Shown piece after piece: positions 1-46,733 of a DNA stretch of 46,733 nt. The DNA comes from a virus: positions 1-46,733 of the IMG/VR virus record IMGVR_UViG_3300006121_000012; one strand, given 5' to 3'. The notes under the pieces are model-generated. The model searched no databases, was not told the DNA's origin, and worked only from the letters and a program-made list of their open reading frames with translations. Every line of letters begins with the position of its first letter. The first letter of the stretch is position 1. The position numbers were made by a program, and so were the translations under genes.

Positions 1-100
1 ACAAAGACGTTTGCAGTATTTACAAGCATTACCCACTTTTGGTCATTTTGGCAAAGGTTGGACTAGGCGAGTTAATGAAGTGGAAGAAGAAGCTAAACAA
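1..100. repeat. Left copy of the 100-bp end repeat (circular junction)
   Basis: These 100 bases are identical to 46634-46733. The repeat lies inside one reading frame, the endolysin, which is intact only when the ends are joined. The simplest reading is that the contig is a closed circle written with a 100-bp overlap. A real short terminal redundancy cannot be excluded from sequence alone. Confidence 0.95.
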
Positions 101-109
101 ATAGCATAA
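2..109 (+). CDS. Endolysin, C-terminal end (continues from 46227)
   Basis: This is the end of the GH108 endolysin gene that starts at 46227. Base 1 is the third base of a codon. Reading from base 2 gives the same residues as the right end of the window, and two further codons (Ile-Ala) precede the TAA at 107-109. Joined over the junction the protein is 171 aa. The stop overlaps the next start in a TAATG arrangement. Confidence 0.9.
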   Translation, partial: QRRLQYLQALPTFGHFGKGWTRRVNEVEEEAKQIA

Positions 110-321
110 TGACGGATTTTTACGATAAAGCATCAGACGTAGAAGCGCAACATCGGGAAGATGCCCTGCAAAATGTATTGCGGCGCAAAAAACCAGAATT
201 TACTGGCTATTGTTGCGTTTGTAATGATGTTTCAATGCCTAATAGTCGGTTTTGCTCACCAGATTGCAGAGAGCAAGAAGAATTAATGGCAAAAATAAAA
301 AGAATTAACGGCAAATTATAA
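109..321 (+). CDS. TraR/DksA-like zinc-finger protein, small
   Basis: A 70-aa protein starting MTDFYDKASD. It has a four-cysteine cluster, CCVCND near residues 35-40 and FCSPDCRE near residues 48-55, preceded by a helical N-terminal stretch. This is the layout of short phage TraR/DksA C4 zinc-finger proteins, which bind the RNA polymerase secondary channel, but the C-terminal half is divergent and function is inferred only from that layout. The start overlaps the endolysin stop (TAATG), so it is translationally coupled to the lysis cassette across the circular junction. The gene is convergent with the leftward operon ending at 346. Confidence 0.7.
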   Translation: MTDFYDKASDVEAQHREDALQNVLRRKKPEFTGYCCVCNDVSMPNSRFCSPDCREQEELMAKIKRINGKL

Positions 322-349
322 GTATTATTTGCTTTTTACTAAGTATTAT
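319..349. repeat. Direct repeat TAAGTATTAT between convergent genes
   Basis: The 10-base word TAAGTATTAT occurs at 319-328 and 340-349. The first copy contains the plus-strand stop and the second contains the complement of the minus-strand stop. No convincing GC-rich intrinsic terminator is visible in the 24-base gap between the two convergent genes. Confidence 0.5.
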
Positions 350-567
350 CTGACCCGAACGACCTTATTTTTCTTTAATAATGCTTCGTATTCTTGTTTT
401 CCAAGGTCATCTAACTTGCGCATAGGCAATTCTTGGTAATATTTAAACTTATCCTGGTATTCTTTTAACTCGCTTGGTGCTTGCCAACCATGTATGATTT
501 TCCATCTTTCGGTAATGCAAGTTCCAACTGGCGTATAGATGTAATCATTTTTTTTAATTGTGACCAT
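346..567 (-). CDS. Hypothetical early protein (73 aa)
   Basis: Last gene of the leftward operon. I chose the ATG at 567 because an AGGAGG ribosome-binding site lies 7 nt upstream; the frame is open further upstream to 642 but without a better start. The protein begins MVTIKKNDYIY, is rich in Lys, Tyr and Trp, and has no recognisable domain or membrane segment. It overlaps the end of the upstream 41-aa membrane protein gene by 14 nt, which suggests coupling. Confidence 0.65.
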   Translation of the reverse strand: MVTIKKNDYIYTPVGTCITERWKIIHGWQAPSELKEYQDKFKYYQELPMRKLDDLGKQEYEALLKKNKVVRVR

Positions 568-679
568 CTTCATCCCTCCTGGTGAATTTCTCCAATGATA
601 AGGCAAAAATGGCAACAATCGCCAAAGTGACTGCGCCCCCAAATGCTAAGAATAAAAACAAATCAATTATTTCGTCCAT
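554..679 (-). CDS. Tiny single-span membrane protein (41 aa)
   Basis: Starts MDEIIDLFLFLAFGG and is almost entirely one hydrophobic helix (about residues 5-29), followed by a charged tail KFTRRDEDGHN, presumably cytoplasmic. A GGAG ribosome-binding site lies 7 nt upstream of the ATG. It overlaps the upstream gene (stop at 663) by 17 nt and the downstream gene by 14 nt, consistent with a dense operon. Function unknown; tiny early membrane proteins of phages often act in host takeover or superinfection exclusion, but nothing in the sequence proves this. Confidence 0.6.
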   Translation of the reverse strand: MDEIIDLFLFLAFGGAVTLAIVAIFALSLEKFTRRDEDGHN

Positions 680-938
680 CTAATATCTCCGCTAAATCTA
701 AAAGAACCCCTCTGATTTCATCAGGCACAACAATAACTTCCGTTGAGGAAATATTTGACCATCCCGAACTTTGTCCAATATTTGATTGGCTTGCTTTTTG
801 GTAATTTGTAATTCTTTTTTTGAGAGTTGTAAGTTCATTAAGTCGATATTTATTCTCTGAATAATATTTGCTTTTAAATTCTCCATGAAGTTCTTTTCTT
901 CTATCTTGAATGATTCGTAATACATCATTAATATCCAT
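663..938 (-). CDS. Hypothetical early protein (91 aa)
   Basis: Starts MDINDVLRIIQDRRKEL. The first 50 residues are charged and helical (possible coiled coil), then a Ser/Asn/Gly linker, then EIRGVLLDLAEILDG at the C-terminus. No known domain recognised. The start overlaps the end of the upstream gene (stop at 928), so it belongs to the leftward operon. Confidence 0.65.
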   Translation of the reverse strand: MDINDVLRIIQDRRKELHGEFKSKYYSENKYRLNELTTLKKRITNYQKASQSNIGQSSGWSNISSTEVIVVPDEIRGVLLDLAEILDGRNN

Positions 939-1446
939 TCTTTTCCTTTAATTTAGCTTCTATTGCTTTAGCAAATCCAATCATGTCTGGAATACTACAA
1001 TCTTCACTTACCCAAGATTCACTTAATCCTAAAACACCTTTGATTTCATACTCATTTAAACTTATCCATTCTTTAGTTTGTGGTTTGGTGTAGAGAGGTA
1101 TTTTTGGCAAATTAACTACTGTTGAAGTTTCCCAAGATGTGTATTTAGCCCATTCAAGTTTGCGTTGTTCAACATTAATATATGCCACAGGCTCATCTTG
1201 CTCTGGAGGCTCCCAAAACTCACATTCACATACATATCTATCTTCACTATGACTAGCATTACGAACAAACCCATGAGGGGCATCTGGGTGTGTTTTACAT
1301 TTAGGCTCACCCTGCTCTTGGTTTGATTTTTCTTCAATAACCTTATAGTGACCAACTAAGCACCCTTCAATACCATCAGGACAAGGTATTCTTTCCGCTT
1401 TTTTACCGCCAATCTTATTGTTCCAGTTCATTGCTTCTTTAGTCAT
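928..1446 (-). CDS. Conserved phage protein with Cys/His cluster, first of a tandem family (172 aa)
   Basis: Begins MTKEAMNWNNK and ends in FAKAIEAKLKEK, resembling the endings FARAIESAHGIKE and VRYAESAHGIKE of the next two genes upstream. The middle holds Cys and His pairs (PCPDGIEGC, CKTHPDAPHG, CECEF) that could bind a metal. It also has the segment EPVAYINVEQRKLEWA followed by PLYTKPQ, seen in small proteins of many Burkholderiales phages. Function unknown. A 36-bp stretch covering its start and the end of the gene before it is repeated at 1879-1914. Confidence 0.7.
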   Translation of the reverse strand: MTKEAMNWNNKIGGKKAERIPCPDGIEGCLVGHYKVIEEKSNQEQGEPKCKTHPDAPHGFVRNASHSEDRYVCECEFWEPPEQDEPVAYINVEQRKLEWAKYTSWETSTVVNLPKIPLYTKPQTKEWISLNEYEIKGVLGLSESWVSEDCSIPDMIGFAKAIEAKLKEKNGY

Positions 1447-1476
1447 GTGTTACTCCTTTATGCCGTGGGCGGATTC
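1441..1476. repeat. Tandem-duplication repeat, copy 1 (36 bp)
   Basis: Matches 1879-1914 at 35 of 36 positions. Each copy spans the start codon of one minus-strand gene, the ribosome-binding site, and the last codons (AHGIKE or similar) of the gene before it. This marks the unit boundary of a gene duplication. Confidence 0.9.
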
Positions 1477-1884
1477 AGCGTAGCGAACACCTTGAATAAA
1501 GGAATATTGATAAGCTCCACTAACCATATGATGTTGAAATTTTCTAATTTCCTCATCCGTCAAAGGCTTGCGTTTTGGTGGTTTTGTGTAAAGTTTTGCG
1601 CCAATAAGTGATTCAGCATCAATGCCTTTTCGTAACATTCCTTCAATAATCCCACCAATTTTTATTTTAGTAACTAACACTATGGGCTCATCCTGCTCTT
1701 GCTTTAATGCTTCTTCTAGGTATTCAACAACTGATTGCAAATGGTCTGATAATGAGTCTTTGCCACAAAAACATCTGTTGTATTCGCCTTCATCATGGAG
1801 AAAACAATTGTCTCCGTGTGGTCGCAAATTGTCTTGTGCGATTTTCATCGCCTCAATCGCTTGTTTCAATACTTTTTTAGTCAT
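1450..1884 (-). CDS. Conserved phage protein, second of a tandem family (144 aa)
   Basis: Begins MTKKVLKQAIEAMKIAQ and ends VRYAESAHGIKE. It contains a Cys/His segment (NCFLHDEGEYNRCFCG near residues 26-41) and the LYTKPPKRKPLTDEEI element shared in outline with its neighbours. The family is common in betaproteobacterial phages as runs of related genes, but its role is not known to me. It sits 3 nt from the 928-1446 gene. Confidence 0.7.
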   Translation of the reverse strand: MTKKVLKQAIEAMKIAQDNLRPHGDNCFLHDEGEYNRCFCGKDSLSDHLQSVVEYLEEALKQEQDEPIVLVTKIKIGGIIEGMLRKGIDAESLIGAKLYTKPPKRKPLTDEEIRKFQHHMVSGAYQYSFIQGVRYAESAHGIKE

Positions 1885-1914
1885 GTGTTACTCCTTTATG
1901 CCGTGTGCGGATTC
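1879..1914. repeat. Tandem-duplication repeat, copy 2 (36 bp)
   Basis: Partner of 1441-1476 with a single G/T difference. It includes the start codon of the gene beginning at 1884 and the AHGIKE-coding end of the gene beginning at 2154. Confidence 0.9.
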
Positions 1915-2154
1915 TATAGCTCTGGCAAATGCGTAAAGTTGGTTGTATTGACGGTCTATATCTAAAGTTGAATCAAAATAAATCTCATCTATTTGCTGAT
2001 TCGTTAAAGGCTTACTTTGCTTTAGTGCTTCTATTAAAGATTCAATTGCCAAATCATTGACTACATCTTTTTTTTCTAAAGGGTTTCCCTGATTATCATA
2101 ATATGTGCAATTTGTTAATGCTTTAAGGGCTTGTTTCATTACTTCTTTATTCAT
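1888..2154 (-). CDS. Conserved phage protein, third of a tandem family (88 aa)
   Basis: Begins MNKEVMKQALKALTNC and ends FARAIESAHGIKE, so both ends match the neighbouring paralogue (1450-1884) while the centre is shorter. The middle contains SKPLTNQQIDEIYFD, equivalent to the KPLTDEEI element of its neighbour. No catalytic motif. The start overlaps the end of the upstream gene (stop at 2151). Confidence 0.7.
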   Translation of the reverse strand: MNKEVMKQALKALTNCTYYDNQGNPLEKKDVVNDLAIESLIEALKQSKPLTNQQIDEIYFDSTLDIDRQYNQLYAFARAIESAHGIKE

Positions 2155-2357
2155 AGCTCAACTCCAAAATGTTTCTTAATATGATAACTGGGCCATTCAA
2201 CTTTCATAGTCACCTGAGCCATGCCTTCATCAGCGGCCTTTATACATTCTTTAACAATCAACTCGGCAAACTTATGAAGCAATTTAGATTCGTTGGTGTG
2301 AATTCCAGACTCAATAGCAAGTTCTTTAATTCGTTTGTTTATTACTTCTTTAGTCAT
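2151..2357 (-). CDS. Hypothetical early protein (68 aa)
   Basis: Begins MTKEVINKRIKELAIESG, sharing only the N-terminal MTKEV style with the family downstream; the rest (FAELIVKECIKAADEGM, then EWPSYHIKKHFGVEL) is of the type found in many small phage early proteins. Four-base overlaps at both ends place it firmly in the operon. Function unknown. Confidence 0.65.
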   Translation of the reverse strand: MTKEVINKRIKELAIESGIHTNESKLLHKFAELIVKECIKAADEGMAQVTMKVEWPSYHIKKHFGVEL

Positions 2358-2539
2358 AGGTTTTCACACAAAGTTTTAGCCAAAGCCATCATCGCTTTTT
2401 TAAAATCTTCGTCAGTTTCTATTTTGCGCAATTCCCAAAACAAAGTTCCATCTGGTTCAATCCGAAAAACTTCTTTTCCAAACTCGCTTGTAATTTTGAA
2501 ATAGTGTTCTTCTTGTAATTTAAGTGGTTCAAGCATCAT
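2354..2539 (-). CDS. Hypothetical early protein (61 aa)
   Basis: Starts MMLEPLKLQEEHYFKIT, with AAGGAAG upstream. The second ATG (2536) is an equally possible start. Contains FRIEPDGTLFWELRKI, then a helical C-terminus DEDFKKAMMALAKTLCE, a pattern common in small phage proteins of unknown function. It overlaps both neighbours by a few bases. Confidence 0.65.
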   Translation of the reverse strand: MMLEPLKLQEEHYFKITSEFGKEVFRIEPDGTLFWELRKIETDEDFKKAMMALAKTLCENL

Positions 2540-2768
2540 ATTCTTCCTTTATTTCTGTTAGTTTTTCAATAATTAATTCAAAATCTTCATCATCAAATAA
2601 TTTGGTTACATCGTTATTTTCAAACCAAATTGCATTAATTTGATATTCATCTGGAGTATCTGGTTCGTTTAACTGACCCCATTTGTCCTTACTTCCCTCG
2701 CATCCAGGCTCAAAGCTAAACTCTACGTCTATGCTTCCATTCTTCCATTCGACTGTTTTTGTAATCAT
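2529..2768 (-). CDS. Hypothetical acidic early protein (79 aa)
   Basis: I place the start at the ATG at 2768 (MITKTVEWKNGSIDVEF) because AAGGA lies 8 nt upstream; an ATG at 2813 in the same frame would add 15 residues but has only a weak ribosome-binding site. The C-terminal half is strongly acidic (DDEDFELIIEKLTEIKEEYDA). Function unknown. Confidence 0.6.
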   Translation of the reverse strand: MITKTVEWKNGSIDVEFSFEPGCEGSKDKWGQLNEPDTPDEYQINAIWFENNDVTKLFDDEDFELIIEKLTEIKEEYDA

Positions 2769-2901
2769 GCGTTCTTTCCTTGCGATAGCGTTTGCAATTA
2801 TCTTTTTTTTCATAAATCATCTTTAATACTAGCCAACTAATCATTATGCAGAAAAAATAAGGAAATGATTCATAAGCCAATATTAAGAGTAATTTATTCA
2901 T
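2716..2901 (-). CDS. Possible small membrane protein (61 aa)
   Basis: Begins MNKLLLILAYESFPYFF with one hydrophobic helix up to about residue 28, then a very basic tail. The ATG overlaps the upstream stop (ATGA), which favours translation, but the basic tail runs in another frame over the start of the 2529-2768 gene. The 3' part may therefore be a shadow, or the gene may be genuinely overlapping. Low confidence. Confidence 0.4.
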   Translation of the reverse strand: MNKLLLILAYESFPYFFCIMISWLVLKMIYEKKDNCKRYRKERTHDYKNSRMEEWKHRRRV

Positions 2902-3170
2902 TCTTTTGACCAAATGGTTTCACATTCAGTTTTAGCAATTCCCCAACCCTCACATTCTTTTAGATATTTTTCTCTTAATGGGTTTTGCTTTTCTGGTTCA
3001 ATTACCGTTTGACTGATAATTTCTTCTTTAGGTTCTGCGGTTTTGACGGCGGGTTGATGGGTCAATATCACATACACGACCACAACACCTGCAACCATGA
3101 GTAATTGCCGCCAAAACACCATAACCAACAATGCCAAGGCTACTGCACCGTAATCAAAGTATTGGTTCAC
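2898..3170 (-). CDS. Membrane-anchored early protein (90 aa)
   Basis: Start taken as GTG at 3170 behind GGGGTG; an upstream TTG at 3182 is possible. The protein has two closely spaced hydrophobic segments within residues about 6-37 (DYGAVALALLVMVFW, then VAGVVVVYVIL), followed by a soluble tail with prolines and charged residues and two cysteines near the end. It overlaps the end of the lipoprotein gene by 17 nt. The pairing of a lipoprotein and a membrane protein in an early operon is compatible with an envelope function such as superinfection exclusion, which is inference. Confidence 0.6.
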   Translation of the reverse strand: MNQYFDYGAVALALLVMVFWRQLLMVAGVVVVYVILTHQPAVKTAEPKEEIISQTVIEPEKQNPLREKYLKECEGWGIAKTECETIWSKE

Positions 3171-3411
3171 AATACACCCCAACTGGTACTAATACTTTGC
3201 CCTGCTCGGTATGAACACTCAAATAATTTATATTTGGGTGCATCTTGGCGTAAATACATTGTTTAGACTGCTGAACCACTTCGTTGTTATCCATCGCTTC
3301 TACCCCCTTAAAATTAAGCAATGGATACACTTTTGGCGGCGGTGTTTCTTGTTTGACCTGGCTTGCACAACCAGTCATTAAAATAAATGCTAATAATATT
3401 AATTTTTTCAT
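3154..3411 (-). CDS. Small lipoprotein (85 aa)
   Basis: Signal peptide MKKLILLAFILMTGC ends in a lipobox (LMTGC, Cys15 as the modified residue), so the mature protein is predicted to be a lipid-anchored periplasmic protein. The mature part has a PPP stretch and two further cysteines (QCIYAK and VYCEPIL) that could form a disulfide. AAAGGAAAACAAATG supplies a good ribosome-binding site and the start overlaps the upstream stop. It is far from the lysis genes and in the early operon, so it is not the o-spanin; an envelope-modifying or exclusion role is inference. Confidence 0.75.
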   Translation of the reverse strand: MKKLILLAFILMTGCASQVKQETPPPKVYPLLNFKGVEAMDNNEVVQQSKQCIYAKMHPNINYLSVHTEQGKVLVPVGVYCEPIL

Positions 3412-3575
3412 TTGTTTTCCTTTTCTTTCATCATTGCATCTGCCATTTGGTATGCGGCCTTAGCTGTTTGTTCTGGAGTAACCCCCTCATAAACAATTCC
3501 TTCCATAGCCAACCCCGCAAACCAATCCCTTAAAGTTGGTTCTTCATTTGGACTTTCAATTTCAAATATTTTCAT
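3408..3575 (-). CDS. Small conserved phage protein, LRDWFAG type (55 aa)
   Basis: Begins MKIFEIESPNEEPTLRDWFAG and ends AAYQMADAMMKEKENK. The arrangement LRDWFA..AM followed by AAY..ADAM is a common small phage/prophage family, usually uncharacterised. ATG and stop overlap both neighbours (ATGA), and the upstream sequence is GGAAAACAAATG. Confidence 0.7.
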   Translation of the reverse strand: MKIFEIESPNEEPTLRDWFAGLAMEGIVYEGVTPEQTAKAAYQMADAMMKEKENK

Positions 3576-3859
3576 TTGTTTTCCTTTGTTTCGTATGTAA
3601 GTGATTGCAAATTAGCAATTGAATTATCAATTTGTTTTATTTTTGCCCAATAATCCTCTTGAATTTTTTTCTTTTCTTTATTAAGTATTTCAATTTGTCT
3701 TGCAGTTGGGTCAAAATTATCAGGAATTTCAACATCAAATTCATGTTTCATAACAATTACTCGATATTGAGTTTCCATTTCAAACGGGAAAAAATCATAT
3801 TGAGGATCACCAATATGACCTAAATCTTGATGTATAAATCCTTTCATTGTTACTTTCAT
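3572..3859 (-). CDS. Hypothetical early protein (95 aa)
   Basis: AAAGGA lies 7 nt before the ATG at 3859 (MKVTMKGFIHQDLG). The first half is beta-like (YRVIVMKHEFDVEIPDNFD), the second half a charged helix (ILNKEKKKIQEDYWAKIKQ) that could form a coiled coil. No known domain. Confidence 0.65.
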   Translation of the reverse strand: MKVTMKGFIHQDLGHIGDPQYDFFPFEMETQYRVIVMKHEFDVEIPDNFDPTARQIEILNKEKKKIQEDYWAKIKQIDNSIANLQSLTYETKENK

Positions 3860-3883
3860 TTCATTTCCTTTAAAGTTAATATA

Positions 3884-4156
3884 TTAAAACGGATTATCAG
3901 ATTCCATATCGCCAAAACCGCTTCGATCAATTTTGGGTTTTTGATCTTCTTTTGGTCTTGTTTTGTCAAATGGGTCATTTAAATAGCACCAACCATCCCA
4001 ACCGCCTCTAACAACAGGTATGTTGTCAATCTTAATCATGTCGCCATATTTGGTTTCTATCAGCCGTCCAACGGTTCGATAGACATTCTTTTCTTGTCCA
4101 TTTGCATCGGTGTATTTTTCAATTACTGCAACCAATTCTTTTTTTGTTTTTGACAT
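3884..4156 (-). CDS. Small protein with SSB-like acidic tail (90 aa)
   Basis: Begins MSKTKKELVAVIEKYTD, runs through a beta-rich segment (NVYRTVGRLIETKYGDMIKID), and ends GDMESDNPF. An acidic tail finishing in Pro-Phe is the partner-recruitment signature of bacterial SSB proteins. The size and position, two genes below the exonuclease and RecT genes, fit a minimal OB-fold DNA-binding protein. A full SSB domain is not evident, so the call is inference. Confidence 0.5.
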   Translation of the reverse strand: MSKTKKELVAVIEKYTDANGQEKNVYRTVGRLIETKYGDMIKIDNIPVVRGGWDGWCYLNDPFDKTRPKEDQKPKIDRSGFGDMESDNPF

Positions 4157-4167
4157 TTTTGTATCCT

Positions 4168-4530
4168 TTATAAAAATCTAACTACTTCAACACCCCGATC
4201 AATAATCCTGGTCGCATACGTTCCTTTGCCCCAATTGGTCGAACACCAAGCACTCAAGGAACTTTGCAAGTGTTCAGGCTCAAATTCGCCATTTGGGATT
4301 AATACAGAATTACCTATTCCAATATCTTTAACGTATGGAAAATAATAGTTTTTAAGCGTACCCATTGCATATTTCAAGGGTCGTTTTTTACTATCGTTAA
4401 CTTCCAAATTACCCATTTTTTTACCATTTGGAGTAATAATTGCAAATTGGCATTTCATGTTTTGCAAAATTTGAACTGCTTTGTTAATTGCTACATCTTC
4501 AATGGTGCTAATTTCGGTCAATAAATCCAT
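4168..4530 (-). CDS. Hypothetical protein in the recombination operon (120 aa)
   Basis: Begins MDLLTEISTIEDVAINKAV; the remainder is mixed alpha/beta and includes WCSTNWGKGTYATRIID near the C-terminus. No domain recognised. It starts 2 nt downstream of the exonuclease stop, so it is co-expressed with the recombination genes and may be an accessory factor. Confidence 0.65.
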   Translation of the reverse strand: MDLLTEISTIEDVAINKAVQILQNMKCQFAIITPNGKKMGNLEVNDSKKRPLKYAMGTLKNYYFPYVKDIGIGNSVLIPNGEFEPEHLQSSLSAWCSTNWGKGTYATRIIDRGVEVVRFL

Positions 4531-4532
4531 GA

Positions 4533-5177
4533 TTATTTCGCCTTCTCTAAAATTTGTTGTTCCAATAAATCCACTTCAGTTAAAAATTGATCTAACGCTT
4601 TTTCGTATGCCGCCAACTCATCCTTGGTCGGCACAAATCTAAATACAAACAACTTCAGCTTTTCGGGCATATCTTCGTTGTAACTAATAAAGTCGCAATA
4701 TTCAGCACCAGTAGTCAATATGTTGTGAATAACTTGTGCGTAATAGTTTGGTGGCACTCGATTTTCTTCAATATATTCGTAGTGAATTGCAGGTATTGGG
4801 CATTTGATTTCAATGATTCCCTTACGGTTATCCACAAATCCATCAACAGAACAACCGTATTGTTTACCATCCTGGTAACAAAAACCTGCTTCTTCGATCA
4901 TGTTGCCAGATTGAATTTCATAAGCCATACGAGCAAACTTCTCAAGTTCGTTACCCCTTTCGATGTGTTTGTTGGTAAAGTTTTCCTCTGAAATTTTCTT
5001 TGTAATGCGTTGGAGGGACAATTGAAAACGGTAATTGCGGCGGGTAGTCGCTTCAGAACCTTTTGTACGCCCTTGGGCGATGACTGCTGATGCGTTACTA
5101 CCAGTTGCCTTGCCCAAACGATCTACGAACCATTCTGGCGTTCCCTGCTCATTTGCGGAAATGATTAAGTTACTCAT
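4533..5177 (-). CDS. YqaJ-type (lambda exonuclease family) recombinase nuclease
   Basis: A 214-aa protein of the YqaJ/lambda-exonuclease PD-(D/E)XK family, which resects double-stranded ends 5' to 3' so that a RecT-type protein can anneal the single strand. The N-terminus has EWFVDRLGKATGS (residues 15-27), typical of the family. The nuclease core shows Asp112 in GCSVDGF, and Glu123 and Lys125 in IIEIKCP. A conserved Gln follows in YAQVIHN (about 148). Length matches the family. The gene lies directly downstream of the RecT gene with overlapping ends, the classic two-gene recombination module. Confidence 0.92.
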   Translation of the reverse strand: MSNLIISANEQGTPEWFVDRLGKATGSNASAVIAQGRTKGSEATTRRNYRFQLSLQRITKKISEENFTNKHIERGNELEKFARMAYEIQSGNMIEEAGFCYQDGKQYGCSVDGFVDNRKGIIEIKCPIPAIHYEYIEENRVPPNYYAQVIHNILTTGAEYCDFISYNEDMPEKLKLFVFRFVPTKDELAAYEKALDQFLTEVDLLEQQILEKAK

Positions 5178-5991
5178 TGTTTTCCTTTGGTTCTACGTCC
5201 GTAATAGTTTTTTCTTTTTCCAATTTTTCAAGGTAAGCCCTGCGCTCTTTGACCGCATCCTTAAAATCCTTGTTATTGGTCTTGTTGTCCAAAAATGCTT
5301 TATTGCCCTCTTGCCAAACTGAAGCCAACGCATCAAGGTTTTCTGACGTTTTAGCCGCTTCAATCCAATCTGCAATTTGCGAATCGTTCATTTGCACTAT
5401 GGGTAGTGGTTTAACGTCCTGGGCTTCTTTAATTCGCTGATATTCATCTTCGTCAAAGATTCCAACGTAACCAAATGCAAGCCTGGCGCATTGAATCAAT
5501 GCTTTGTGCCGCAACATCCTTTTGGTATGAGTTTGCCAAGCACCAGTCACCGTAGAACCGTATTTGCTTGTAAATTGTGCTCTGTAAGTTTCGTCCAAGT
5601 ATTCACGAACCCGAATAGGCTTTTCCCTATCTTTGCGGCTTATGATGCACTCAATCCATTCAGGACAAGGTTTAGCACCTTCCATCGTGACCATCACATC
5701 AGACTGCGCAAACTCGATGCCGTCCAAAGTTTTGTTTTCGTTAATGATTCGTGACCAACCATCAATTCCCACAACTGGGACGATGCCGTTGTTTTTGTCA
5801 GGAAAAGCGTAAATCTCTTTGGTAAAGGGATTCAAACCATACTGATTGGCAACAATTAAAAGGGCGGTTAACTGCGCTTCGGTAGCTTCGCCCTTAAATG
5901 CGGTTTGTTTAAGTGTTTGAACCAAGTTTGCATCTGAACCCATTCCAAAACGGTCAGCAAGCGTATTGCTAAGTGTAATTAATCCTGACAT
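5170..5991 (-). CDS. bet: RecT/Bet-family single-strand annealing protein
   Basis: A 273-aa protein starting MSGLITLSNTLADRFG behind a strong GGAGGA site; upstream in-frame ATGs lack such a site. The core ANQYGLNPFTKEIYAFPDKN, followed by GIVPVVGIDGWSRIIN, is diagnostic of the lambda Bet/RecT superfamily. These proteins bind single-stranded DNA and promote annealing without ATP. It pairs with the overlapping exonuclease gene and probably serves replication by recombination and end joining of genome copies. The C-terminal 70 residues are charged and variable, as is usual. Confidence 0.95.
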   Translation of the reverse strand: MSGLITLSNTLADRFGMGSDANLVQTLKQTAFKGEATEAQLTALLIVANQYGLNPFTKEIYAFPDKNNGIVPVVGIDGWSRIINENKTLDGIEFAQSDVMVTMEGAKPCPEWIECIISRKDREKPIRVREYLDETYRAQFTSKYGSTVTGAWQTHTKRMLRHKALIQCARLAFGYVGIFDEDEYQRIKEAQDVKPLPIVQMNDSQIADWIEAAKTSENLDALASVWQEGNKAFLDNKTNNKDFKDAVKERRAYLEKLEKEKTITDVEPKENNE

Positions 5992-5992
5992 T

Positions 5993-6112
5993 TCAATTCC
6001 TCCAAACAAATGAATCAAGTACCATAACTATGATGGCAAAGGTATATGCAACCACAAATAATGCGGTTTCAACTTTTAAAAATAGGGGGGATTTTTCGAT
6101 GGGTGTTTTCAT
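5993..6112 (-). CDS. Tiny single-span membrane protein (39 aa)
   Basis: Begins MKTPIEKSPLFLKVE, followed by one hydrophobic helix (about residues 16-34, ALFVVAYTFAIIVMV). AAAGGA lies 8 nt before the ATG, and the stop is just upstream of the RecT start, overlapping its ribosome-binding region. Function unknown. Confidence 0.6.
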   Translation of the reverse strand: MKTPIEKSPLFLKVETALFVVAYTFAIIVMVLDSFVWRN

Positions 6113-6125
6113 TTTTTTTCCTTTA

Positions 6126-6371
6126 TTAACGTGCAACGTCACCAACTAATTGACCGTCCATAATTTTGAACAGAACTGCTTTTGCTATGTTTAGGGTTTG
6201 TCTTGCAGATTCAGGGCAGTCGTTTGCAATAAATTCTTGGGCATCGCTTATAAGCCCCGCAACTATCATGTTTGCTCCAGTTGTTTTATATGTAAAACTG
6301 GTTTTAATACTGCGTTCAATATAAAGATCAATATCAGGTATGCCGTACATTTCGCTTTGATTGTTTTTCAT
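6126..6371 (-). CDS. Hypothetical early protein (81 aa)
   Basis: Starts MKNNQSEMYGIPDIDLY; mostly helical, with segment NMIVAGLISDAQEFIAND and ESARQTLNIAKAVLF. AAAGGAAATTAAATG supplies the ribosome-binding site. Conserved in outline among small early phage proteins; no function known to me. Confidence 0.65.
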   Translation of the reverse strand: MKNNQSEMYGIPDIDLYIERSIKTSFTYKTTGANMIVAGLISDAQEFIANDCPESARQTLNIAKAVLFKIMDGQLVGDVAR

Positions 6372-6433
6372 TTAATTTCCTTTTTAATTTACTTTTGAAT
6401 TTAATTTATGGGGAATTTCACCCCATCCAATCA

Positions 6434-6829
6434 TTAAAACGTAAAATCGTAATATTTTTCCATTTGTCCGATTCTTAATCCCCCAGTACCTTTTACCCAT
6501 CTATTGGTTTCGGGATTTCTGTAAACCCTTGTCCAATAACCAGTAGCATCTTGGCGGTAATAGCTGATGTTGCCGCCATCGGCGTAAGGTAAGTATTCAT
6601 AACTTTGAGATTCTGTAAGACCACCGCTATCGGTTCTGATGGCGTTCATTTCTTCAACCGCTATTGCAGTTAATTTGCCAATCATAAAAACTTCAGTAAT
6701 CCTGCCAGGATAGCGGTCAGTCCAACCAAGCATTGTTACGCCCATGCCTACTTCTGGGTTTGGTTGACCATTTGTGCTACGAGCATAAATGTTGTTGATG
6801 AGGCTTGCAGTTTGTGTTCCGATTTTCAT
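6434..6829 (-). CDS. Conserved phage protein, first gene of leftward operon (131 aa)
   Basis: Begins MKIGTQTASLINNIYAR; beta-rich, with the segment GMGVTMLGWTDRYPGRI and several Tyr/Arg pairs near the C-terminus (YYRQDATGYWTRVYRNPE). Similar small proteins occur in many phages and plasmid-like elements, without known function. It is the promoter-proximal gene of the leftward operon, about 57 nt below the predicted -10, so it is likely expressed first. Confidence 0.65.
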   Translation of the reverse strand: MKIGTQTASLINNIYARSTNGQPNPEVGMGVTMLGWTDRYPGRITEVFMIGKLTAIAVEEMNAIRTDSGGLTESQSYEYLPYADGGNISYYRQDATGYWTRVYRNPETNRWVKGTGGLRIGQMEKYYDFTF

Positions 6830-6859
6830 TTTTTTTCCTTTTTAAGTTTTTATTAAAAA

Positions 6860-6879
6860 CATCAGTTTCTGTCCTGATG
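6860..6879. promoter_or_regulatory. Inverted repeat CATCAG/CTGATG in the leftward leader
   Basis: Arms CATCAG (6860-6865) and CTGATG (6874-6879) flank an 8-base loop. It lies between the predicted leftward promoter and its first gene, so it could be an operator or an mRNA hairpin. Confidence 0.4.
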
Positions 6880-6885
6880 CTTCTT

Positions 6886-6915
6886 ATTGTCTACGAAATT
6901 TGACAAAATAAACAA
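6886..6915 (-). promoter_or_regulatory. Possible leftward early promoter
   Basis: On the minus strand TTGTTT (6915-6910) and GACAAT (6891-6886) are separated by 18 bp, a sigma70-like pair upstream of the leftward operon. Both boxes have mismatches to consensus, so this is tentative. Confidence 0.35.
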
Positions 6916-6940
6916 AAAACCCGATAAATATTTCAATGTG

Positions 6941-6971
6941 TTGTTTTTTTATCAACATTTGTTGATACAAT
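6941..6971 (+). promoter_or_regulatory. Rightward promoter with a palindromic operator upstream of the Cro-like gene
   Basis: A perfect inverted repeat ATCAACA-TT-TGTTGAT (6951-6966) lies between TTGTTT (6941-6946) and TACAAT (6966-6971), spaced 19 bp. The gene starts at 6978, so transcripts from this promoter would be nearly leaderless. Repression by occupation of the operator between the promoter boxes, probably by the product of the adjacent gene, is inference. Confidence 0.55.
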
Positions 6972-6977
6972 TACAAC

Positions 6978-7139
6978 ATGGACATTCAAAAAGCAATAGA
7001 ACTAGCAGGAAGTCAAAGCAAATTAGCCCGAATATTAGGAGTATCTAGGGCGGTTGTCCATTCTTGGACAAAAAGAAGTTTGCCTGAAATGCGAATTTGG
7101 CAATTAAAAGTATTGCGACCTGAATGGTTTAAGTTATAA
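6978..7139 (+). CDS. Cro/YdaS-like HTH regulator (53 aa)
   Basis: MDIQKAIELAGSQSKLARIL followed by GVSRAVVHSWTKR is a canonical helix-turn-helix of the short Cro/YdaS antitoxin-like type (the turn at residues 20-23, recognition helix about 23-32). The LPEMRIWQL tail is also typical of Cro-like proteins. At 53 aa it is complete for this class. It stands alone between the two divergent operons beside a perfect operator-like palindrome, which suits control of early gene expression in a phage without a visible CI repressor or integrase. Confidence 0.8.
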   Translation: MDIQKAIELAGSQSKLARILGVSRAVVHSWTKRSLPEMRIWQLKVLRPEWFKL

Positions 7140-7238
7140 TTTTTTTCAAATACGGCTAGGGTAGCTCCCGAAAAGACGATTCGTTACCGTCCTGCCGACA
7201 TTGTTTTAGTAACGGCAACCAATTAACGTAAGGTTTAA
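7140..7238 (+). other. Leader region with inverted repeat CGTTAC/GTAACG
   Basis: This 99-base non-coding stretch precedes the rightward early operon. It holds CGTTAC (7182-7187) and GTAACG (7209-7214), separated by 21 bases, plus a small GGG..CCC pairing at 7160-7169. There is no T-tract, so it is not an obvious terminator; a structured leader or regulator site is possible. Confidence 0.35.
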
Positions 7239-7472
7239 ATGGCAACATTAACTCTCAAAAAAGCCAAACCTATTGGCGAAATTTCTCTCCCCAATCTTGA
7301 TGGCAAATTTGTCGTTATGCGACAGTCTCGCCATGTCAAATCATTTAGATTTACCTGTTACATGGATACGCATGAACAAGCCATGCGTGAAGCTAATAGG
7401 TTAACAAAAGCTAACCAAACAGAGCGTTATCTTGTGCTTCAAGTACAAGGTTCCGCTGATTGGGAGGCTTAA
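7239..7472 (+). CDS. Hypothetical early protein (77 aa)
   Basis: Begins MATLTLKKAKPIGEISLP, then a beta-rich stretch and a basic helical middle (DTHEQAMREANRLTKAN). No known domain. It is the first gene of the rightward early operon and its TAA overlaps the next ATG (TAATG). Confidence 0.6.
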   Translation: MATLTLKKAKPIGEISLPNLDGKFVVMRQSRHVKSFRFTCYMDTHEQAMREANRLTKANQTERYLVLQVQGSADWEA

Positions 7473-8236
7473 TGCACTATTACAAATTTAATATTGCCGA
7501 TTATCGGAAAGATACGGGGCATTTAAATACTATCGAGCATGGCATTTATCGTCAGCTTATTGATTGGTATTATTTGGATGAAAAACCAATCCCACATGAA
7601 ACCCAAGTGGTTATCAGGCGGTTACGTTTGGGTTCTGACGAGGAAAAATATTTAGAAATAATCCTTAAAGAATTCTTTAAAAATACGTCCAAAGGATATG
7701 TACATACAAGAATTGAAGTTGATATTCATGGTTATCAAGAAAATTCTGATAAAAATAGAGCCAATGGAAAGCTAGGTGGCAGACCAAAGAAAACCCAGTC
7801 GGTTATTTCTGGGTTATTAAATGAAACCGAATCAAAAGGCAACCATAAACCATTAACCATTAACCAAGAACCATTAACCAATATAAATACTATACAGGCG
7901 GGAAACAAGTTTCCCCCTTGTCCTAGTCAGCAGATTTTAGAATTATGGAAAAAGCATTTGCCACATTTAACGCAACCCAGAACCTGGGAAGGCAATCGGC
8001 AGTCAAACCTTAAAAACCGTTGGATACAGGCAAGCAAGCACTCCGATTACTCTGACGGCTACACAAACTTAGAAGAAGGCATCCATTGGTGGGATTCCTT
8101 TTTTGAGTACATCGCAAAAGACACAAAACTGGCAAGCGGTTTCGAGAGCAAGGATAGAACCTGGAAGCCAGATTTGGAGTGGGTGGTAAATGCAAGCAAT
8201 TTTCAAAAAATTATTGATGGGAAGTACAACAAATGA
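7472..8236 (+). CDS. DUF1376 (YdaU-like) replication protein
   Basis: A 254-aa protein. The ATG at 7472 is chosen over an in-frame TTG at 7460 because GGGAGG sits 4 nt upstream and the ATG overlaps the preceding stop. The N-terminus HYYKFNIADYRKDTGHL with EHGIYRQLIDWYYLDEKPIP is the DUF1376 signature. The domain ends in NRANGKLGGRPKKTQ, then a linker and a Trp-rich C-terminal region. DUF1376/YdaU proteins lie in phage replication modules and resemble replisome organisers with a winged-helix fold. With no polymerase or helicase visible, this is the best candidate for the origin-binding or helicase-recruiting protein. Confidence 0.85.
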   Translation: MHYYKFNIADYRKDTGHLNTIEHGIYRQLIDWYYLDEKPIPHETQVVIRRLRLGSDEEKYLEIILKEFFKNTSKGYVHTRIEVDIHGYQENSDKNRANGKLGGRPKKTQSVISGLLNETESKGNHKPLTINQEPLTNINTIQAGNKFPPCPSQQILELWKKHLPHLTQPRTWEGNRQSNLKNRWIQASKHSDYSDGYTNLEEGIHWWDSFFEYIAKDTKLASGFESKDRTWKPDLEWVVNASNFQKIIDGKYNK

Positions 8237-8535
8237 GTTTTAAAAAATCAACAACGCAAGAATCAGAAGTTGACGATTCAAAGTATTATTGTTCTGTATC
8301 AGGATGCGGGGCAAGATGGTCAATCAACCTTGGGATACCAAAATGTTCGTATCACCAATGGAACAGGGATACGCATAGTGGATACGAAAATATTTACATG
8401 AAGTTGGAAACCCCAATTAATGACGGCAGGGATTGGGCACGATTGATACTTCAAAAATATCAGATGGGTTATAAAGTCAGACCTATCAGCTTAAAATTTG
8501 CTAAAGAAGCATTAAGGATTACAGTTGAAACTTGA
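8233..8535 (+). CDS. Hypothetical protein with possible zinc knuckle (100 aa)
   Basis: Begins MSFKKSTTQESEVDDSKYY. The segment YCSVSGCGARWSINLG followed by PKCSYHQW gives a Cys-x4-Cys then Cys-x2-His pattern likely to bind zinc. The start overlaps the DUF1376 stop. Position directly after the replication protein suggests a helper in replication, but no homology-based function can be given. Confidence 0.65.
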   Translation: MSFKKSTTQESEVDDSKYYCSVSGCGARWSINLGIPKCSYHQWNRDTHSGYENIYMKLETPINDGRDWARLILQKYQMGYKVRPISLKFAKEALRITVET

Positions 8536-8707
8536 GCAAATGACCTGGAATGAATTTGAGGAAGAACTATTACAGTTTTATGCTCAATTGGCAAATTCAA
8601 AAGGTTGGATTGATGAAGCAAGGCGGGCGGTCAGGCAAGTTGAAAAGTTATTTCCTGGTTTTGGTCAAAAAGTAGCTAAACGAATGAAAGAATTAAAAAA
8701 TGAATGA
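8525..8707 (+). CDS. Hypothetical protein (60 aa)
   Basis: The best-supported start is TTG at 8525 with AAGGA 6 nt upstream; an ATG at 8540 (MTWNEFEEELL) is the alternative. A wholly helical acidic/basic protein ending FGQKVAKRMKELKNE. It overlaps both neighbours. Function unknown. Confidence 0.6.
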   Translation: MKLEQMTWNEFEEELLQFYAQLANSKGWIDEARRAVRQVEKLFPGFGQKVAKRMKELKNE

Positions 8708-8954
8708 TGAAATACGCAAAAAAATAGTACATATCAATGCTGATATGGCTAAAAAAACGCAAACAATAACCATGTCAGTTGATGAATGGTTTATGGAATA
8801 TTCTGAAAGACTAGCAAAAGAAATATTAGAACATTGCATAAAAATCGTGACTGAAGAAGAATTCAAGATATTCAAAACAATTGCGCATCCAGAAGTTGGA
8901 ACGTTTACGCCGTACATTGCAATGGAACTTAAAAACCAATTGGGGGAATTATGA
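8700..8954 (+). CDS. Hypothetical protein (84 aa)
   Basis: Begins MNDEIRKKIVHINADMAKK; helical, with DEWFMEYSERLAKEILEHC in the middle. Starts inside the end of the previous gene and overlaps the next start by 4 nt. No domain recognised. Confidence 0.6.
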   Translation: MNDEIRKKIVHINADMAKKTQTITMSVDEWFMEYSERLAKEILEHCIKIVTEEEFKIFKTIAHPEVGTFTPYIAMELKNQLGEL

Positions 8955-9121
8955 AAGTATTATCAACGCCATCAGAATACATTTCTCAGAAGATGATGAT
9001 GAACTATTATTTGTTTCTTGCTGAAAATGAATTTATTGAAGGTAATGACCAAACAAGTTGGGAATGGTTATTTAAATATGCTCAATACAGATACAGTATT
9101 GACCAAATGGTGTTTGATTAA
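8951..9121 (+). CDS. Hypothetical protein (56 aa)
   Basis: Begins MKVLSTPSEYISQKMM and is rich in Tyr, Met and Trp (ends QYRYSIDQMVFD). GGGGGAATT precedes the ATG, which overlaps the previous stop; its TAA overlaps the next ATG (TAATG). Function unknown. Confidence 0.6.
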   Translation: MKVLSTPSEYISQKMMMNYYLFLAENEFIEGNDQTSWEWLFKYAQYRYSIDQMVFD

Positions 9122-9408
9122 TGCGCAGGGCGGCTAGGCGGGACGAAAATGAGCCAGATATTATTAAAGCACTCAGACAAGTTGGAGCATGTGTTTATCC
9201 AATGGATGAACCATGCGATTTATTGGTTGGATTCCGTAACCAAACAATTTTGATGGAAATTAAAAATCCAAAAAATAATTACGGTAAAAAAGGGTTTAAC
9301 AAAAATCAACGTGAATTTTTTGAAAGTTGGCGAGGCGGTATTTATTTCGCAGTTGATTCAGTTGATGCCGCACTCAGGGTTTTAAATGTAATAAAGGAAA
9401 TTAAATGA
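9121..9408 (+). CDS. VRR-NUC family nuclease
   Basis: A 95-aa single-domain PD-(D/E)XK nuclease of the VRR-NUC type. The core shows Glu11 (NEPDIIKALRQ), Asp33 in CDLLVG, the Glu46-x-Lys48 pair in LMEIKNP, and Gln63 in NKNQREFFE, in the order and spacing of the family. Such phage proteins are thought to be structure-specific endonucleases, possibly Holliday-junction resolving, and would fit recombination-dependent replication with RecT and the YqaJ exonuclease. TAATG and ATGA overlaps link it to both neighbours. Confidence 0.85.
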   Translation: MRRAARRDENEPDIIKALRQVGACVYPMDEPCDLLVGFRNQTILMEIKNPKNNYGKKGFNKNQREFFESWRGGIYFAVDSVDAALRVLNVIKEIK

Positions 9409-9605
9409 CAAAAGTTGAAGCAGTTGTATTACTAACCGAACATTTTAGCGAAGGATTAGTTAGAACTATTATTGATGCAATAGTTGAAGATGAACGTGAG
9501 GAATGTGCAAAGGTGTGTGATGCTATGGATAGCATAAGCGATTACTACACATTAAGGGTTGAGTTAGTTTGTGCTCAAGCTATTCGTGCAAGGGGACAAG
9601 AATGA
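9405..9605 (+). CDS. Hypothetical helical protein (66 aa)
   Basis: Begins MTKVEAVVLLTEHFSEG, continues with IIDAIVEDEREECAKVCDAM and ends QAIRARGQE. The pattern EREECAKVCDAM is widespread in short phage proteins of unknown role. Overlaps both neighbours by 4 nt. Confidence 0.65.
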   Translation: MTKVEAVVLLTEHFSEGLVRTIIDAIVEDEREECAKVCDAMDSISDYYTLRVELVCAQAIRARGQE

Positions 9606-9937
9606 GTGAAGCACCACATAAAGCCGTTGATTTCATTAGGGATAACGCCGCCGCATTTGGTAAAGCTAAATCCAACAGGGTATTTTTGGAAGAATTTAGG
9701 AAATCCAAAAAAGCATTACTTATGAAAGATGCGCTTTTAAAAGGGATTGAAGCCGCCAACGCCCAAGAACGTGAAGCATACGCAGACCCTGAATACGAAA
9801 AACTGCTAAAAGGGCTTGCAGAAGCCATCGAAACCGAAGAAACGCTAAAGTGGCAAATGACCGCCGCAAGCCTGAAAGTTGAGATTTGGCGAACCGAAGA
9901 AGCTACAAACAGGGTTCAAGACAGGGCGCACCAATGA
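9602..9937 (+). CDS. Conserved phage protein (111 aa)
   Basis: The ATG at 9602 overlaps the previous stop (ATGA); an upstream GTG frame extension is less likely. It begins MSEAPHKAVDFIRDNAAAFG and contains YLEEFRKSKKALLMK-like FLEEFRKSKKALLMKDA, then QEREAYADPEYEKLL and LKVEIWRTEEA. This ordered set of motifs defines a helical protein family common in phages of betaproteobacteria, just upstream of an HNH/Ref-like gene. Function not established. Confidence 0.75.
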   Translation: MSEAPHKAVDFIRDNAAAFGKAKSNRVFLEEFRKSKKALLMKDALLKGIEAANAQEREAYADPEYEKLLKGLAEAIETEETLKWQMTAASLKVEIWRTEEATNRVQDRAHQ

Positions 9938-10206
9938 ACTCCAAGCTAACCCAAGCGGACAGGGATTATTTGTTTCATGTGAAACAATTACCCTGCGGAG
10001 TATGCGAAGCACCCCCGCCATCGTCCGCACATCACATTAAACAGGGGCTACACCATACCTGCATACCCCTTTGCGCCGATTGTCACCAGGGCGGTTTTAA
10101 CGGCATACATGGACAAAGGCGCATCTGGAACATAAAGAAACTGGATGAACTAATAGTTCTCAACAACACCATCAAAAAGCTATTTCAGAAGTATGATATT
10201 ATTTAA
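9934..10206 (+). CDS. HNH-like/Ref-type zinc-binding protein (90 aa)
   Basis: Start at the ATG overlapping the previous stop (9934). The protein has LPCGVCEAPPPSSAHHIKQG, then CIPLCADCHQGGFNGIHG, giving two Cys pairs plus His-His and Cys-His motifs arranged as in phage HNH-like recombination proteins (Ref/DUF968/NinG-like). A zinc-stabilised nuclease or recombination role is inferred from this cluster. It lies at the end of the replication/recombination block. Confidence 0.7.
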   Translation: MNSKLTQADRDYLFHVKQLPCGVCEAPPPSSAHHIKQGLHHTCIPLCADCHQGGFNGIHGQRRIWNIKKLDELIVLNNTIKKLFQKYDII

Positions 10207-10230
10207 AAATAATATATTAGGGGGTATCCA

Positions 10231-10467
10231 ATGGCATCATTCAACGCAGTTCAAAAGGTAGAAAAGTTTTTATTAACAAACCCTGGCAAGAAAACCCTTG
10301 CAGAAATCAGGGATGGTAGCGAAGCGTTAAGATCACAGGACGTAAGCATGGCACTCAATTACCTGCTACGCAAGGAAAGGGTAACAAGGGAAGTCGTTAA
10401 AAACACAAACCCAAACGGTCGCAAAACAGTATTCTTGTACACCTACAAAGAACCAGTAACACAATAA
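10231..10467 (+). CDS. Small winged-helix-like protein (78 aa)
   Basis: Begins MASFNAVQKVEKFLL, then KTLAEIRDGSEALRSQDVSMALNYLLRKERVTREV, which reads as a helix-turn-helix followed by a beta wing ending TVFLYTYKEP. AGGGGG precedes the ATG. It is the last gene before the terminase genes and may act in the early-to-late switch; that role is inference. Confidence 0.6.
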   Translation: MASFNAVQKVEKFLLTNPGKKTLAEIRDGSEALRSQDVSMALNYLLRKERVTREVVKNTNPNGRKTVFLYTYKEPVTQ

Positions 10468-10471
10468 TATT

Positions 10472-11023
10472 ATGGGCAGAAAAAGCAAGCTATCACCCGA
10501 ACAATGGGAAGAAATTAAGAGAAGGCACATTGTCCTTGGGGAATCTGTTAACTCGCTTGCCAAGATGTATGGTGTTAACGAAAAAACCATTCGGATATAT
10601 TTAGGACAAAATAAAACTCCGAAGCAGTCCGAAACTCCGAACTCGGAACAAAAAACCATTAAGGAAGCCATTCAGGATGCTTCAATAACGGTCATAGAAG
10701 CCCTCAAGTCAACAGGATTGCCCGAAGATGACCAAAGGATAGCCCTTGAACTTGCAAACACTCTGACAAGCGTTAAAAGCAAGCTGAGTGAGACTGCAAA
10801 CAATAATCTAATCGTAGCCCTTGAGTTGTCCAAAATATCCAGGGAAGGCGTAAAGCATATAAAAAGTGAAACAGGCGTTGATGTTGATATGCTCAAGCAA
10901 TTACAAGTATTAGGAAACGTCACAAACAATTTTGCGTTCCTGGGCAATGAAGTTAACAAGTCAGCCAAAGCCAAAATCGAAGTTGATAACGACCTGCTGA
11001 TCGAAGGCGGATTACCTTTGTGA
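10472..11023 (+). CDS. terS: Terminase small subunit
   Basis: A 183-aa protein with an N-terminal helix-turn-helix (WEEIKRRHIVLGESVNSLAK, then YGVNEKTIRIYLGQN, residues about 12-50), followed by a long helical oligomerisation region. Position immediately upstream of the large terminase with a 4-nt overlap, and length, fit the DNA-recognition subunit of the packaging motor. Confidence 0.85.
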   Translation: MGRKSKLSPEQWEEIKRRHIVLGESVNSLAKMYGVNEKTIRIYLGQNKTPKQSETPNSEQKTIKEAIQDASITVIEALKSTGLPEDDQRIALELANTLTSVKSKLSETANNNLIVALELSKISREGVKHIKSETGVDVDMLKQLQVLGNVTNNFAFLGNEVNKSAKAKIEVDNDLLIEGGLPL

Positions 11024-12306
11024 AAATAATACTACCAACCCTGCACAGTGGTCAGGTCGATATATTTAAACAACGTACCAGGGCGAATATTGTCAGGTGC
11101 GGTCGGCGATGGGGAAAGACTAAGCTACTGGAAACAATCGCTTGTAATTCGGCGGCGTTTGGCGAATCGGTAGGAATATTTGCCCCTGAATACAGGCAGT
11201 TGCAAGAACCTTGGGATCATATTAAGGAAATCCTGCAACCTATTATTATTTCATCCTCCAGGAGTGAGGGAACAATTAAGGTTAGGTCAGCCAACGGAAA
11301 ACAAGGCAAAGTTGATTTTTGGATACTGAATGACAATGAATTAGCAGGTCGAGGGCGGGAATATAACAAAACTTTGGTGGATGAGGCGGCGTTTACGAAG
11401 TCACCCCAAATGCTCGATATTTGGCGCAAGTCGATTAAGCCCACAATGTTGACCACTAAAGGCACTTCATGGGTATTTAGTACGCCCAACGGTATAGATG
11501 CCGAAAACTTCTTTTATGAGGCTTGCAACAACCCCGAAATGGGTTTTACGGAGTTTCATGCCCCAACCAGTACAAATCCTTATGTACCCGCAGATGAACT
11601 CGAAAAAGAACGCCTGGTCAATCATCCCCTGGTATTTAAGCAGGAGTTTTTAGCCGAATTTGTAGATTGGTCAGGAGTTGCGTTTTTTTCGATGGACAAA
11701 ATGCTTGTGGATGGCAAGCCAGTACCCTACCCTCAAAAATGCGATGGTGTTTATGCGGTGATTGATACTGCGGTGAAATCAGGCAAAGAACACGATGGAA
11801 CTGCAATTATTTATATCGCAATGAATAAGTATTATGGTCATCCCCTAGTAATACTTGACTGGGATATTGTGCAAATTGACGGTGCAATGCTTGAAAATTG
11901 GATGCCAAGCGTTTTCAGCAGACTAGAAGAATTGTCCAAGGCAACCAGTTGCAAGCTAGGTGTAGTTGGCAGTTTTATTGAGGATGCGGCGGCAGGTTCA
12001 ATACTACTTCAGCAGGGGCGAACCAGGGGATGGAATACTCATGCAATAGATAGTAAACTCACTTCAGTTGGAAAAGATGAACGTGCAATTAGCGTTTCTG
12101 GTCATTTTCACCAAGAAAAGATTAAAATCAGCGATTATGCGTTCGATAAGGTCGTTAATTTTAAAGGCGCAAGCAGAAATCACTTGATTACTCAGGTCAC
12201 AGGCTTTAGGATTGGCGATAAAGATGCGCACAAAAGAGCAGACGATTTGCTTGACGTTTTCACTTATGGGATAGCAATTGGAGTTGGTGATAAATATGGC
12301 TACTAA
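11020..12306 (+). CDS. terL: Terminase large subunit
   Basis: A 428-aa packaging ATPase/nuclease starting at GTG 11020, overlapping the TerS stop. The ATPase domain has Walker A RCGRRWGKTK (residues 26-35), Walker B TLVDEA with Asp121-Glu122, and coupling motif FSTPNG (153-158). The nuclease domain shows acidic residues Asp249 (AVIDTA), Asp322 (FIEDAA) and Asp409 (KRADDLLD). It docks on the portal and cuts concatemeric DNA. The subfamily (headful or cos) cannot be assigned here; circular assembly favours headful packaging. Confidence 0.96.
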   Translation: MKIILPTLHSGQVDIFKQRTRANIVRCGRRWGKTKLLETIACNSAAFGESVGIFAPEYRQLQEPWDHIKEILQPIIISSSRSEGTIKVRSANGKQGKVDFWILNDNELAGRGREYNKTLVDEAAFTKSPQMLDIWRKSIKPTMLTTKGTSWVFSTPNGIDAENFFYEACNNPEMGFTEFHAPTSTNPYVPADELEKERLVNHPLVFKQEFLAEFVDWSGVAFFSMDKMLVDGKPVPYPQKCDGVYAVIDTAVKSGKEHDGTAIIYIAMNKYYGHPLVILDWDIVQIDGAMLENWMPSVFSRLEELSKATSCKLGVVGSFIEDAAAGSILLQQGRTRGWNTHAIDSKLTSVGKDERAISVSGHFHQEKIKISDYAFDKVVNFKGASRNHLITQVTGFRIGDKDAHKRADDLLDVFTYGIAIGVGDKYGY

Positions 12307-12315
12307 AGGATAAAT

Positions 12316-13728
12316 ATGTCATACGTTACAGTAAGTAATACTGCCGTTAATTCGGAATTGATGCAGATTTTAGAAGCCAATGAAATCCAACCAGGTTCAG
12401 ATTTAGGCTATCAGCTATGTAAGTTATTGTGGGAATTTCACCCACTTGGCGGGAAATTGGTTGAAAAGCCAATCAAATTAGCCCTATCTAAGCCCCGAAT
12501 CATTGCGGTGGATGCCGAACCCAAAGATATGCTTGTTGATGCGTTTAACAGGGAATGGGAAAGTCTTGGCGCAACGGCGCACATTCGTGACACCATGTTT
12601 CTGAAAAGGGTTTACGGTGCATCAGCTATCGTTTACGGCGCACCCAATATTCCAACAACAGAGCCAATTGACCCTTGGAAACTTTCCGAACTTAATTTGT
12701 ATTTCAACCAATTAGACCCGCTGAACTTGGCGGGTTCTATCGTTACCAACCAGAACCCCAATGCTCCAGATTTTCAAAAGCCATTACCTTACACAACTGC
12801 CGCAGGTCAACCTTATCATCCAAGCCGTTCAGTTGTGCTATTTAATGGCACTCCTATTTATTTAAGTTTCCAATCGTCAGGATTTGGTTTTACTGGTCGT
12901 TCAGTATTCCAAAGGGCTTTATACCCAATGAAGTCGTTTGTTCAGTCGATGGTGACTGATGACCTAGTGACGTTCAAGGCGGGATTGTTAATTGCCAAGC
13001 AAAAACCCGCAGGTTCAATTGTTAATCGTTTGATGCAGACTGCCGCAGGTATCAAGCGCACCTATTTGCAGGAAGGCGTATCTGGCAATGTATTATCAAT
13101 TGATATTGACGAAGCCATTGAAGCGTTAAATTTGACCAATACTGATACGGCGATGACAACGGCAAGAAATAATATTATTGCTAATATTGCCGCCGCCTCA
13201 GATGTTCCCGCTTTACTGTTAAAGGACGAAGCGTTCACCCAAGGATTTGGAGAAGGTACAGAAGATGCAAAAGCAATCGTCCAATACATTGATGGAATTA
13301 GGGAGGAAATGCACTCTCTTTATAAATTCTTTGACAAAATCGTTCAACATAGAGCATGGAATAAAGATTTCTTTGAAGCCGTTAAAAACAAATATCCTGA
13401 AACGTATGACAACAAAACGTATGAAGAAGCGTTCTATCATTGGCAGGAAAAATTCGATGCTTCATGGGAATCCCTCATGGAAGAACCCGAATCAGAGAAG
13501 GTCAAAGTTTCGGATATTAAATTAAAAGGTATGACCGAAATACTGCGCACGATGTTGCCAGTTATTGACCCAATGAACAGGGCAAAATTGATGGAATGGG
13601 CGCAAGATAATATCAATGAAATGCCTGATATGTTCCAAAGCCACTTGGATTTGGATATTGAAAATCTAATGGATTATGAGCCGCCTACCCCAATGCCTGA
13701 ACCTAAAGAACCTGCGGCAAAGGATTAA
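12316..13728 (+). CDS. Portal protein, DUF1073 type
   Basis: A 470-aa protein directly downstream of TerL with AAAGGATAAATATG at its start. N-terminal features LCKLLWEFHPLGGKLVEKP, then FNREWESLGA and FLKRVYGASAIVYG, are those of the DUF1073 portal family found in Bcep781-like myophages and many prophages. It should form the dodecameric DNA-entry vertex and docking site for the terminase. The acidic and Pro-rich C-terminus (PPTPMPEPKEPAAKD) is unremarkable. Confidence 0.9.
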   Translation: MSYVTVSNTAVNSELMQILEANEIQPGSDLGYQLCKLLWEFHPLGGKLVEKPIKLALSKPRIIAVDAEPKDMLVDAFNREWESLGATAHIRDTMFLKRVYGASAIVYGAPNIPTTEPIDPWKLSELNLYFNQLDPLNLAGSIVTNQNPNAPDFQKPLPYTTAAGQPYHPSRSVVLFNGTPIYLSFQSSGFGFTGRSVFQRALYPMKSFVQSMVTDDLVTFKAGLLIAKQKPAGSIVNRLMQTAAGIKRTYLQEGVSGNVLSIDIDEAIEALNLTNTDTAMTTARNNIIANIAAASDVPALLLKDEAFTQGFGEGTEDAKAIVQYIDGIREEMHSLYKFFDKIVQHRAWNKDFFEAVKNKYPETYDNKTYEEAFYHWQEKFDASWESLMEEPESEKVKVSDIKLKGMTEILRTMLPVIDPMNRAKLMEWAQDNINEMPDMFQSHLDLDIENLMDYEPPTPMPEPKEPAAKD

Positions 13729-13730
13729 TT

Positions 13731-14399
13731 GTGCTATTTAAAAACTTAATAAATAATACATTTGTTGTTGCAATTGATGGATTGGAACAAGATTATTTGC
13801 GAGATAAAAATTATCGAATAGCTAGGGATTCTGATTTTAAAGAATCGGAACATCCAAGAGATGCTGACGGTAAATTTGCATCATCTGGAAACACCAAAAG
13901 CCAAGAAGGTACTTTGGAAAGAATGAAAAAAGAAGTTCCAGAATCAGTTGAGAATGAAATATTTGGTGAAACTGGATATATATATTACACACCCCATAGA
14001 CCAATTGAAAATTCTCAAGAAAAAATGTTAGGCACAAAAATTAAACCTTTACATGAAAGAGTTTTTGTATCTGATAAACCATTAAGTTCTGATAAATTAA
14101 ATGACATTGAAGCAATACCAATTTCTCAAGAATCAAAGCATCAATTTGCTAAAGAATTAGCCGATTCGGGAGTTGTTGGGATGATGAACAAAGATGGTAA
14201 AAGATTTTCTTTTGTTCATAAAAGCACAAAACACGATGGAAAAATACAAATAACCTATTATGATAAAAGTGGTGCAATTCTTGATAGTCAACATAATGAT
14301 AGAGCATCGGCTATTGAAGAATTAATTGAAGGTGGATTTATGAAAATTTTGCCTGAAGAAAAAGTAGGTTCATTGATTCAAAAAGTTATGGTGGGTTAA
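13731..14399 (+). CDS. Head-region protein with N-terminal HPRDxxGKF tag (222 aa)
   Basis: GTG start at 13731, 3 nt after the portal stop. Residues 36-54 (DFKESEHPRDADGKFASSG region, HPRD at 41-44) closely match residues 38-56 of the next protein. The remainder is not recognised: mixed alpha/beta, with VVGMMNKDGKRFSFVHKST and an all-helical C-terminus. Shared N-terminal tags next to the portal suggest that both proteins are routed into the procapsid and perhaps injected with DNA. This is inference from position and motif. Confidence 0.7.
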   Translation: MLFKNLINNTFVVAIDGLEQDYLRDKNYRIARDSDFKESEHPRDADGKFASSGNTKSQEGTLERMKKEVPESVENEIFGETGYIYYTPHRPIENSQEKMLGTKIKPLHERVFVSDKPLSSDKLNDIEAIPISQESKHQFAKELADSGVVGMMNKDGKRFSFVHKSTKHDGKIQITYYDKSGAILDSQHNDRASAIEELIEGGFMKILPEEKVGSLIQKVMVG

Positions 14400-15572
14400 A
14401 TGAAATTTAAAAATATTAAAACAGGCAATATTATTAATCTTCATGAACGGCTTATGCCGCTTTTTAAGTTTGTAATTCGTTCAGACGAATATGTTTTTGT
14501 AAACGATGATTTTAAAGAACATGAACACCCAAGAGACCCAAGCGGAAAATTTACTTCTGGCGGTGGTGGTGGGGGCGCATCAGTTGAGCCTACCAAGACA
14601 GAAAAGCCAAGTTTGGAATTGTTAAAAGCGTATAACAAAGGCTTGAAAGAAATGCCAGGTTCGCCTAAGCAAAAGGAAACTTTGCAAGAAATCGAAAAGC
14701 TAAGAAGTTCTGAACCTGCACCAACTGAAAAACCCGCAGAAAAAAAAGGCAGAGGATTTGAAAAAGGCGGCGTTGATAAGCATGGATTTGAAAGATCACC
14801 AGGACTAACCCCAAAACAAAGGCGAGTTGAAGGAACTTTTTACAACGCCATCAGAACCAATCAGCAACAATTGATTTCTGATTATTGGCAAGCAATGAAG
14901 AAAGAAAAGTTTTTCAATACTATTGATGCTGACCAGGTTAAGAAATTAAGCCCTGCGTTCAGAAAAGATATGTCGATGGTTGGCGCAGTCCATGAGCCAA
15001 GTTCTCATTTGTCAAAAGTCATTTACAAACAAGCGTTAGAGAAAAAAGCCAGAGAAAACGATAAAAGCCCAACAATGTTTACAGCAGGTGGAAGCGGTTC
15101 AGGAAAGTCGGCTACTTCCCCCCTTGCGGCATCTATGTTTGGATTGAAGGACGATAACCTGGTTTACGATTCGGTTATGTCAACATTCAAATCGTCCAAG
15201 CGCAAAGTTGACGAAGCACTTGATATGACCGAAGGTGATGCGGTGATTGTTTACACCAATACGCCTATTGAAAGGGCTTTAAAGTTCAACGCAATGCGTT
15301 CTAGGTCTGTATCTATTGACGTTCTAATTGAAGCGCATATGGGCGCATCTAAGACGGTGCATGAGATGCACGAACATTACAAAGACAATCCGAGAGTTAA
15401 GATGCAAATTATCAATAATTTTGACGAACCGCATAATGTGCATTTGGGTACATTAAAAGGCGTATTTAAATACGACCCCGCAGTTACCAGGCAAAAATTG
15501 GAACGCCAAGCTAAAGAAATGTTTGCTAAAGGCGAAATAGGTAAGGACAAGTTAAAAACACTTCTAGGGTAG
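14400..15572 (+). CDS. Zeta-toxin-like P-loop protein with HPRDxxGKF tag (390 aa)
   Basis: The N-terminal part has the tag FKEHEHPRDPSGKFTSGG (38-55), a Gly-rich linker and a second linker rich in Lys/Glu/Pro. The C-terminal half is kinase-like: Walker A GGSGSGKSA (230-238), then NLVYDSVMSTFKSSKR with a candidate acidic residue, and MRSRSVSIDVLIEAH with Arg residues spaced as in zeta-toxin/UDP-GlcNAc kinase lids. Zeta-family kinases phosphorylate sugar nucleotides and block cell-wall synthesis; here no antitoxin gene is evident nearby. A capsid-borne kinase delivered on infection, or a morphogenesis role, are both possible. Confidence 0.75.
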   Translation: MKFKNIKTGNIINLHERLMPLFKFVIRSDEYVFVNDDFKEHEHPRDPSGKFTSGGGGGGASVEPTKTEKPSLELLKAYNKGLKEMPGSPKQKETLQEIEKLRSSEPAPTEKPAEKKGRGFEKGGVDKHGFERSPGLTPKQRRVEGTFYNAIRTNQQQLISDYWQAMKKEKFFNTIDADQVKKLSPAFRKDMSMVGAVHEPSSHLSKVIYKQALEKKARENDKSPTMFTAGGSGSGKSATSPLAASMFGLKDDNLVYDSVMSTFKSSKRKVDEALDMTEGDAVIVYTNTPIERALKFNAMRSRSVSIDVLIEAHMGASKTVHEMHEHYKDNPRVKMQIINNFDEPHNVHLGTLKGVFKYDPAVTRQKLERQAKEMFAKGEIGKDKLKTLLG

Positions 15573-15578
15573 ATGTAT

Positions 15579-15609
15579 TATAATAATAGACAAGGTGATT
15601 CAGTTCACC
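15579..15609 (+). promoter_or_regulatory. Possible promoter with small palindrome
   Basis: A perfect -10 box TATAAT (15579-15584) follows the zeta-like gene, but the -35 region is weak. GGTGA (15594-15598) and TCACC (15605-15609) form an inverted repeat around the expected transcription start, as an operator would. It would drive the 59-aa gene at 15626. Confidence 0.4.
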
Positions 15610-15625
15610 AGAAAGAGAGTATCTT

Positions 15626-15805
15626 ATGAGTATTGATTTTGAAAAAGCTAAAACAGAATGGTTAAAAACTCTCAACGGTAAAAGTTTGGAGCAATACAAA
15701 GCCGAAAATGACCAACGCATTTTGCTTGCGATGGAGAAAATCGGCAACGAACCCAAAAATAAAAAGCTATGGGACGAAGCTGAAAGCATGGAAGATTCTG
15801 AATAG
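15626..15805 (+). CDS. Hypothetical helical protein (59 aa)
   Basis: Begins MSIDFEKAKTEWLKTLNG, then SLEQYKAENDQRILLAMEKI, ends ESMEDSE. AGAGAG lies before the ATG. Helical and highly charged with no known domain. It is followed immediately by an intrinsic terminator and so forms a one-gene unit. Confidence 0.6.
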   Translation: MSIDFEKAKTEWLKTLNGKSLEQYKAENDQRILLAMEKIGNEPKNKKLWDEAESMEDSE

Positions 15806-15828
15806 TTTAGAAAACAAAAGACCACAAA

Positions 15829-15861
15829 TAACCCCCTTTAGAAATATTGGGGGTTTTTTTT
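15829..15861 (+). terminator. Intrinsic terminator
   Basis: AACCCCC (15830-15836) pairs with GGGGGTT (15849-15855), with a 12-base loop, followed by a run of T to 15861. It would end transcription after the 59-aa gene and separates the head genes from the small-gene island. Confidence 0.85.
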
Positions 15862-15897
15862 CGACCAAAAAGCAACAAATTGCAAATAAATAATACT

Positions 15898-15932
15898 TAT
15901 CCTATTGTGTTTATGCTTAATAGGTATAAAAT
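15898..15932 (+). promoter_or_regulatory. Island palindromic promoter element, copy 1
   Basis: TATCCTATT (15898-15906) and AATAGGTATA (15919-15928) form an imperfect inverted repeat whose right arm runs into the -10-like GGTATAAAAT. The same layout recurs at 16918 and 17659. It precedes the gene at 15971. Confidence 0.6.
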
Positions 15933-15970
15933 AACAATTGTGGTGGTTAAGAAGTTAAAGGAGAAAAATC

Positions 15971-16120
15971 ATGGAACTAGCAAGATACGGTTACTTGGTG
16001 ATTCATGGAATTACGGAAGTTCGGGCGATATACCTGGCGGCAAAAATCAAAAGGCATTACGGTCGTGCGAGAGCCGCTTTAACGATGATTAGAAGATACG
16101 AAGCCACAGGTCATTTTTAA
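15971..16120 (+). CDS. Hypothetical basic protein (49 aa)
   Basis: Begins MELARYGYLVIHGITEVRAI and is strongly basic (LAAKIKRHYGRARAALTMIR). AAAGGAG stands 8 nt before the ATG, which decides this frame over longer overlapping frames. It could bind nucleic acid, but no motif is recognised. Confidence 0.55.
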   Translation: MELARYGYLVIHGITEVRAIYLAAKIKRHYGRARAALTMIRRYEATGHF

Positions 16121-16139
16121 CACTTTGAAAGGAAATCAA

Positions 16140-16496
16140 ATGAAAGTTGCAGAAAAAATCAATTACCTTGGAATTTACATGGAAGCTACTCGTGCAGGTT
16201 GTGCGGCAGTCAATGGCATGGACGTTACGCCCGCAATTTTTACAAATGATGGCAAAGAATTCTTTTACGTTGCTGATGGTGCTTGCGGATTTGCATGGGT
16301 TGTCATTCGTGACATAAAGTTTGCAAACTTCCTGAAAAAAATGGGTGTCGGTCGCAAAAGATACAACGGCGGTTATTTGATCTGGGTATTTGATTACAAC
16401 CAGAGTATGCAGAAAAAAGAAGCATACGCCGAAGCGTTTGCGCAGGTTCTAATAGATAACGGCATTAATGCTTATGCTGAGAGAAAATTAGATTAA
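16140..16496 (+). CDS. Hypothetical protein (118 aa)
   Basis: Start at the ATG behind AAAGGAAATCAAATG. Begins MKVAEKINYLGIYMEATRA and contains FFYVADGACGFAWVVI and RYNGGYLIWVFDY, a compact alpha/beta protein with several aromatic residues. Same ribosome-binding box as four other island genes. Function unknown. Confidence 0.65.
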   Translation: MKVAEKINYLGIYMEATRAGCAAVNGMDVTPAIFTNDGKEFFYVADGACGFAWVVIRDIKFANFLKKMGVGRKRYNGGYLIWVFDYNQSMQKKEAYAEAFAQVLIDNGINAYAERKLD

Positions 16497-16501
16497 TCAA
16501 T

Positions 16502-16519
16502 GCCCCTGCGGGGGCTTTT
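16502..16519 (+). terminator. Small intrinsic terminator or attenuator
   Basis: GCCCC (16502-16506) pairs with GGGGC (16511-16515) around a TGCG tetraloop, followed by TTTT. The stem is compact and GC-rich but the T-tract is short, so partial read-through into the next gene is likely. Confidence 0.65.
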
Positions 16520-16532
16520 AAAAGGAAATCAA

Positions 16533-16691
16533 ATGACGTACGAACAAGCAAAAAAAATAGTGGGAAGACAACCCAAATGGGCAATTAAAAATATGCTCAA
16601 AGCCCTGCAAATGCTCCCTTGGTTAAATACTGATGAAGACAACGAAAGATTACTGGCTTGCAAAATTTACTTGAAAGGAAATAAAGAATGA
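16533..16691 (+). CDS. Hypothetical protein (52 aa)
   Basis: The frame is open from 16500 but that part lies in the terminator hairpin; the ATG at 16533 behind AAAAGGAAATCAAATG is the start. Begins [20 protein letters not shown]; helical, with [20 protein letters not shown]. Such short proteins with this pattern are common in phages, function unknown. Confidence 0.6.
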
Positions 16692-16906
16692 AATTTACCA
16701 AAGCAAAAAATATTTGGCAAATGACCAAAGATGAAATGGCAAAGTTGCCAAAAGGTCAATGGGTTTATGCAGGTGAAAAATCAAGTTTAGGCAGGTTTTA
16801 CGGAGTTCGGAAAAGTGGAGTTGTAGTTGTTGCTTGGAAGGACAACGCAAAAAATAACGATTACTTCGATTACTGCAAAAAACTTTACCAATATTCTTTA
16901 AATTAA
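16688..16906 (+). CDS. Hypothetical protein (72 aa)
   Basis: Begins [20 protein letters not shown], with a beta-rich centre ([19 protein letters not shown]) and a tyrosine-rich end. ATG overlaps the previous stop. No domain recognised. Confidence 0.6.
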
Positions 16907-16917
16907 TTTGTTGCAAT

Positions 16918-16960
16918 TATGCCTAATCAGTATATTTATATGCCAATTAGGTATAAAATA
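16918..16960 (+). promoter_or_regulatory. Island palindromic promoter element, copy 2
   Basis: TATGCCTAAT (16918-16927) and ATTAGGTATA (16946-16955) form an inverted repeat with one mismatch and an 18-base centre; GGTATAAAAT follows as in the other copies. It precedes the gene at 16996. Confidence 0.65.
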
Positions 16961-16995
16961 AAGGCTTAGAAGGTAATAAAAAAAGGAAATTAATC

Positions 16996-17262
16996 ATGTA
17001 TGTAGTTTATGAACCAAATATCCAATTAAATGCAAAAAATCAAAAAGTTATTGAAATTTGTAGAAATGGTGGATACGTTAAATATCAATTGGAAAAAAAC
17101 TATTTCGGTCAAGAAAAATTTCAAATTCGTGTTTATGATTTAAATGGTGATGTAGTGAAAGGGTTTGGGTATAAAGCAATTTATAACGCAATTGCAAGTG
17201 GTATTTTGGTTAAAAAAGAAATTCCAAATACAAGTGCTTATGCAACTATTTGGGCAATTTAA
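16996..17262 (+). CDS. Hypothetical protein (88 aa)
   Basis: Begins MYVVYEPNIQLNAKNQK; beta-rich with EKFQIRVYDLNGDVVKGF in the centre. AAAAGGAAATTAATCATG gives the start. First gene downstream of palindromic element copy 2. Function unknown. Confidence 0.6.
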   Translation: MYVVYEPNIQLNAKNQKVIEICRNGGYVKYQLEKNYFGQEKFQIRVYDLNGDVVKGFGYKAIYNAIASGILVKKEIPNTSAYATIWAI

Positions 17263-17284
17263 TTAATTATTGAAAGGAAATCAA

Positions 17285-17470
17285 ATGGAAACAATTTTTG
17301 AACACTTCCCAATAACAAACAGCCAAGTAATCGGTATCGCCCCTGACGGAACAACATTAAGAACCTGGAACGAAGGCGAAAGAACTTTCATGGAGACTTA
17401 CGGTTACACCCCTCCAATTGGCGAATTCGGTATCAGATATGGTTTAGTAATTGTGGTTGAAACAACTTAA
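17285..17470 (+). CDS. Hypothetical protein (61 aa)
   Basis: Start at the ATG behind GAAAGGAAATCAAATG. Begins METIFEHFPITNSQVIG and includes GTTLRTWNEGERTFME and GEFGIRYGLVIVVET. Beta-rich and acidic. No domain known. Confidence 0.55.
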   Translation: METIFEHFPITNSQVIGIAPDGTTLRTWNEGERTFMETYGYTPPIGEFGIRYGLVIVVETT

Positions 17471-17482
17471 AAAGGAAATCAA

Positions 17483-17641
17483 ATGGAACTCCAACAAAAT
17501 CAATTTTGGCAAACCAGAGCAAGGGGAACAAACGACCAGGAATATCAAATTTACCTGGCTTGTGCTGATGACGGTAACGGTGGTGACATTGGCAGAAATG
17601 GTGAACCGCTTTTAACTTATGAGGAGTGGTTAGCAAACTAA
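17483..17641 (+). CDS. Hypothetical protein (52 aa)
   Basis: Behind AAAGGAAATCAAATG. Begins MELQQNQFWQTRARGTND, contains DDGNGGDIG and ends TYEEWLAN. Short, acidic and soluble; no known family recognised. It ends 17 nt upstream of palindromic element copy 3. Confidence 0.5.
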   Translation: MELQQNQFWQTRARGTNDQEYQIYLACADDGNGGDIGRNGEPLLTYEEWLAN

Positions 17642-17658
17642 AAATAATTTGTTGTAAA

Positions 17659-17702
17659 TATACCAAACTAGAATAAACAATGCTAATTTGGTATAAAATA
17701 AA
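17659..17702 (+). promoter_or_regulatory. Island palindromic promoter element, copy 3
   Basis: TATACCAAA (17659-17667) and TTTGGTATA (17687-17695) are perfect inverted repeats with a 19-base centre, and GGTATAAAAT overlaps the right arm. This is the most symmetric of the three copies and precedes the LPD29-like gene at 17744. Confidence 0.7.
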
Positions 17703-17743
17703 GTCTGAGTTAGGAAATTAAACAAACAAACAAAGGAAATAAA

Positions 17744-18241
17744 ATGAAAAGAACACCAAGTATCCCCGCCCAAGCCGCTACGATGATTAGAAATTATCTA
17801 AAAGCAAACAACATTGCAGGTAGCGTAAAAAGTGAAATTTATAGCATGGGCAGTAGCGTTAATGTTTACGTTACTGACATAGAGCCAGAAGTATTAGACA
17901 AATTAAGAACCTTTGCTAATCAATTCCAATACGGTCGTTTTGACGGTATGCAAGACCTTTACGAATACACAAATAGTAGAGATGACCTGCCCCAAGTCAA
18001 ATACGTTTTTGTTAACAACACACTTAGCCCTGAACTTAGTCAAGAGATTTGGAACTTTGCCAGAAACTATTACGCAGGAATGGAAGATGCGCCAGAAGAT
18101 CAAGCCCTGGCAAGCAAGTTTTATAACCCACAAATGAATGAATACGGCAACACCATTATTTGGATGTTGTTCGATGGTAAATACATGAGGGATGGTTACT
18201 GGAATTTTGCGAAAGGTATTGAGGAAGTTTTAGAGGCTTAA
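17744..18241 (+). CDS. LPD29-like protein (165 aa)
   Basis: Begins MKRTPSIPAQAATMIRNYLK and has SVNVYVTDIEPEVLDKL, then FDGMQDLYEY (positions about 66-75), the pattern of the large polyvalent-protein-associated domain 29 found in mobile-element and phage proteins. The function of that domain is unknown. AAAGGAAATAAAATG supplies the start. It is the largest gene of the island and is followed by a terminator. Confidence 0.65.
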   Translation: MKRTPSIPAQAATMIRNYLKANNIAGSVKSEIYSMGSSVNVYVTDIEPEVLDKLRTFANQFQYGRFDGMQDLYEYTNSRDDLPQVKYVFVNNTLSPELSQEIWNFARNYYAGMEDAPEDQALASKFYNPQMNEYGNTIIWMLFDGKYMRDGYWNFAKGIEEVLEA

Positions 18242-18258
18242 TTTTTAACAATCAACCT

Positions 18259-18280
18259 GCCCCCCAAGTGGGGGCTTTTT
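18259..18280 (+). terminator. Intrinsic terminator after the LPD29-like gene
   Basis: GCCCCC (18259-18264) pairs with GGGGGC (18270-18275), a five-base loop between them, then TTTTT (18276-18280). The start codon of the next gene lies only 4 bases beyond, so the hairpin also covers its ribosome-binding region. Confidence 0.85.
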
Positions 18281-18283
18281 ATT

Positions 18284-18505
18284 ATGGAAACAAAAACACG
18301 AAACAGGGGCGCATTTGGATACGTTCCAAATCCTAGCGAAATAATACTTGCCAGGGGTAATTTATCTCAAGCCAAATGCGCTTCTTTAATTTATACTACC
18401 CAAGTTCGTTGGAGCAATTACGAAAACGGCAAAAGTCGAATACATCCTGCGATGTGGGAATTATTTCTTGAAAAACGAAAAAGGCTAAGTAATGACGTTT
18501 TATGA
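18284..18505 (+). CDS. XRE-type HTH regulator (73 aa)
   Basis: EIILARGNLSQAKCASLIYT, then TQVRWSNYENGKSRI with MWELFLEKRK at the end, is a complete Cro/C1-type helix-turn-helix of the kind often annotated as a phage transcriptional regulator. The only purine-rich site before its ATG is the GGGGG in the terminator hairpin, so its translation may be limited by the hairpin. It closes the island and is the obvious candidate to bind the three palindromic elements; that link is inference. Its 3' end overlaps the next gene by 14 nt. Confidence 0.75.
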   Translation: METKTRNRGAFGYVPNPSEIILARGNLSQAKCASLIYTTQVRWSNYENGKSRIHPAMWELFLEKRKRLSNDVL

Positions 18506-19295
18506 AGTTTTGACCGAAGCAATTAACGACATAATGGAATATGGGTTCGATTCTGAAAAAAGACTTCAGGATTGGATGGAAACAATTAAAATTGCCGCTT
18601 ACAACAGTTTAATCCCTGAATCGCAGGTCGAGCAGGAAATGATTAAAGCAATGACCGCCGCATATACCAGATTGGTCGTAAAGGGCGGATTGGTCAGAAA
18701 AAACGTCACCAAATACGATGTTGAACGGCTTAAGCCAAAATTAAGAAACGAACTAGACCGCAGAATTTCAACTGCGGCTAACCTTATTAAATTAAACCGC
18801 CAAGAAGCCATTAGCAACACCCTGCGAAGGTTTCAAGGATGGGCAACGTCCATACCCCCAGGCGGTAGCAAAGTAACGGACAGGAACAAAACTAAGAAGG
18901 ATATTAGAAAATCCTTGAGTGCTATTACTTTTGAACAACGCAGGGTTGTAATAGATCAAACCCATAAATTGGTTTCAAATATTAATGATATTGTTGCGGT
19001 TGATAACGGCGCAATTGCGGCGAAGTGGCATAGTCATTGGCGGCAGGTAAACTATGATTACAGAAAAGATCATAAAGAACGTGACGATAAGATATATATT
19101 ATTCGCAACTCATGGGCGGACGAAAAGGGATATTTAAAGCATCCCAATGGTTATACCGATGAAATAACGCAACCAGGCGAAGAAGTATTTTGTAGGTGCA
19201 ATTACCAATACATCTACAATTTAAGTTCGGTAAAAGAATTGTTGACAACAAAGGGCGAAAAAGCACTACAATCTGCCAAAATTACTTTTAAATAA
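18492..19295 (+). CDS. Mu F-like head morphogenesis protein
   Basis: A 267-aa protein, mainly helical in the first two thirds (with DVERLKPKLRNELDRRI). The C-terminal third has WHSHWRQVNYDYRKDHKERD, then IYIIRNSWADEKGY and FCRCNYQYIYN. The C-terminal Trp-His/Arg and CxC pattern is that of Mu gpF/SPP1 gp7-like minor head proteins, present in few copies inside procapsids. In most phages this gene directly follows the portal; here about 4.8 kb of other genes lie between. Confidence 0.75.
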   Translation: MTFYEVLTEAINDIMEYGFDSEKRLQDWMETIKIAAYNSLIPESQVEQEMIKAMTAAYTRLVVKGGLVRKNVTKYDVERLKPKLRNELDRRISTAANLIKLNRQEAISNTLRRFQGWATSIPPGGSKVTDRNKTKKDIRKSLSAITFEQRRVVIDQTHKLVSNINDIVAVDNGAIAAKWHSHWRQVNYDYRKDHKERDDKIYIIRNSWADEKGYLKHPNGYTDEITQPGEEVFCRCNYQYIYNLSSVKELLTTKGEKALQSAKITFK

Positions 19296-19298
19296 TTT

Positions 19299-21746
19299 AT
19301 GCCATTTGAATCGGAAGCCCAAAGAAAAGCTATGTATGCCGCCGCAAGCGGTCATGGCAATATTGGCATCCCTAAAGAAGTGGCAAAGAAATTTATTAAA
19401 CACTCAGAAGACGGCGATATTCCTGAAGAATCTACGCCCCTTGCAACTCCCGAATTTAAAGAAGATGATGCTGACCCTTGTTGGGAAGGTTACAAACAAT
19501 TAGGAATGAAGCAAAAAGGCGGCAAAGAAGTGCCCAATTGCGTTCCAGAGGATGATTCTGAGGCTTGGGAGACCAAGGAAGGTAAGAATAAAAAAGGCGG
19601 TTTAAATGCCAAAGGCAGGGCTTCTTACAACAAAGAGCATGGCGCACATTTAAAAGCCCCTCAACCTGAAGGCGGGTCAAGGAAAGAATCATTTTGCGCC
19701 CGAATGTCAGGCATGAAAGAAAAGCTAACTTCTGACAAAACAAAACACGACCCAAATTCCAGGATTAATTTAGCATTAAAAAAATGGAAGTGCGATGCTG
19801 ATTGGGATAGTTCCAAAGTTCAATCAGAATTAAAAGGCTTGTCAGCCAAATTAGCAGAAATTACTAAAAGTATTACAACTTTAAAAGCTGATGATTTAGC
19901 CGTTGAAAGAATTGCAACTGGTTCAAAATCTGATGCTATGCCAATTGACAAAGATGCAGGGGCATTAGGTCGTGCCGCAGGAATAATGTTTTTGACCAAT
20001 GACGGCAAAGTATTATTGATTCGCAGGGGAGATGGTGGCGATTATCCTCAAACTTGGGCAGTACCAGGCGGTCATCAAAATAAAGAAGATGCAAACTTAG
20101 AAGAAGCGGCTAGGCGTGAATGTTTTGAAGAAACAGGTATCAAGTACGAAGGCAAGTTGGAAGTATTATTTGATGACGGTCAATTTTGTACTTATATTGC
20201 CAGAAATTTTGAGCAAGTTCCAGTAACTTTGAACCATGAATCAACTGGATTTGATTGGTGTCATGTTGATAATCCCCCAATGCCTTTGCACCCAGGACAA
20301 AATATTTGTTTCAAAATTGCAAGTGCAAAAACAGAATTCGATTATGCTGAATTAATTAGGCAAGATTTATTGCCAAGCCCTCAAATGTATGCTAATGTTA
20401 TGCTATTAGCTATTCGCATTACAGGAACAGGGTTAGCTTATCGTTCAAGTATTGGTGAGCACGTTTGGCGTGATTCCAGTTTATATTTGAATGATGACTT
20501 TTTAAAGCGTTGTAATGGGTTGATTGTGATAATGGATCACCCTGAAACTGCGGTTTTGACTTCCAAGGAATTCAAGGACAGAGCAGTTGGAAGTATTATT
20601 CTGCCTTATATTAAGGGAGATGAAGTTTGGGGTATTGCGAAAATCTACGACCAAGATGCGGTAAACACCATTTTGACCGAAGAAGTTAGCACTAGCCCAT
20701 CTGTTGTTTTTGACCAAACAGCAGGTAACACGACACTAACGACTGAGAATGGAGAGCCACTCTTGATCGAAGGTGTACCATTTCTTTTAGATCATATTGC
20801 TATCGTAACTGAAGCAAGGGGTTCTAAAGGAGTATGGGACAAGGGTGGCGAACCCGCAGGAGTATTATTAACTAACCAAGAGGTATCTGAAATGACAGAC
20901 AACAAAGTAGAGCCGAAAGCAGATGCTCAAGGCGATAAACTAGATGCCATTCTTTCGGCTCTCAGCTCCATGAGTGTGAGAATTGATGAGATGGAAAAAA
21001 ATCTTCCCGCCCCTCCACTCGTTACTGCCGCTGATAAAAAGCGCAAAGACGAAGATGCGAAAATGGACGATGATGATGAGGAATCAGAATCAGAAGCCAA
21101 ACACTTCATGGAACGCAAAATGGATTCCAAAAAGCGTAAAGATGAAGATATGGAAGAAAAGCACATGGAATCAAGAAAAGCAGATAAGCATCGTAAAGAT
21201 GATGATGACGAAGATGACATGAAAAAAGCCAAGAAAGATGCCGAAGGCTCTGACATGGGCGAAGAAAAAATGCCCTCAGGTGAAATGAAGCCTGATGACG
21301 ATGATGCCAAGAAGGATGAAGAAGCTATGAAGATGGACGAAGCCGCCGCAGAATACGCAGATGCACAAGCAAAATGCGATTCAGTTTTAGCCGCTTTTGG
21401 TAAGTCAGCTTCCCGCCCACTACAAGGCGAATCATTGATGGCTTATAGGAAACGTCTTCTCAGAGGATTGCAAGCGTATTCTGATAGCTACAAGGATATT
21501 AACCTTGCAACTATAAAAGATGCAAAATTACTCGAATTAGCTGAAAAGCAAATTATGAATGATGCAATGACTGCCGCAAGAACATCTAGTCATGTTCCTG
21601 GAGATCAATTGATTGCTATTCAATCAAGAGATTCAAGCGGTCGTACAATCACTAAGTATCGTGGTTCAATGGAAGCATGGCTTGGCGATTTCAAAGTTCC
21701 TCCACAAAGAGCAACTACTTTCCATACACCTAACAACCAACGCTAA
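19299..21746 (+). CDS. Fusion: DUF6321 + Nudix hydrolase + DUF2213 protease-like + scaffold (815 aa)
   Basis: One long open frame. Residues 1-38 carry a recurrent phage motif (MPFESEAQRKAMYAAASG). Residues 57-84 hold DPCWEGYKQLGMK..VPNCVP. Residues 97-166 match DUF6321 (GGLNAKGRASYN, SFCARMSGMK). Residues 225-345 are a Nudix domain with box GGHQNKEDANLEEAARRE then CFEETGI (257-281). Residues 375-525 match DUF2213, a head-protease-like family (GLIVIMDHPE, STSPSVVF). Residues 532-815 are a charged, helical scaffold-like region. It precedes decoration and capsid genes, so it probably functions in procapsid assembly. A nested start at 20892 is likely. Confidence 0.85.
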   Translation: MPFESEAQRKAMYAAASGHGNIGIPKEVAKKFIKHSEDGDIPEESTPLATPEFKEDDADPCWEGYKQLGMKQKGGKEVPNCVPEDDSEAWETKEGKNKKGGLNAKGRASYNKEHGAHLKAPQPEGGSRKESFCARMSGMKEKLTSDKTKHDPNSRINLALKKWKCDADWDSSKVQSELKGLSAKLAEITKSITTLKADDLAVERIATGSKSDAMPIDKDAGALGRAAGIMFLTNDGKVLLIRRGDGGDYPQTWAVPGGHQNKEDANLEEAARRECFEETGIKYEGKLEVLFDDGQFCTYIARNFEQVPVTLNHESTGFDWCHVDNPPMPLHPGQNICFKIASAKTEFDYAELIRQDLLPSPQMYANVMLLAIRITGTGLAYRSSIGEHVWRDSSLYLNDDFLKRCNGLIVIMDHPETAVLTSKEFKDRAVGSIILPYIKGDEVWGIAKIYDQDAVNTILTEEVSTSPSVVFDQTAGNTTLTTENGEPLLIEGVPFLLDHIAIVTEARGSKGVWDKGGEPAGVLLTNQEVSEMTDNKVEPKADAQGDKLDAILSALSSMSVRIDEMEKNLPAPPLVTAADKKRKDEDAKMDDDDEESESEAKHFMERKMDSKKRKDEDMEEKHMESRKADKHRKDDDDEDDMKKAKKDAEGSDMGEEKMPSGEMKPDDDDAKKDEEAMKMDEAAAEYADAQAKCDSVLAAFGKSASRPLQGESLMAYRKRLLRGLQAYSDSYKDINLATIKDAKLLELAEKQIMNDAMTAARTSSHVPGDQLIAIQSRDSSGRTITKYRGSMEAWLGDFKVPPQRATTFHTPNNQR
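20892..21746 (+). CDS. Putative nested scaffold protein, internal start (284 aa)
   Basis: In frame with the 815-aa gene, an ATG at 20892 has AGAGG 8 nt upstream and begins MTDNKVEPKADAQGDKL. This is exactly where the DUF2213 part ends and the scaffold-like part begins. The product has an early amphipathic helix (ILSALSSMSVRIDEMEKN), a long run of Lys/Asp/Glu repeats, and a conserved-looking C-terminus (SDSYKDINLATIKDAKLL and GSMEAWLGDF). It resembles the lambda C/Nu3 arrangement of protease with nested scaffold. Production of the short form is not proven. Confidence 0.6.
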   Translation: MTDNKVEPKADAQGDKLDAILSALSSMSVRIDEMEKNLPAPPLVTAADKKRKDEDAKMDDDDEESESEAKHFMERKMDSKKRKDEDMEEKHMESRKADKHRKDDDDEDDMKKAKKDAEGSDMGEEKMPSGEMKPDDDDAKKDEEAMKMDEAAAEYADAQAKCDSVLAAFGKSASRPLQGESLMAYRKRLLRGLQAYSDSYKDINLATIKDAKLLELAEKQIMNDAMTAARTSSHVPGDQLIAIQSRDSSGRTITKYRGSMEAWLGDFKVPPQRATTFHTPNNQR

Positions 21747-21758
21747 GAGGACTAAATT

Positions 21759-22379
21759 ATGTCAAGTTCAATTGCTCTCAGCCCAATGCTGACCACAAAT
21801 GCGCAAGGTTTATTTAACGTAAATTCCCAGGGTTATACCCAGGGCGATGCGCTAGATGACCCCGCAGTCAAGTTTGCTTTAGCAGGTGGCGTTTATTCAG
21901 CCGCCGCAACTAGCCCAATTTGGGGTGGTATTCCAATTCAAGAATTTAGTCCTGGGGCTTCTGGTCAGCCAGGTACTAATACCCTTGGAAGCACAATTTC
22001 TGCCGCAACAGGAAGTGCCGCACCAACAGGTATCTTGGTTTACAACCAGGCTTACCAAGGAATTACAACTCCACAGTCAACTGCGCCGTTGTTTACTCCT
22101 GGTATGTCAGTTAACTACTACCGTTTTGGTTCTGGCGCAAGGATTCCTTTGGTTATTGAACCCGCTTCACTAACAATCGAAGGTCAATTGATTAGCACAA
22201 CAGTTTATTATGATTACACTAATAACTGGGTTACTGTTACTCAGCCTGGCACTCAACCTGCACTTCCAGTAAAAGTTTTGAATGTAAGTACAACTGGTAA
22301 TAAGACTGTTAGCTATTCAAGCGGAACAGGCTTTGCCAATTGGATTTATACCCAAAACGTGGCGTTGTGCCTAATCTAA
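21759..22379 (+). CDS. Probable head decoration/structural protein (206 aa)
   Basis: AGAGGACTAAATTATG gives the start. Begins MSSSIALSPMLTTNAQGL, then DDPAVKFALAGGVYSAA and SPIWGGIPI. A protein of this type regularly lies between the DUF2213 protein and the DUF2184 capsid protein in related myophages and is found in virions. Gly/Ser/Thr-rich, with no enzymatic motif. Capsid decoration is inferred from the location. Confidence 0.75.
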   Translation: MSSSIALSPMLTTNAQGLFNVNSQGYTQGDALDDPAVKFALAGGVYSAAATSPIWGGIPIQEFSPGASGQPGTNTLGSTISAATGSAAPTGILVYNQAYQGITTPQSTAPLFTPGMSVNYYRFGSGARIPLVIEPASLTIEGQLISTTVYYDYTNNWVTVTQPGTQPALPVKVLNVSTTGNKTVSYSSGTGFANWIYTQNVALCLI

Positions 22380-22394
22380 TCAAGGAGAATTAAT

Positions 22395-23420
22395 ATGTCA
22401 GGATTTGCACCGTCATTCGTCACAGTTAACCCCCACTTTATGTTGCCTGAGTTAATCATGCAATATAGCTTGGCTTCTGGCGCATTTACAACACTAGCAA
22501 CTGAAAACCCAATGCCCCGCCTTGGTGAAGCAGACTTGTACGTTTATGCTAAGAAAATCCAGTTAACTTCACAAGTTCAGTCTAATCAATCACAGTTTAA
22601 TCAATTGCCTAGCGCATCGGTTATCCCATCAATGATTAGCACCGCAACTTACCGTATGTCAACTCGTGCTCAGTACGATAACTTTGATGAAGCCGCAACT
22701 GGCGTTTGGGGCTATGCGCTTCCAGAAGCTATGCGTTTAGGCGCAAGACAAGGTATCGCACAACAAATGCGTAATGCGTTGTTATACGGTTTCAACCCTG
22801 CAAACGGCGAAGGCTTGATTAATACATCAGGCGCAACCGCAGTTAATTTGGGTTCTGATACAAACGGTAACACAGGTTATTCCACTTGGGATAGTGGTCA
22901 ACTTGCTCAGTATATGCTGAACATGATTGGCGCACTCAAGGTTCGTACCCTGCAAATCGGTCAACCTTTGCGTTTAGTATTCTTAGCACCACAAAGATTC
23001 ATCAGCCAAATTTCATATTCTGGCGTTGTTTCTTTAACCCAGTTCCAACGAATTGGCGCAGGTGTAGAGACTGCCGCAGGTTTGATTGAGACTGTTGCAA
23101 AGTGGGCAGGTGGTGATGATGTAGTTTTCGCCGCTGATGACACTTTAATTGGTCAAGGTTCTGGCGGTACAGATGCGATCATTTTGATTGCTCCTGAACT
23201 CAAGATTCCTAAAGCCAACAACAAGATCAACACCAACGTATTTGCTACATTGACACCTAATATCACCGCAACTTCTTTAATGTTGACAGATGTTAGCGCA
23301 CCAACAGAAATACCTACCCCCATCGCTGATGGCGGTATTACAACTCTGTACACAATGCGTTCAACTTCTGGTTGGGGTATTCGTCCTGAAGCATTGACAA
23401 TCCTTTCTGCCGCATATTAA
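22395..23420 (+). CDS. Major capsid protein, DUF2184 type
   Basis: A 341-aa HK97-fold coat protein family (DUF2184). The N-terminus FVTVNPHFMLPELIMQYSLA is followed by AGAAADLYVYAKKI-like LGEADLYVYAKKIQLTSQV, a mid-protein GYALPEAMRLGARQGIAQQ, and the C-terminus GGITTLYTMRSTSGWGIRPE. AAGGAGA before the ATG is the strongest ribosome-binding site in the late region, as expected for the most abundant protein. It is followed by a terminator. Confidence 0.92.
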   Translation: MSGFAPSFVTVNPHFMLPELIMQYSLASGAFTTLATENPMPRLGEADLYVYAKKIQLTSQVQSNQSQFNQLPSASVIPSMISTATYRMSTRAQYDNFDEAATGVWGYALPEAMRLGARQGIAQQMRNALLYGFNPANGEGLINTSGATAVNLGSDTNGNTGYSTWDSGQLAQYMLNMIGALKVRTLQIGQPLRLVFLAPQRFISQISYSGVVSLTQFQRIGAGVETAAGLIETVAKWAGGDDVVFAADDTLIGQGSGGTDAIILIAPELKIPKANNKINTNVFATLTPNITATSLMLTDVSAPTEIPTPIADGGITTLYTMRSTSGWGIRPEALTILSAAY

Positions 23421-23442
23421 GCGGTAAGGGATAATCAAGTGG

Positions 23443-23473
23443 AAACCCTGGCTCAAAAGGTCGGGGTTTTCTT
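23443..23473 (+). terminator. Intrinsic terminator after the major capsid gene
   Basis: AAACCCTG (23443-23450) pairs with CGGGGTTT (23462-23469), including one G-T pair, around an 11-base loop, followed by TTTTCTT. It probably trims or partially ends the capsid transcript. Confidence 0.75.
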
Positions 23474-23493
23474 ACTTTAACTTGGAGAAAATT

Positions 23494-23733
23494 ATGTCTT
23501 TATTTGGTTCACTCGAAGAAGAAATCGTTTCTTTCATGGGCGAAGTTCGTTCTTTTATGGCTTCTTTTAACAACACAACTACTGCGGTAACTGATTCTGC
23601 ACCTGCGGCAAGTGCAAGTCAGGTTACAGTTACTGCTACTGATGCCGCAAGCGCACCAACAGTAGTTACAACAACTGACGTTGCAGTTCCTGACCAATCG
23701 GTTGCAACCGTAACAACGCCAGTTAGCCAGTAA
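23494..23733 (+). CDS. Small Ala/Thr/Val-rich protein downstream of the capsid (79 aa)
   Basis: ATG at 23494 with GGAG 6 nt upstream. Begins MSLFGSLEEEIVSFMGEV, a short amphipathic helix, then a low-complexity Ala/Thr/Val/Ser region (SAPAASASQ, VTTTDVAVPDQ). Similar helix-plus-linker proteins occur beside capsid genes; a minor virion or assembly role is possible but unproven. Confidence 0.6.
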   Translation: MSLFGSLEEEIVSFMGEVRSFMASFNNTTTAVTDSAPAASASQVTVTATDAASAPTVVTTTDVAVPDQSVATVTTPVSQ

Positions 23734-23772
23734 AATCAGTTATCTTGTGTGATGCCAAGATTTTGACGTTTT

Positions 23773-23836
23773 GAGGGGGCAGGGTTATAAAAGATTTCTT
23801 TGAGTTTTCTTTTGTAGCCGCATCATCTGCCTCCTC
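23773..23836 (+). promoter_or_regulatory. Long-range leader hairpin before the 23856 gene
   Basis: GAGGGGGCAG (23773-23782) pairs over 10 positions (one G-U) with CTGCCTCCTC (23827-23836), with a 44-base T-rich loop. The ribosome-binding site of the next gene (GGAG, 23845-23848) lies just outside. The 122-base gap between genes contains nothing else I recognise; no tRNA. Confidence 0.5.
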
Positions 23837-23855
23837 ATCCCATCGGAGTTTAATG

Positions 23856-24365
23856 ATGAAACTTTATGTAGCTAACTGTTCTAAACAAGAATTTCACTTC
23901 ACCTATATGTTGCCCGAAAACCCAAGACCGTTTTCGCATCATATTCGTGCAGGTTCACAAATTGAAATCCCTGGTGCTAAAGAAGATATTGACTTTATCA
24001 TCAAGCAACATTCAATTTACGGCATGAGAAAAATTGAAGAAATTGGCAAAGGCTTTACCAATTTGGCGTATCGCATTGACAAACCTATTAGTATTAGCGC
24101 AATCGAGCAAGGATTAAGTCAATCCGAGCAAGAAATGATTGACAGGGCTTTAGAAGCGAGGAAAATAACTGCGGTAGCATCCGATAAGATTATTGCCGAT
24201 AAAGCCCAGGAGATGGGTTTAAAGATCAAATCGGGGCTAGAAGTAGAGATTACCGAAGAAAAGAAAAACTTGGCGGATACTGATGCCAAATTCGAGCAAA
24301 CAATTGAGGTCGTCAAAGAGAATACTACGCCAATCAAGGGTAGAGGAAGACCCCGCAAATCTTGA
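23856..24365 (+). CDS. Conserved head-region protein (169 aa)
   Basis: The second of two consecutive ATGs is preferred (GGAG at 7 nt). Begins MKLYVANCSKQEFHFTYML, with LPENPRPFSHHIRAGSQIEI, a pattern known from structural-region proteins of related phages. The middle is helical, and the C-terminus GRGRPRKS resembles a DNA-binding hook. Likely a minor virion or assembly protein. Confidence 0.7.
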   Translation: MKLYVANCSKQEFHFTYMLPENPRPFSHHIRAGSQIEIPGAKEDIDFIIKQHSIYGMRKIEEIGKGFTNLAYRIDKPISISAIEQGLSQSEQEMIDRALEARKITAVASDKIIADKAQEMGLKIKSGLEVEITEEKKNLADTDAKFEQTIEVVKENTTPIKGRGRPRKS

Positions 24366-24377
24366 TAAAATAAAATT

Positions 24378-24836
24378 ATGAGTGACCCCATTACAAACCC
24401 GCCATCCCTTACAGGTTTCGTTGCTTGGTCGCAAGCAGTAATGGGGCTTACTTCAGCCGTAATTAGCCCAACAGACCCAGGTTATGCGTATGCGTACCAA
24501 ATTGCCTTGGATATTGTTCCTCAAGATTTTTTAGTTCAAGTTCCAGATATTTATACGTTAACGGTTTACAACTGGGCGGGTTCACAACTTCTTCAGTTCC
24601 AACAGGATTACGCAGGTCAAAACTTTTTTGCGAACGCAAGACAAGGCTACGGAATCAATAATTTCACCGCAGGAGTGATTAGTTCAGCTTCTGACGTATC
24701 AACAAGCGAATCCATAACTATCGGCAAGGGATTGCAAAACCTGCAACTGATGGATTTACAAAGAATTAAAGACCCATACGGTAGGACTGCATTAGGATTT
24801 ATGCAATCCATCGGAACATTGTGGGGCTTAACTTGA
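24378..24836 (+). CDS. Head-tail connector/adaptor-like protein (152 aa)
   Basis: Begins MSDPITNPPSLTGFVAWSQA, then GYAYAYQIALDIVPQDF and TVYNWAGSQLLQF, followed by RIKDPYGRTALGFMQSIGTL. Length, helical content and location between capsid and tail genes fit a head-completion or adaptor protein. Assignment rests on gene order. Confidence 0.65.
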   Translation: MSDPITNPPSLTGFVAWSQAVMGLTSAVISPTDPGYAYAYQIALDIVPQDFLVQVPDIYTLTVYNWAGSQLLQFQQDYAGQNFFANARQGYGINNFTAGVISSASDVSTSESITIGKGLQNLQLMDLQRIKDPYGRTALGFMQSIGTLWGLT

Positions 24837-25246
24837 AACTGAACATCGGCGTTTTAGAAGTTCCAGAATTGGATTCGGACAAAACAAGCTACGATGTTGC
24901 CGTAATTCTTGAAGAAAAATACGGTTTGTTTTCGGTTTATGCCGATCAATATGCCGAAGTAATGGCTCAACACATTAGCGAAGATGTGGCGGGTTCGATG
25001 GAAACTTTTTTAATGACAGGTCGATTTCCTGCTGAACCGTTGCCGCAAGCCGCTGATGCAATTGGAAAAGATTTTCAGAAGTTTATTTACACCAGGGAAG
25101 TCGAATCGGTTGGAATACCAGGCGTACCAACTCAAGCGGCTTTGATGGGCGTAAACAAGCGATTAAAGACAAAAAAGGGTGCAAGAAGACCGTCTTTCAT
25201 AGATTCAGGAATCTTGGAATCCTCATTAAAAGCGTGGTTTGAATAA
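24833..25246 (+). CDS. Neck/tail-completion-like protein (137 aa)
   Basis: Start most likely TTG at 24833, overlapping the previous stop, with GGGG at 6-7 nt; a GTG at 24821 is the alternative. Reads KLNIGVLEVPELDSDKTSYD, then VAVILEEKYGLFSVYADQYAE, and a basic end ending GARRPSFIDSGILESSLKAWF. This last motif (fiDtG.l..s..a.v) is usual in phage neck/tail-completion proteins. Confidence 0.7.
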   Translation: MKLNIGVLEVPELDSDKTSYDVAVILEEKYGLFSVYADQYAEVMAQHISEDVAGSMETFLMTGRFPAEPLPQAADAIGKDFQKFIYTREVESVGIPGVPTQAALMGVNKRLKTKKGARRPSFIDSGILESSLKAWFE

Positions 25247-26235
25247 TGGCAACAGTAGCTGAAACAATTACCGCAAAGACCCAATTGGGTTCTGGTTTGC
25301 AAGATGGGGTTAATACTTTATCGGGCAATGAAACGGTTACTTTTACACTTTATGTAAAACTAATACTTCCATTGGACGGTTACGTTTTTTGGGTCAATGC
25401 AAGTCTTTTGAACGATTCAGCAATTTATAACGCCCTGACTTATGGGTTCGCTGAGTTTGACAATAAGGGTTCTACCCTACCCGCCAGGCAGTTAAACGTG
25501 AAAGGTTCATTTCACTTTAATACTGATATGCACCAAAGGGATGATAGATTTACGGCTTATAACCATATTCTGTTTACTTCCATGCAGATTATTCAGGACT
25601 TTAACCTGACAAGCCCAAATCTGATTTATGTGGCTACTTACGAAGGCGTTCAGTTTGCCTTTAGTCGCAAAGACAACTATTACAAACAAGCCGATTTGTA
25701 CCATTACAGGGGTGATGCGCTTTACTCCATCATGGATACGCAGTTAATCAATTCAATGACTGGATTTGATACGACAAGCGTTATTGTTAGTAATAGTTTG
25801 CCAATTTGGTTAACCTTGAATCAATTTTTCCCAATGTATCCAAGCTATTTGGTGGGGCAAAACTTAGCACCCCCTTATGCTTCTATTGATATTGACCCAA
25901 GACAAACAACGGCAATTCAGCAATTTCCTTTGATTAATTCTGAATCCAATCCAAGTCAATTGGTTCACGATACGGTAAAAATTACTATTTATGGTTTGCG
26001 CAATCACGATGCTTTGAATTTCGCAAATTATGTGTTCCAATATAGTCAAAATACTGATAATATCGGTATTATGAATATGCCAGTTATTCAGGATGAAAAA
26101 GAAACTCAACCTGAATTTGGCATTATTGCGATGAAAAAATCAATCACTTTTGAAGTGAGTTATTACCAATCAACTGTTAATAATATTGCTCAAAAAGCCA
26201 TTGAAAGTGCATTTATGTCAGTTACGGTTAATTAA
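25246..26235 (+). CDS. Tail/neck structural protein (329 aa)
   Basis: TAATG overlap with the previous gene. Beta-rich protein with VTFTLYVKLILPLDGYVFWVN near residues 32-52, a central HYRGDALYSIMDTQL, and repeated hydrophobic strands to the end. Such proteins lie just before the sheath in myophages related to Bcep781, and are found in virions. Exact role unknown. Confidence 0.65.
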   Translation: MATVAETITAKTQLGSGLQDGVNTLSGNETVTFTLYVKLILPLDGYVFWVNASLLNDSAIYNALTYGFAEFDNKGSTLPARQLNVKGSFHFNTDMHQRDDRFTAYNHILFTSMQIIQDFNLTSPNLIYVATYEGVQFAFSRKDNYYKQADLYHYRGDALYSIMDTQLINSMTGFDTTSVIVSNSLPIWLTLNQFFPMYPSYLVGQNLAPPYASIDIDPRQTTAIQQFPLINSESNPSQLVHDTVKITIYGLRNHDALNFANYVFQYSQNTDNIGIMNMPVIQDEKETQPEFGIIAMKKSITFEVSYYQSTVNNIAQKAIESAFMSVTVN

Positions 26236-26252
26236 TTTAAAGGAGAATCAAA

Positions 26253-26582
26253 ATGGCAGTAGGACAAGGACAACCATCAGTAATTAATGGTGCAACAATC
26301 ACAGGCAGAGGAATTAAAAACGTCCTCAACATTTCAACAAACACATTGGTAAAAGGCTCACAAGGTCGCATCGCTAACGTAAACGTAACTACCGCAGGTT
26401 CTGGCGCAGGTGCAGTTTATGATGCCGCTTCTGTTGCAAGTATTACTACTGCAACTGCCGCTTCTAAATTGGTTGCAGTCATTCCAAACACAATTGGCGC
26501 ATACTCAATTGATTTCCCATGCCTTACAGGTATCGTAGTTGAGCCTGGAACTGGTCAAGTTGTTTCTGTAAGCTACAACTAA
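26253..26582 (+). CDS. Small virion protein, decoration-like (109 aa)
   Basis: Behind AAAGGAGAATCAAAATG. Its middle RIANVNVTTAGSGAGAVYDA and the end TGIVVEPGTGQVVSVSY match a small all-beta phage protein that often lies just upstream of the sheath gene. A virion surface or decoration role is inferred from the fold type and place. Confidence 0.65.
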   Translation: MAVGQGQPSVINGATITGRGIKNVLNISTNTLVKGSQGRIANVNVTTAGSGAGAVYDAASVASITTATAASKLVAVIPNTIGAYSIDFPCLTGIVVEPGTGQVVSVSYN

Positions 26583-26595
26583 TTAAGGAGGCATT

Positions 26596-27894
26596 ATGCC
26601 TAATATTGTTAATGTTTCGGTCACTCAGCAGGTTGCGAGTGCGCCATCAACTTTGCAAAGAACAGGTGCAATTGTTAGCCAAGGCGGTACAACCTTGGCT
26701 TCAGGTACTACTCAATTATTGACTTCAGTTAGCGGTTTAAATAGCATTTTAAGTGGTGCTATTACTCTTTCCGCTATGACTTGGAGTGCAAACGTAGTAT
26801 CAGCAACAACTGCAACTCCTCATGGTATTCCAAACGGTCAAATAGTATCTGCAATAATTACTGGCGTAACTCCATCGGGTTACAACGGCACTTATCAAAT
26901 TACTTCAACTGGTGCTAATACATTTACTTATGCTTTAAGCGTTAACCCTGGTAGCTCAACTGTTCAGGGTGCGGTTACTTTGTCCGATGTTTCAGAATTG
27001 GTTGCACAAGTTACAACTTATTTTGCACAAGGCACAGGAAATGCGGTTTATGTACTAGAACTTGGAACTGGTTCACCTGCGGCGGGTGTAACGGCTTTAG
27101 AAGCCTACATTGCTAACCCAACGGTTAAGTTTTATAGTTACTTGTTACCTTTGCAGTGGGATGTAGAAACAACTGCGCCAACAATGGCTAGGTTGTATGT
27201 CAGCACGACTTCTGAGTTATATTTCTATGTAACCACAACAACTGCTACTTACACCAATTGGACAGGTATCAAATCAGTATTTGCAACACTTCAAACCCCA
27301 ACTGCTCCAGTTACAGAATTTGATGCGGCGGCGATGTTTGCCATTACTTTGGGATACAACCCAGGTAGTTCCAACCTGGCTTCACCGCTTGAGTACACAT
27401 TCTTATATGGCGTAACTCCTTATTCAACTCTAACAAATGCGCAACAAACTTCTTTGAGTGCGGTAGGTGTAAACTGGGTTGGAACAGGCGCACAAGGTCA
27501 AATTAGCAATACTTTGATTCAAACTGGTAGTTTCATGGATTTAAACCCATTTAACTATTGGTATTGCGTTGATTGGTTATCAATAAATGTCTCAATAGCA
27601 CTTGCGGCGGCAATTATCAACGGTAGCAATACACCAACAAATCCTTTGTATTACAACCAAGCAGGTATAAATACCCTGCAAAAAGTTGCACAAGCTACGG
27701 TTAATAGTGGTATTTCTTTTGGTTTAATACTTTCACCCGCAACGGTCAATGCAGTATCATTCCAAACGTATATTACTCAAAACCCAAGCAATTATGCGGC
27801 AGGTATTTATAACGGTCTAAGTTGCACATTTGTGCCACTCAGAGGATTTACATCTATTACCATTTACTTGACTGCAAGTAATATTCCAGTTTAA
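26596..27894 (+). CDS. Tail sheath protein
   Basis: A 432-aa contractile sheath subunit, shown by order (sheath, tube, chaperones, tape measure) and by typical features: an N-terminal MPNIVNVSVTQQVASAPSTL, a hexamer-building C-terminus (FVPLRGFTSITIYLTASN), and DWLSINVSIALAAAI in the core. Residues about 58-126 are an inserted beta module (VTPSGYNGTYQITSTGANTF) also present in the proteins at 33600 and 35222. It drives tail contraction. Confidence 0.85.
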   Translation: MPNIVNVSVTQQVASAPSTLQRTGAIVSQGGTTLASGTTQLLTSVSGLNSILSGAITLSAMTWSANVVSATTATPHGIPNGQIVSAIITGVTPSGYNGTYQITSTGANTFTYALSVNPGSSTVQGAVTLSDVSELVAQVTTYFAQGTGNAVYVLELGTGSPAAGVTALEAYIANPTVKFYSYLLPLQWDVETTAPTMARLYVSTTSELYFYVTTTTATYTNWTGIKSVFATLQTPTAPVTEFDAAAMFAITLGYNPGSSNLASPLEYTFLYGVTPYSTLTNAQQTSLSAVGVNWVGTGAQGQISNTLIQTGSFMDLNPFNYWYCVDWLSINVSIALAAAIINGSNTPTNPLYYNQAGINTLQKVAQATVNSGISFGLILSPATVNAVSFQTYITQNPSNYAAGIYNGLSCTFVPLRGFTSITIYLTASNIPV

Positions 27895-27904
27895 GGAGCA
27901 ATAA

Positions 27905-28348
27905 ATGTCAAATCCACAAGTCGTACAAGGTACACTAAATAGACTACTTGCAAGCGTAGTATTTGCCAACTTTACCAACCTAAACGTAACTTCTGCTTAC
28001 CTTGCAAAAGAAGCGATTAGCCTTGGTTTTGATGGCGACACTTCCCAGTTGATTGGCACTTTAACAGGTGCGGTTACAAGCCCAGAGCCTTACATTTACG
28101 GCACAGTAACCATGCACTTGTTAAGAACCCAAGCACTTGGAAACGCATACAAGCAACAAATTGAAACAAACACAACAATGGGTTCAGTTACTGTAATACC
28201 TGATTCTGTTGCTTTGAGTTCGTTCCAGTTGAACAATTGTGTTTTATCAAGTATTCAAGAAGTAGCTTTTGACGGTACACAAGCGGGTTTAATCGTTCGT
28301 TTGCGTGGCGTTTATAGTATCAACTCAAGTTTATTTGCAATCGGTTAA
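27905..28348 (+). CDS. Tail tube protein
   Basis: A 147-aa protein immediately after the sheath with GGAGCAATAAATG. Beta-rich, with ISLGFDGDTSQLIGTLTGAV and VTMHLLRTQALGNAYKQQIE. Size and gene order match the inner tail tube of contractile phages, which forms hexameric rings inside the sheath. Confidence 0.8.
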   Translation: MSNPQVVQGTLNRLLASVVFANFTNLNVTSAYLAKEAISLGFDGDTSQLIGTLTGAVTSPEPYIYGTVTMHLLRTQALGNAYKQQIETNTTMGSVTVIPDSVALSSFQLNNCVLSSIQEVAFDGTQAGLIVRLRGVYSINSSLFAIG

Positions 28349-28360
28349 AAAGGATAAATT

Positions 28361-28945
28361 GTGAAAATCGACAGAAATCTGAACCTAGTGATGCAAGTTC
28401 AGACTGGTCGAAACGGATTGGTTTATATTCATTCCGCTTCAATTAGTCGATCTGTATTTGAGCAGTTTTACCTTGAATTGGGCAAAGTATTTAGTCAATG
28501 CTTTGATTCAATTAACCAGGCGCATTTGGCTTTATCTGCTCCCCAACTTGCTTATCCTGCCTTGAAGTCTTTGGCTATAAAGGCGGGTAATTGGGATGGA
28601 AATGGTGGCGTTAAGTTTGGTTTGATTAATGAAATAGTCAGATTAACCAACGTCATTATGAGTACAGAAAAAGGATGGGAAACAATTCCTTTTGACGTAG
28701 CGGTGAAAAGAGAAATCTTAGATGAAGATGAAGAAGCCGAAACTCTTTCATCCTTGGTTTTTTTTACTGCAATCTCCAAGGTTGCTCCGAAGGATTTGAA
28801 AAATTCTTTCTTGGAGATGGCAGGAGCGTTACGAAATTGGGAAATTTCATCCTTGGACTGTACGGCGTTTCAGAATGGCTTGCCGATACAGACAAAGCCA
28901 GAAACTATTGGCAAGAAGGTGAAGGAATCATCCATCATTGCTTAG
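28361..28945 (+). CDS. Tail assembly chaperone, unshifted form (194 aa)
   Basis: GTG start with AAAAGGATAAATT. A mostly helical protein between tube and tape-measure genes, which is the universal place for tail assembly chaperones (lambda G/GT, P2 E/E'). It has an acidic stretch DEDEEAETL just before a TTTTTTT slippery site at 28759-28765. The unshifted product ends at 28945. Confidence 0.75.
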   Translation: MKIDRNLNLVMQVQTGRNGLVYIHSASISRSVFEQFYLELGKVFSQCFDSINQAHLALSAPQLAYPALKSLAIKAGNWDGNGGVKFGLINEIVRLTNVIMSTEKGWETIPFDVAVKREILDEDEEAETLSSLVFFTAISKVAPKDLKNSFLEMAGALRNWEISSLDCTAFQNGLPIQTKPETIGKKVKESSIIA

Positions 28946-29067
28946 AAAAATTAAGTAATGCCTGGTTTGGTGAATTTATCAAGGAAAGTGGCGGCAAATG
29001 GACGGATGCTAATGAATACAGGAATCGTCATTTAATAAAAGCAATCAGTAATAGATCACTTTTTTAA
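28361..29067 (+). CDS. Tail assembly chaperone, -1 frameshifted form (about 235 aa)
   Basis: The -1 frame is open from 28732 to 29067 and overlaps the first frame. It has no good start codon or ribosome-binding site of its own. T_TTT_TTT at 28759-28765 is in the correct phase (codons GTT TTT TTT). Slippage there would join 135 residues to 100 from the -1 frame (YCNLQGCSEGFEKF, then GLYGVSEWLADTDKAR). This matches the conserved programmed frameshift of tail chaperones. The exact slip position is inferred. Confidence 0.7.
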
Positions 29068-29078
29068 AAGAGAGAAAA

Positions 29079-30743
29079 ATGGCAACCAAAAGTGTTATTC
29101 AGATTGACGTTTTAGACGAATCTTTTAAGAAATTTCAACAAGCATTTGATAAATATCAAGCCGCACTTAAAAAAATGCCTGGTGATTGGCAAAAGGTCAA
29201 TCAGGCATCAGCAGGTGGCGCACAAGCGTTAAACAAGCACCTAGAAAAATCTTTAAAGAATCTGCAAGACTTTGATAAGAAAGTCAAAGATGCAAACAAA
29301 GATTTAAAAGAAACCGAAAAATCCACAAGTAATATTGCCCAAAACTTGGCTAATAGCGTTGTTTCGCTTGCCAGGTGGGTTACGCTAGGTTCAATTGGCG
29401 GTGGCTTTGGATTGGGCGCATTAGGCGCAAGCGCAAGCGATTACCGCAGACAAGCGCAAGGATTGGGTATTTCTACTGGCGGATTAAGAGCCGCAAACGT
29501 CAATTTGGGGCGTTATATCAACCCAGGACAGGTTTTAGGCAACATTGCTGATATACAGAATGACCTATCAAGAAGTCCGATTCTGAGCCGTTTAGGGCTT
29601 GTTGCAGGGCAAAATGCGGAACAAGCATTGCCAACAATTATCACCAATGCCATCAAGCTATTTAATCAGGGAGGAAAAACAAGCCAATTTGCTCAAGCAA
29701 TGGGATTAACCCAAGTTTTCAGCTTAGAAGAATTGCGCCGTTTGTCTTCACTCAGCCAAAAAGAATTACAAGAAACTTTCAAAAGATTAAAGCAAGACAG
29801 GGATACATTGTCGGTTGACGATGAGACAAGTCGCAAATGGCAGGATTTTTGGGTTCAACTCAAACGATCTGGTAATGATCTTGAAACCAAATTAATTGAC
29901 AAACTGGTTGCCCTTGCACCTGCTTTTGAAAAAGTATCCGAAGGAATTACAAAATTCATAACAAGTTTGCTTGATAGTCCAGATTTAAAAAAATGGATTG
30001 AAAACTTGGGTGAAAATATTGGTAAATTTGGCGAATATCTAACATCGCCTGAATTTAAGCAAGATGTTGCAGAATTTTACAATTCCATAAAAAGTTTTGG
30101 AATTACGGTGATGAACGCCGTCAATTTCATTCAGGATTTGCTTAAAACGCCTGAACAAAGAAATGCAGAATTAAAAGCAAAAGGAAAATTAACTCCTGAA
30201 ACAATGAGTTATTCCATGTCAACAAGATTTGCTCAATTTTTGTACGAACATGGTCTTTATGCAAGCGGTCAACAAGATAGCCCTGAAATGGCTAGATTTA
30301 AACAGGAAATGGCAAAAACTTCGCCTACTGTCGGTTCAATAGCTGAAAGGTTTATGAATCCTGGTAATTTGAGAGTTCCTGGAAGTGCAACACAATTTCA
30401 AAAATTTTCTTCAAATGAGGAAGGATTAAGGGCAATGGCTAAACAATTATTACGCTACGAACGGCGTGATAATTTAGATACCGTTGAAGGTATTGTCAGC
30501 AAATATGCGCCATCTTCCGAAAATAATACTCAAGCCTATATTAAAAGTGTTTTGGCTAGAACTGGATTTGCGCCTGGTCAGCACTTAAACTTAGAAAATC
30601 CTGCGGTTCTTTCTAATTTAATGTCAGCTATGACAAAACAAGAAAACTCAAGAAGCAACTTTACCGCAAGTGATATTCAAAGAATTTTAATTCAAGATTT
30701 TACTGGTGGTAATATAATTATAACAACCAATGGAATGAAGTGA
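29079..30743 (+). CDS. Tape measure protein with C-terminal lysozyme-like domain (554 aa)
   Basis: Helical, coiled-coil N-terminus (DKYQAALKKMPGDWQKV, then KNLQDFDKKVKDANKD) and a hydrophobic segment about 92-118 (VSLARWVTLGSIGGGFGLG) mark a tail-length ruler. From about residue 427 it has NPGNLRVPGSATQF, FSSNEEGLRAMAKQLLRYE and YAPSSENNTQAYIKSV, the pattern of virion-associated lysozyme-like domains of phage structural proteins. It would breach peptidoglycan at injection. Short for a tape measure, so the tail should be fairly short. Confidence 0.85.
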   Translation: MATKSVIQIDVLDESFKKFQQAFDKYQAALKKMPGDWQKVNQASAGGAQALNKHLEKSLKNLQDFDKKVKDANKDLKETEKSTSNIAQNLANSVVSLARWVTLGSIGGGFGLGALGASASDYRRQAQGLGISTGGLRAANVNLGRYINPGQVLGNIADIQNDLSRSPILSRLGLVAGQNAEQALPTIITNAIKLFNQGGKTSQFAQAMGLTQVFSLEELRRLSSLSQKELQETFKRLKQDRDTLSVDDETSRKWQDFWVQLKRSGNDLETKLIDKLVALAPAFEKVSEGITKFITSLLDSPDLKKWIENLGENIGKFGEYLTSPEFKQDVAEFYNSIKSFGITVMNAVNFIQDLLKTPEQRNAELKAKGKLTPETMSYSMSTRFAQFLYEHGLYASGQQDSPEMARFKQEMAKTSPTVGSIAERFMNPGNLRVPGSATQFQKFSSNEEGLRAMAKQLLRYERRDNLDTVEGIVSKYAPSSENNTQAYIKSVLARTGFAPGQHLNLENPAVLSNLMSAMTKQENSRSNFTASDIQRILIQDFTGGNIIITTNGMK

Positions 30744-30750
30744 GGATTGT

Positions 30751-31362
30751 ATGAGTTCTTTTGGTCAAACCGCATTTCAAGCCGCATACGAAATATCGCC
30801 CATTATTTTGCAAAATGGAATTGCGCAATTTATTCCTGGCGGATTGTTGCCGATTACTGTTTTGACTGAAATGTTTGATATTCCAGGAATTGAAGAAGGT
30901 CAATTTTTTGCGCATTACAAGCCTTTGCCTGGAAGCACATTAGCAGATTGGCAGGTAGCTGAATATCCATTTTTTAGTTTGCAGATGGCGGCTAATGCGG
31001 TTGTTCAAATGCCTTTAAAAGTTAGTATGCTGATGGTTTGCCCTGCGCAAAATGATGGCGGTTATTTAATCAAGCAAGCTATTTTGACCGCTTTACAAAC
31101 AGAAATTCAAACGCACATATCCCAAGGCGGTACATTTACGGTTATCACCCCTGCTTACACCTACACCAATTGCCTTTTAACAGGCATCAGGGACGTTAGT
31201 AGCGCAGGTGACAAGCAAGTACAACTGATGTATCAATGGGACTTTGTACAACCTTTAATTACCGTTACTGGGGCATTGCAGGTTTTGGGGTCGCTATTGC
31301 AGAACATTGGTGCAGGTAATCCAGTACCTACTAATATAACTTCTACTATATCAAGTTGGTAA
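30751..31362 (+). CDS. Tail/baseplate protein after the tape measure (203 aa)
   Basis: Begins MSSFGQTAFQAAYEISPIIL and contains GGLLPITVLTEMFDIPG and FAHYKPLPGSTLADWQ, then a beta-rich part and a C-terminal LQVLGSLLQNIGAG. The order tape measure, this protein, plug, hub, spike is that of simple myophage baseplates. It is probably the tail-hub adaptor joining the tube to the baseplate. Confidence 0.65.
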   Translation: MSSFGQTAFQAAYEISPIILQNGIAQFIPGGLLPITVLTEMFDIPGIEEGQFFAHYKPLPGSTLADWQVAEYPFFSLQMAANAVVQMPLKVSMLMVCPAQNDGGYLIKQAILTALQTEIQTHISQGGTFTVITPAYTYTNCLLTGIRDVSSAGDKQVQLMYQWDFVQPLITVTGALQVLGSLLQNIGAGNPVPTNITSTISSW

Positions 31363-31363
31363 T

Positions 31364-31636
31364 ATGACTACATTCGTTGCATTTAACCCATCGCCAAATC
31401 AGCCGTTTCAATTTAATCCTACTTTGGATGGTCAAACGTACATTGCAACTTGTACTTGGAATGTTTATGGGCAAAGGTATTGCGTCAATATTTATAACAA
31501 TTTTAGGACTTTAATCGTTAGCAGACCAATTATTTCATCTCCTGATGATTATGATATTAATCTGGTGTTTGGTTATTTCACTACTTCATCTTTGGTTTAC
31601 AGAGCAAGTAGTGGAAACTTTGAGATTAATCCATAA
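31364..31636 (+). CDS. Baseplate plug, Pam3 gp18-like (90 aa)
   Basis: Contains LDGQTYIATCTWNVYGQRY, then CVNIYNNFRTLIVSRP and SSLVYRASSGNFEI. The pattern of a ligand-like WN..GQRY centre and a final aromatic strand matches the small baseplate plug family described from cyanophage Pam3. It probably closes the tube at the hub. Starts 2 nt after the preceding stop. Confidence 0.7.
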   Translation: MTTFVAFNPSPNQPFQFNPTLDGQTYIATCTWNVYGQRYCVNIYNNFRTLIVSRPIISSPDDYDINLVFGYFTTSSLVYRASSGNFEINP

Positions 31637-32638
31637 ATGCGTTTTTACAACATTGTCATAAGCCCAGGATCGCAAAGTCAAACGGCTTTTCTACCTATAA
31701 CCTATTCTTCAATGGTTATACCTGGTATTGTGCCAACTGGATTAGACAATACATCAGCACTCAGAGTCGATTTAGATATTTTTCAAACTTGGTATCATCA
31801 GCCGTCACAAATTGGAACGGTCAGGATTTATGGCGTTTCATTCCAAGATTTAAACCAATCTGCTAATTTTAACGGCGCAAAAATTCAAATTTCTGTTGGA
31901 ATGTCTGCGGGGTTGCCTTTTGCAGATCAATTTCAAGCAGGATTAATTATTGATGGAACAGTAATTCAGGCGTTCGGAAATTGGCAAGGAACTCAAGTTG
32001 TTCTTAATTTGCAAGTCGCCCCCGCAACCTATAACCCAAGTGCTAATGCCAACATCATTTTGGATTGGAAAATGGGTCAACCATTACAGTCAGCCGTTGA
32101 AAGTTCTTTGTCAATATCTTATCCAGGCGTTCCAGTTTATGGAGAATTTAGCCCAAATCTTGTATATACAGAAAATGTAACTGGTTACTATCCTAATTTG
32201 GAATCATTTTGCAAATGGGTTAACGACACTAGCAAAAATATTATTAAATTACCAAATTACATTGGCGCAAGTGTGGCTAATTCTGCCATTGGCTTTGTTT
32301 TGACGGACGGAACAACACCTGCAACTGAATCAGCGGCTATCAATTATTGGGATTTAATTGGTAATATTACTTGGATTGATGTTGCTACCGTTCAAGCAAA
32401 ATTGGTTATGAGGGCGGATTTGAATATTGGAGATAGCATTATCTTTCCTGCGGGAAGCCCAATTACAAATACAGTTGCAAGTTTTTCTCAATATAGAAAT
32501 CTTGTTTCCTTTGATGGCATTTTTACAATAACGCAGATACGTCATGTTGGAAATAGTCGCCAAGCAGATGCAAACAGTTGGGTAACTATTATTGATTGCG
32601 TTATTCCTGGCGTGCCTTTAACATTGGATGAATTATGA
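31637..32638 (+). CDS. Baseplate hub protein (333 aa)
   Basis: Lies directly between the plug and the spike. Beta-rich throughout, with a central ESFCKWVNDTSKNIIKLP and a C-terminal FSQYRNLVSFDGIFTITQIRH, the strand-helix features of gpD/gp44-like hub proteins. Probably trimeric and the base for the spike. The stop overlaps the spike start. Confidence 0.7.
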   Translation: MRFYNIVISPGSQSQTAFLPITYSSMVIPGIVPTGLDNTSALRVDLDIFQTWYHQPSQIGTVRIYGVSFQDLNQSANFNGAKIQISVGMSAGLPFADQFQAGLIIDGTVIQAFGNWQGTQVVLNLQVAPATYNPSANANIILDWKMGQPLQSAVESSLSISYPGVPVYGEFSPNLVYTENVTGYYPNLESFCKWVNDTSKNIIKLPNYIGASVANSAIGFVLTDGTTPATESAAINYWDLIGNITWIDVATVQAKLVMRADLNIGDSIIFPAGSPITNTVASFSQYRNLVSFDGIFTITQIRHVGNSRQADANSWVTIIDCVIPGVPLTLDEL

Positions 32639-33279
32639 GCCAGGCACAAAAAACACCGTTTGCGAGGACGATGAATGATTTTTCTCAACAAAAGATTGAG
32701 AATAATATTAATTCGCTTGGGAAAGTATTACCTTGTTCGGTCGTTTCTGTTGAAGGGGCAATTGTTACGGTCAATTTTGAGGTTTACAGTACATTAAATA
32801 CCCCATTACCCCCAGTAACTTGCGCAACTATTGGAAGCCAATATATTCGTACCCCCATACAAGTAGGTGATTTGGGAATTTGTATTTCGGCAGATGTTCG
32901 ACTTGGTGGAATTAATGGATTGGGAGCAGGTTTAGCCCCCTTAGATTCACCTGCAAGCAATTTGGGTGCTTTGGTATTTGTTCCAATTGGAAGTTCTTTG
33001 TGGGAAGAAGTAAACCCCTTGGCGGTAGTTATTCAAGCACCAGATGGGGCAAGTCTTGCAGATACCGCAGGTGATAATTCTATTGTGGTTACAAATACTG
33101 GAATTCAAGTATCTAGTTCAACAAGCCTTACTTTATCGGTCGGTTCTAATACAATCTCAATAACATCATCTGGAATAAGTATTACTGGTACTTTGACCAT
33201 AAACGGCAAACCATTCTTGGCGCACCAACATACTGGAGTTACCACAGGAAGCGGTGTTTCAGGGGGAGTATCACCATGA
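32635..33279 (+). CDS. Baseplate spike (gpV/Gp138-like)
   Basis: A 214-aa protein with an OB-fold-like N-terminal half (LPCSVVSVEGAIVTVNFEV, IRTPIQVGDLGICIS), a triple-stranded beta-helix-like repetitive stretch (STSLTLSVGSNTISITS, GISITGTLTI), and a C-terminal tip with AHQHTGVTTGSGVSGG. The His-x-His near the tip coordinates an iron ion in P2 gpV-type membrane-piercing spikes. ATGA overlaps both neighbours. Confidence 0.85.
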   Translation: MSQAQKTPFARTMNDFSQQKIENNINSLGKVLPCSVVSVEGAIVTVNFEVYSTLNTPLPPVTCATIGSQYIRTPIQVGDLGICISADVRLGGINGLGAGLAPLDSPASNLGALVFVPIGSSLWEEVNPLAVVIQAPDGASLADTAGDNSIVVTNTGIQVSSSTSLTLSVGSNTISITSSGISITGTLTINGKPFLAHQHTGVTTGSGVSGGVSP

Positions 33280-33596
33280 GAAGCTACGGACAAGATCAAA
33301 ACGGAAATTGGGTAGAAATTACCGAAACTTCTTATATTTGGTTGGCAACATTGATTCAAACTTTGCGCTTAACCCAAGGGGAAAGCCCAGTTTATGGAAA
33401 TTACGGCATACCAGGGCAAAACTCTGTTATGACCCAAATTGCGCCTGATGTTGCCTTAAATAGAACACAATCCCAGTTCGCACCTTATTTTGCAAGTTTA
33501 ACAATTCTTAGACAACAAAACGCAACGCAACCAACTTACAATATTAAGGCGGTTTTCCAAAATGGGACGACAATCCAAACTACGGTAGTGAGTTAA
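33276..33596 (+). CDS. gp25/W-like baseplate wedge protein (106 aa)
   Basis: YIWLATLIQTLRLTQGESPV, then YGNYGIPGQNSVMTQIAPD and FAPYFASLTI, are the ordered motifs of short phage baseplate wedge proteins positioned like P2 W or T4 gp25. It should link the sheath to the baseplate wedge. Overlaps the spike gene by 4 nt and precedes the gpJ-like gene by 3 nt. Confidence 0.75.
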   Translation: MRSYGQDQNGNWVEITETSYIWLATLIQTLRLTQGESPVYGNYGIPGQNSVMTQIAPDVALNRTQSQFAPYFASLTILRQQNATQPTYNIKAVFQNGTTIQTTVVS

Positions 33597-33599
33597 AAA

Positions 33600-35225
33600 A
33601 TGGCACAACTAACAACGGCAGGTGCAGTACCAACTAGCCCAACGGATTTATTAAACGCAGAAATAGCGGCGGCAACCGCATTATCCCCAGGATTGACCGC
33701 AAATTTGCCTGGTTCACTTGTCGAAGATATGGCATCAACCGCAGTCGGTGCGGTAGTTATTCAAGATCAAGCATTTGTTGACTTGGTTAATTCGATTTCC
33801 CCCTATACCGCTAACCCATTTATTCTTTACGAATTGGGTGCGGTTTACGGCGTTACGCAAGGCGTAGGCAATAATACATCGGTTTATGTAACTTTTATTG
33901 GTACGCCTGGGTTTGTAATTAGTGCAGGATTTGTTGTTTCTGATGGAACGCATCAATACACAGTACAAGACGGTGGAATTGTTTCTGCAAGTGGTCAAAG
34001 TGCCGCCCTTTACTGTTTGGCAAATAATGCAGGTTCTTGGGCAGTTCCAATTGGTACAGTCACAACTATCGTTACTTCCATACCATCAGGAGTTACCCTA
34101 ACTTGCACAAATGAATCGGCAGGTGTTCCAGGCGCAACTGCTCAAACAATTCAAAGCTATCAGGCGCAAGTAATTCAGGCGGGACAAGCAATTGCCACAG
34201 GTATGCCAACATTCCTGAAAACTCAACTTCAAAAAGTATCGGGAGTTCAGCCAAATTTAATTTCTGTACGTCAACCAACATCTGGTACGGCTTGGGAAGT
34301 TATTGTTGGCGGTGGAGACCCTTACGAAGTGGCAAATGCCATTTATACAGGATTGTTTGATATTTCTAATCTGGTTGGTTCTACTTTTCAAGTAACCAAC
34401 ATTACAAACGCATACCCCGCCGTTGTGACGATTAATCTGAATCATGGCTACACAACTGGTCAAGTTGTTCAAATTACTGGCGAAACTGGAATGTCAAACG
34501 TCAATGGCAATAATTTTGTTGCTATCGTTATTGATGAAAAAACTTTTAGCCTTAATGTAAAAATTTCAACCATAACTTGGTCAGGTGGTACGGTTACAGT
34601 TACAACAGCTTCCCCTCATGGATTGCCAACTGGAACAACTTCGGGAACGATTTACGGATGTACCCCAAGTGCTTACAACGGTTCTTACACATTCACAAGA
34701 ACAGGCGCAAGCACCTTTACTTATCCTTTGGCATCAAACCCTGGAACTGCTACGGTTTTGGGTTATACGCCCTTTGATTCGGCTTCTCAAGGGGCTTGGA
34801 CAAGCGGGGGTGTGGTAACTCCTAACTTTAGGAATGTAACGGTATCAATCAATAATTACCCCGATACTTACAACATTACTTTTGTAAACCCTCCTCCTCA
34901 AACGGTGACGGTTACATTGCTTTGGAATACCATTGCGGTTAACTATGTATCAACAACTGCAATTGCTTCTACTGGCATACCTGCAATTGTTGCTTATATC
35001 AATTCAATTCCAGTAGGTCAGCCAATTAGTATTTTTGATTTACAAATGGCATTTACGACTGCGGTAGCTTCGTTATTAAATGTTAGCCTAATTTCAGAAA
35101 TGCAATTTACAATAACAATCAATGGGATAACAACTTCACCATCAAGTGGTCAGGGAGTAATTTATGGAGACCCTGAAAGTTATTTTGAAACGACTAATGG
35201 TTTGGTAACTATTACACAAGTATGA
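33600..35225 (+). CDS. Baseplate J-like protein with two inserted beta modules (541 aa)
   Basis: N-terminal SPTDLLNAEIAAATALSPG, then LPGSLVEDMASTAVGAVV and TANPFILYELGAVYGVTQG, are those of gpJ/gp47-like wedge proteins. Two beta modules are inserted: residues about 263-320 (VTINLNHGYTTGQVVQITG, FCCH-like) and 323-388 (VTTASPHGLPTG, GCTPSAYNGSYTF). The C-terminus SIFDLQMAFTTAVASLLNVS is usual for the family. The second module recurs in the sheath and the next protein. Confidence 0.8.
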   Translation: MAQLTTAGAVPTSPTDLLNAEIAAATALSPGLTANLPGSLVEDMASTAVGAVVIQDQAFVDLVNSISPYTANPFILYELGAVYGVTQGVGNNTSVYVTFIGTPGFVISAGFVVSDGTHQYTVQDGGIVSASGQSAALYCLANNAGSWAVPIGTVTTIVTSIPSGVTLTCTNESAGVPGATAQTIQSYQAQVIQAGQAIATGMPTFLKTQLQKVSGVQPNLISVRQPTSGTAWEVIVGGGDPYEVANAIYTGLFDISNLVGSTFQVTNITNAYPAVVTINLNHGYTTGQVVQITGETGMSNVNGNNFVAIVIDEKTFSLNVKISTITWSGGTVTVTTASPHGLPTGTTSGTIYGCTPSAYNGSYTFTRTGASTFTYPLASNPGTATVLGYTPFDSASQGAWTSGGVVTPNFRNVTVSINNYPDTYNITFVNPPPQTVTVTLLWNTIAVNYVSTTAIASTGIPAIVAYINSIPVGQPISIFDLQMAFTTAVASLLNVSLISEMQFTITINGITTSPSSGQGVIYGDPESYFETTNGLVTITQV

Positions 35226-36151
35226 TTTCCCAAATACTACCTGCTTATCTTTACCAACAATACCAGGGTGGTACTGCGCCCCCTGCTTTTACAAATGGTC
35301 AATCAGCGATTGCGGGATTTGGTATTGCAGGAGAAGCTATTGCAGGTGCAAGTTCATTAACTCAGCCAGTTCCTTATGTTGAATCATTCTTTGATGCTTA
35401 TAACGCAACTGCACAAAGTTACTTAGATCAAATTAATTCACTTAATTTGCCAATCTATACAAAATTAAGTTATCCATTATTAGATTGGGTTGGAAATTCT
35501 TTGTACGGTCAGCCTCGTCCTACTTTGACGTTGAACAATATTCAATTGGTCGGCGGTACTTACAACGCTGATTTGTACGATACCCAGGTTTATGACGGCG
35601 TAAAGATTCAAATTAATGGTATTGCAATTACTGCTATTAGTTGGACAAATGGAATTGTTACGGTCACAACTTCTGCATCTATCGCAGTTCCAACAGGCGT
35701 ACAGTTTGTTGGATACATTTACGGATGTACTCCTAATGCGTATAACGGTTTATATCAATGTACTCAAACTGGAACTTATACCTTTACCTATAATTTATTA
35801 AATAATCCAGGTAGTGAAACAGTTCTAGGAATTGTTCAATTATCTGCCGAAACTGTAAGTGATGACATTTACCAAAGATGTATTACTTGGAATTTCTATA
35901 AAGGCGATGGATTTCAATTTAATATTAATTGGCTAAAAAGAAGAATAATTAGATTCTTAACAGGCGCAAATGGCGTTGCACCTGAGATTGATAACACCTA
36001 CAATGTCAGCGTAACTTTTCAATCTGGAAACAATGTTCTAATCACGATTCCAAATACTTTTGAATCTTCGGTGGCTATTTATTTAGCATCGGCTTTGAAT
36101 TCAGGAGTATTACAACTGCCGTTCCAGTACATTTTTACAATTGCTTATTAA
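35222..36151 (+). CDS. Tail protein I-like baseplate component with beta module (309 aa)
   Basis: Residues 50-100 (VPYVESFFDAYNATAQSYL, YPLLDWVGNSLYGQPRP) and the C-terminal part (FNINWLKRRIIRFLTGANG, then a beta-rich end) mark a gpI/gp48-like wedge protein. Between them, residues 136-206 are a copy of the beta module (YIYGCTPNAYNGLYQC, NNPGSETVLG). It should connect the wedge to the tail fibres. Confidence 0.75.
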   Translation: MISQILPAYLYQQYQGGTAPPAFTNGQSAIAGFGIAGEAIAGASSLTQPVPYVESFFDAYNATAQSYLDQINSLNLPIYTKLSYPLLDWVGNSLYGQPRPTLTLNNIQLVGGTYNADLYDTQVYDGVKIQINGIAITAISWTNGIVTVTTSASIAVPTGVQFVGYIYGCTPNAYNGLYQCTQTGTYTFTYNLLNNPGSETVLGIVQLSAETVSDDIYQRCITWNFYKGDGFQFNINWLKRRIIRFLTGANGVAPEIDNTYNVSVTFQSGNNVLITIPNTFESSVAIYLASALNSGVLQLPFQYIFTIAY

Positions 36152-36160
36152 AGGGTTAGT

Positions 36161-37387
36161 ATGTCTGTTTTAATATTTGCTAACAACGCTAAAACAACCC
36201 TTTCAAGTGCGTTGACCAGTTCTGCTACGACTGTAAATGTGGCATCAGGAACAGGCTCATTGTTCCCCAATCCATCTGGAACACAATATTTCATTTTGAC
36301 TTTGGTCGATGCGGCAACTGGTTTGCTTAATGAAATCATGTGGTGTACTGCTAGATCAGGCGATTCTTTAACAGTCGTTCGTGGTCAAGAAGGCACTACT
36401 GCAAAATCCTGGTTGCTTGGTGATTATGTAAATTGTTTTCCAACTGCGGGAACGCAAGCTACTTTTGTTCAGCCTGACCAAGTTCAAAAAGGGACTTATG
36501 GTTTTGCAACTGCCGCAGGAACTGTAAACGCATTAACTGCATCTGTTGCATCTGATTTGAGTTCAATGCCTGACGGTATGCCCATGATTGTTGAGGCAAC
36601 TGGTGCAAATACTGGGGCGGTTACTCTTAATTTGACGATGGGAAGCACAATTACTGGAGTTTTCCCAGTAGTTAAAGGAAGCAATAGTGCTTTGGTTGCA
36701 GGTGATATACCGATTGCAGGTTATCCAATTCAATTAAATTGGTCGTTAACTCTCAATTCTTGGGTTATTCAAAATCCTGCATTGGGTATTGATACGATTC
36801 CCACAGGCGTAATTTTCACATTTCCTTGTACAACTGCACCCGCAGGATATTTAATTGCTGAAGGACAATTGGTTTCAAGAACTACTTATGCAAAACTTTG
36901 GGCATTTGCTCAGAGTTCTGGAAATATTGCGGCAAGTGATGGCGCATGGGTTCAAGGTCAATTTAGCCCTGGCGATGGTTCTACTACTTTTAGGCTTCCA
37001 CAATTAGGTGGATATTTTATTAGGGTTTTAGATAACGGCAATGGAATAGACCCAGGTCGTTCAATTGGAACGGTGCAAGGCGGTCAAAACGTATCCCATA
37101 CGCATACTGCTTCAGTAACTGACCCTGGTCATACTCATGCCGTAAATTTTAATGACCCAGGCCACCATCACACATACGGGTTAAGTGGAAATCAAAATCA
37201 AACTTTATCTGGTGGGCCAAGTCTAGCAAATTTAGGTGTTACAACAACTAACACAAGTACAGAATTTACTAATATTTCAGTATCAAACGCAACCAATACA
37301 ACAAGCATTTCAGTCACAAACTCATCTCAAGGGGGGTCTGAAACAAGACCTATTAACATTGCTTATTTATATTGCATCAAGTATTAA
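36161..37387 (+). CDS. Short tail fibre with collar domain (408 aa)
   Basis: Residues 1-105 form an N-terminal domain homologous to that of the 1519-aa fibre (SATTVNVASGTGSLFPNPSG, VVRGQEGTTAKSWLLGDYV). Residues 213-290 are a phage tail collar domain (PAGYLIAEGQLVSRTTYAKL, STTFRLPQLGGYFIRVLD). A His-rich set follows (SHTHTASVTDPGHTH, DPGHHHTYG, residues 312-339), which can bind metal along a trimer axis. The end RPINIAYLYCIKY is typical of collar fibres such as T4 gp12. Receptor binding is the expected role. Confidence 0.88.
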   Translation: MSVLIFANNAKTTLSSALTSSATTVNVASGTGSLFPNPSGTQYFILTLVDAATGLLNEIMWCTARSGDSLTVVRGQEGTTAKSWLLGDYVNCFPTAGTQATFVQPDQVQKGTYGFATAAGTVNALTASVASDLSSMPDGMPMIVEATGANTGAVTLNLTMGSTITGVFPVVKGSNSALVAGDIPIAGYPIQLNWSLTLNSWVIQNPALGIDTIPTGVIFTFPCTTAPAGYLIAEGQLVSRTTYAKLWAFAQSSGNIAASDGAWVQGQFSPGDGSTTFRLPQLGGYFIRVLDNGNGIDPGRSIGTVQGGQNVSHTHTASVTDPGHTHAVNFNDPGHHHTYGLSGNQNQTLSGGPSLANLGVTTTNTSTEFTNISVSNATNTTSISVTNSSQGGSETRPINIAYLYCIKY

Positions 37388-37396
37388 GGAGTTATC

Positions 37397-37675
37397 ATGT
37401 CAACATTAAATTATGGAAGCCCAATTACAGGCACGTTAGCGACAACAACTGCCGTTGCAACAATTCCTAATACACCCTTTCCTTTGACTATTGTTTTAAA
37501 TTCTGCCGCAGGTGGTAGAGCAATTCAATTGTCAGTTGACAATGGTGCAACTTATTATTCAGCAGTAACACCAACTGCGACACAAACAGGACAAATTTAT
37601 TACGTTTTGACTTTCCCAGTTACCAATATTAAATTTACTGGTGCGGCTAACGACACTTATTCAATTTTGTCTTAA
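37397..37675 (+). CDS. Small beta-rich fibre-associated protein (92 aa)
   Basis: Behind TAAGGAGTTATCATG. Begins MSTLNYGSPITGTLATTTAV, all-beta and Gly/Thr-rich, with QLSVDNGATYYSAVTPTA. It lies between two fibre genes and overlaps the next start (TAATG). A fibre accessory or tip protein is possible. Confidence 0.6.
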   Translation: MSTLNYGSPITGTLATTTAVATIPNTPFPLTIVLNSAAGGRAIQLSVDNGATYYSAVTPTATQTGQIYYVLTFPVTNIKFTGAANDTYSILS

Positions 37676-40600
37676 TGTATAACTTAACCCTTTTATTTGC
37701 AAATCAGGCGCAAACAACGCTTGCGTTGCCAGTTTCCAGTACGGCTACGACTATTCAGGTCGCAAGTGGTACAGGTTCTTTTTTTCCTGCGCCTGGTGCA
37801 AATCAAGGGTTATTGTTAACCTTAGTTAATGCGACAAATCAATTAATTGTTGAAATTGTTCTTTGCACAAATATAACAGGCGATGTTTTAACTGTTCAAA
37901 GAGCGCAAGAAAGTACGGTCGCACAATCTTGGAGTAGGGGTGATTTTGTCATCAACATGATGACTTCAGGAACTGCAAACACTTTTCCTCAATTGTATGG
38001 ATTGGAAAACCAACTTTATAGCGCATCTTTTATCAGCATGGCAACCGAAACTGGTCAGGTTACTACCTTGCCAGTTAACGCCAATGATTTGGCAAACAAA
38101 CAATATGTTGATTCGGTCAGCGGTGCGGCGGCTTCTAAATATGAGTGCCAATGCGCAACAACTGCAAATATCACCCTTTCAGGCTTGCAAACGCTTGATG
38201 GATACACAACTTTAGCCAACGATAGGGTATTGGTCAAAAACCAAAACAACAATGCTTATAACGGTATTTGGGTTGCTAGTACGACTGCTTGGATTAGATC
38301 AAGCGATATGGATAATTGGTCGCAAGTTCCAGGTGCTACTACTTTTGTGCAAAATGGCACGTTGTATGCTAATACTGGTTGGGTGGCTATTACTTCAGAA
38401 ACTGGTACGATTAATACAACGCCTATTATTTGGAGTCAGTTTAGTGGTCAAGGAACATATACCGCAGGAACAGGGCTTACCCTCACAGGAACACAATTTA
38501 GCATTACAAATACTGGTGTTACCCCTGGTTCTTACGGTGTGGCTAGTTCTGTTCCTACTTTGGTTATTAATTCGCAAGGACAAGTAACAGGCGCATCTAA
38601 TACGCTGATTAGCATTTCTGCGGGACAGATTAACTCAGCAATTCCAAATTCTGGACTTGCCAACAGTTCGATCACAATTGGGTCAACTTCGGTTTCTTTG
38701 GGTGGTACGCTGACAACCCTTGCAGGTACGTCTATTAGTGGTTCTACTAATACGTTGACCAACATACCCAATTCAGCCTTGGTTAATAGTTCTATCACCA
38801 TCAACGGCAACAATGTATCGCTTGGCGGTAGTACAACGGTGACGGCGGTTAATCCTTATGCTTTAACCATTGGCTCTGGTTTGACTGGCACAAGCTACAA
38901 CGGTTCAGCGGCGGTCACAATTGCCCTGGCAAATGTCGGAACGGCAGGAACATACGGTTCAGCAGGTTCTACGGCGGTTATTACGACCAATGCTTATGGT
39001 CAGGTCAGTTCAGCAACTACAACAAGCATCAGCATTTCACCTGCTCAGATTAACGCAACAATTCCAAATTCAGGGCTTACTTATTCAAGCATTACGATTA
39101 ATGGCGATGCGGTCAGCCTTGGCGGTTCAATTACTGTTACTGCTGATGTACCCTATTCGCTGACTGCGGGAACAGGATTGTCGGGAGGTTCTTTTAACGG
39201 CTCTGCACCAGTTACATTTGCCATCGCTAATACTGCGGTTACGGCGGGGTCATACGGTTCTGCAAGCAATACTTTGGAAGCAACGGTTAACGCCCAGGGA
39301 CAATTAACGGCTTTGTCAGCGGTATCAATCAGCATCGCCCCAAGTCAAATTAATGCGACTATACCCAATTCAGGACTGACGAATTCATCCATCACCATCA
39401 ATGGAAACAACGTCAGTTTAGGCGGTAGCACGACCGTAACTGCTGATACACCCAATAGCCTCACTTTTAATAATGGTGGCTCTGGTGCGGCATCTGGCAC
39501 GACCTTTAACGGTTCTTCTGCTCAAACTATTTCATATAACACCATCGGTGCTTCACCTTTGGCGGGTTCGACCAGTTTAACGACTGTTGGCACAATCACA
39601 ACTGGAACTTGGAATGGAAGCGCAATTGCCAATTCCTACCTTGCAAATTCATCTGTTACCTACAACGGCGTTAATGTTGCTCTAGGTGCTTCAGGAACGA
39701 TTACCGCTAATACTACAAACGCATTAACGATTGGAACTGGTCTTAGCGGAACATCTTTTAACGGTTCTGCGCCAGTAACGATTGCGATTGCAAATTCAGG
39801 CGTAACGGCGGGTTCTTACGGTTCAAGTGCGGTAATACCAGTTATTACGGTCAATTCGCAGGGGCAAATCACAAGTATTAGCACTCAGGCAACAAATGCA
39901 CCCACTTATCAGGGCACTTGGAACGCATCAACAAACAACCCAACTTTAACTTCTAGCGTTGGAACTCAAGGGTATTATTACGTTGTTAGCGTTGCAGGTA
40001 CAACCACTTTAAACGGTGTATCTGATTGGAACGTGGGTGATTGGGCAATATTTAGCGGTGGTGTTTGGGAGAAAGTACCAGGTTCTAATACTGAATCCTT
40101 TACAAATCTCACGACAACCAATTTGGCGGTTACTGGTCTTACTGGCTATATGTATGCCAATAATACAAGTGGTAACGTAACTGCAAGCACAACGATTCCT
40201 ACAACGGCTTTGTCGGGCACAATCACAAATGCTCAACTTGCCAACTCAACCATTTCAGGCGTGTCCCTTGGTTCTAATCTTAATGCGCTGACCATTGGAA
40301 CTGGACTTTCGGGAACTTCTTACAACGGTTCTGGTGCAGTTACGGTTTCAATTACAAATACTGCGGTTAGCGCAGGTTCATACGGTTCAGCATCAGCAGT
40401 TGGAACTTTTACGGTAAACGCACAAGGTCAATTGACTGCGGCAGGTAGTACCACTATTTCGATTGCGCCAAGTCAAATTAACGCTACGATTCCAAATAGC
40501 GGTTTGACTTATTCAAGTATTACTATCAATGGTAATTCTGTTAGCTTGGGTGGTTCAACCACAATTACGGCAGATATTCCAAATAGTTTGACGTTCAACA

Positions 40601-42234
40601 ATAGTGGAACAGGCGCATCTTCTGGTACATCGTTTAACGGCGCAACCGCAACAACTGTTTCATATAACACGATTGGCGCAAGCCCATTAGCAGGTAGCAC
40701 AAGCCTAACAACCCTGGGAACGATTGCAACAGGCACTTGGAATGGCACAACCATCGGCATCGGTTATGGTGGCACAGGATTGTCCTCAACGCCTACAAAC
40801 GGACAATTATTGATTGGAAATGGAAGCGGGTATTCTCTTTCGACCATTACTGCGGGAACTGGTATTTCTGTTACCAATTCATCTGGCGGTATTACGATTG
40901 CGGTTAATGGTACTGGCGAAGTTACAAGTTTCCAAACTTCTTTGTCAGGATTAACACCAAGTACGGCTACTGGCGGTGCGGTGACTTTGGCGGGTACTTT
41001 AGGGATTGCTTCTGGCGGTACAGGTTTAACTTCATTTGGAACTGGCGTTGCAACTGCTTTAGGAAATAATACTAATAGCGCAAGCGGGTTTGCGGTTTTT
41101 GATGCCAATAAAAACTTAACAGTTAATTGTTTATTTGAAGGTTTTACATCTCAGGCGGCAAGTGGAACGCAAATAACATTGGTTGCAAGTTCCGTACAAA
41201 ACTGGTTGATTACTGGTTCTGGCGGTCAAACTATTCAAGTACCAGATGCAACAACCTTGCCAAATGGCGCATTGTTTACTTTTAACAATAATCAAAGTTC
41301 AGGAACGATTGTTGTCAAAAATAATTCAGGAACTACGATTTGCACAATTCAATCGGGTGGCTATATTGAAGTTATTCTTCAAAATAATTCAATTGCGGCG
41401 GGAACTTGGGATTACCACAACTTAGTACCTGCAAACGCTTCCTGGTCAGCAAATACACTATCTTGGGTGGGTTCATATACTGGTGGCACTTGGAACGGTA
41501 ATGCGGTCGGTATTTTATACGGCGGTACAGGCGCAACAACGGCAAGCGGTGCTTTGTCCAACCTTGGCGGTGCGCCATTAGCTTCGCCTACATTCACAGG
41601 CACAGTAACGCTTCCAACTGGCACAACAAGCGCAGAACCCTTGCTTTTTGTGGCAGGAAGTAACCTTACTTCGCCAGTACAGGGGGCGCAAGAATATGAC
41701 GGTAATTCGCTTTATATTACTGGCAATACTTCTACTGGTAGCGGTCGGCAACTTATCCAAGCCTCACAAATTGCACAGTTGGCAACTTCAGCTTCCGTCA
41801 GTTCAGGCGGTCAATTCTTTACAAGTACGGTCAGACCTGAATTAATTTCAGGTCATTTTTACAAAATTGAATACAATTTAATTTTCACTTCGTATAGTTC
41901 TGCTCAAACGGTATTGTTTGGCTTTACCAATTCAGCATCGGCAAACTTTACAACCCTAAACGCAAACTATACTTTGATTCAGCAAGGATACGGAACGACT
42001 GCGGTAAGTAATATTTATGCAAGCGGTGCGACAACCACAACTTCTCAAGCAAGCCAACCATTACAAATTTCAACAGGTTATGTGGTCAGGCTTGAAGGTT
42101 ATGTCATACCATCGGCAAATATGCGTTTACAGTTAATCGTGACCACAAGCACAGGAACTATTACTTCTCAATTGGGTAGTAATTTTGTCATCACAGACCT
42201 TGGAAACCAAAATACAATCGGCAACATAGGATAA
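37675..42234 (+). CDS. Long tail fibre with internal repeats (1519 aa)
   Basis: The N-terminal domain (1-104) is shared with the collar fibre, and is likely the baseplate-attachment part. Residues 155-260 form a second domain (LQTLDGYTTLANDRVLVKNQ). From 264 to about 1040 there are diverged repeats of about 100 aa, built from NALTIGTGLSGTSFNGSAPV, VTAGSYGSAS and QINATIPNSGLTYSSITING-type segments; the latter occurs at 319, 459, 559 and 935. Residues 609-649 and 987-1024 repeat SYNTIGASPLAGSTSLTT. C-terminal residues 1380-1519 (VRPELISGHFYKIEYNLIFT) look like a distinct receptor-binding head. Confidence 0.85.
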   Translation: MYNLTLLFANQAQTTLALPVSSTATTIQVASGTGSFFPAPGANQGLLLTLVNATNQLIVEIVLCTNITGDVLTVQRAQESTVAQSWSRGDFVINMMTSGTANTFPQLYGLENQLYSASFISMATETGQVTTLPVNANDLANKQYVDSVSGAAASKYECQCATTANITLSGLQTLDGYTTLANDRVLVKNQNNNAYNGIWVASTTAWIRSSDMDNWSQVPGATTFVQNGTLYANTGWVAITSETGTINTTPIIWSQFSGQGTYTAGTGLTLTGTQFSITNTGVTPGSYGVASSVPTLVINSQGQVTGASNTLISISAGQINSAIPNSGLANSSITIGSTSVSLGGTLTTLAGTSISGSTNTLTNIPNSALVNSSITINGNNVSLGGSTTVTAVNPYALTIGSGLTGTSYNGSAAVTIALANVGTAGTYGSAGSTAVITTNAYGQVSSATTTSISISPAQINATIPNSGLTYSSITINGDAVSLGGSITVTADVPYSLTAGTGLSGGSFNGSAPVTFAIANTAVTAGSYGSASNTLEATVNAQGQLTALSAVSISIAPSQINATIPNSGLTNSSITINGNNVSLGGSTTVTADTPNSLTFNNGGSGAASGTTFNGSSAQTISYNTIGASPLAGSTSLTTVGTITTGTWNGSAIANSYLANSSVTYNGVNVALGASGTITANTTNALTIGTGLSGTSFNGSAPVTIAIANSGVTAGSYGSSAVIPVITVNSQGQITSISTQATNAPTYQGTWNASTNNPTLTSSVGTQGYYYVVSVAGTTTLNGVSDWNVGDWAIFSGGVWEKVPGSNTESFTNLTTTNLAVTGLTGYMYANNTSGNVTASTTIPTTALSGTITNAQLANSTISGVSLGSNLNALTIGTGLSGTSYNGSGAVTVSITNTAVSAGSYGSASAVGTFTVNAQGQLTAAGSTTISIAPSQINATIPNSGLTYSSITINGNSVSLGGSTTITADIPNSLTFNNSGTGASSGTSFNGATATTVSYNTIGASPLAGSTSLTTLGTIATGTWNGTTIGIGYGGTGLSSTPTNGQLLIGNGSGYSLSTITAGTGISVTNSSGGITIAVNGTGEVTSFQTSLSGLTPSTATGGAVTLAGTLGIASGGTGLTSFGTGVATALGNNTNSASGFAVFDANKNLTVNCLFEGFTSQAASGTQITLVASSVQNWLITGSGGQTIQVPDATTLPNGALFTFNNNQSSGTIVVKNNSGTTICTIQSGGYIEVILQNNSIAAGTWDYHNLVPANASWSANTLSWVGSYTGGTWNGNAVGILYGGTGATTASGALSNLGGAPLASPTFTGTVTLPTGTTSAEPLLFVAGSNLTSPVQGAQEYDGNSLYITGNTSTGSGRQLIQASQIAQLATSASVSSGGQFFTSTVRPELISGHFYKIEYNLIFTSYSSAQTVLFGFTNSASANFTTLNANYTLIQQGYGTTAVSNIYASGATTTTSQASQPLQISTGYVVRLEGYVIPSANMRLQLIVTTSTGTITSQLGSNFVITDLGNQNTIGNIG
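38560..40750 (+). repeat. Repeat-coding region of the long fibre
   Basis: The DNA for residues about 296-1025 of the long fibre encodes diverged tandem copies of two alternating segment types. Copies differ in sequence, so this is an expanded and drifted repeat. Direct repeats at DNA level could allow copy-number change by recombination. Confidence 0.7.
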
Positions 42235-42240
42235 CCAAAA

Positions 42241-44070
42241 ATGAGCAGTATTACATTTGTAGATTACCAAACCATCATACCTGCATCATGGTTAAATGAT
42301 GTAAATAACATGGTGTATAACGGCGTTGTCCCTGCGACAACCCTATCGCCAACGAATTTATCCGTCAGTACAAATGCGAGTATTGCGAACATTACCAATA
42401 ACGTAGTGTTTACTTCTACTGGCGCAATTACTTTGCCAAATGGTACAACTGCGCAAGAACCTGGTACGCCAAGTGCAGGTATGATTCGTTTTAATTCAAC
42501 AAAAACCCAATTTGAAGGATACAACGGTTCAGCTTGGTCTTCTTTTGGAATTGTTGGTGGTTCAAACGCACAAGTTCAATACAACAGTTCTGGTGCATTA
42601 GCAGGTTCTTCAAATTTAACATTTGATGGAACAACTCTAACGGTAAATGGTTTAATTACAGGTTCAGCTTTTAGCACTTACTTAGCAAGCCCTCCTGCGA
42701 TTGGTGGAACAACGGCTTCTTCAGGTAAATTCACAACTTTGACAAGCACAAGCGATGCTACGCTACACGGACTAACAGTAGGTTTAGGTGGGGGTTCTGT
42801 TGCAAGTAATACCGCTTTAGGAGTTAATGCTTTAATTAATTCAACTAATAGCAGTTATGGAGTTACAGGATTTGGCTATTCTGCTTTAAATTCTAATACT
42901 TCGGGTAATTCTATTGTTGCTGTTGGCGCAAATGCGCTTTTGTCAAATACAACTGGTTCATCTTCCGTTGCGGTAGGGCATGAGGCTTTAAAACTAAACA
43001 CCACAGCATCTAACAATACAGCAGTAGGGTATCAAGCAGGGTATACAAACACTACGGGAGAAAGAAACGTAGCCGTTGGAGGAGGTGCTTTATATACAAA
43101 CTCTACTGGGGTTCGTAACGTAGCAGTTGGATTTAATTCGTTAAATCAAAATACTGCTTCATACAATACCGCAGTTGGAGAAGATTCTTTATCTAATAAT
43201 TCAAGTGGTACTTATAATACAGCCATGGGTTATTTGGCCCTTTACTCCAACACCACAGCATCTAACAACACCGCTGTGGGGTATCAAGCCTTAAATGCTA
43301 ATACAGCATCTAACAATACAGCCGTTGGGTATCAGTCACTTAGTGCAATAACTAGCGGGACTTATAATACGGCAATAGGATTTGAAGCGGGTAACACACC
43401 AAGCACAGCTAGTTATAACACTTTTGTTGGCTCTAGAATTACACAAGGTGCTGGTTCTGCGTTAACAGGAGGCAATAATACTTGTGTTGGAGATTATTCA
43501 GGATATTCTTTGGCTGGATCTGCTACCTATAATACTCTTTTAGGTCAATCAGCTGGTTCTAATATCACTACAGGATCTAACAATACTTTAGTTGGTTATA
43601 ATTCGCTACCATCATCCGCAACAGATACTTATGAAATTGTTATTGTTGCAAGTAATGGTGGAGGTACAGGAAAAGGTAGTTCTACAGGATTTATTTCTCC
43701 TAATGGTGGAAATATGTATCAAGGTAGCAACACCACATTATGGTCTGTTTCTTCTGATGAACGATTAAAGAAAAATATTGTTGATAACACTGTTGGTTTA
43801 ACTGCTATCAACGGCATTAAAGTCCGTAACTTTGAATATCGTTTGCCTGATGAAATTACAGATTTAGACAAGTCAAATGCTGTAGAAATTACAGGAACAC
43901 AACTTGGTGTTATCGCTCAAGAACTTCAGCAAGTGTTACCTGATTGTGTAAAAACAGAATCTACTGGCGTTTTGTCCGTAGATTCTAGTGATGTTCTATG
44001 GCATCTTGTTACGGCAGTTCAGCAACTCAGCGCACAAGTTACTGCATTACAAGCTAAGGTGGGCGCATGA
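42241..44070 (+). CDS. Tail fibre with YadA-head-like repeats and S74 chaperone (609 aa)
   Basis: N-terminal SITFVDYQTIIPASWLNDVN is a common fibre attachment motif. Residues 184-455 contain about 14-15-residue YadA-head-like repeats (NTAVGYQAG, NTAVGEDSL, NTAMGYLAL). Residues from 501 hold the Peptidase S74 intramolecular chaperone: VSSDERLKKNIVDNTVGL with a Ser505/Lys510 dyad, and QLGVIAQELQQVLPDCV. S74 trimerises the fibre and cleaves itself off. The last 20 residues form a coiled coil (LVTAVQQLSAQVTALQAK). Confidence 0.88.
   Translation: MSSITFVDYQTIIPASWLNDVNNMVYNGVVPATTLSPTNLSVSTNASIANITNNVVFTSTGAITLPNGTTAQEPGTPSAGMIRFNSTKTQFEGYNGSAWSSFGIVGGSNAQVQYNSSGALAGSSNLTFDGTTLTVNGLITGSAFSTYLASPPAIGGTTASSGKFTTLTSTSDATLHGLTVGLGGGSVASNTALGVNALINSTNSSYGVTGFGYSALNSNTSGNSIVAVGANALLSNTTGSSSVAVGHEALKLNTTASNNTAVGYQAGYTNTTGERNVAVGGGALYTNSTGVRNVAVGFNSLNQNTASYNTAVGEDSLSNNSSGTYNTAMGYLALYSNTTASNNTAVGYQALNANTASNNTAVGYQSLSAITSGTYNTAIGFEAGNTPSTASYNTFVGSRITQGAGSALTGGNNTCVGDYSGYSLAGSATYNTLLGQSAGSNITTGSNNTLVGYNSLPSSATDTYEIVIVASNGGGTGKGSSTGFISPNGGNMYQGSNTTLWSVSSDERLKKNIVDNTVGLTAINGIKVRNFEYRLPDEITDLDKSNAVEITGTQLGVIAQELQQVLPDCVKTESTGVLSVDSSDVLWHLVTAVQQLSAQVTALQAKVGA
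42997..43320 (+). repeat. Short exact repeats in the YadA-like region
   Basis: The 20-base word AACACCACAGCATCTAACAA is exact at 42997-43016 and 43249-43268, and ACAGCATCTAACAATACAGC is exact at 43003 and 43303. They code for the SNNTAVGYQ-type repeat units and mark recent copy expansion inside the fibre gene. Confidence 0.8.
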
Positions 44071-44252
44071 ACACACTTATCACAACCTTAAAATCAAAGC
44101 AGGTTATTTGGGCAATCGTTATTGCCATACTCTCAGTATTGCAGGGCTTCGTCATGGAGCTATCCCTAACTCCTATCCATCAAATGATAGTGGGTTGTAT
44201 AATTTCTGTGGTCGTAGTGTTACTGCGATTTATTGAAACACCAAGTTCATAA
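44067..44252 (+). CDS. Two-span membrane protein, holin candidate (61 aa)
   Basis: ATG overlaps the fibre stop (ATGA). Begins MNTLITTLKSKQVIWAIV; hydrophobic helices at about 13-31 and 38-54 with a short turn and charged termini, a typical small class II holin layout. First gene of the lysis cassette. Other membrane proteins downstream are rival holin candidates. Confidence 0.65.
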   Translation: MNTLITTLKSKQVIWAIVIAILSVLQGFVMELSLTPIHQMIVGCIISVVVVLLRFIETPSS

Positions 44253-44266
44253 TATAATAATCTTGG
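44233..44266 (+). promoter_or_regulatory. Possible lysis-cassette promoter with palindrome
   Basis: A perfect TATAAT (44253-44258) follows TTGAAA (44233-44238) at 14 bp; TAATAA (44256-44261) would be at 17 bp. CCAAG (44241-44245) and CTTGG (44262-44266) form an inverted repeat around this -10. It would drive the genes from 44295. Confidence 0.45.
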
Positions 44267-44294
44267 CAATTTCGCCGTAAATTAGGAAATAGTG

Positions 44295-44513
44295 ATGCTA
44301 ACACCTGACCAAATCTTTAAAGACCAACCTATTACCGTACCTGCAAGCATGGTTCATGCTATCTGGACTTATATTAGTTCTAAGCCAAGTGCTGAAACCG
44401 CATGGTTAGTTGTTCCATTTCAACAAATGGTAGGACAACAAATGAAAGCATTGGAAGATGCCGCCAACGCATCAGCACCTGCTGAGACAACAGAAGCCCC
44501 AACGGTTCAATAA
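44295..44513 (+). CDS. Hypothetical small protein in the lysis region (72 aa)
   Basis: The ATG at 44295 has AGGAA 6 nt upstream. Begins MLTPDQIFKDQPITVPASMV and ends in an Ala/Thr/Pro/Glu-rich tail (ASAPAETTEAPTVQ). Soluble, unknown. Its stop overlaps the next ATG. Confidence 0.6.
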   Translation: MLTPDQIFKDQPITVPASMVHAIWTYISSKPSAETAWLVVPFQQMVGQQMKALEDAANASAPAETTEAPTVQ

Positions 44514-44701
44514 TGGCAACCCTCGCAGATGTCAGCAACAAAATAGATACGCACGTTGACGTTTGCGAGATTCGTTATCAGGCTATTGCCGAACAAACCA
44601 GAGGCGTAAATGCCAGGTTAAAACGCCTTGAAGGAATACTTATCGGGGGAGGTGGCGCAATTATTTTGCTTTTGCTTGAGTTGGTATTAAACAAGCATTA
44701 G
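44513..44701 (+). CDS. XhlA-like membrane protein (62 aa)
   Basis: N-terminal amphipathic, coiled-coil-prone stretch (RYQAIAEQTRGVNARLKRLE) then a single transmembrane helix (ILIGGGGAIILLLLELVL, residues 42-59). This is the haemolysin XhlA/holin-accessory layout, which assists membrane permeabilisation. Assignment is structural, not by strong homology. Confidence 0.65.
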   Translation: MATLADVSNKIDTHVDVCEIRYQAIAEQTRGVNARLKRLEGILIGGGGAIILLLLELVLNKH

Positions 44702-44710
44702 GAGAGCATC

Positions 44711-45354
44711 ATCGACCCTTTTACCCTTGCAATGATGGCTATTGGCGCAGTTAAATCTGGCGTTGCAATGTACAAGGAAGCCAAATCAGTTGGTAAAGAA
44801 GCTATTGGGGTTATTACTGAGATTTCTGAAGGTCTTGGTTCTTTTTTTGAACACCAAGAAAAAGCGATTGAATATGCTAAAGAAGCTGAAAAAAACCCGC
44901 CTAAAGGGAAAAGCCTACAAGCTATTGCTCTTGATAACGTCCTCAGAAGAAAAAAACTTGAACAAGCCGAAGCAGATTTGCGCACTATGCTTACCTGGGA
45001 AGCCCCGCCAGAACTTGGAGCATTGTGGACAGACTTCCAAGCTGAACGAGCCAAATTAATGGCGGATAAAGATAAGTTTGACAAGGCGCAAAAAAAAAGG
45101 ATGAACGAGAAAAGATACAACTTAAAGCTGATAGAGAAAAATTCCAGTTTAAACTTGCAATCTGTATTGCAGTCTTGGTCTTCTCCCTTACTTGCATTGG
45201 ATTAATGTATTACATCCGAATGGATTATTTGGAAAGTTTGAAAGGTGATCGAGGACACATTGAATTCAAAAAGAAATTTCACGATAATTCGGTTGAAATT
45301 GAATGTTTAAAGATTTTCCAGGAAACTGGATATTTGCCTAAATACTGCCCATGA
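44711..45354 (+). CDS. Membrane-anchored protein expressed by a -1 frameshift (about 214 aa)
   Basis: Two overlapping frames. Frame one runs from ATG 44732 (or ATC 44711) to a stop at 45205; it is helical with DNVLRRKKLEQAEADLRTML. The -1 frame, entered at the run of nine A (45090-45098), reads KKKDEREKIQLKADREKFQF, then a transmembrane helix LAICIAVLVFSLTCIGLMYY, and ends at 45352-45354, overlapping the next ATG (ATGA). A_AAA_AAA at 45091-45097 is in phase for slippage. Proteins of the MIDPxTA type in other phages carry this soluble-then-TM order in one frame. Either programmed frameshifting or an indel explains it. Confidence 0.65.
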
Positions 45355-45731
45355 AACACAACGAACATTGGTTTTTTAAGTCTTGGCGACCTTACTTGGC
45401 TTGGCAGTATGGGTTTATTTGTCTTTGTGATTTTGTACTTTTGCCCTGCCTTTATTTTTGGGTTCAGCAGTTTGAAACCCAAGCGGTTAATGATGCGTAC
45501 AGGGAATGGAAACCCTTAACAACACAAAACGGCGGGTTGTTTCACATGGCGCACATGGCTATTGTTGGCGTATCAGCTTATGGTCGTAGCCAGGAAAAAA
45601 TTGGAATGATGCCAAGCGGTATGCCACAAGGCAGAATGACCGAAACTATTACTGAAACCGAAACTATCAAAACTCCCTTGCGTTCCTCAATGGGTGATGG
45701 AGCAAGGGCAAAACCCCCACAGGATGATTAA
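45351..45731 (+). CDS. Holin-like protein (126 aa)
   Basis: Begins MKHNEHWFFKSWRPYLAWQY; hydrophobic helix about 19-38 (QYGFICLCDFVLLPCLYFWV) and a second near 63-77. The FKSWRP start is typical of the three-TM holin family found beside spanins. The C-terminal part is Met/Gly/Thr-rich. Overlaps both neighbours. Probably the main holin, although 44067 and 44513 are also candidates. Confidence 0.65.
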   Translation: MKHNEHWFFKSWRPYLAWQYGFICLCDFVLLPCLYFWVQQFETQAVNDAYREWKPLTTQNGGLFHMAHMAIVGVSAYGRSQEKIGMMPSGMPQGRMTETITETETIKTPLRSSMGDGARAKPPQDD

Positions 45732-46237
45732 TGAAAGCAATTATCGTTGAACTATTACTCCTGATTGTGACTGCACTTGGGTGTACTTTTATTGGACATT
45801 ATTACGGCGAACAAGACGTACAAGCCAAATGGGATGCACAAAAAATTGTGGATGCTGAAGCTACTGCCAAGGCAATTAAGGAATCCAATGATAAAGTTCG
45901 TGCAATTGAACAGGCGGCGAATTCAAGGGTTTACCAGGTTTCCGCTAACTATGAAGCTAAATTAAGGAAGAAAGACAATGAAAAAACTACTTTTATTAAT
46001 AAGTCTCGGACTGACGGCTTGTGGGTCGATGCCATCTGCCCCAAAGTTTCTTCAAACCAGTTGTCCAATGATTCCTCCCCCTCCGCAAAACCTGATGGTA
46101 GCTCAACCGTCAGACTTTCTAATGAAACTACCATCAACCTTATCAACTACGCCGCCCATGCCAACCAAGTAGCAGAGCAGTTGAGGGGATTGCAAGAATA
46201 CGTTAAAAAGATTCAGGAAATGCAAAATGCAAAATAA
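45731..46237 (+). CDS. Rz: i-spanin, Rz-like (168 aa)
   Basis: An N-terminal membrane anchor (VELLLLIVTALGCTFIG, residues 6-22) followed by a long periplasmic helical part (AKWDAQKIVDAEATAKAIKE) is the Rz layout. The o-spanin gene lies wholly inside in the +1 frame. Rz and Rz1 together fuse inner and outer membranes in the last step of lysis. Downstream is the endolysin. Confidence 0.85.
   Translation: MKAIIVELLLLIVTALGCTFIGHYYGEQDVQAKWDAQKIVDAEATAKAIKESNDKVRAIEQAANSRVYQVSANYEAKLRKKDNEKTTFINKSRTDGLWVDAICPKVSSNQLSNDSSPSAKPDGSSTVRLSNETTINLINYAAHANQVAEQLRGLQEYVKKIQEMQNAK
45978..46172 (+). CDS. Rz1: o-spanin lipoprotein, Rz1-like (64 aa), nested in Rz
   Basis: Signal peptide MKKLLLLISLGLTAC with lipobox LTAC (Cys15) followed by a short Pro-rich mature part (PPPPQN, STTPPMPTK). 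It lies entirely inside the Rz gene in the +1 frame, as in lambda. Lipid-anchored to the outer membrane, it binds Rz in the periplasm. Confidence 0.88.
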   Translation: MKKLLLLISLGLTACGSMPSAPKFLQTSCPMIPPPPQNLMVAQPSDFLMKLPSTLSTTPPMPTK

Positions 46238-46733
46238 CTTTGAATATTGCTTGGATAAACTTCTTGCCCCAAGCAGGGAAGGCGGCTTCGTAAATGACCC
46301 ACAAGACCCAGGCGGAATTACAAATCATGGCGTAACCATGAAAGTTTGGGAAGAATGGGTTGGCAGACCATCAAGCGAGGAAGAAATGCGTAATCTGACG
46401 ATTGATGATGTTGCGCCCCTTTACAAAGCCAGATATTGGGACGTTGTAAGCGGTGATGAACTTCCTGGGGGGGTAGATCACGTTGTGTTTGATTGTGCGG
46501 TTAACGGTGGCGTTAAACGTGCGGGAAAGCTATTACAGGCTTGTATGGGCATGGAGCAGGACGGCGTAATTGGTCAGGAAACCATAATCGGTACTGAACA
46601 AGTCGAACCGCAAGATTTGATTAGTGAATTCTCACAAAGACGTTTGCAGTATTTACAAGCATTACCCACTTTTGGTCATTTTGGCAAAGGTTGGACTAGG
46701 CGAGTTAATGAAGTGGAAGAAGAAGCTAAACAA
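46227..46733 (+). CDS. Endolysin, GH108 family (5' part; ends at 109)
   Basis: ATG at 46227, overlapping the Rz end. Begins MQNNFEYCLDKLLAPSREGG and has EGGFVNDPQDPGGITNHG (residues 18-35), the glycoside hydrolase 108 signature with Glu18 as catalytic acid. The C-terminal part (VNGGVKRAGKLLQACMGM, DGVIGQETI) is a peptidoglycan-binding type 3 domain. It lacks a signal peptide, so it needs a holin. The frame is open to the last base and completes at 109 after circular closure, 171 aa in all. Confidence 0.92.
   Translation, partial: MQNNFEYCLDKLLAPSREGGFVNDPQDPGGITNHGVTMKVWEEWVGRPSSEEEMRNLTIDDVAPLYKARYWDVVSGDELPGGVDHVVFDCAVNGGVKRAGKLLQACMGMEQDGVIGQETIIGTEQVEPQDLISEFSQRRLQYLQALPTFGHFGKGWTRRVNEVEEEAKQ
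46634..46733. repeat. Right copy of the 100-bp end repeat
   Basis: Identical to 1-100. Within the endolysin frame. Counted once, the genome is about 46,633 bp. Confidence 0.95.

Follow-up and report, generated by a model that had tools for sequence, protein, structure and literature searches.

Why does one phage carry the same small beta-barrel in three different tail proteins, where did the copies come from, and what could they do there? The question is raised by virus DNA from a contractile-tailed phage, IMG/VR record IMGVR_UViG_3300006121_000012, positions 1 to 46,733; the whole of this stretch, 46,733 nucleotides long, is called the window below. We found a module of about 67 residues in the tail sheath protein, in a baseplate wedge protein and in the protein encoded directly after the latter, and the features concerned are as follows.

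26596..27894, + strand: tail sheath protein, 432 aa (phrog_205, 6.9e-35, residues 3-426)
26770..26970, + strand: module copy 1, tail sheath residues 59-125, with six strands
33600..35225, + strand: gpJ-like baseplate wedge protein, 541 aa (PF04865, 3e-5; phrog_6, 2.3e-20)
34392..34562, + strand: first part of an E1_FCCH-type domain, gpJ residues 265-321 (PF16190 positions 3-56, 24 bits)
34563..34763, + strand: module copy 2, gpJ-like residues 322-388, nested in the FCCH domain before its last strand
34773..34823, + strand: C-terminal remainder of the split FCCH domain, gpJ residues 392-408 (PF16190 positions 3-67 when the module is left out)
35222..36151, + strand: third tail/baseplate protein, 309 aa, directly after gpJ (phrog_8212, 3e-52)
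35630..35830, + strand: module copy 3, third-protein residues 137-203, an empty site in relatives

The three copies fall within one 9.5-kb stretch. When the entire 46.7-kb record was searched in six frames, exactly these three came up, each at E 1e-19 or better, and no fourth.

Three module copies and their host proteins

The initial annotation had assigned one shared module to sheath, gpJ-like and gpI-like proteins, and pairwise local alignment confirmed its presence at these residues. The gpJ and sheath copies are identical at 38 of 67 positions (BLOSUM62 score 200, against a best of 74 in 500 shuffles), the gpI-like and sheath copies at 34 of 72 (168 against 57), and the gpJ and gpI-like copies at 38 of 67 (195 against 68). 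Tail proteins are rich in beta, T/G-rich sequence, and a likeness of this kind might be put down to chance or convergence. This reading, to which we give practically no probability, is refuted by alignment scores (168-200) far above the shuffle maxima (57-74), by strong module profile matches inside each host family (mostly 1e-20 to 1e-31), and by relatives whose empty sites lie at the exact module boundaries. Protein identity among the three copies is about 50-57%, and the DNA comparison that had been proposed for estimating their age gave an identity of 57-60%, low for a recent duplication.

The identity of the first two hosts is well established. The sheath protein matches phrog_205, and its AF2 model (mean pLDDT 87) matches the solved sheaths of Bas63, Sf14, PhiTE and E217 in Foldseek, with E down to 5e-13; it is built as a conserved core with one extra beta domain, the module, which follows the N-terminal segment and precedes the core helix 130-144. 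The gpJ-like protein, besides its phrog_6 match, scores 23.9 bits against the PF04865 cut-off of 21.1, as expected of a baseplate J-like protein, and its model, which is moderate overall (mean pLDDT 77, pTM 0.53) and near 90 in the barrel region, matches solved wedge proteins of Pa193, E217 and XM1. The name given to the third protein was not borne out: "gpI-like" comes from gene order and from a single annotated relative, PdC23 (DUF2612), and no Pfam or NCBIfam gpI family profile matched the window protein or its relatives, which align with it at lengths of 208-240 aa. We keep the name here as a label.

Fold of the module and its nesting in the gpJ-like protein

The gpJ-like protein had also been credited with a second, FCCH-like module, and this claim was upheld and extended, as the shared module interrupts the FCCH domain. 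Where relatives lack the insert, their gpJ barrel forms a complete PF16190 E1_FCCH domain (41-56 bits, positions 2-67 of 70; cut-off 29.5), whereas the match in the window protein has 24.0 bits and stops at profile position 56, since the insertion lies ahead of the final strand. When the module is left out and residues 265-321 are joined to 392-408, the match rises to 32.1 bits over positions 3-67, above the PF16190 cut-off. A single-sequence search with the gpJ barrel of PdC23 found human UBA6 at E 4e-9 and UBA1 at 3e-8, and NCBIfam Ube1 matches the same stretch. In L123 and the L221/L229 group, a different FCCH loop, that following a conserved N[GNS], holds another module copy.

The module itself belongs to the same superfamily as the barrel in which it is nested. 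None of its three copies matches PF16190, even at E 10, and the relationship emerges at the level of profiles, where HHalign gave a probability of 97.4% (E 1.2e-11) against FCCH profiles for the sheath set and 96.2% for the J/I set; these values indicate homology between the shared module and the FCCH barrel. In Foldseek, the sheath model matched UBA1 6dc6 modestly (prob 0.75, E 3.6e-3) and the gpJ model matched UBA1 and UBA6 besides tail proteins. The strand starts predicted for the sheath copy (56, 67, 83, 98, 109, 126) and for the gpJ copy (331, 346, 361, 372, 389, after a long strand at 315-328 running over from the FCCH domain) are nearly identical in spacing. Profile-profile and structural similarity together thus point to a compact FCCH-type beta-barrel. 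Searches for other affinities gave little: among Ig-superfamily profiles only He_PIG appeared, at E 0.038, below the cut-off and for one module copy; the joined gpJ FCCH segment faintly matched a phage endosialidase barrel domain (E 0.0025-0.0044, also below the cut-off); and the PDB, searched by sequence with each of the three window proteins and with a sheath profile, returned no relevant match.

Relatives, empty sites and copy number

The nearest named relatives are the Klebsiella phages Chronis, RothC and RothD, Pantoea PdC23 (Certevirus), the Yersinia vB_YenM phages, Actinobacillus pPE4, Escherichia Rac-SA53 and Shewanella QDWS. Most of them have the sheath module, although QDWS lacks it and the copies of pPE4 and Rac-SA53 have diverged, and none of them has the gpJ or gpI module. 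Chronis/RothD, PdC23 and Yersinia vB_YenM_30.14 share the tail gene order and the sheath module with this phage, but differ from it in having a gpJ with FCCH only and a gpI without the module. We also collected virus contigs and prophages, mostly with module-free core profiles, and counted modules by profile coverage; because some of the sequences were selected by a search with the module itself, the frequencies that follow are not unbiased.

The sheath copy is nearly universal in this phage family, as it was found in 95 of 101 distinct sheaths, a count that includes four partial profile matches (pPE4, Rac-SA53, L161 and L177). The six distinct sheaths without it are L008, L230, L235 and L248-L250; the empty site can be seen in L230, L235, the prophages L248-L250 and Shewanella QDWS, and the L235 sheath, a complete protein of about 360 residues from a 369-residue open frame, has a short loop precisely where the module would lie. 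Among 100 distinct gpJ proteins, 79 have no module, 17 have one and 4 have two, counting only matches that reach the NPG..G end, since on iteration the module model begins to take in the FCCH domain as well. The gpJ segment between the conserved halves accordingly varies in steps of 10-11, about 81, about 155 and 234 residues, which correspond to zero, one, two and three barrels: none, FCCH alone, FCCH with one module, and FCCH with two. Even a single gpJ clade with a support of 100 contains segments of 10 (L142), 81 (L117) and 159 (L123) residues. In the gpI-like family, the six named relatives all have an empty site, as do 70 of the 85 distinct homologues; the other 15 carry one module. Clean empty sites thus exist for all three genes, and the modules are real insertions. 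The combinations of sheath, J and I copies seen are 1,0,0; 1,1,0; 1,0,1; 1,1,1; 1,2,1 and 0,0,0. An assembly artefact was considered and rejected, as the gpJ and gpI copies recur in the separate contigs L010-L014.

The module also reaches beyond this family. It lies C-terminally in plug-like proteins (L043, L069 and L084), and it occurs in phrog_5107 proteins and in gp7-like proteins of T4-like cyanophages; in S-RIM2, the gp7-like stretch was found by tblastn (E 4e-4) with a motif plain to the eye, while hmmsearch gave no match. FCCH barrels are likewise present in other phages, namely in Pelagibacter (in a protein annotated as tail tubular protein B), Xanthomonas and Vibrio phages.

History of the copies

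Across many phages, the module copies group by slot and not by genome: the module tree requires 10 changes of slot label against 57.6 in shuffles, and a careful tree requires 7 against 32.4. The window copies follow this pattern: the closest neighbours of the gpJ and gpI copies occupy the corresponding slot of other phages, and those of the sheath copy are likewise sheath modules. The occurrence of three copies so close together could indicate a recent duplication inside this phage, but the low DNA identity, the slot-wise neighbours and the rejection of a clade of the three window copies (AU p 2e-5, in a test carried out once the first tree was known) refute such an event, whose probability we consider negligible. 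The earlier proposal of spread by duplication therefore holds in part: a common origin with duplication or recombination is supported by the empty sites, the homology and the strand spacing, but an event within this phage is contradicted by the slot clustering and the AU test.

The slots differ in how often they changed. On the core tree, the gpJ module label needs six changes, at least three of them forced by well-supported branches, and the state of this slot has thus changed three to six times, at two sites; where site labels assigned by a rough pattern disagreed with the gpJ alignment, they were set aside. For the gpI module, one change with a support of 70 suffices, so that this slot probably changed once. 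J modules show a tendency to join I modules (SH-aLRT 84). Some gpJ copies, from the L229/L231/L221 and L123 groups, are placed among sheath modules, the first of the two gpJ copies in L229/L231/L221 being 73-75% identical to the L070 sheath copy. These placements, based on 66 columns with supports of 80-85, would fit repeated donation from the sheath gene. Because of the empty sites, the stepwise gpJ lengths, the slot clustering and the rejection of a single-genome origin, the insertions are old, repeated and dispensable, a pattern older and more dynamic than the initial annotation had supposed.

Possible function

We propose that the module is an optional, mobile accessory barrel of these contractile phage tails, gained and lost between relatives. 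Its host sites are loops of three mutually unrelated tail proteins; the one in gpJ lies within an FCCH barrel that is older and belongs to the same superfamily. Recombination between tail genes would bring the barrel into a tolerant loop and so create a new copy, with sheath-type copies as the likeliest source. The barrels may face outward and make weak contacts with envelope polysaccharide or with neighbouring tail subunits, which would modulate adsorption or stability but would not be essential. Such a role fits the dispensability of the module, its insertion in loops and its presence in other phages' tail and baseplate proteins. Taken as a whole, we consider this explanation moderately probable. 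The annotation had suggested a common surface role, and by analogy exposure and weak surface binding are plausible: researchers have noted that additional beta domains of sheaths lie away from the tube, with roles in adhesion or stability proposed, and weak binding to surface carbohydrates has been proposed for exposed phage Ig-like domains (PMC9230969).

The same observations could be taken further, to a specific binder of host-surface glycans that was multiplied for avidity (the first reading of the sequence had suggested weak binding to the cell surface), and the faint match of the joined FCCH segment to the endosialidase barrel points in the same direction. However, the most conserved positions in 106 distinct modules (W, VT, G, P, YNG, T, TY, NPG and the final G) suggest constraint on the fold and not on a ligand site. 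The conserved W, VTVT, HG, G, P.YNG, T, TY.L, NPG and G mostly look fold-defining; HG, NG and TF, which can be compared with the FCCH domain, are common to both, and no ligand patch conserved beyond the fold-defining motifs was seen in the 106 modules. Divergence also stays near that of the host proteins, with mean identities of module and host core of 0.57 and 0.60 in the sheath, 0.64 and 0.68 in gpJ, and 0.56 and 0.62 in gpI; judged from these alignments, the modules change only a little faster than the host cores, without the rapid change of a receptor binder, and show no hypervariability. A dedicated glycan binder is thus possible but in our estimate doubtful.

Alternatively, the barrels might brace the tail, the sheath, wedge and gpI copies touching each other or their neighbours and stabilising the extended state. 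All three hosts are sheath or baseplate parts, the sheath copy is retained almost everywhere, and in phage 812 an additional sheath domain is believed to keep the disk stable (PMC9230969); nevertheless, the gpJ and gpI copies vary independently, giving the six combinations described above, and we regard bracing as unlikely. It is similarly unlikely that the modules are near-neutral passengers in tolerant loops, spread by recombination between like sequences and having no function of their own. Frequent presence/absence differences between close relatives, a barrel nested in a barrel and conserved residues that look structural would all agree with passengers, but complete copies keep the fold motifs, and retention in 95 of 101 sheaths over deep divergence suggests more than a neutral passenger in that slot. 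Both this retention and the near-host rate of divergence also weigh somewhat against our own proposal. We nevertheless keep to the accessory barrel with weak, non-essential contacts as our working explanation.

Comparison with known systems and significance

The module resembles the promiscuous phage Ig-like domains (cited in PMC9230969) in being a small, dispensable and probably exposed beta insert that varies in presence and occurs in many unrelated structural proteins; unlike them, it is not Ig by profile, and its structural match is the FCCH barrel. The sheath here also resembles the Type 2 tail sheaths (PMC9230969), which have about 430-470 aa and one extra beta domain between core parts, although here the extra domain is of the FCCH type and can be traced to other tail proteins of the same phage. 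The theme of promiscuous domains is thus known, and what is new is an FCCH-type barrel in place of Ig and the nesting of one barrel in another.

E1_FCCH (PF16190), the first catalytic cysteine half-domain of UBA1 and UBA6, is like the gpJ barrel in sequence and predicted fold, whereas the phage barrels sit in tail proteins outside any E1 enzyme context and the shared module has a C-terminal signature of its own, NPG..T..G. The FCCH domain of E1 has been described as unique to eukaryotes (PMC11354881), and a limited literature search turned up no paper that connects FCCH with phages, although such papers may exist. Homology between the E1 and phage FCCH barrels looks sound, judging from the single-sequence match to UBA6 and the matching predicted fold, and the direction of transfer could have been either. 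We speculate that the eukaryotic domain came from a pool of mobile phage-tail barrels, acquired from a phage or prophage module, but we consider this improbable at present.

The role of optional beta domains on phage tails is an old question that can be addressed by comparing similar phages. The phages described here provide a natural series for testing such domains, with zero, one, two or three barrels in one baseplate protein and with empty sites in three hosts. They extend the theme of promiscuous domains beyond Ig folds, show that such domains can nest, and link a domain of eukaryotic ubiquitin enzymes to phage tails.

FCCH-like barrel of the gpJ baseplate wedge protein

The FCCH domain of human UBA6/UBA1 closely resembles the gpJ barrel of the window's phage family (E 4e-9), and the published description of this ubiquitin-activating enzyme domain treats it as eukaryote-specific (PMC11354881). 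The barrel lies at the following positions, the second in a related phage sequence.

34392-34562 and 34773-34823, FCCH-like barrel of gpJ in the window
L005:10762-10980, FCCH-like barrel of gpJ in L005

In two relatives, pPE4 and Rac-SA53 (L007 and L009), an anti-repressor gene was seen on the opposite strand within the baseplate operon, between the spike-region genes and gpJ.

Distribution of the module and other inserts

The window's Pam3 gp18-like plug protein (31364-31636; PF22479, 27.5 bits) lacks the module, which was observed on the C-terminal side of plug-like proteins in three other contigs.

L043:11479-11973, plug-like protein with module
L069:11761-12183, plug-like protein with module
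L084:10535-11401, plug-like protein with module

The same module was also noticed inside very large gp7-like baseplate wedge genes of the T4-like cyanophages S-CREM1 and S-RIM2 (L257, L258). Among sheaths, the 551-residue protein of L043 (5806-7458) carries it twice, at two different sites, and that of Shewanella phage QDWS (L008, 15239-16561) is without it and has a different Gly-rich repeat insert, starting GSGYTSAPTVTF, at another site in the protein. The gpI-like protein (35222-36151) has a Gly/Ala-rich insert, SAIAGFGIAGEAIAG, near its N-terminus (residues about 26-60), which is shared with a few relatives (L123, L125, L142) and missing from most. Elsewhere in the window, inspection by eye suggests that a long protein (19299-21746) unites a motif of Nudix type with a part resembling a prohead protease and an extended tract rich in D, K and E.

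Assignment of a related contig

Contig L242, which comes from a metagenome bin labelled Mucilaginibacter, shares 74% identity with the window's phage family over the gpJ core; the other genome matches of this family lie in Proteobacteria. L242 is probably a virus placed in the wrong bin.
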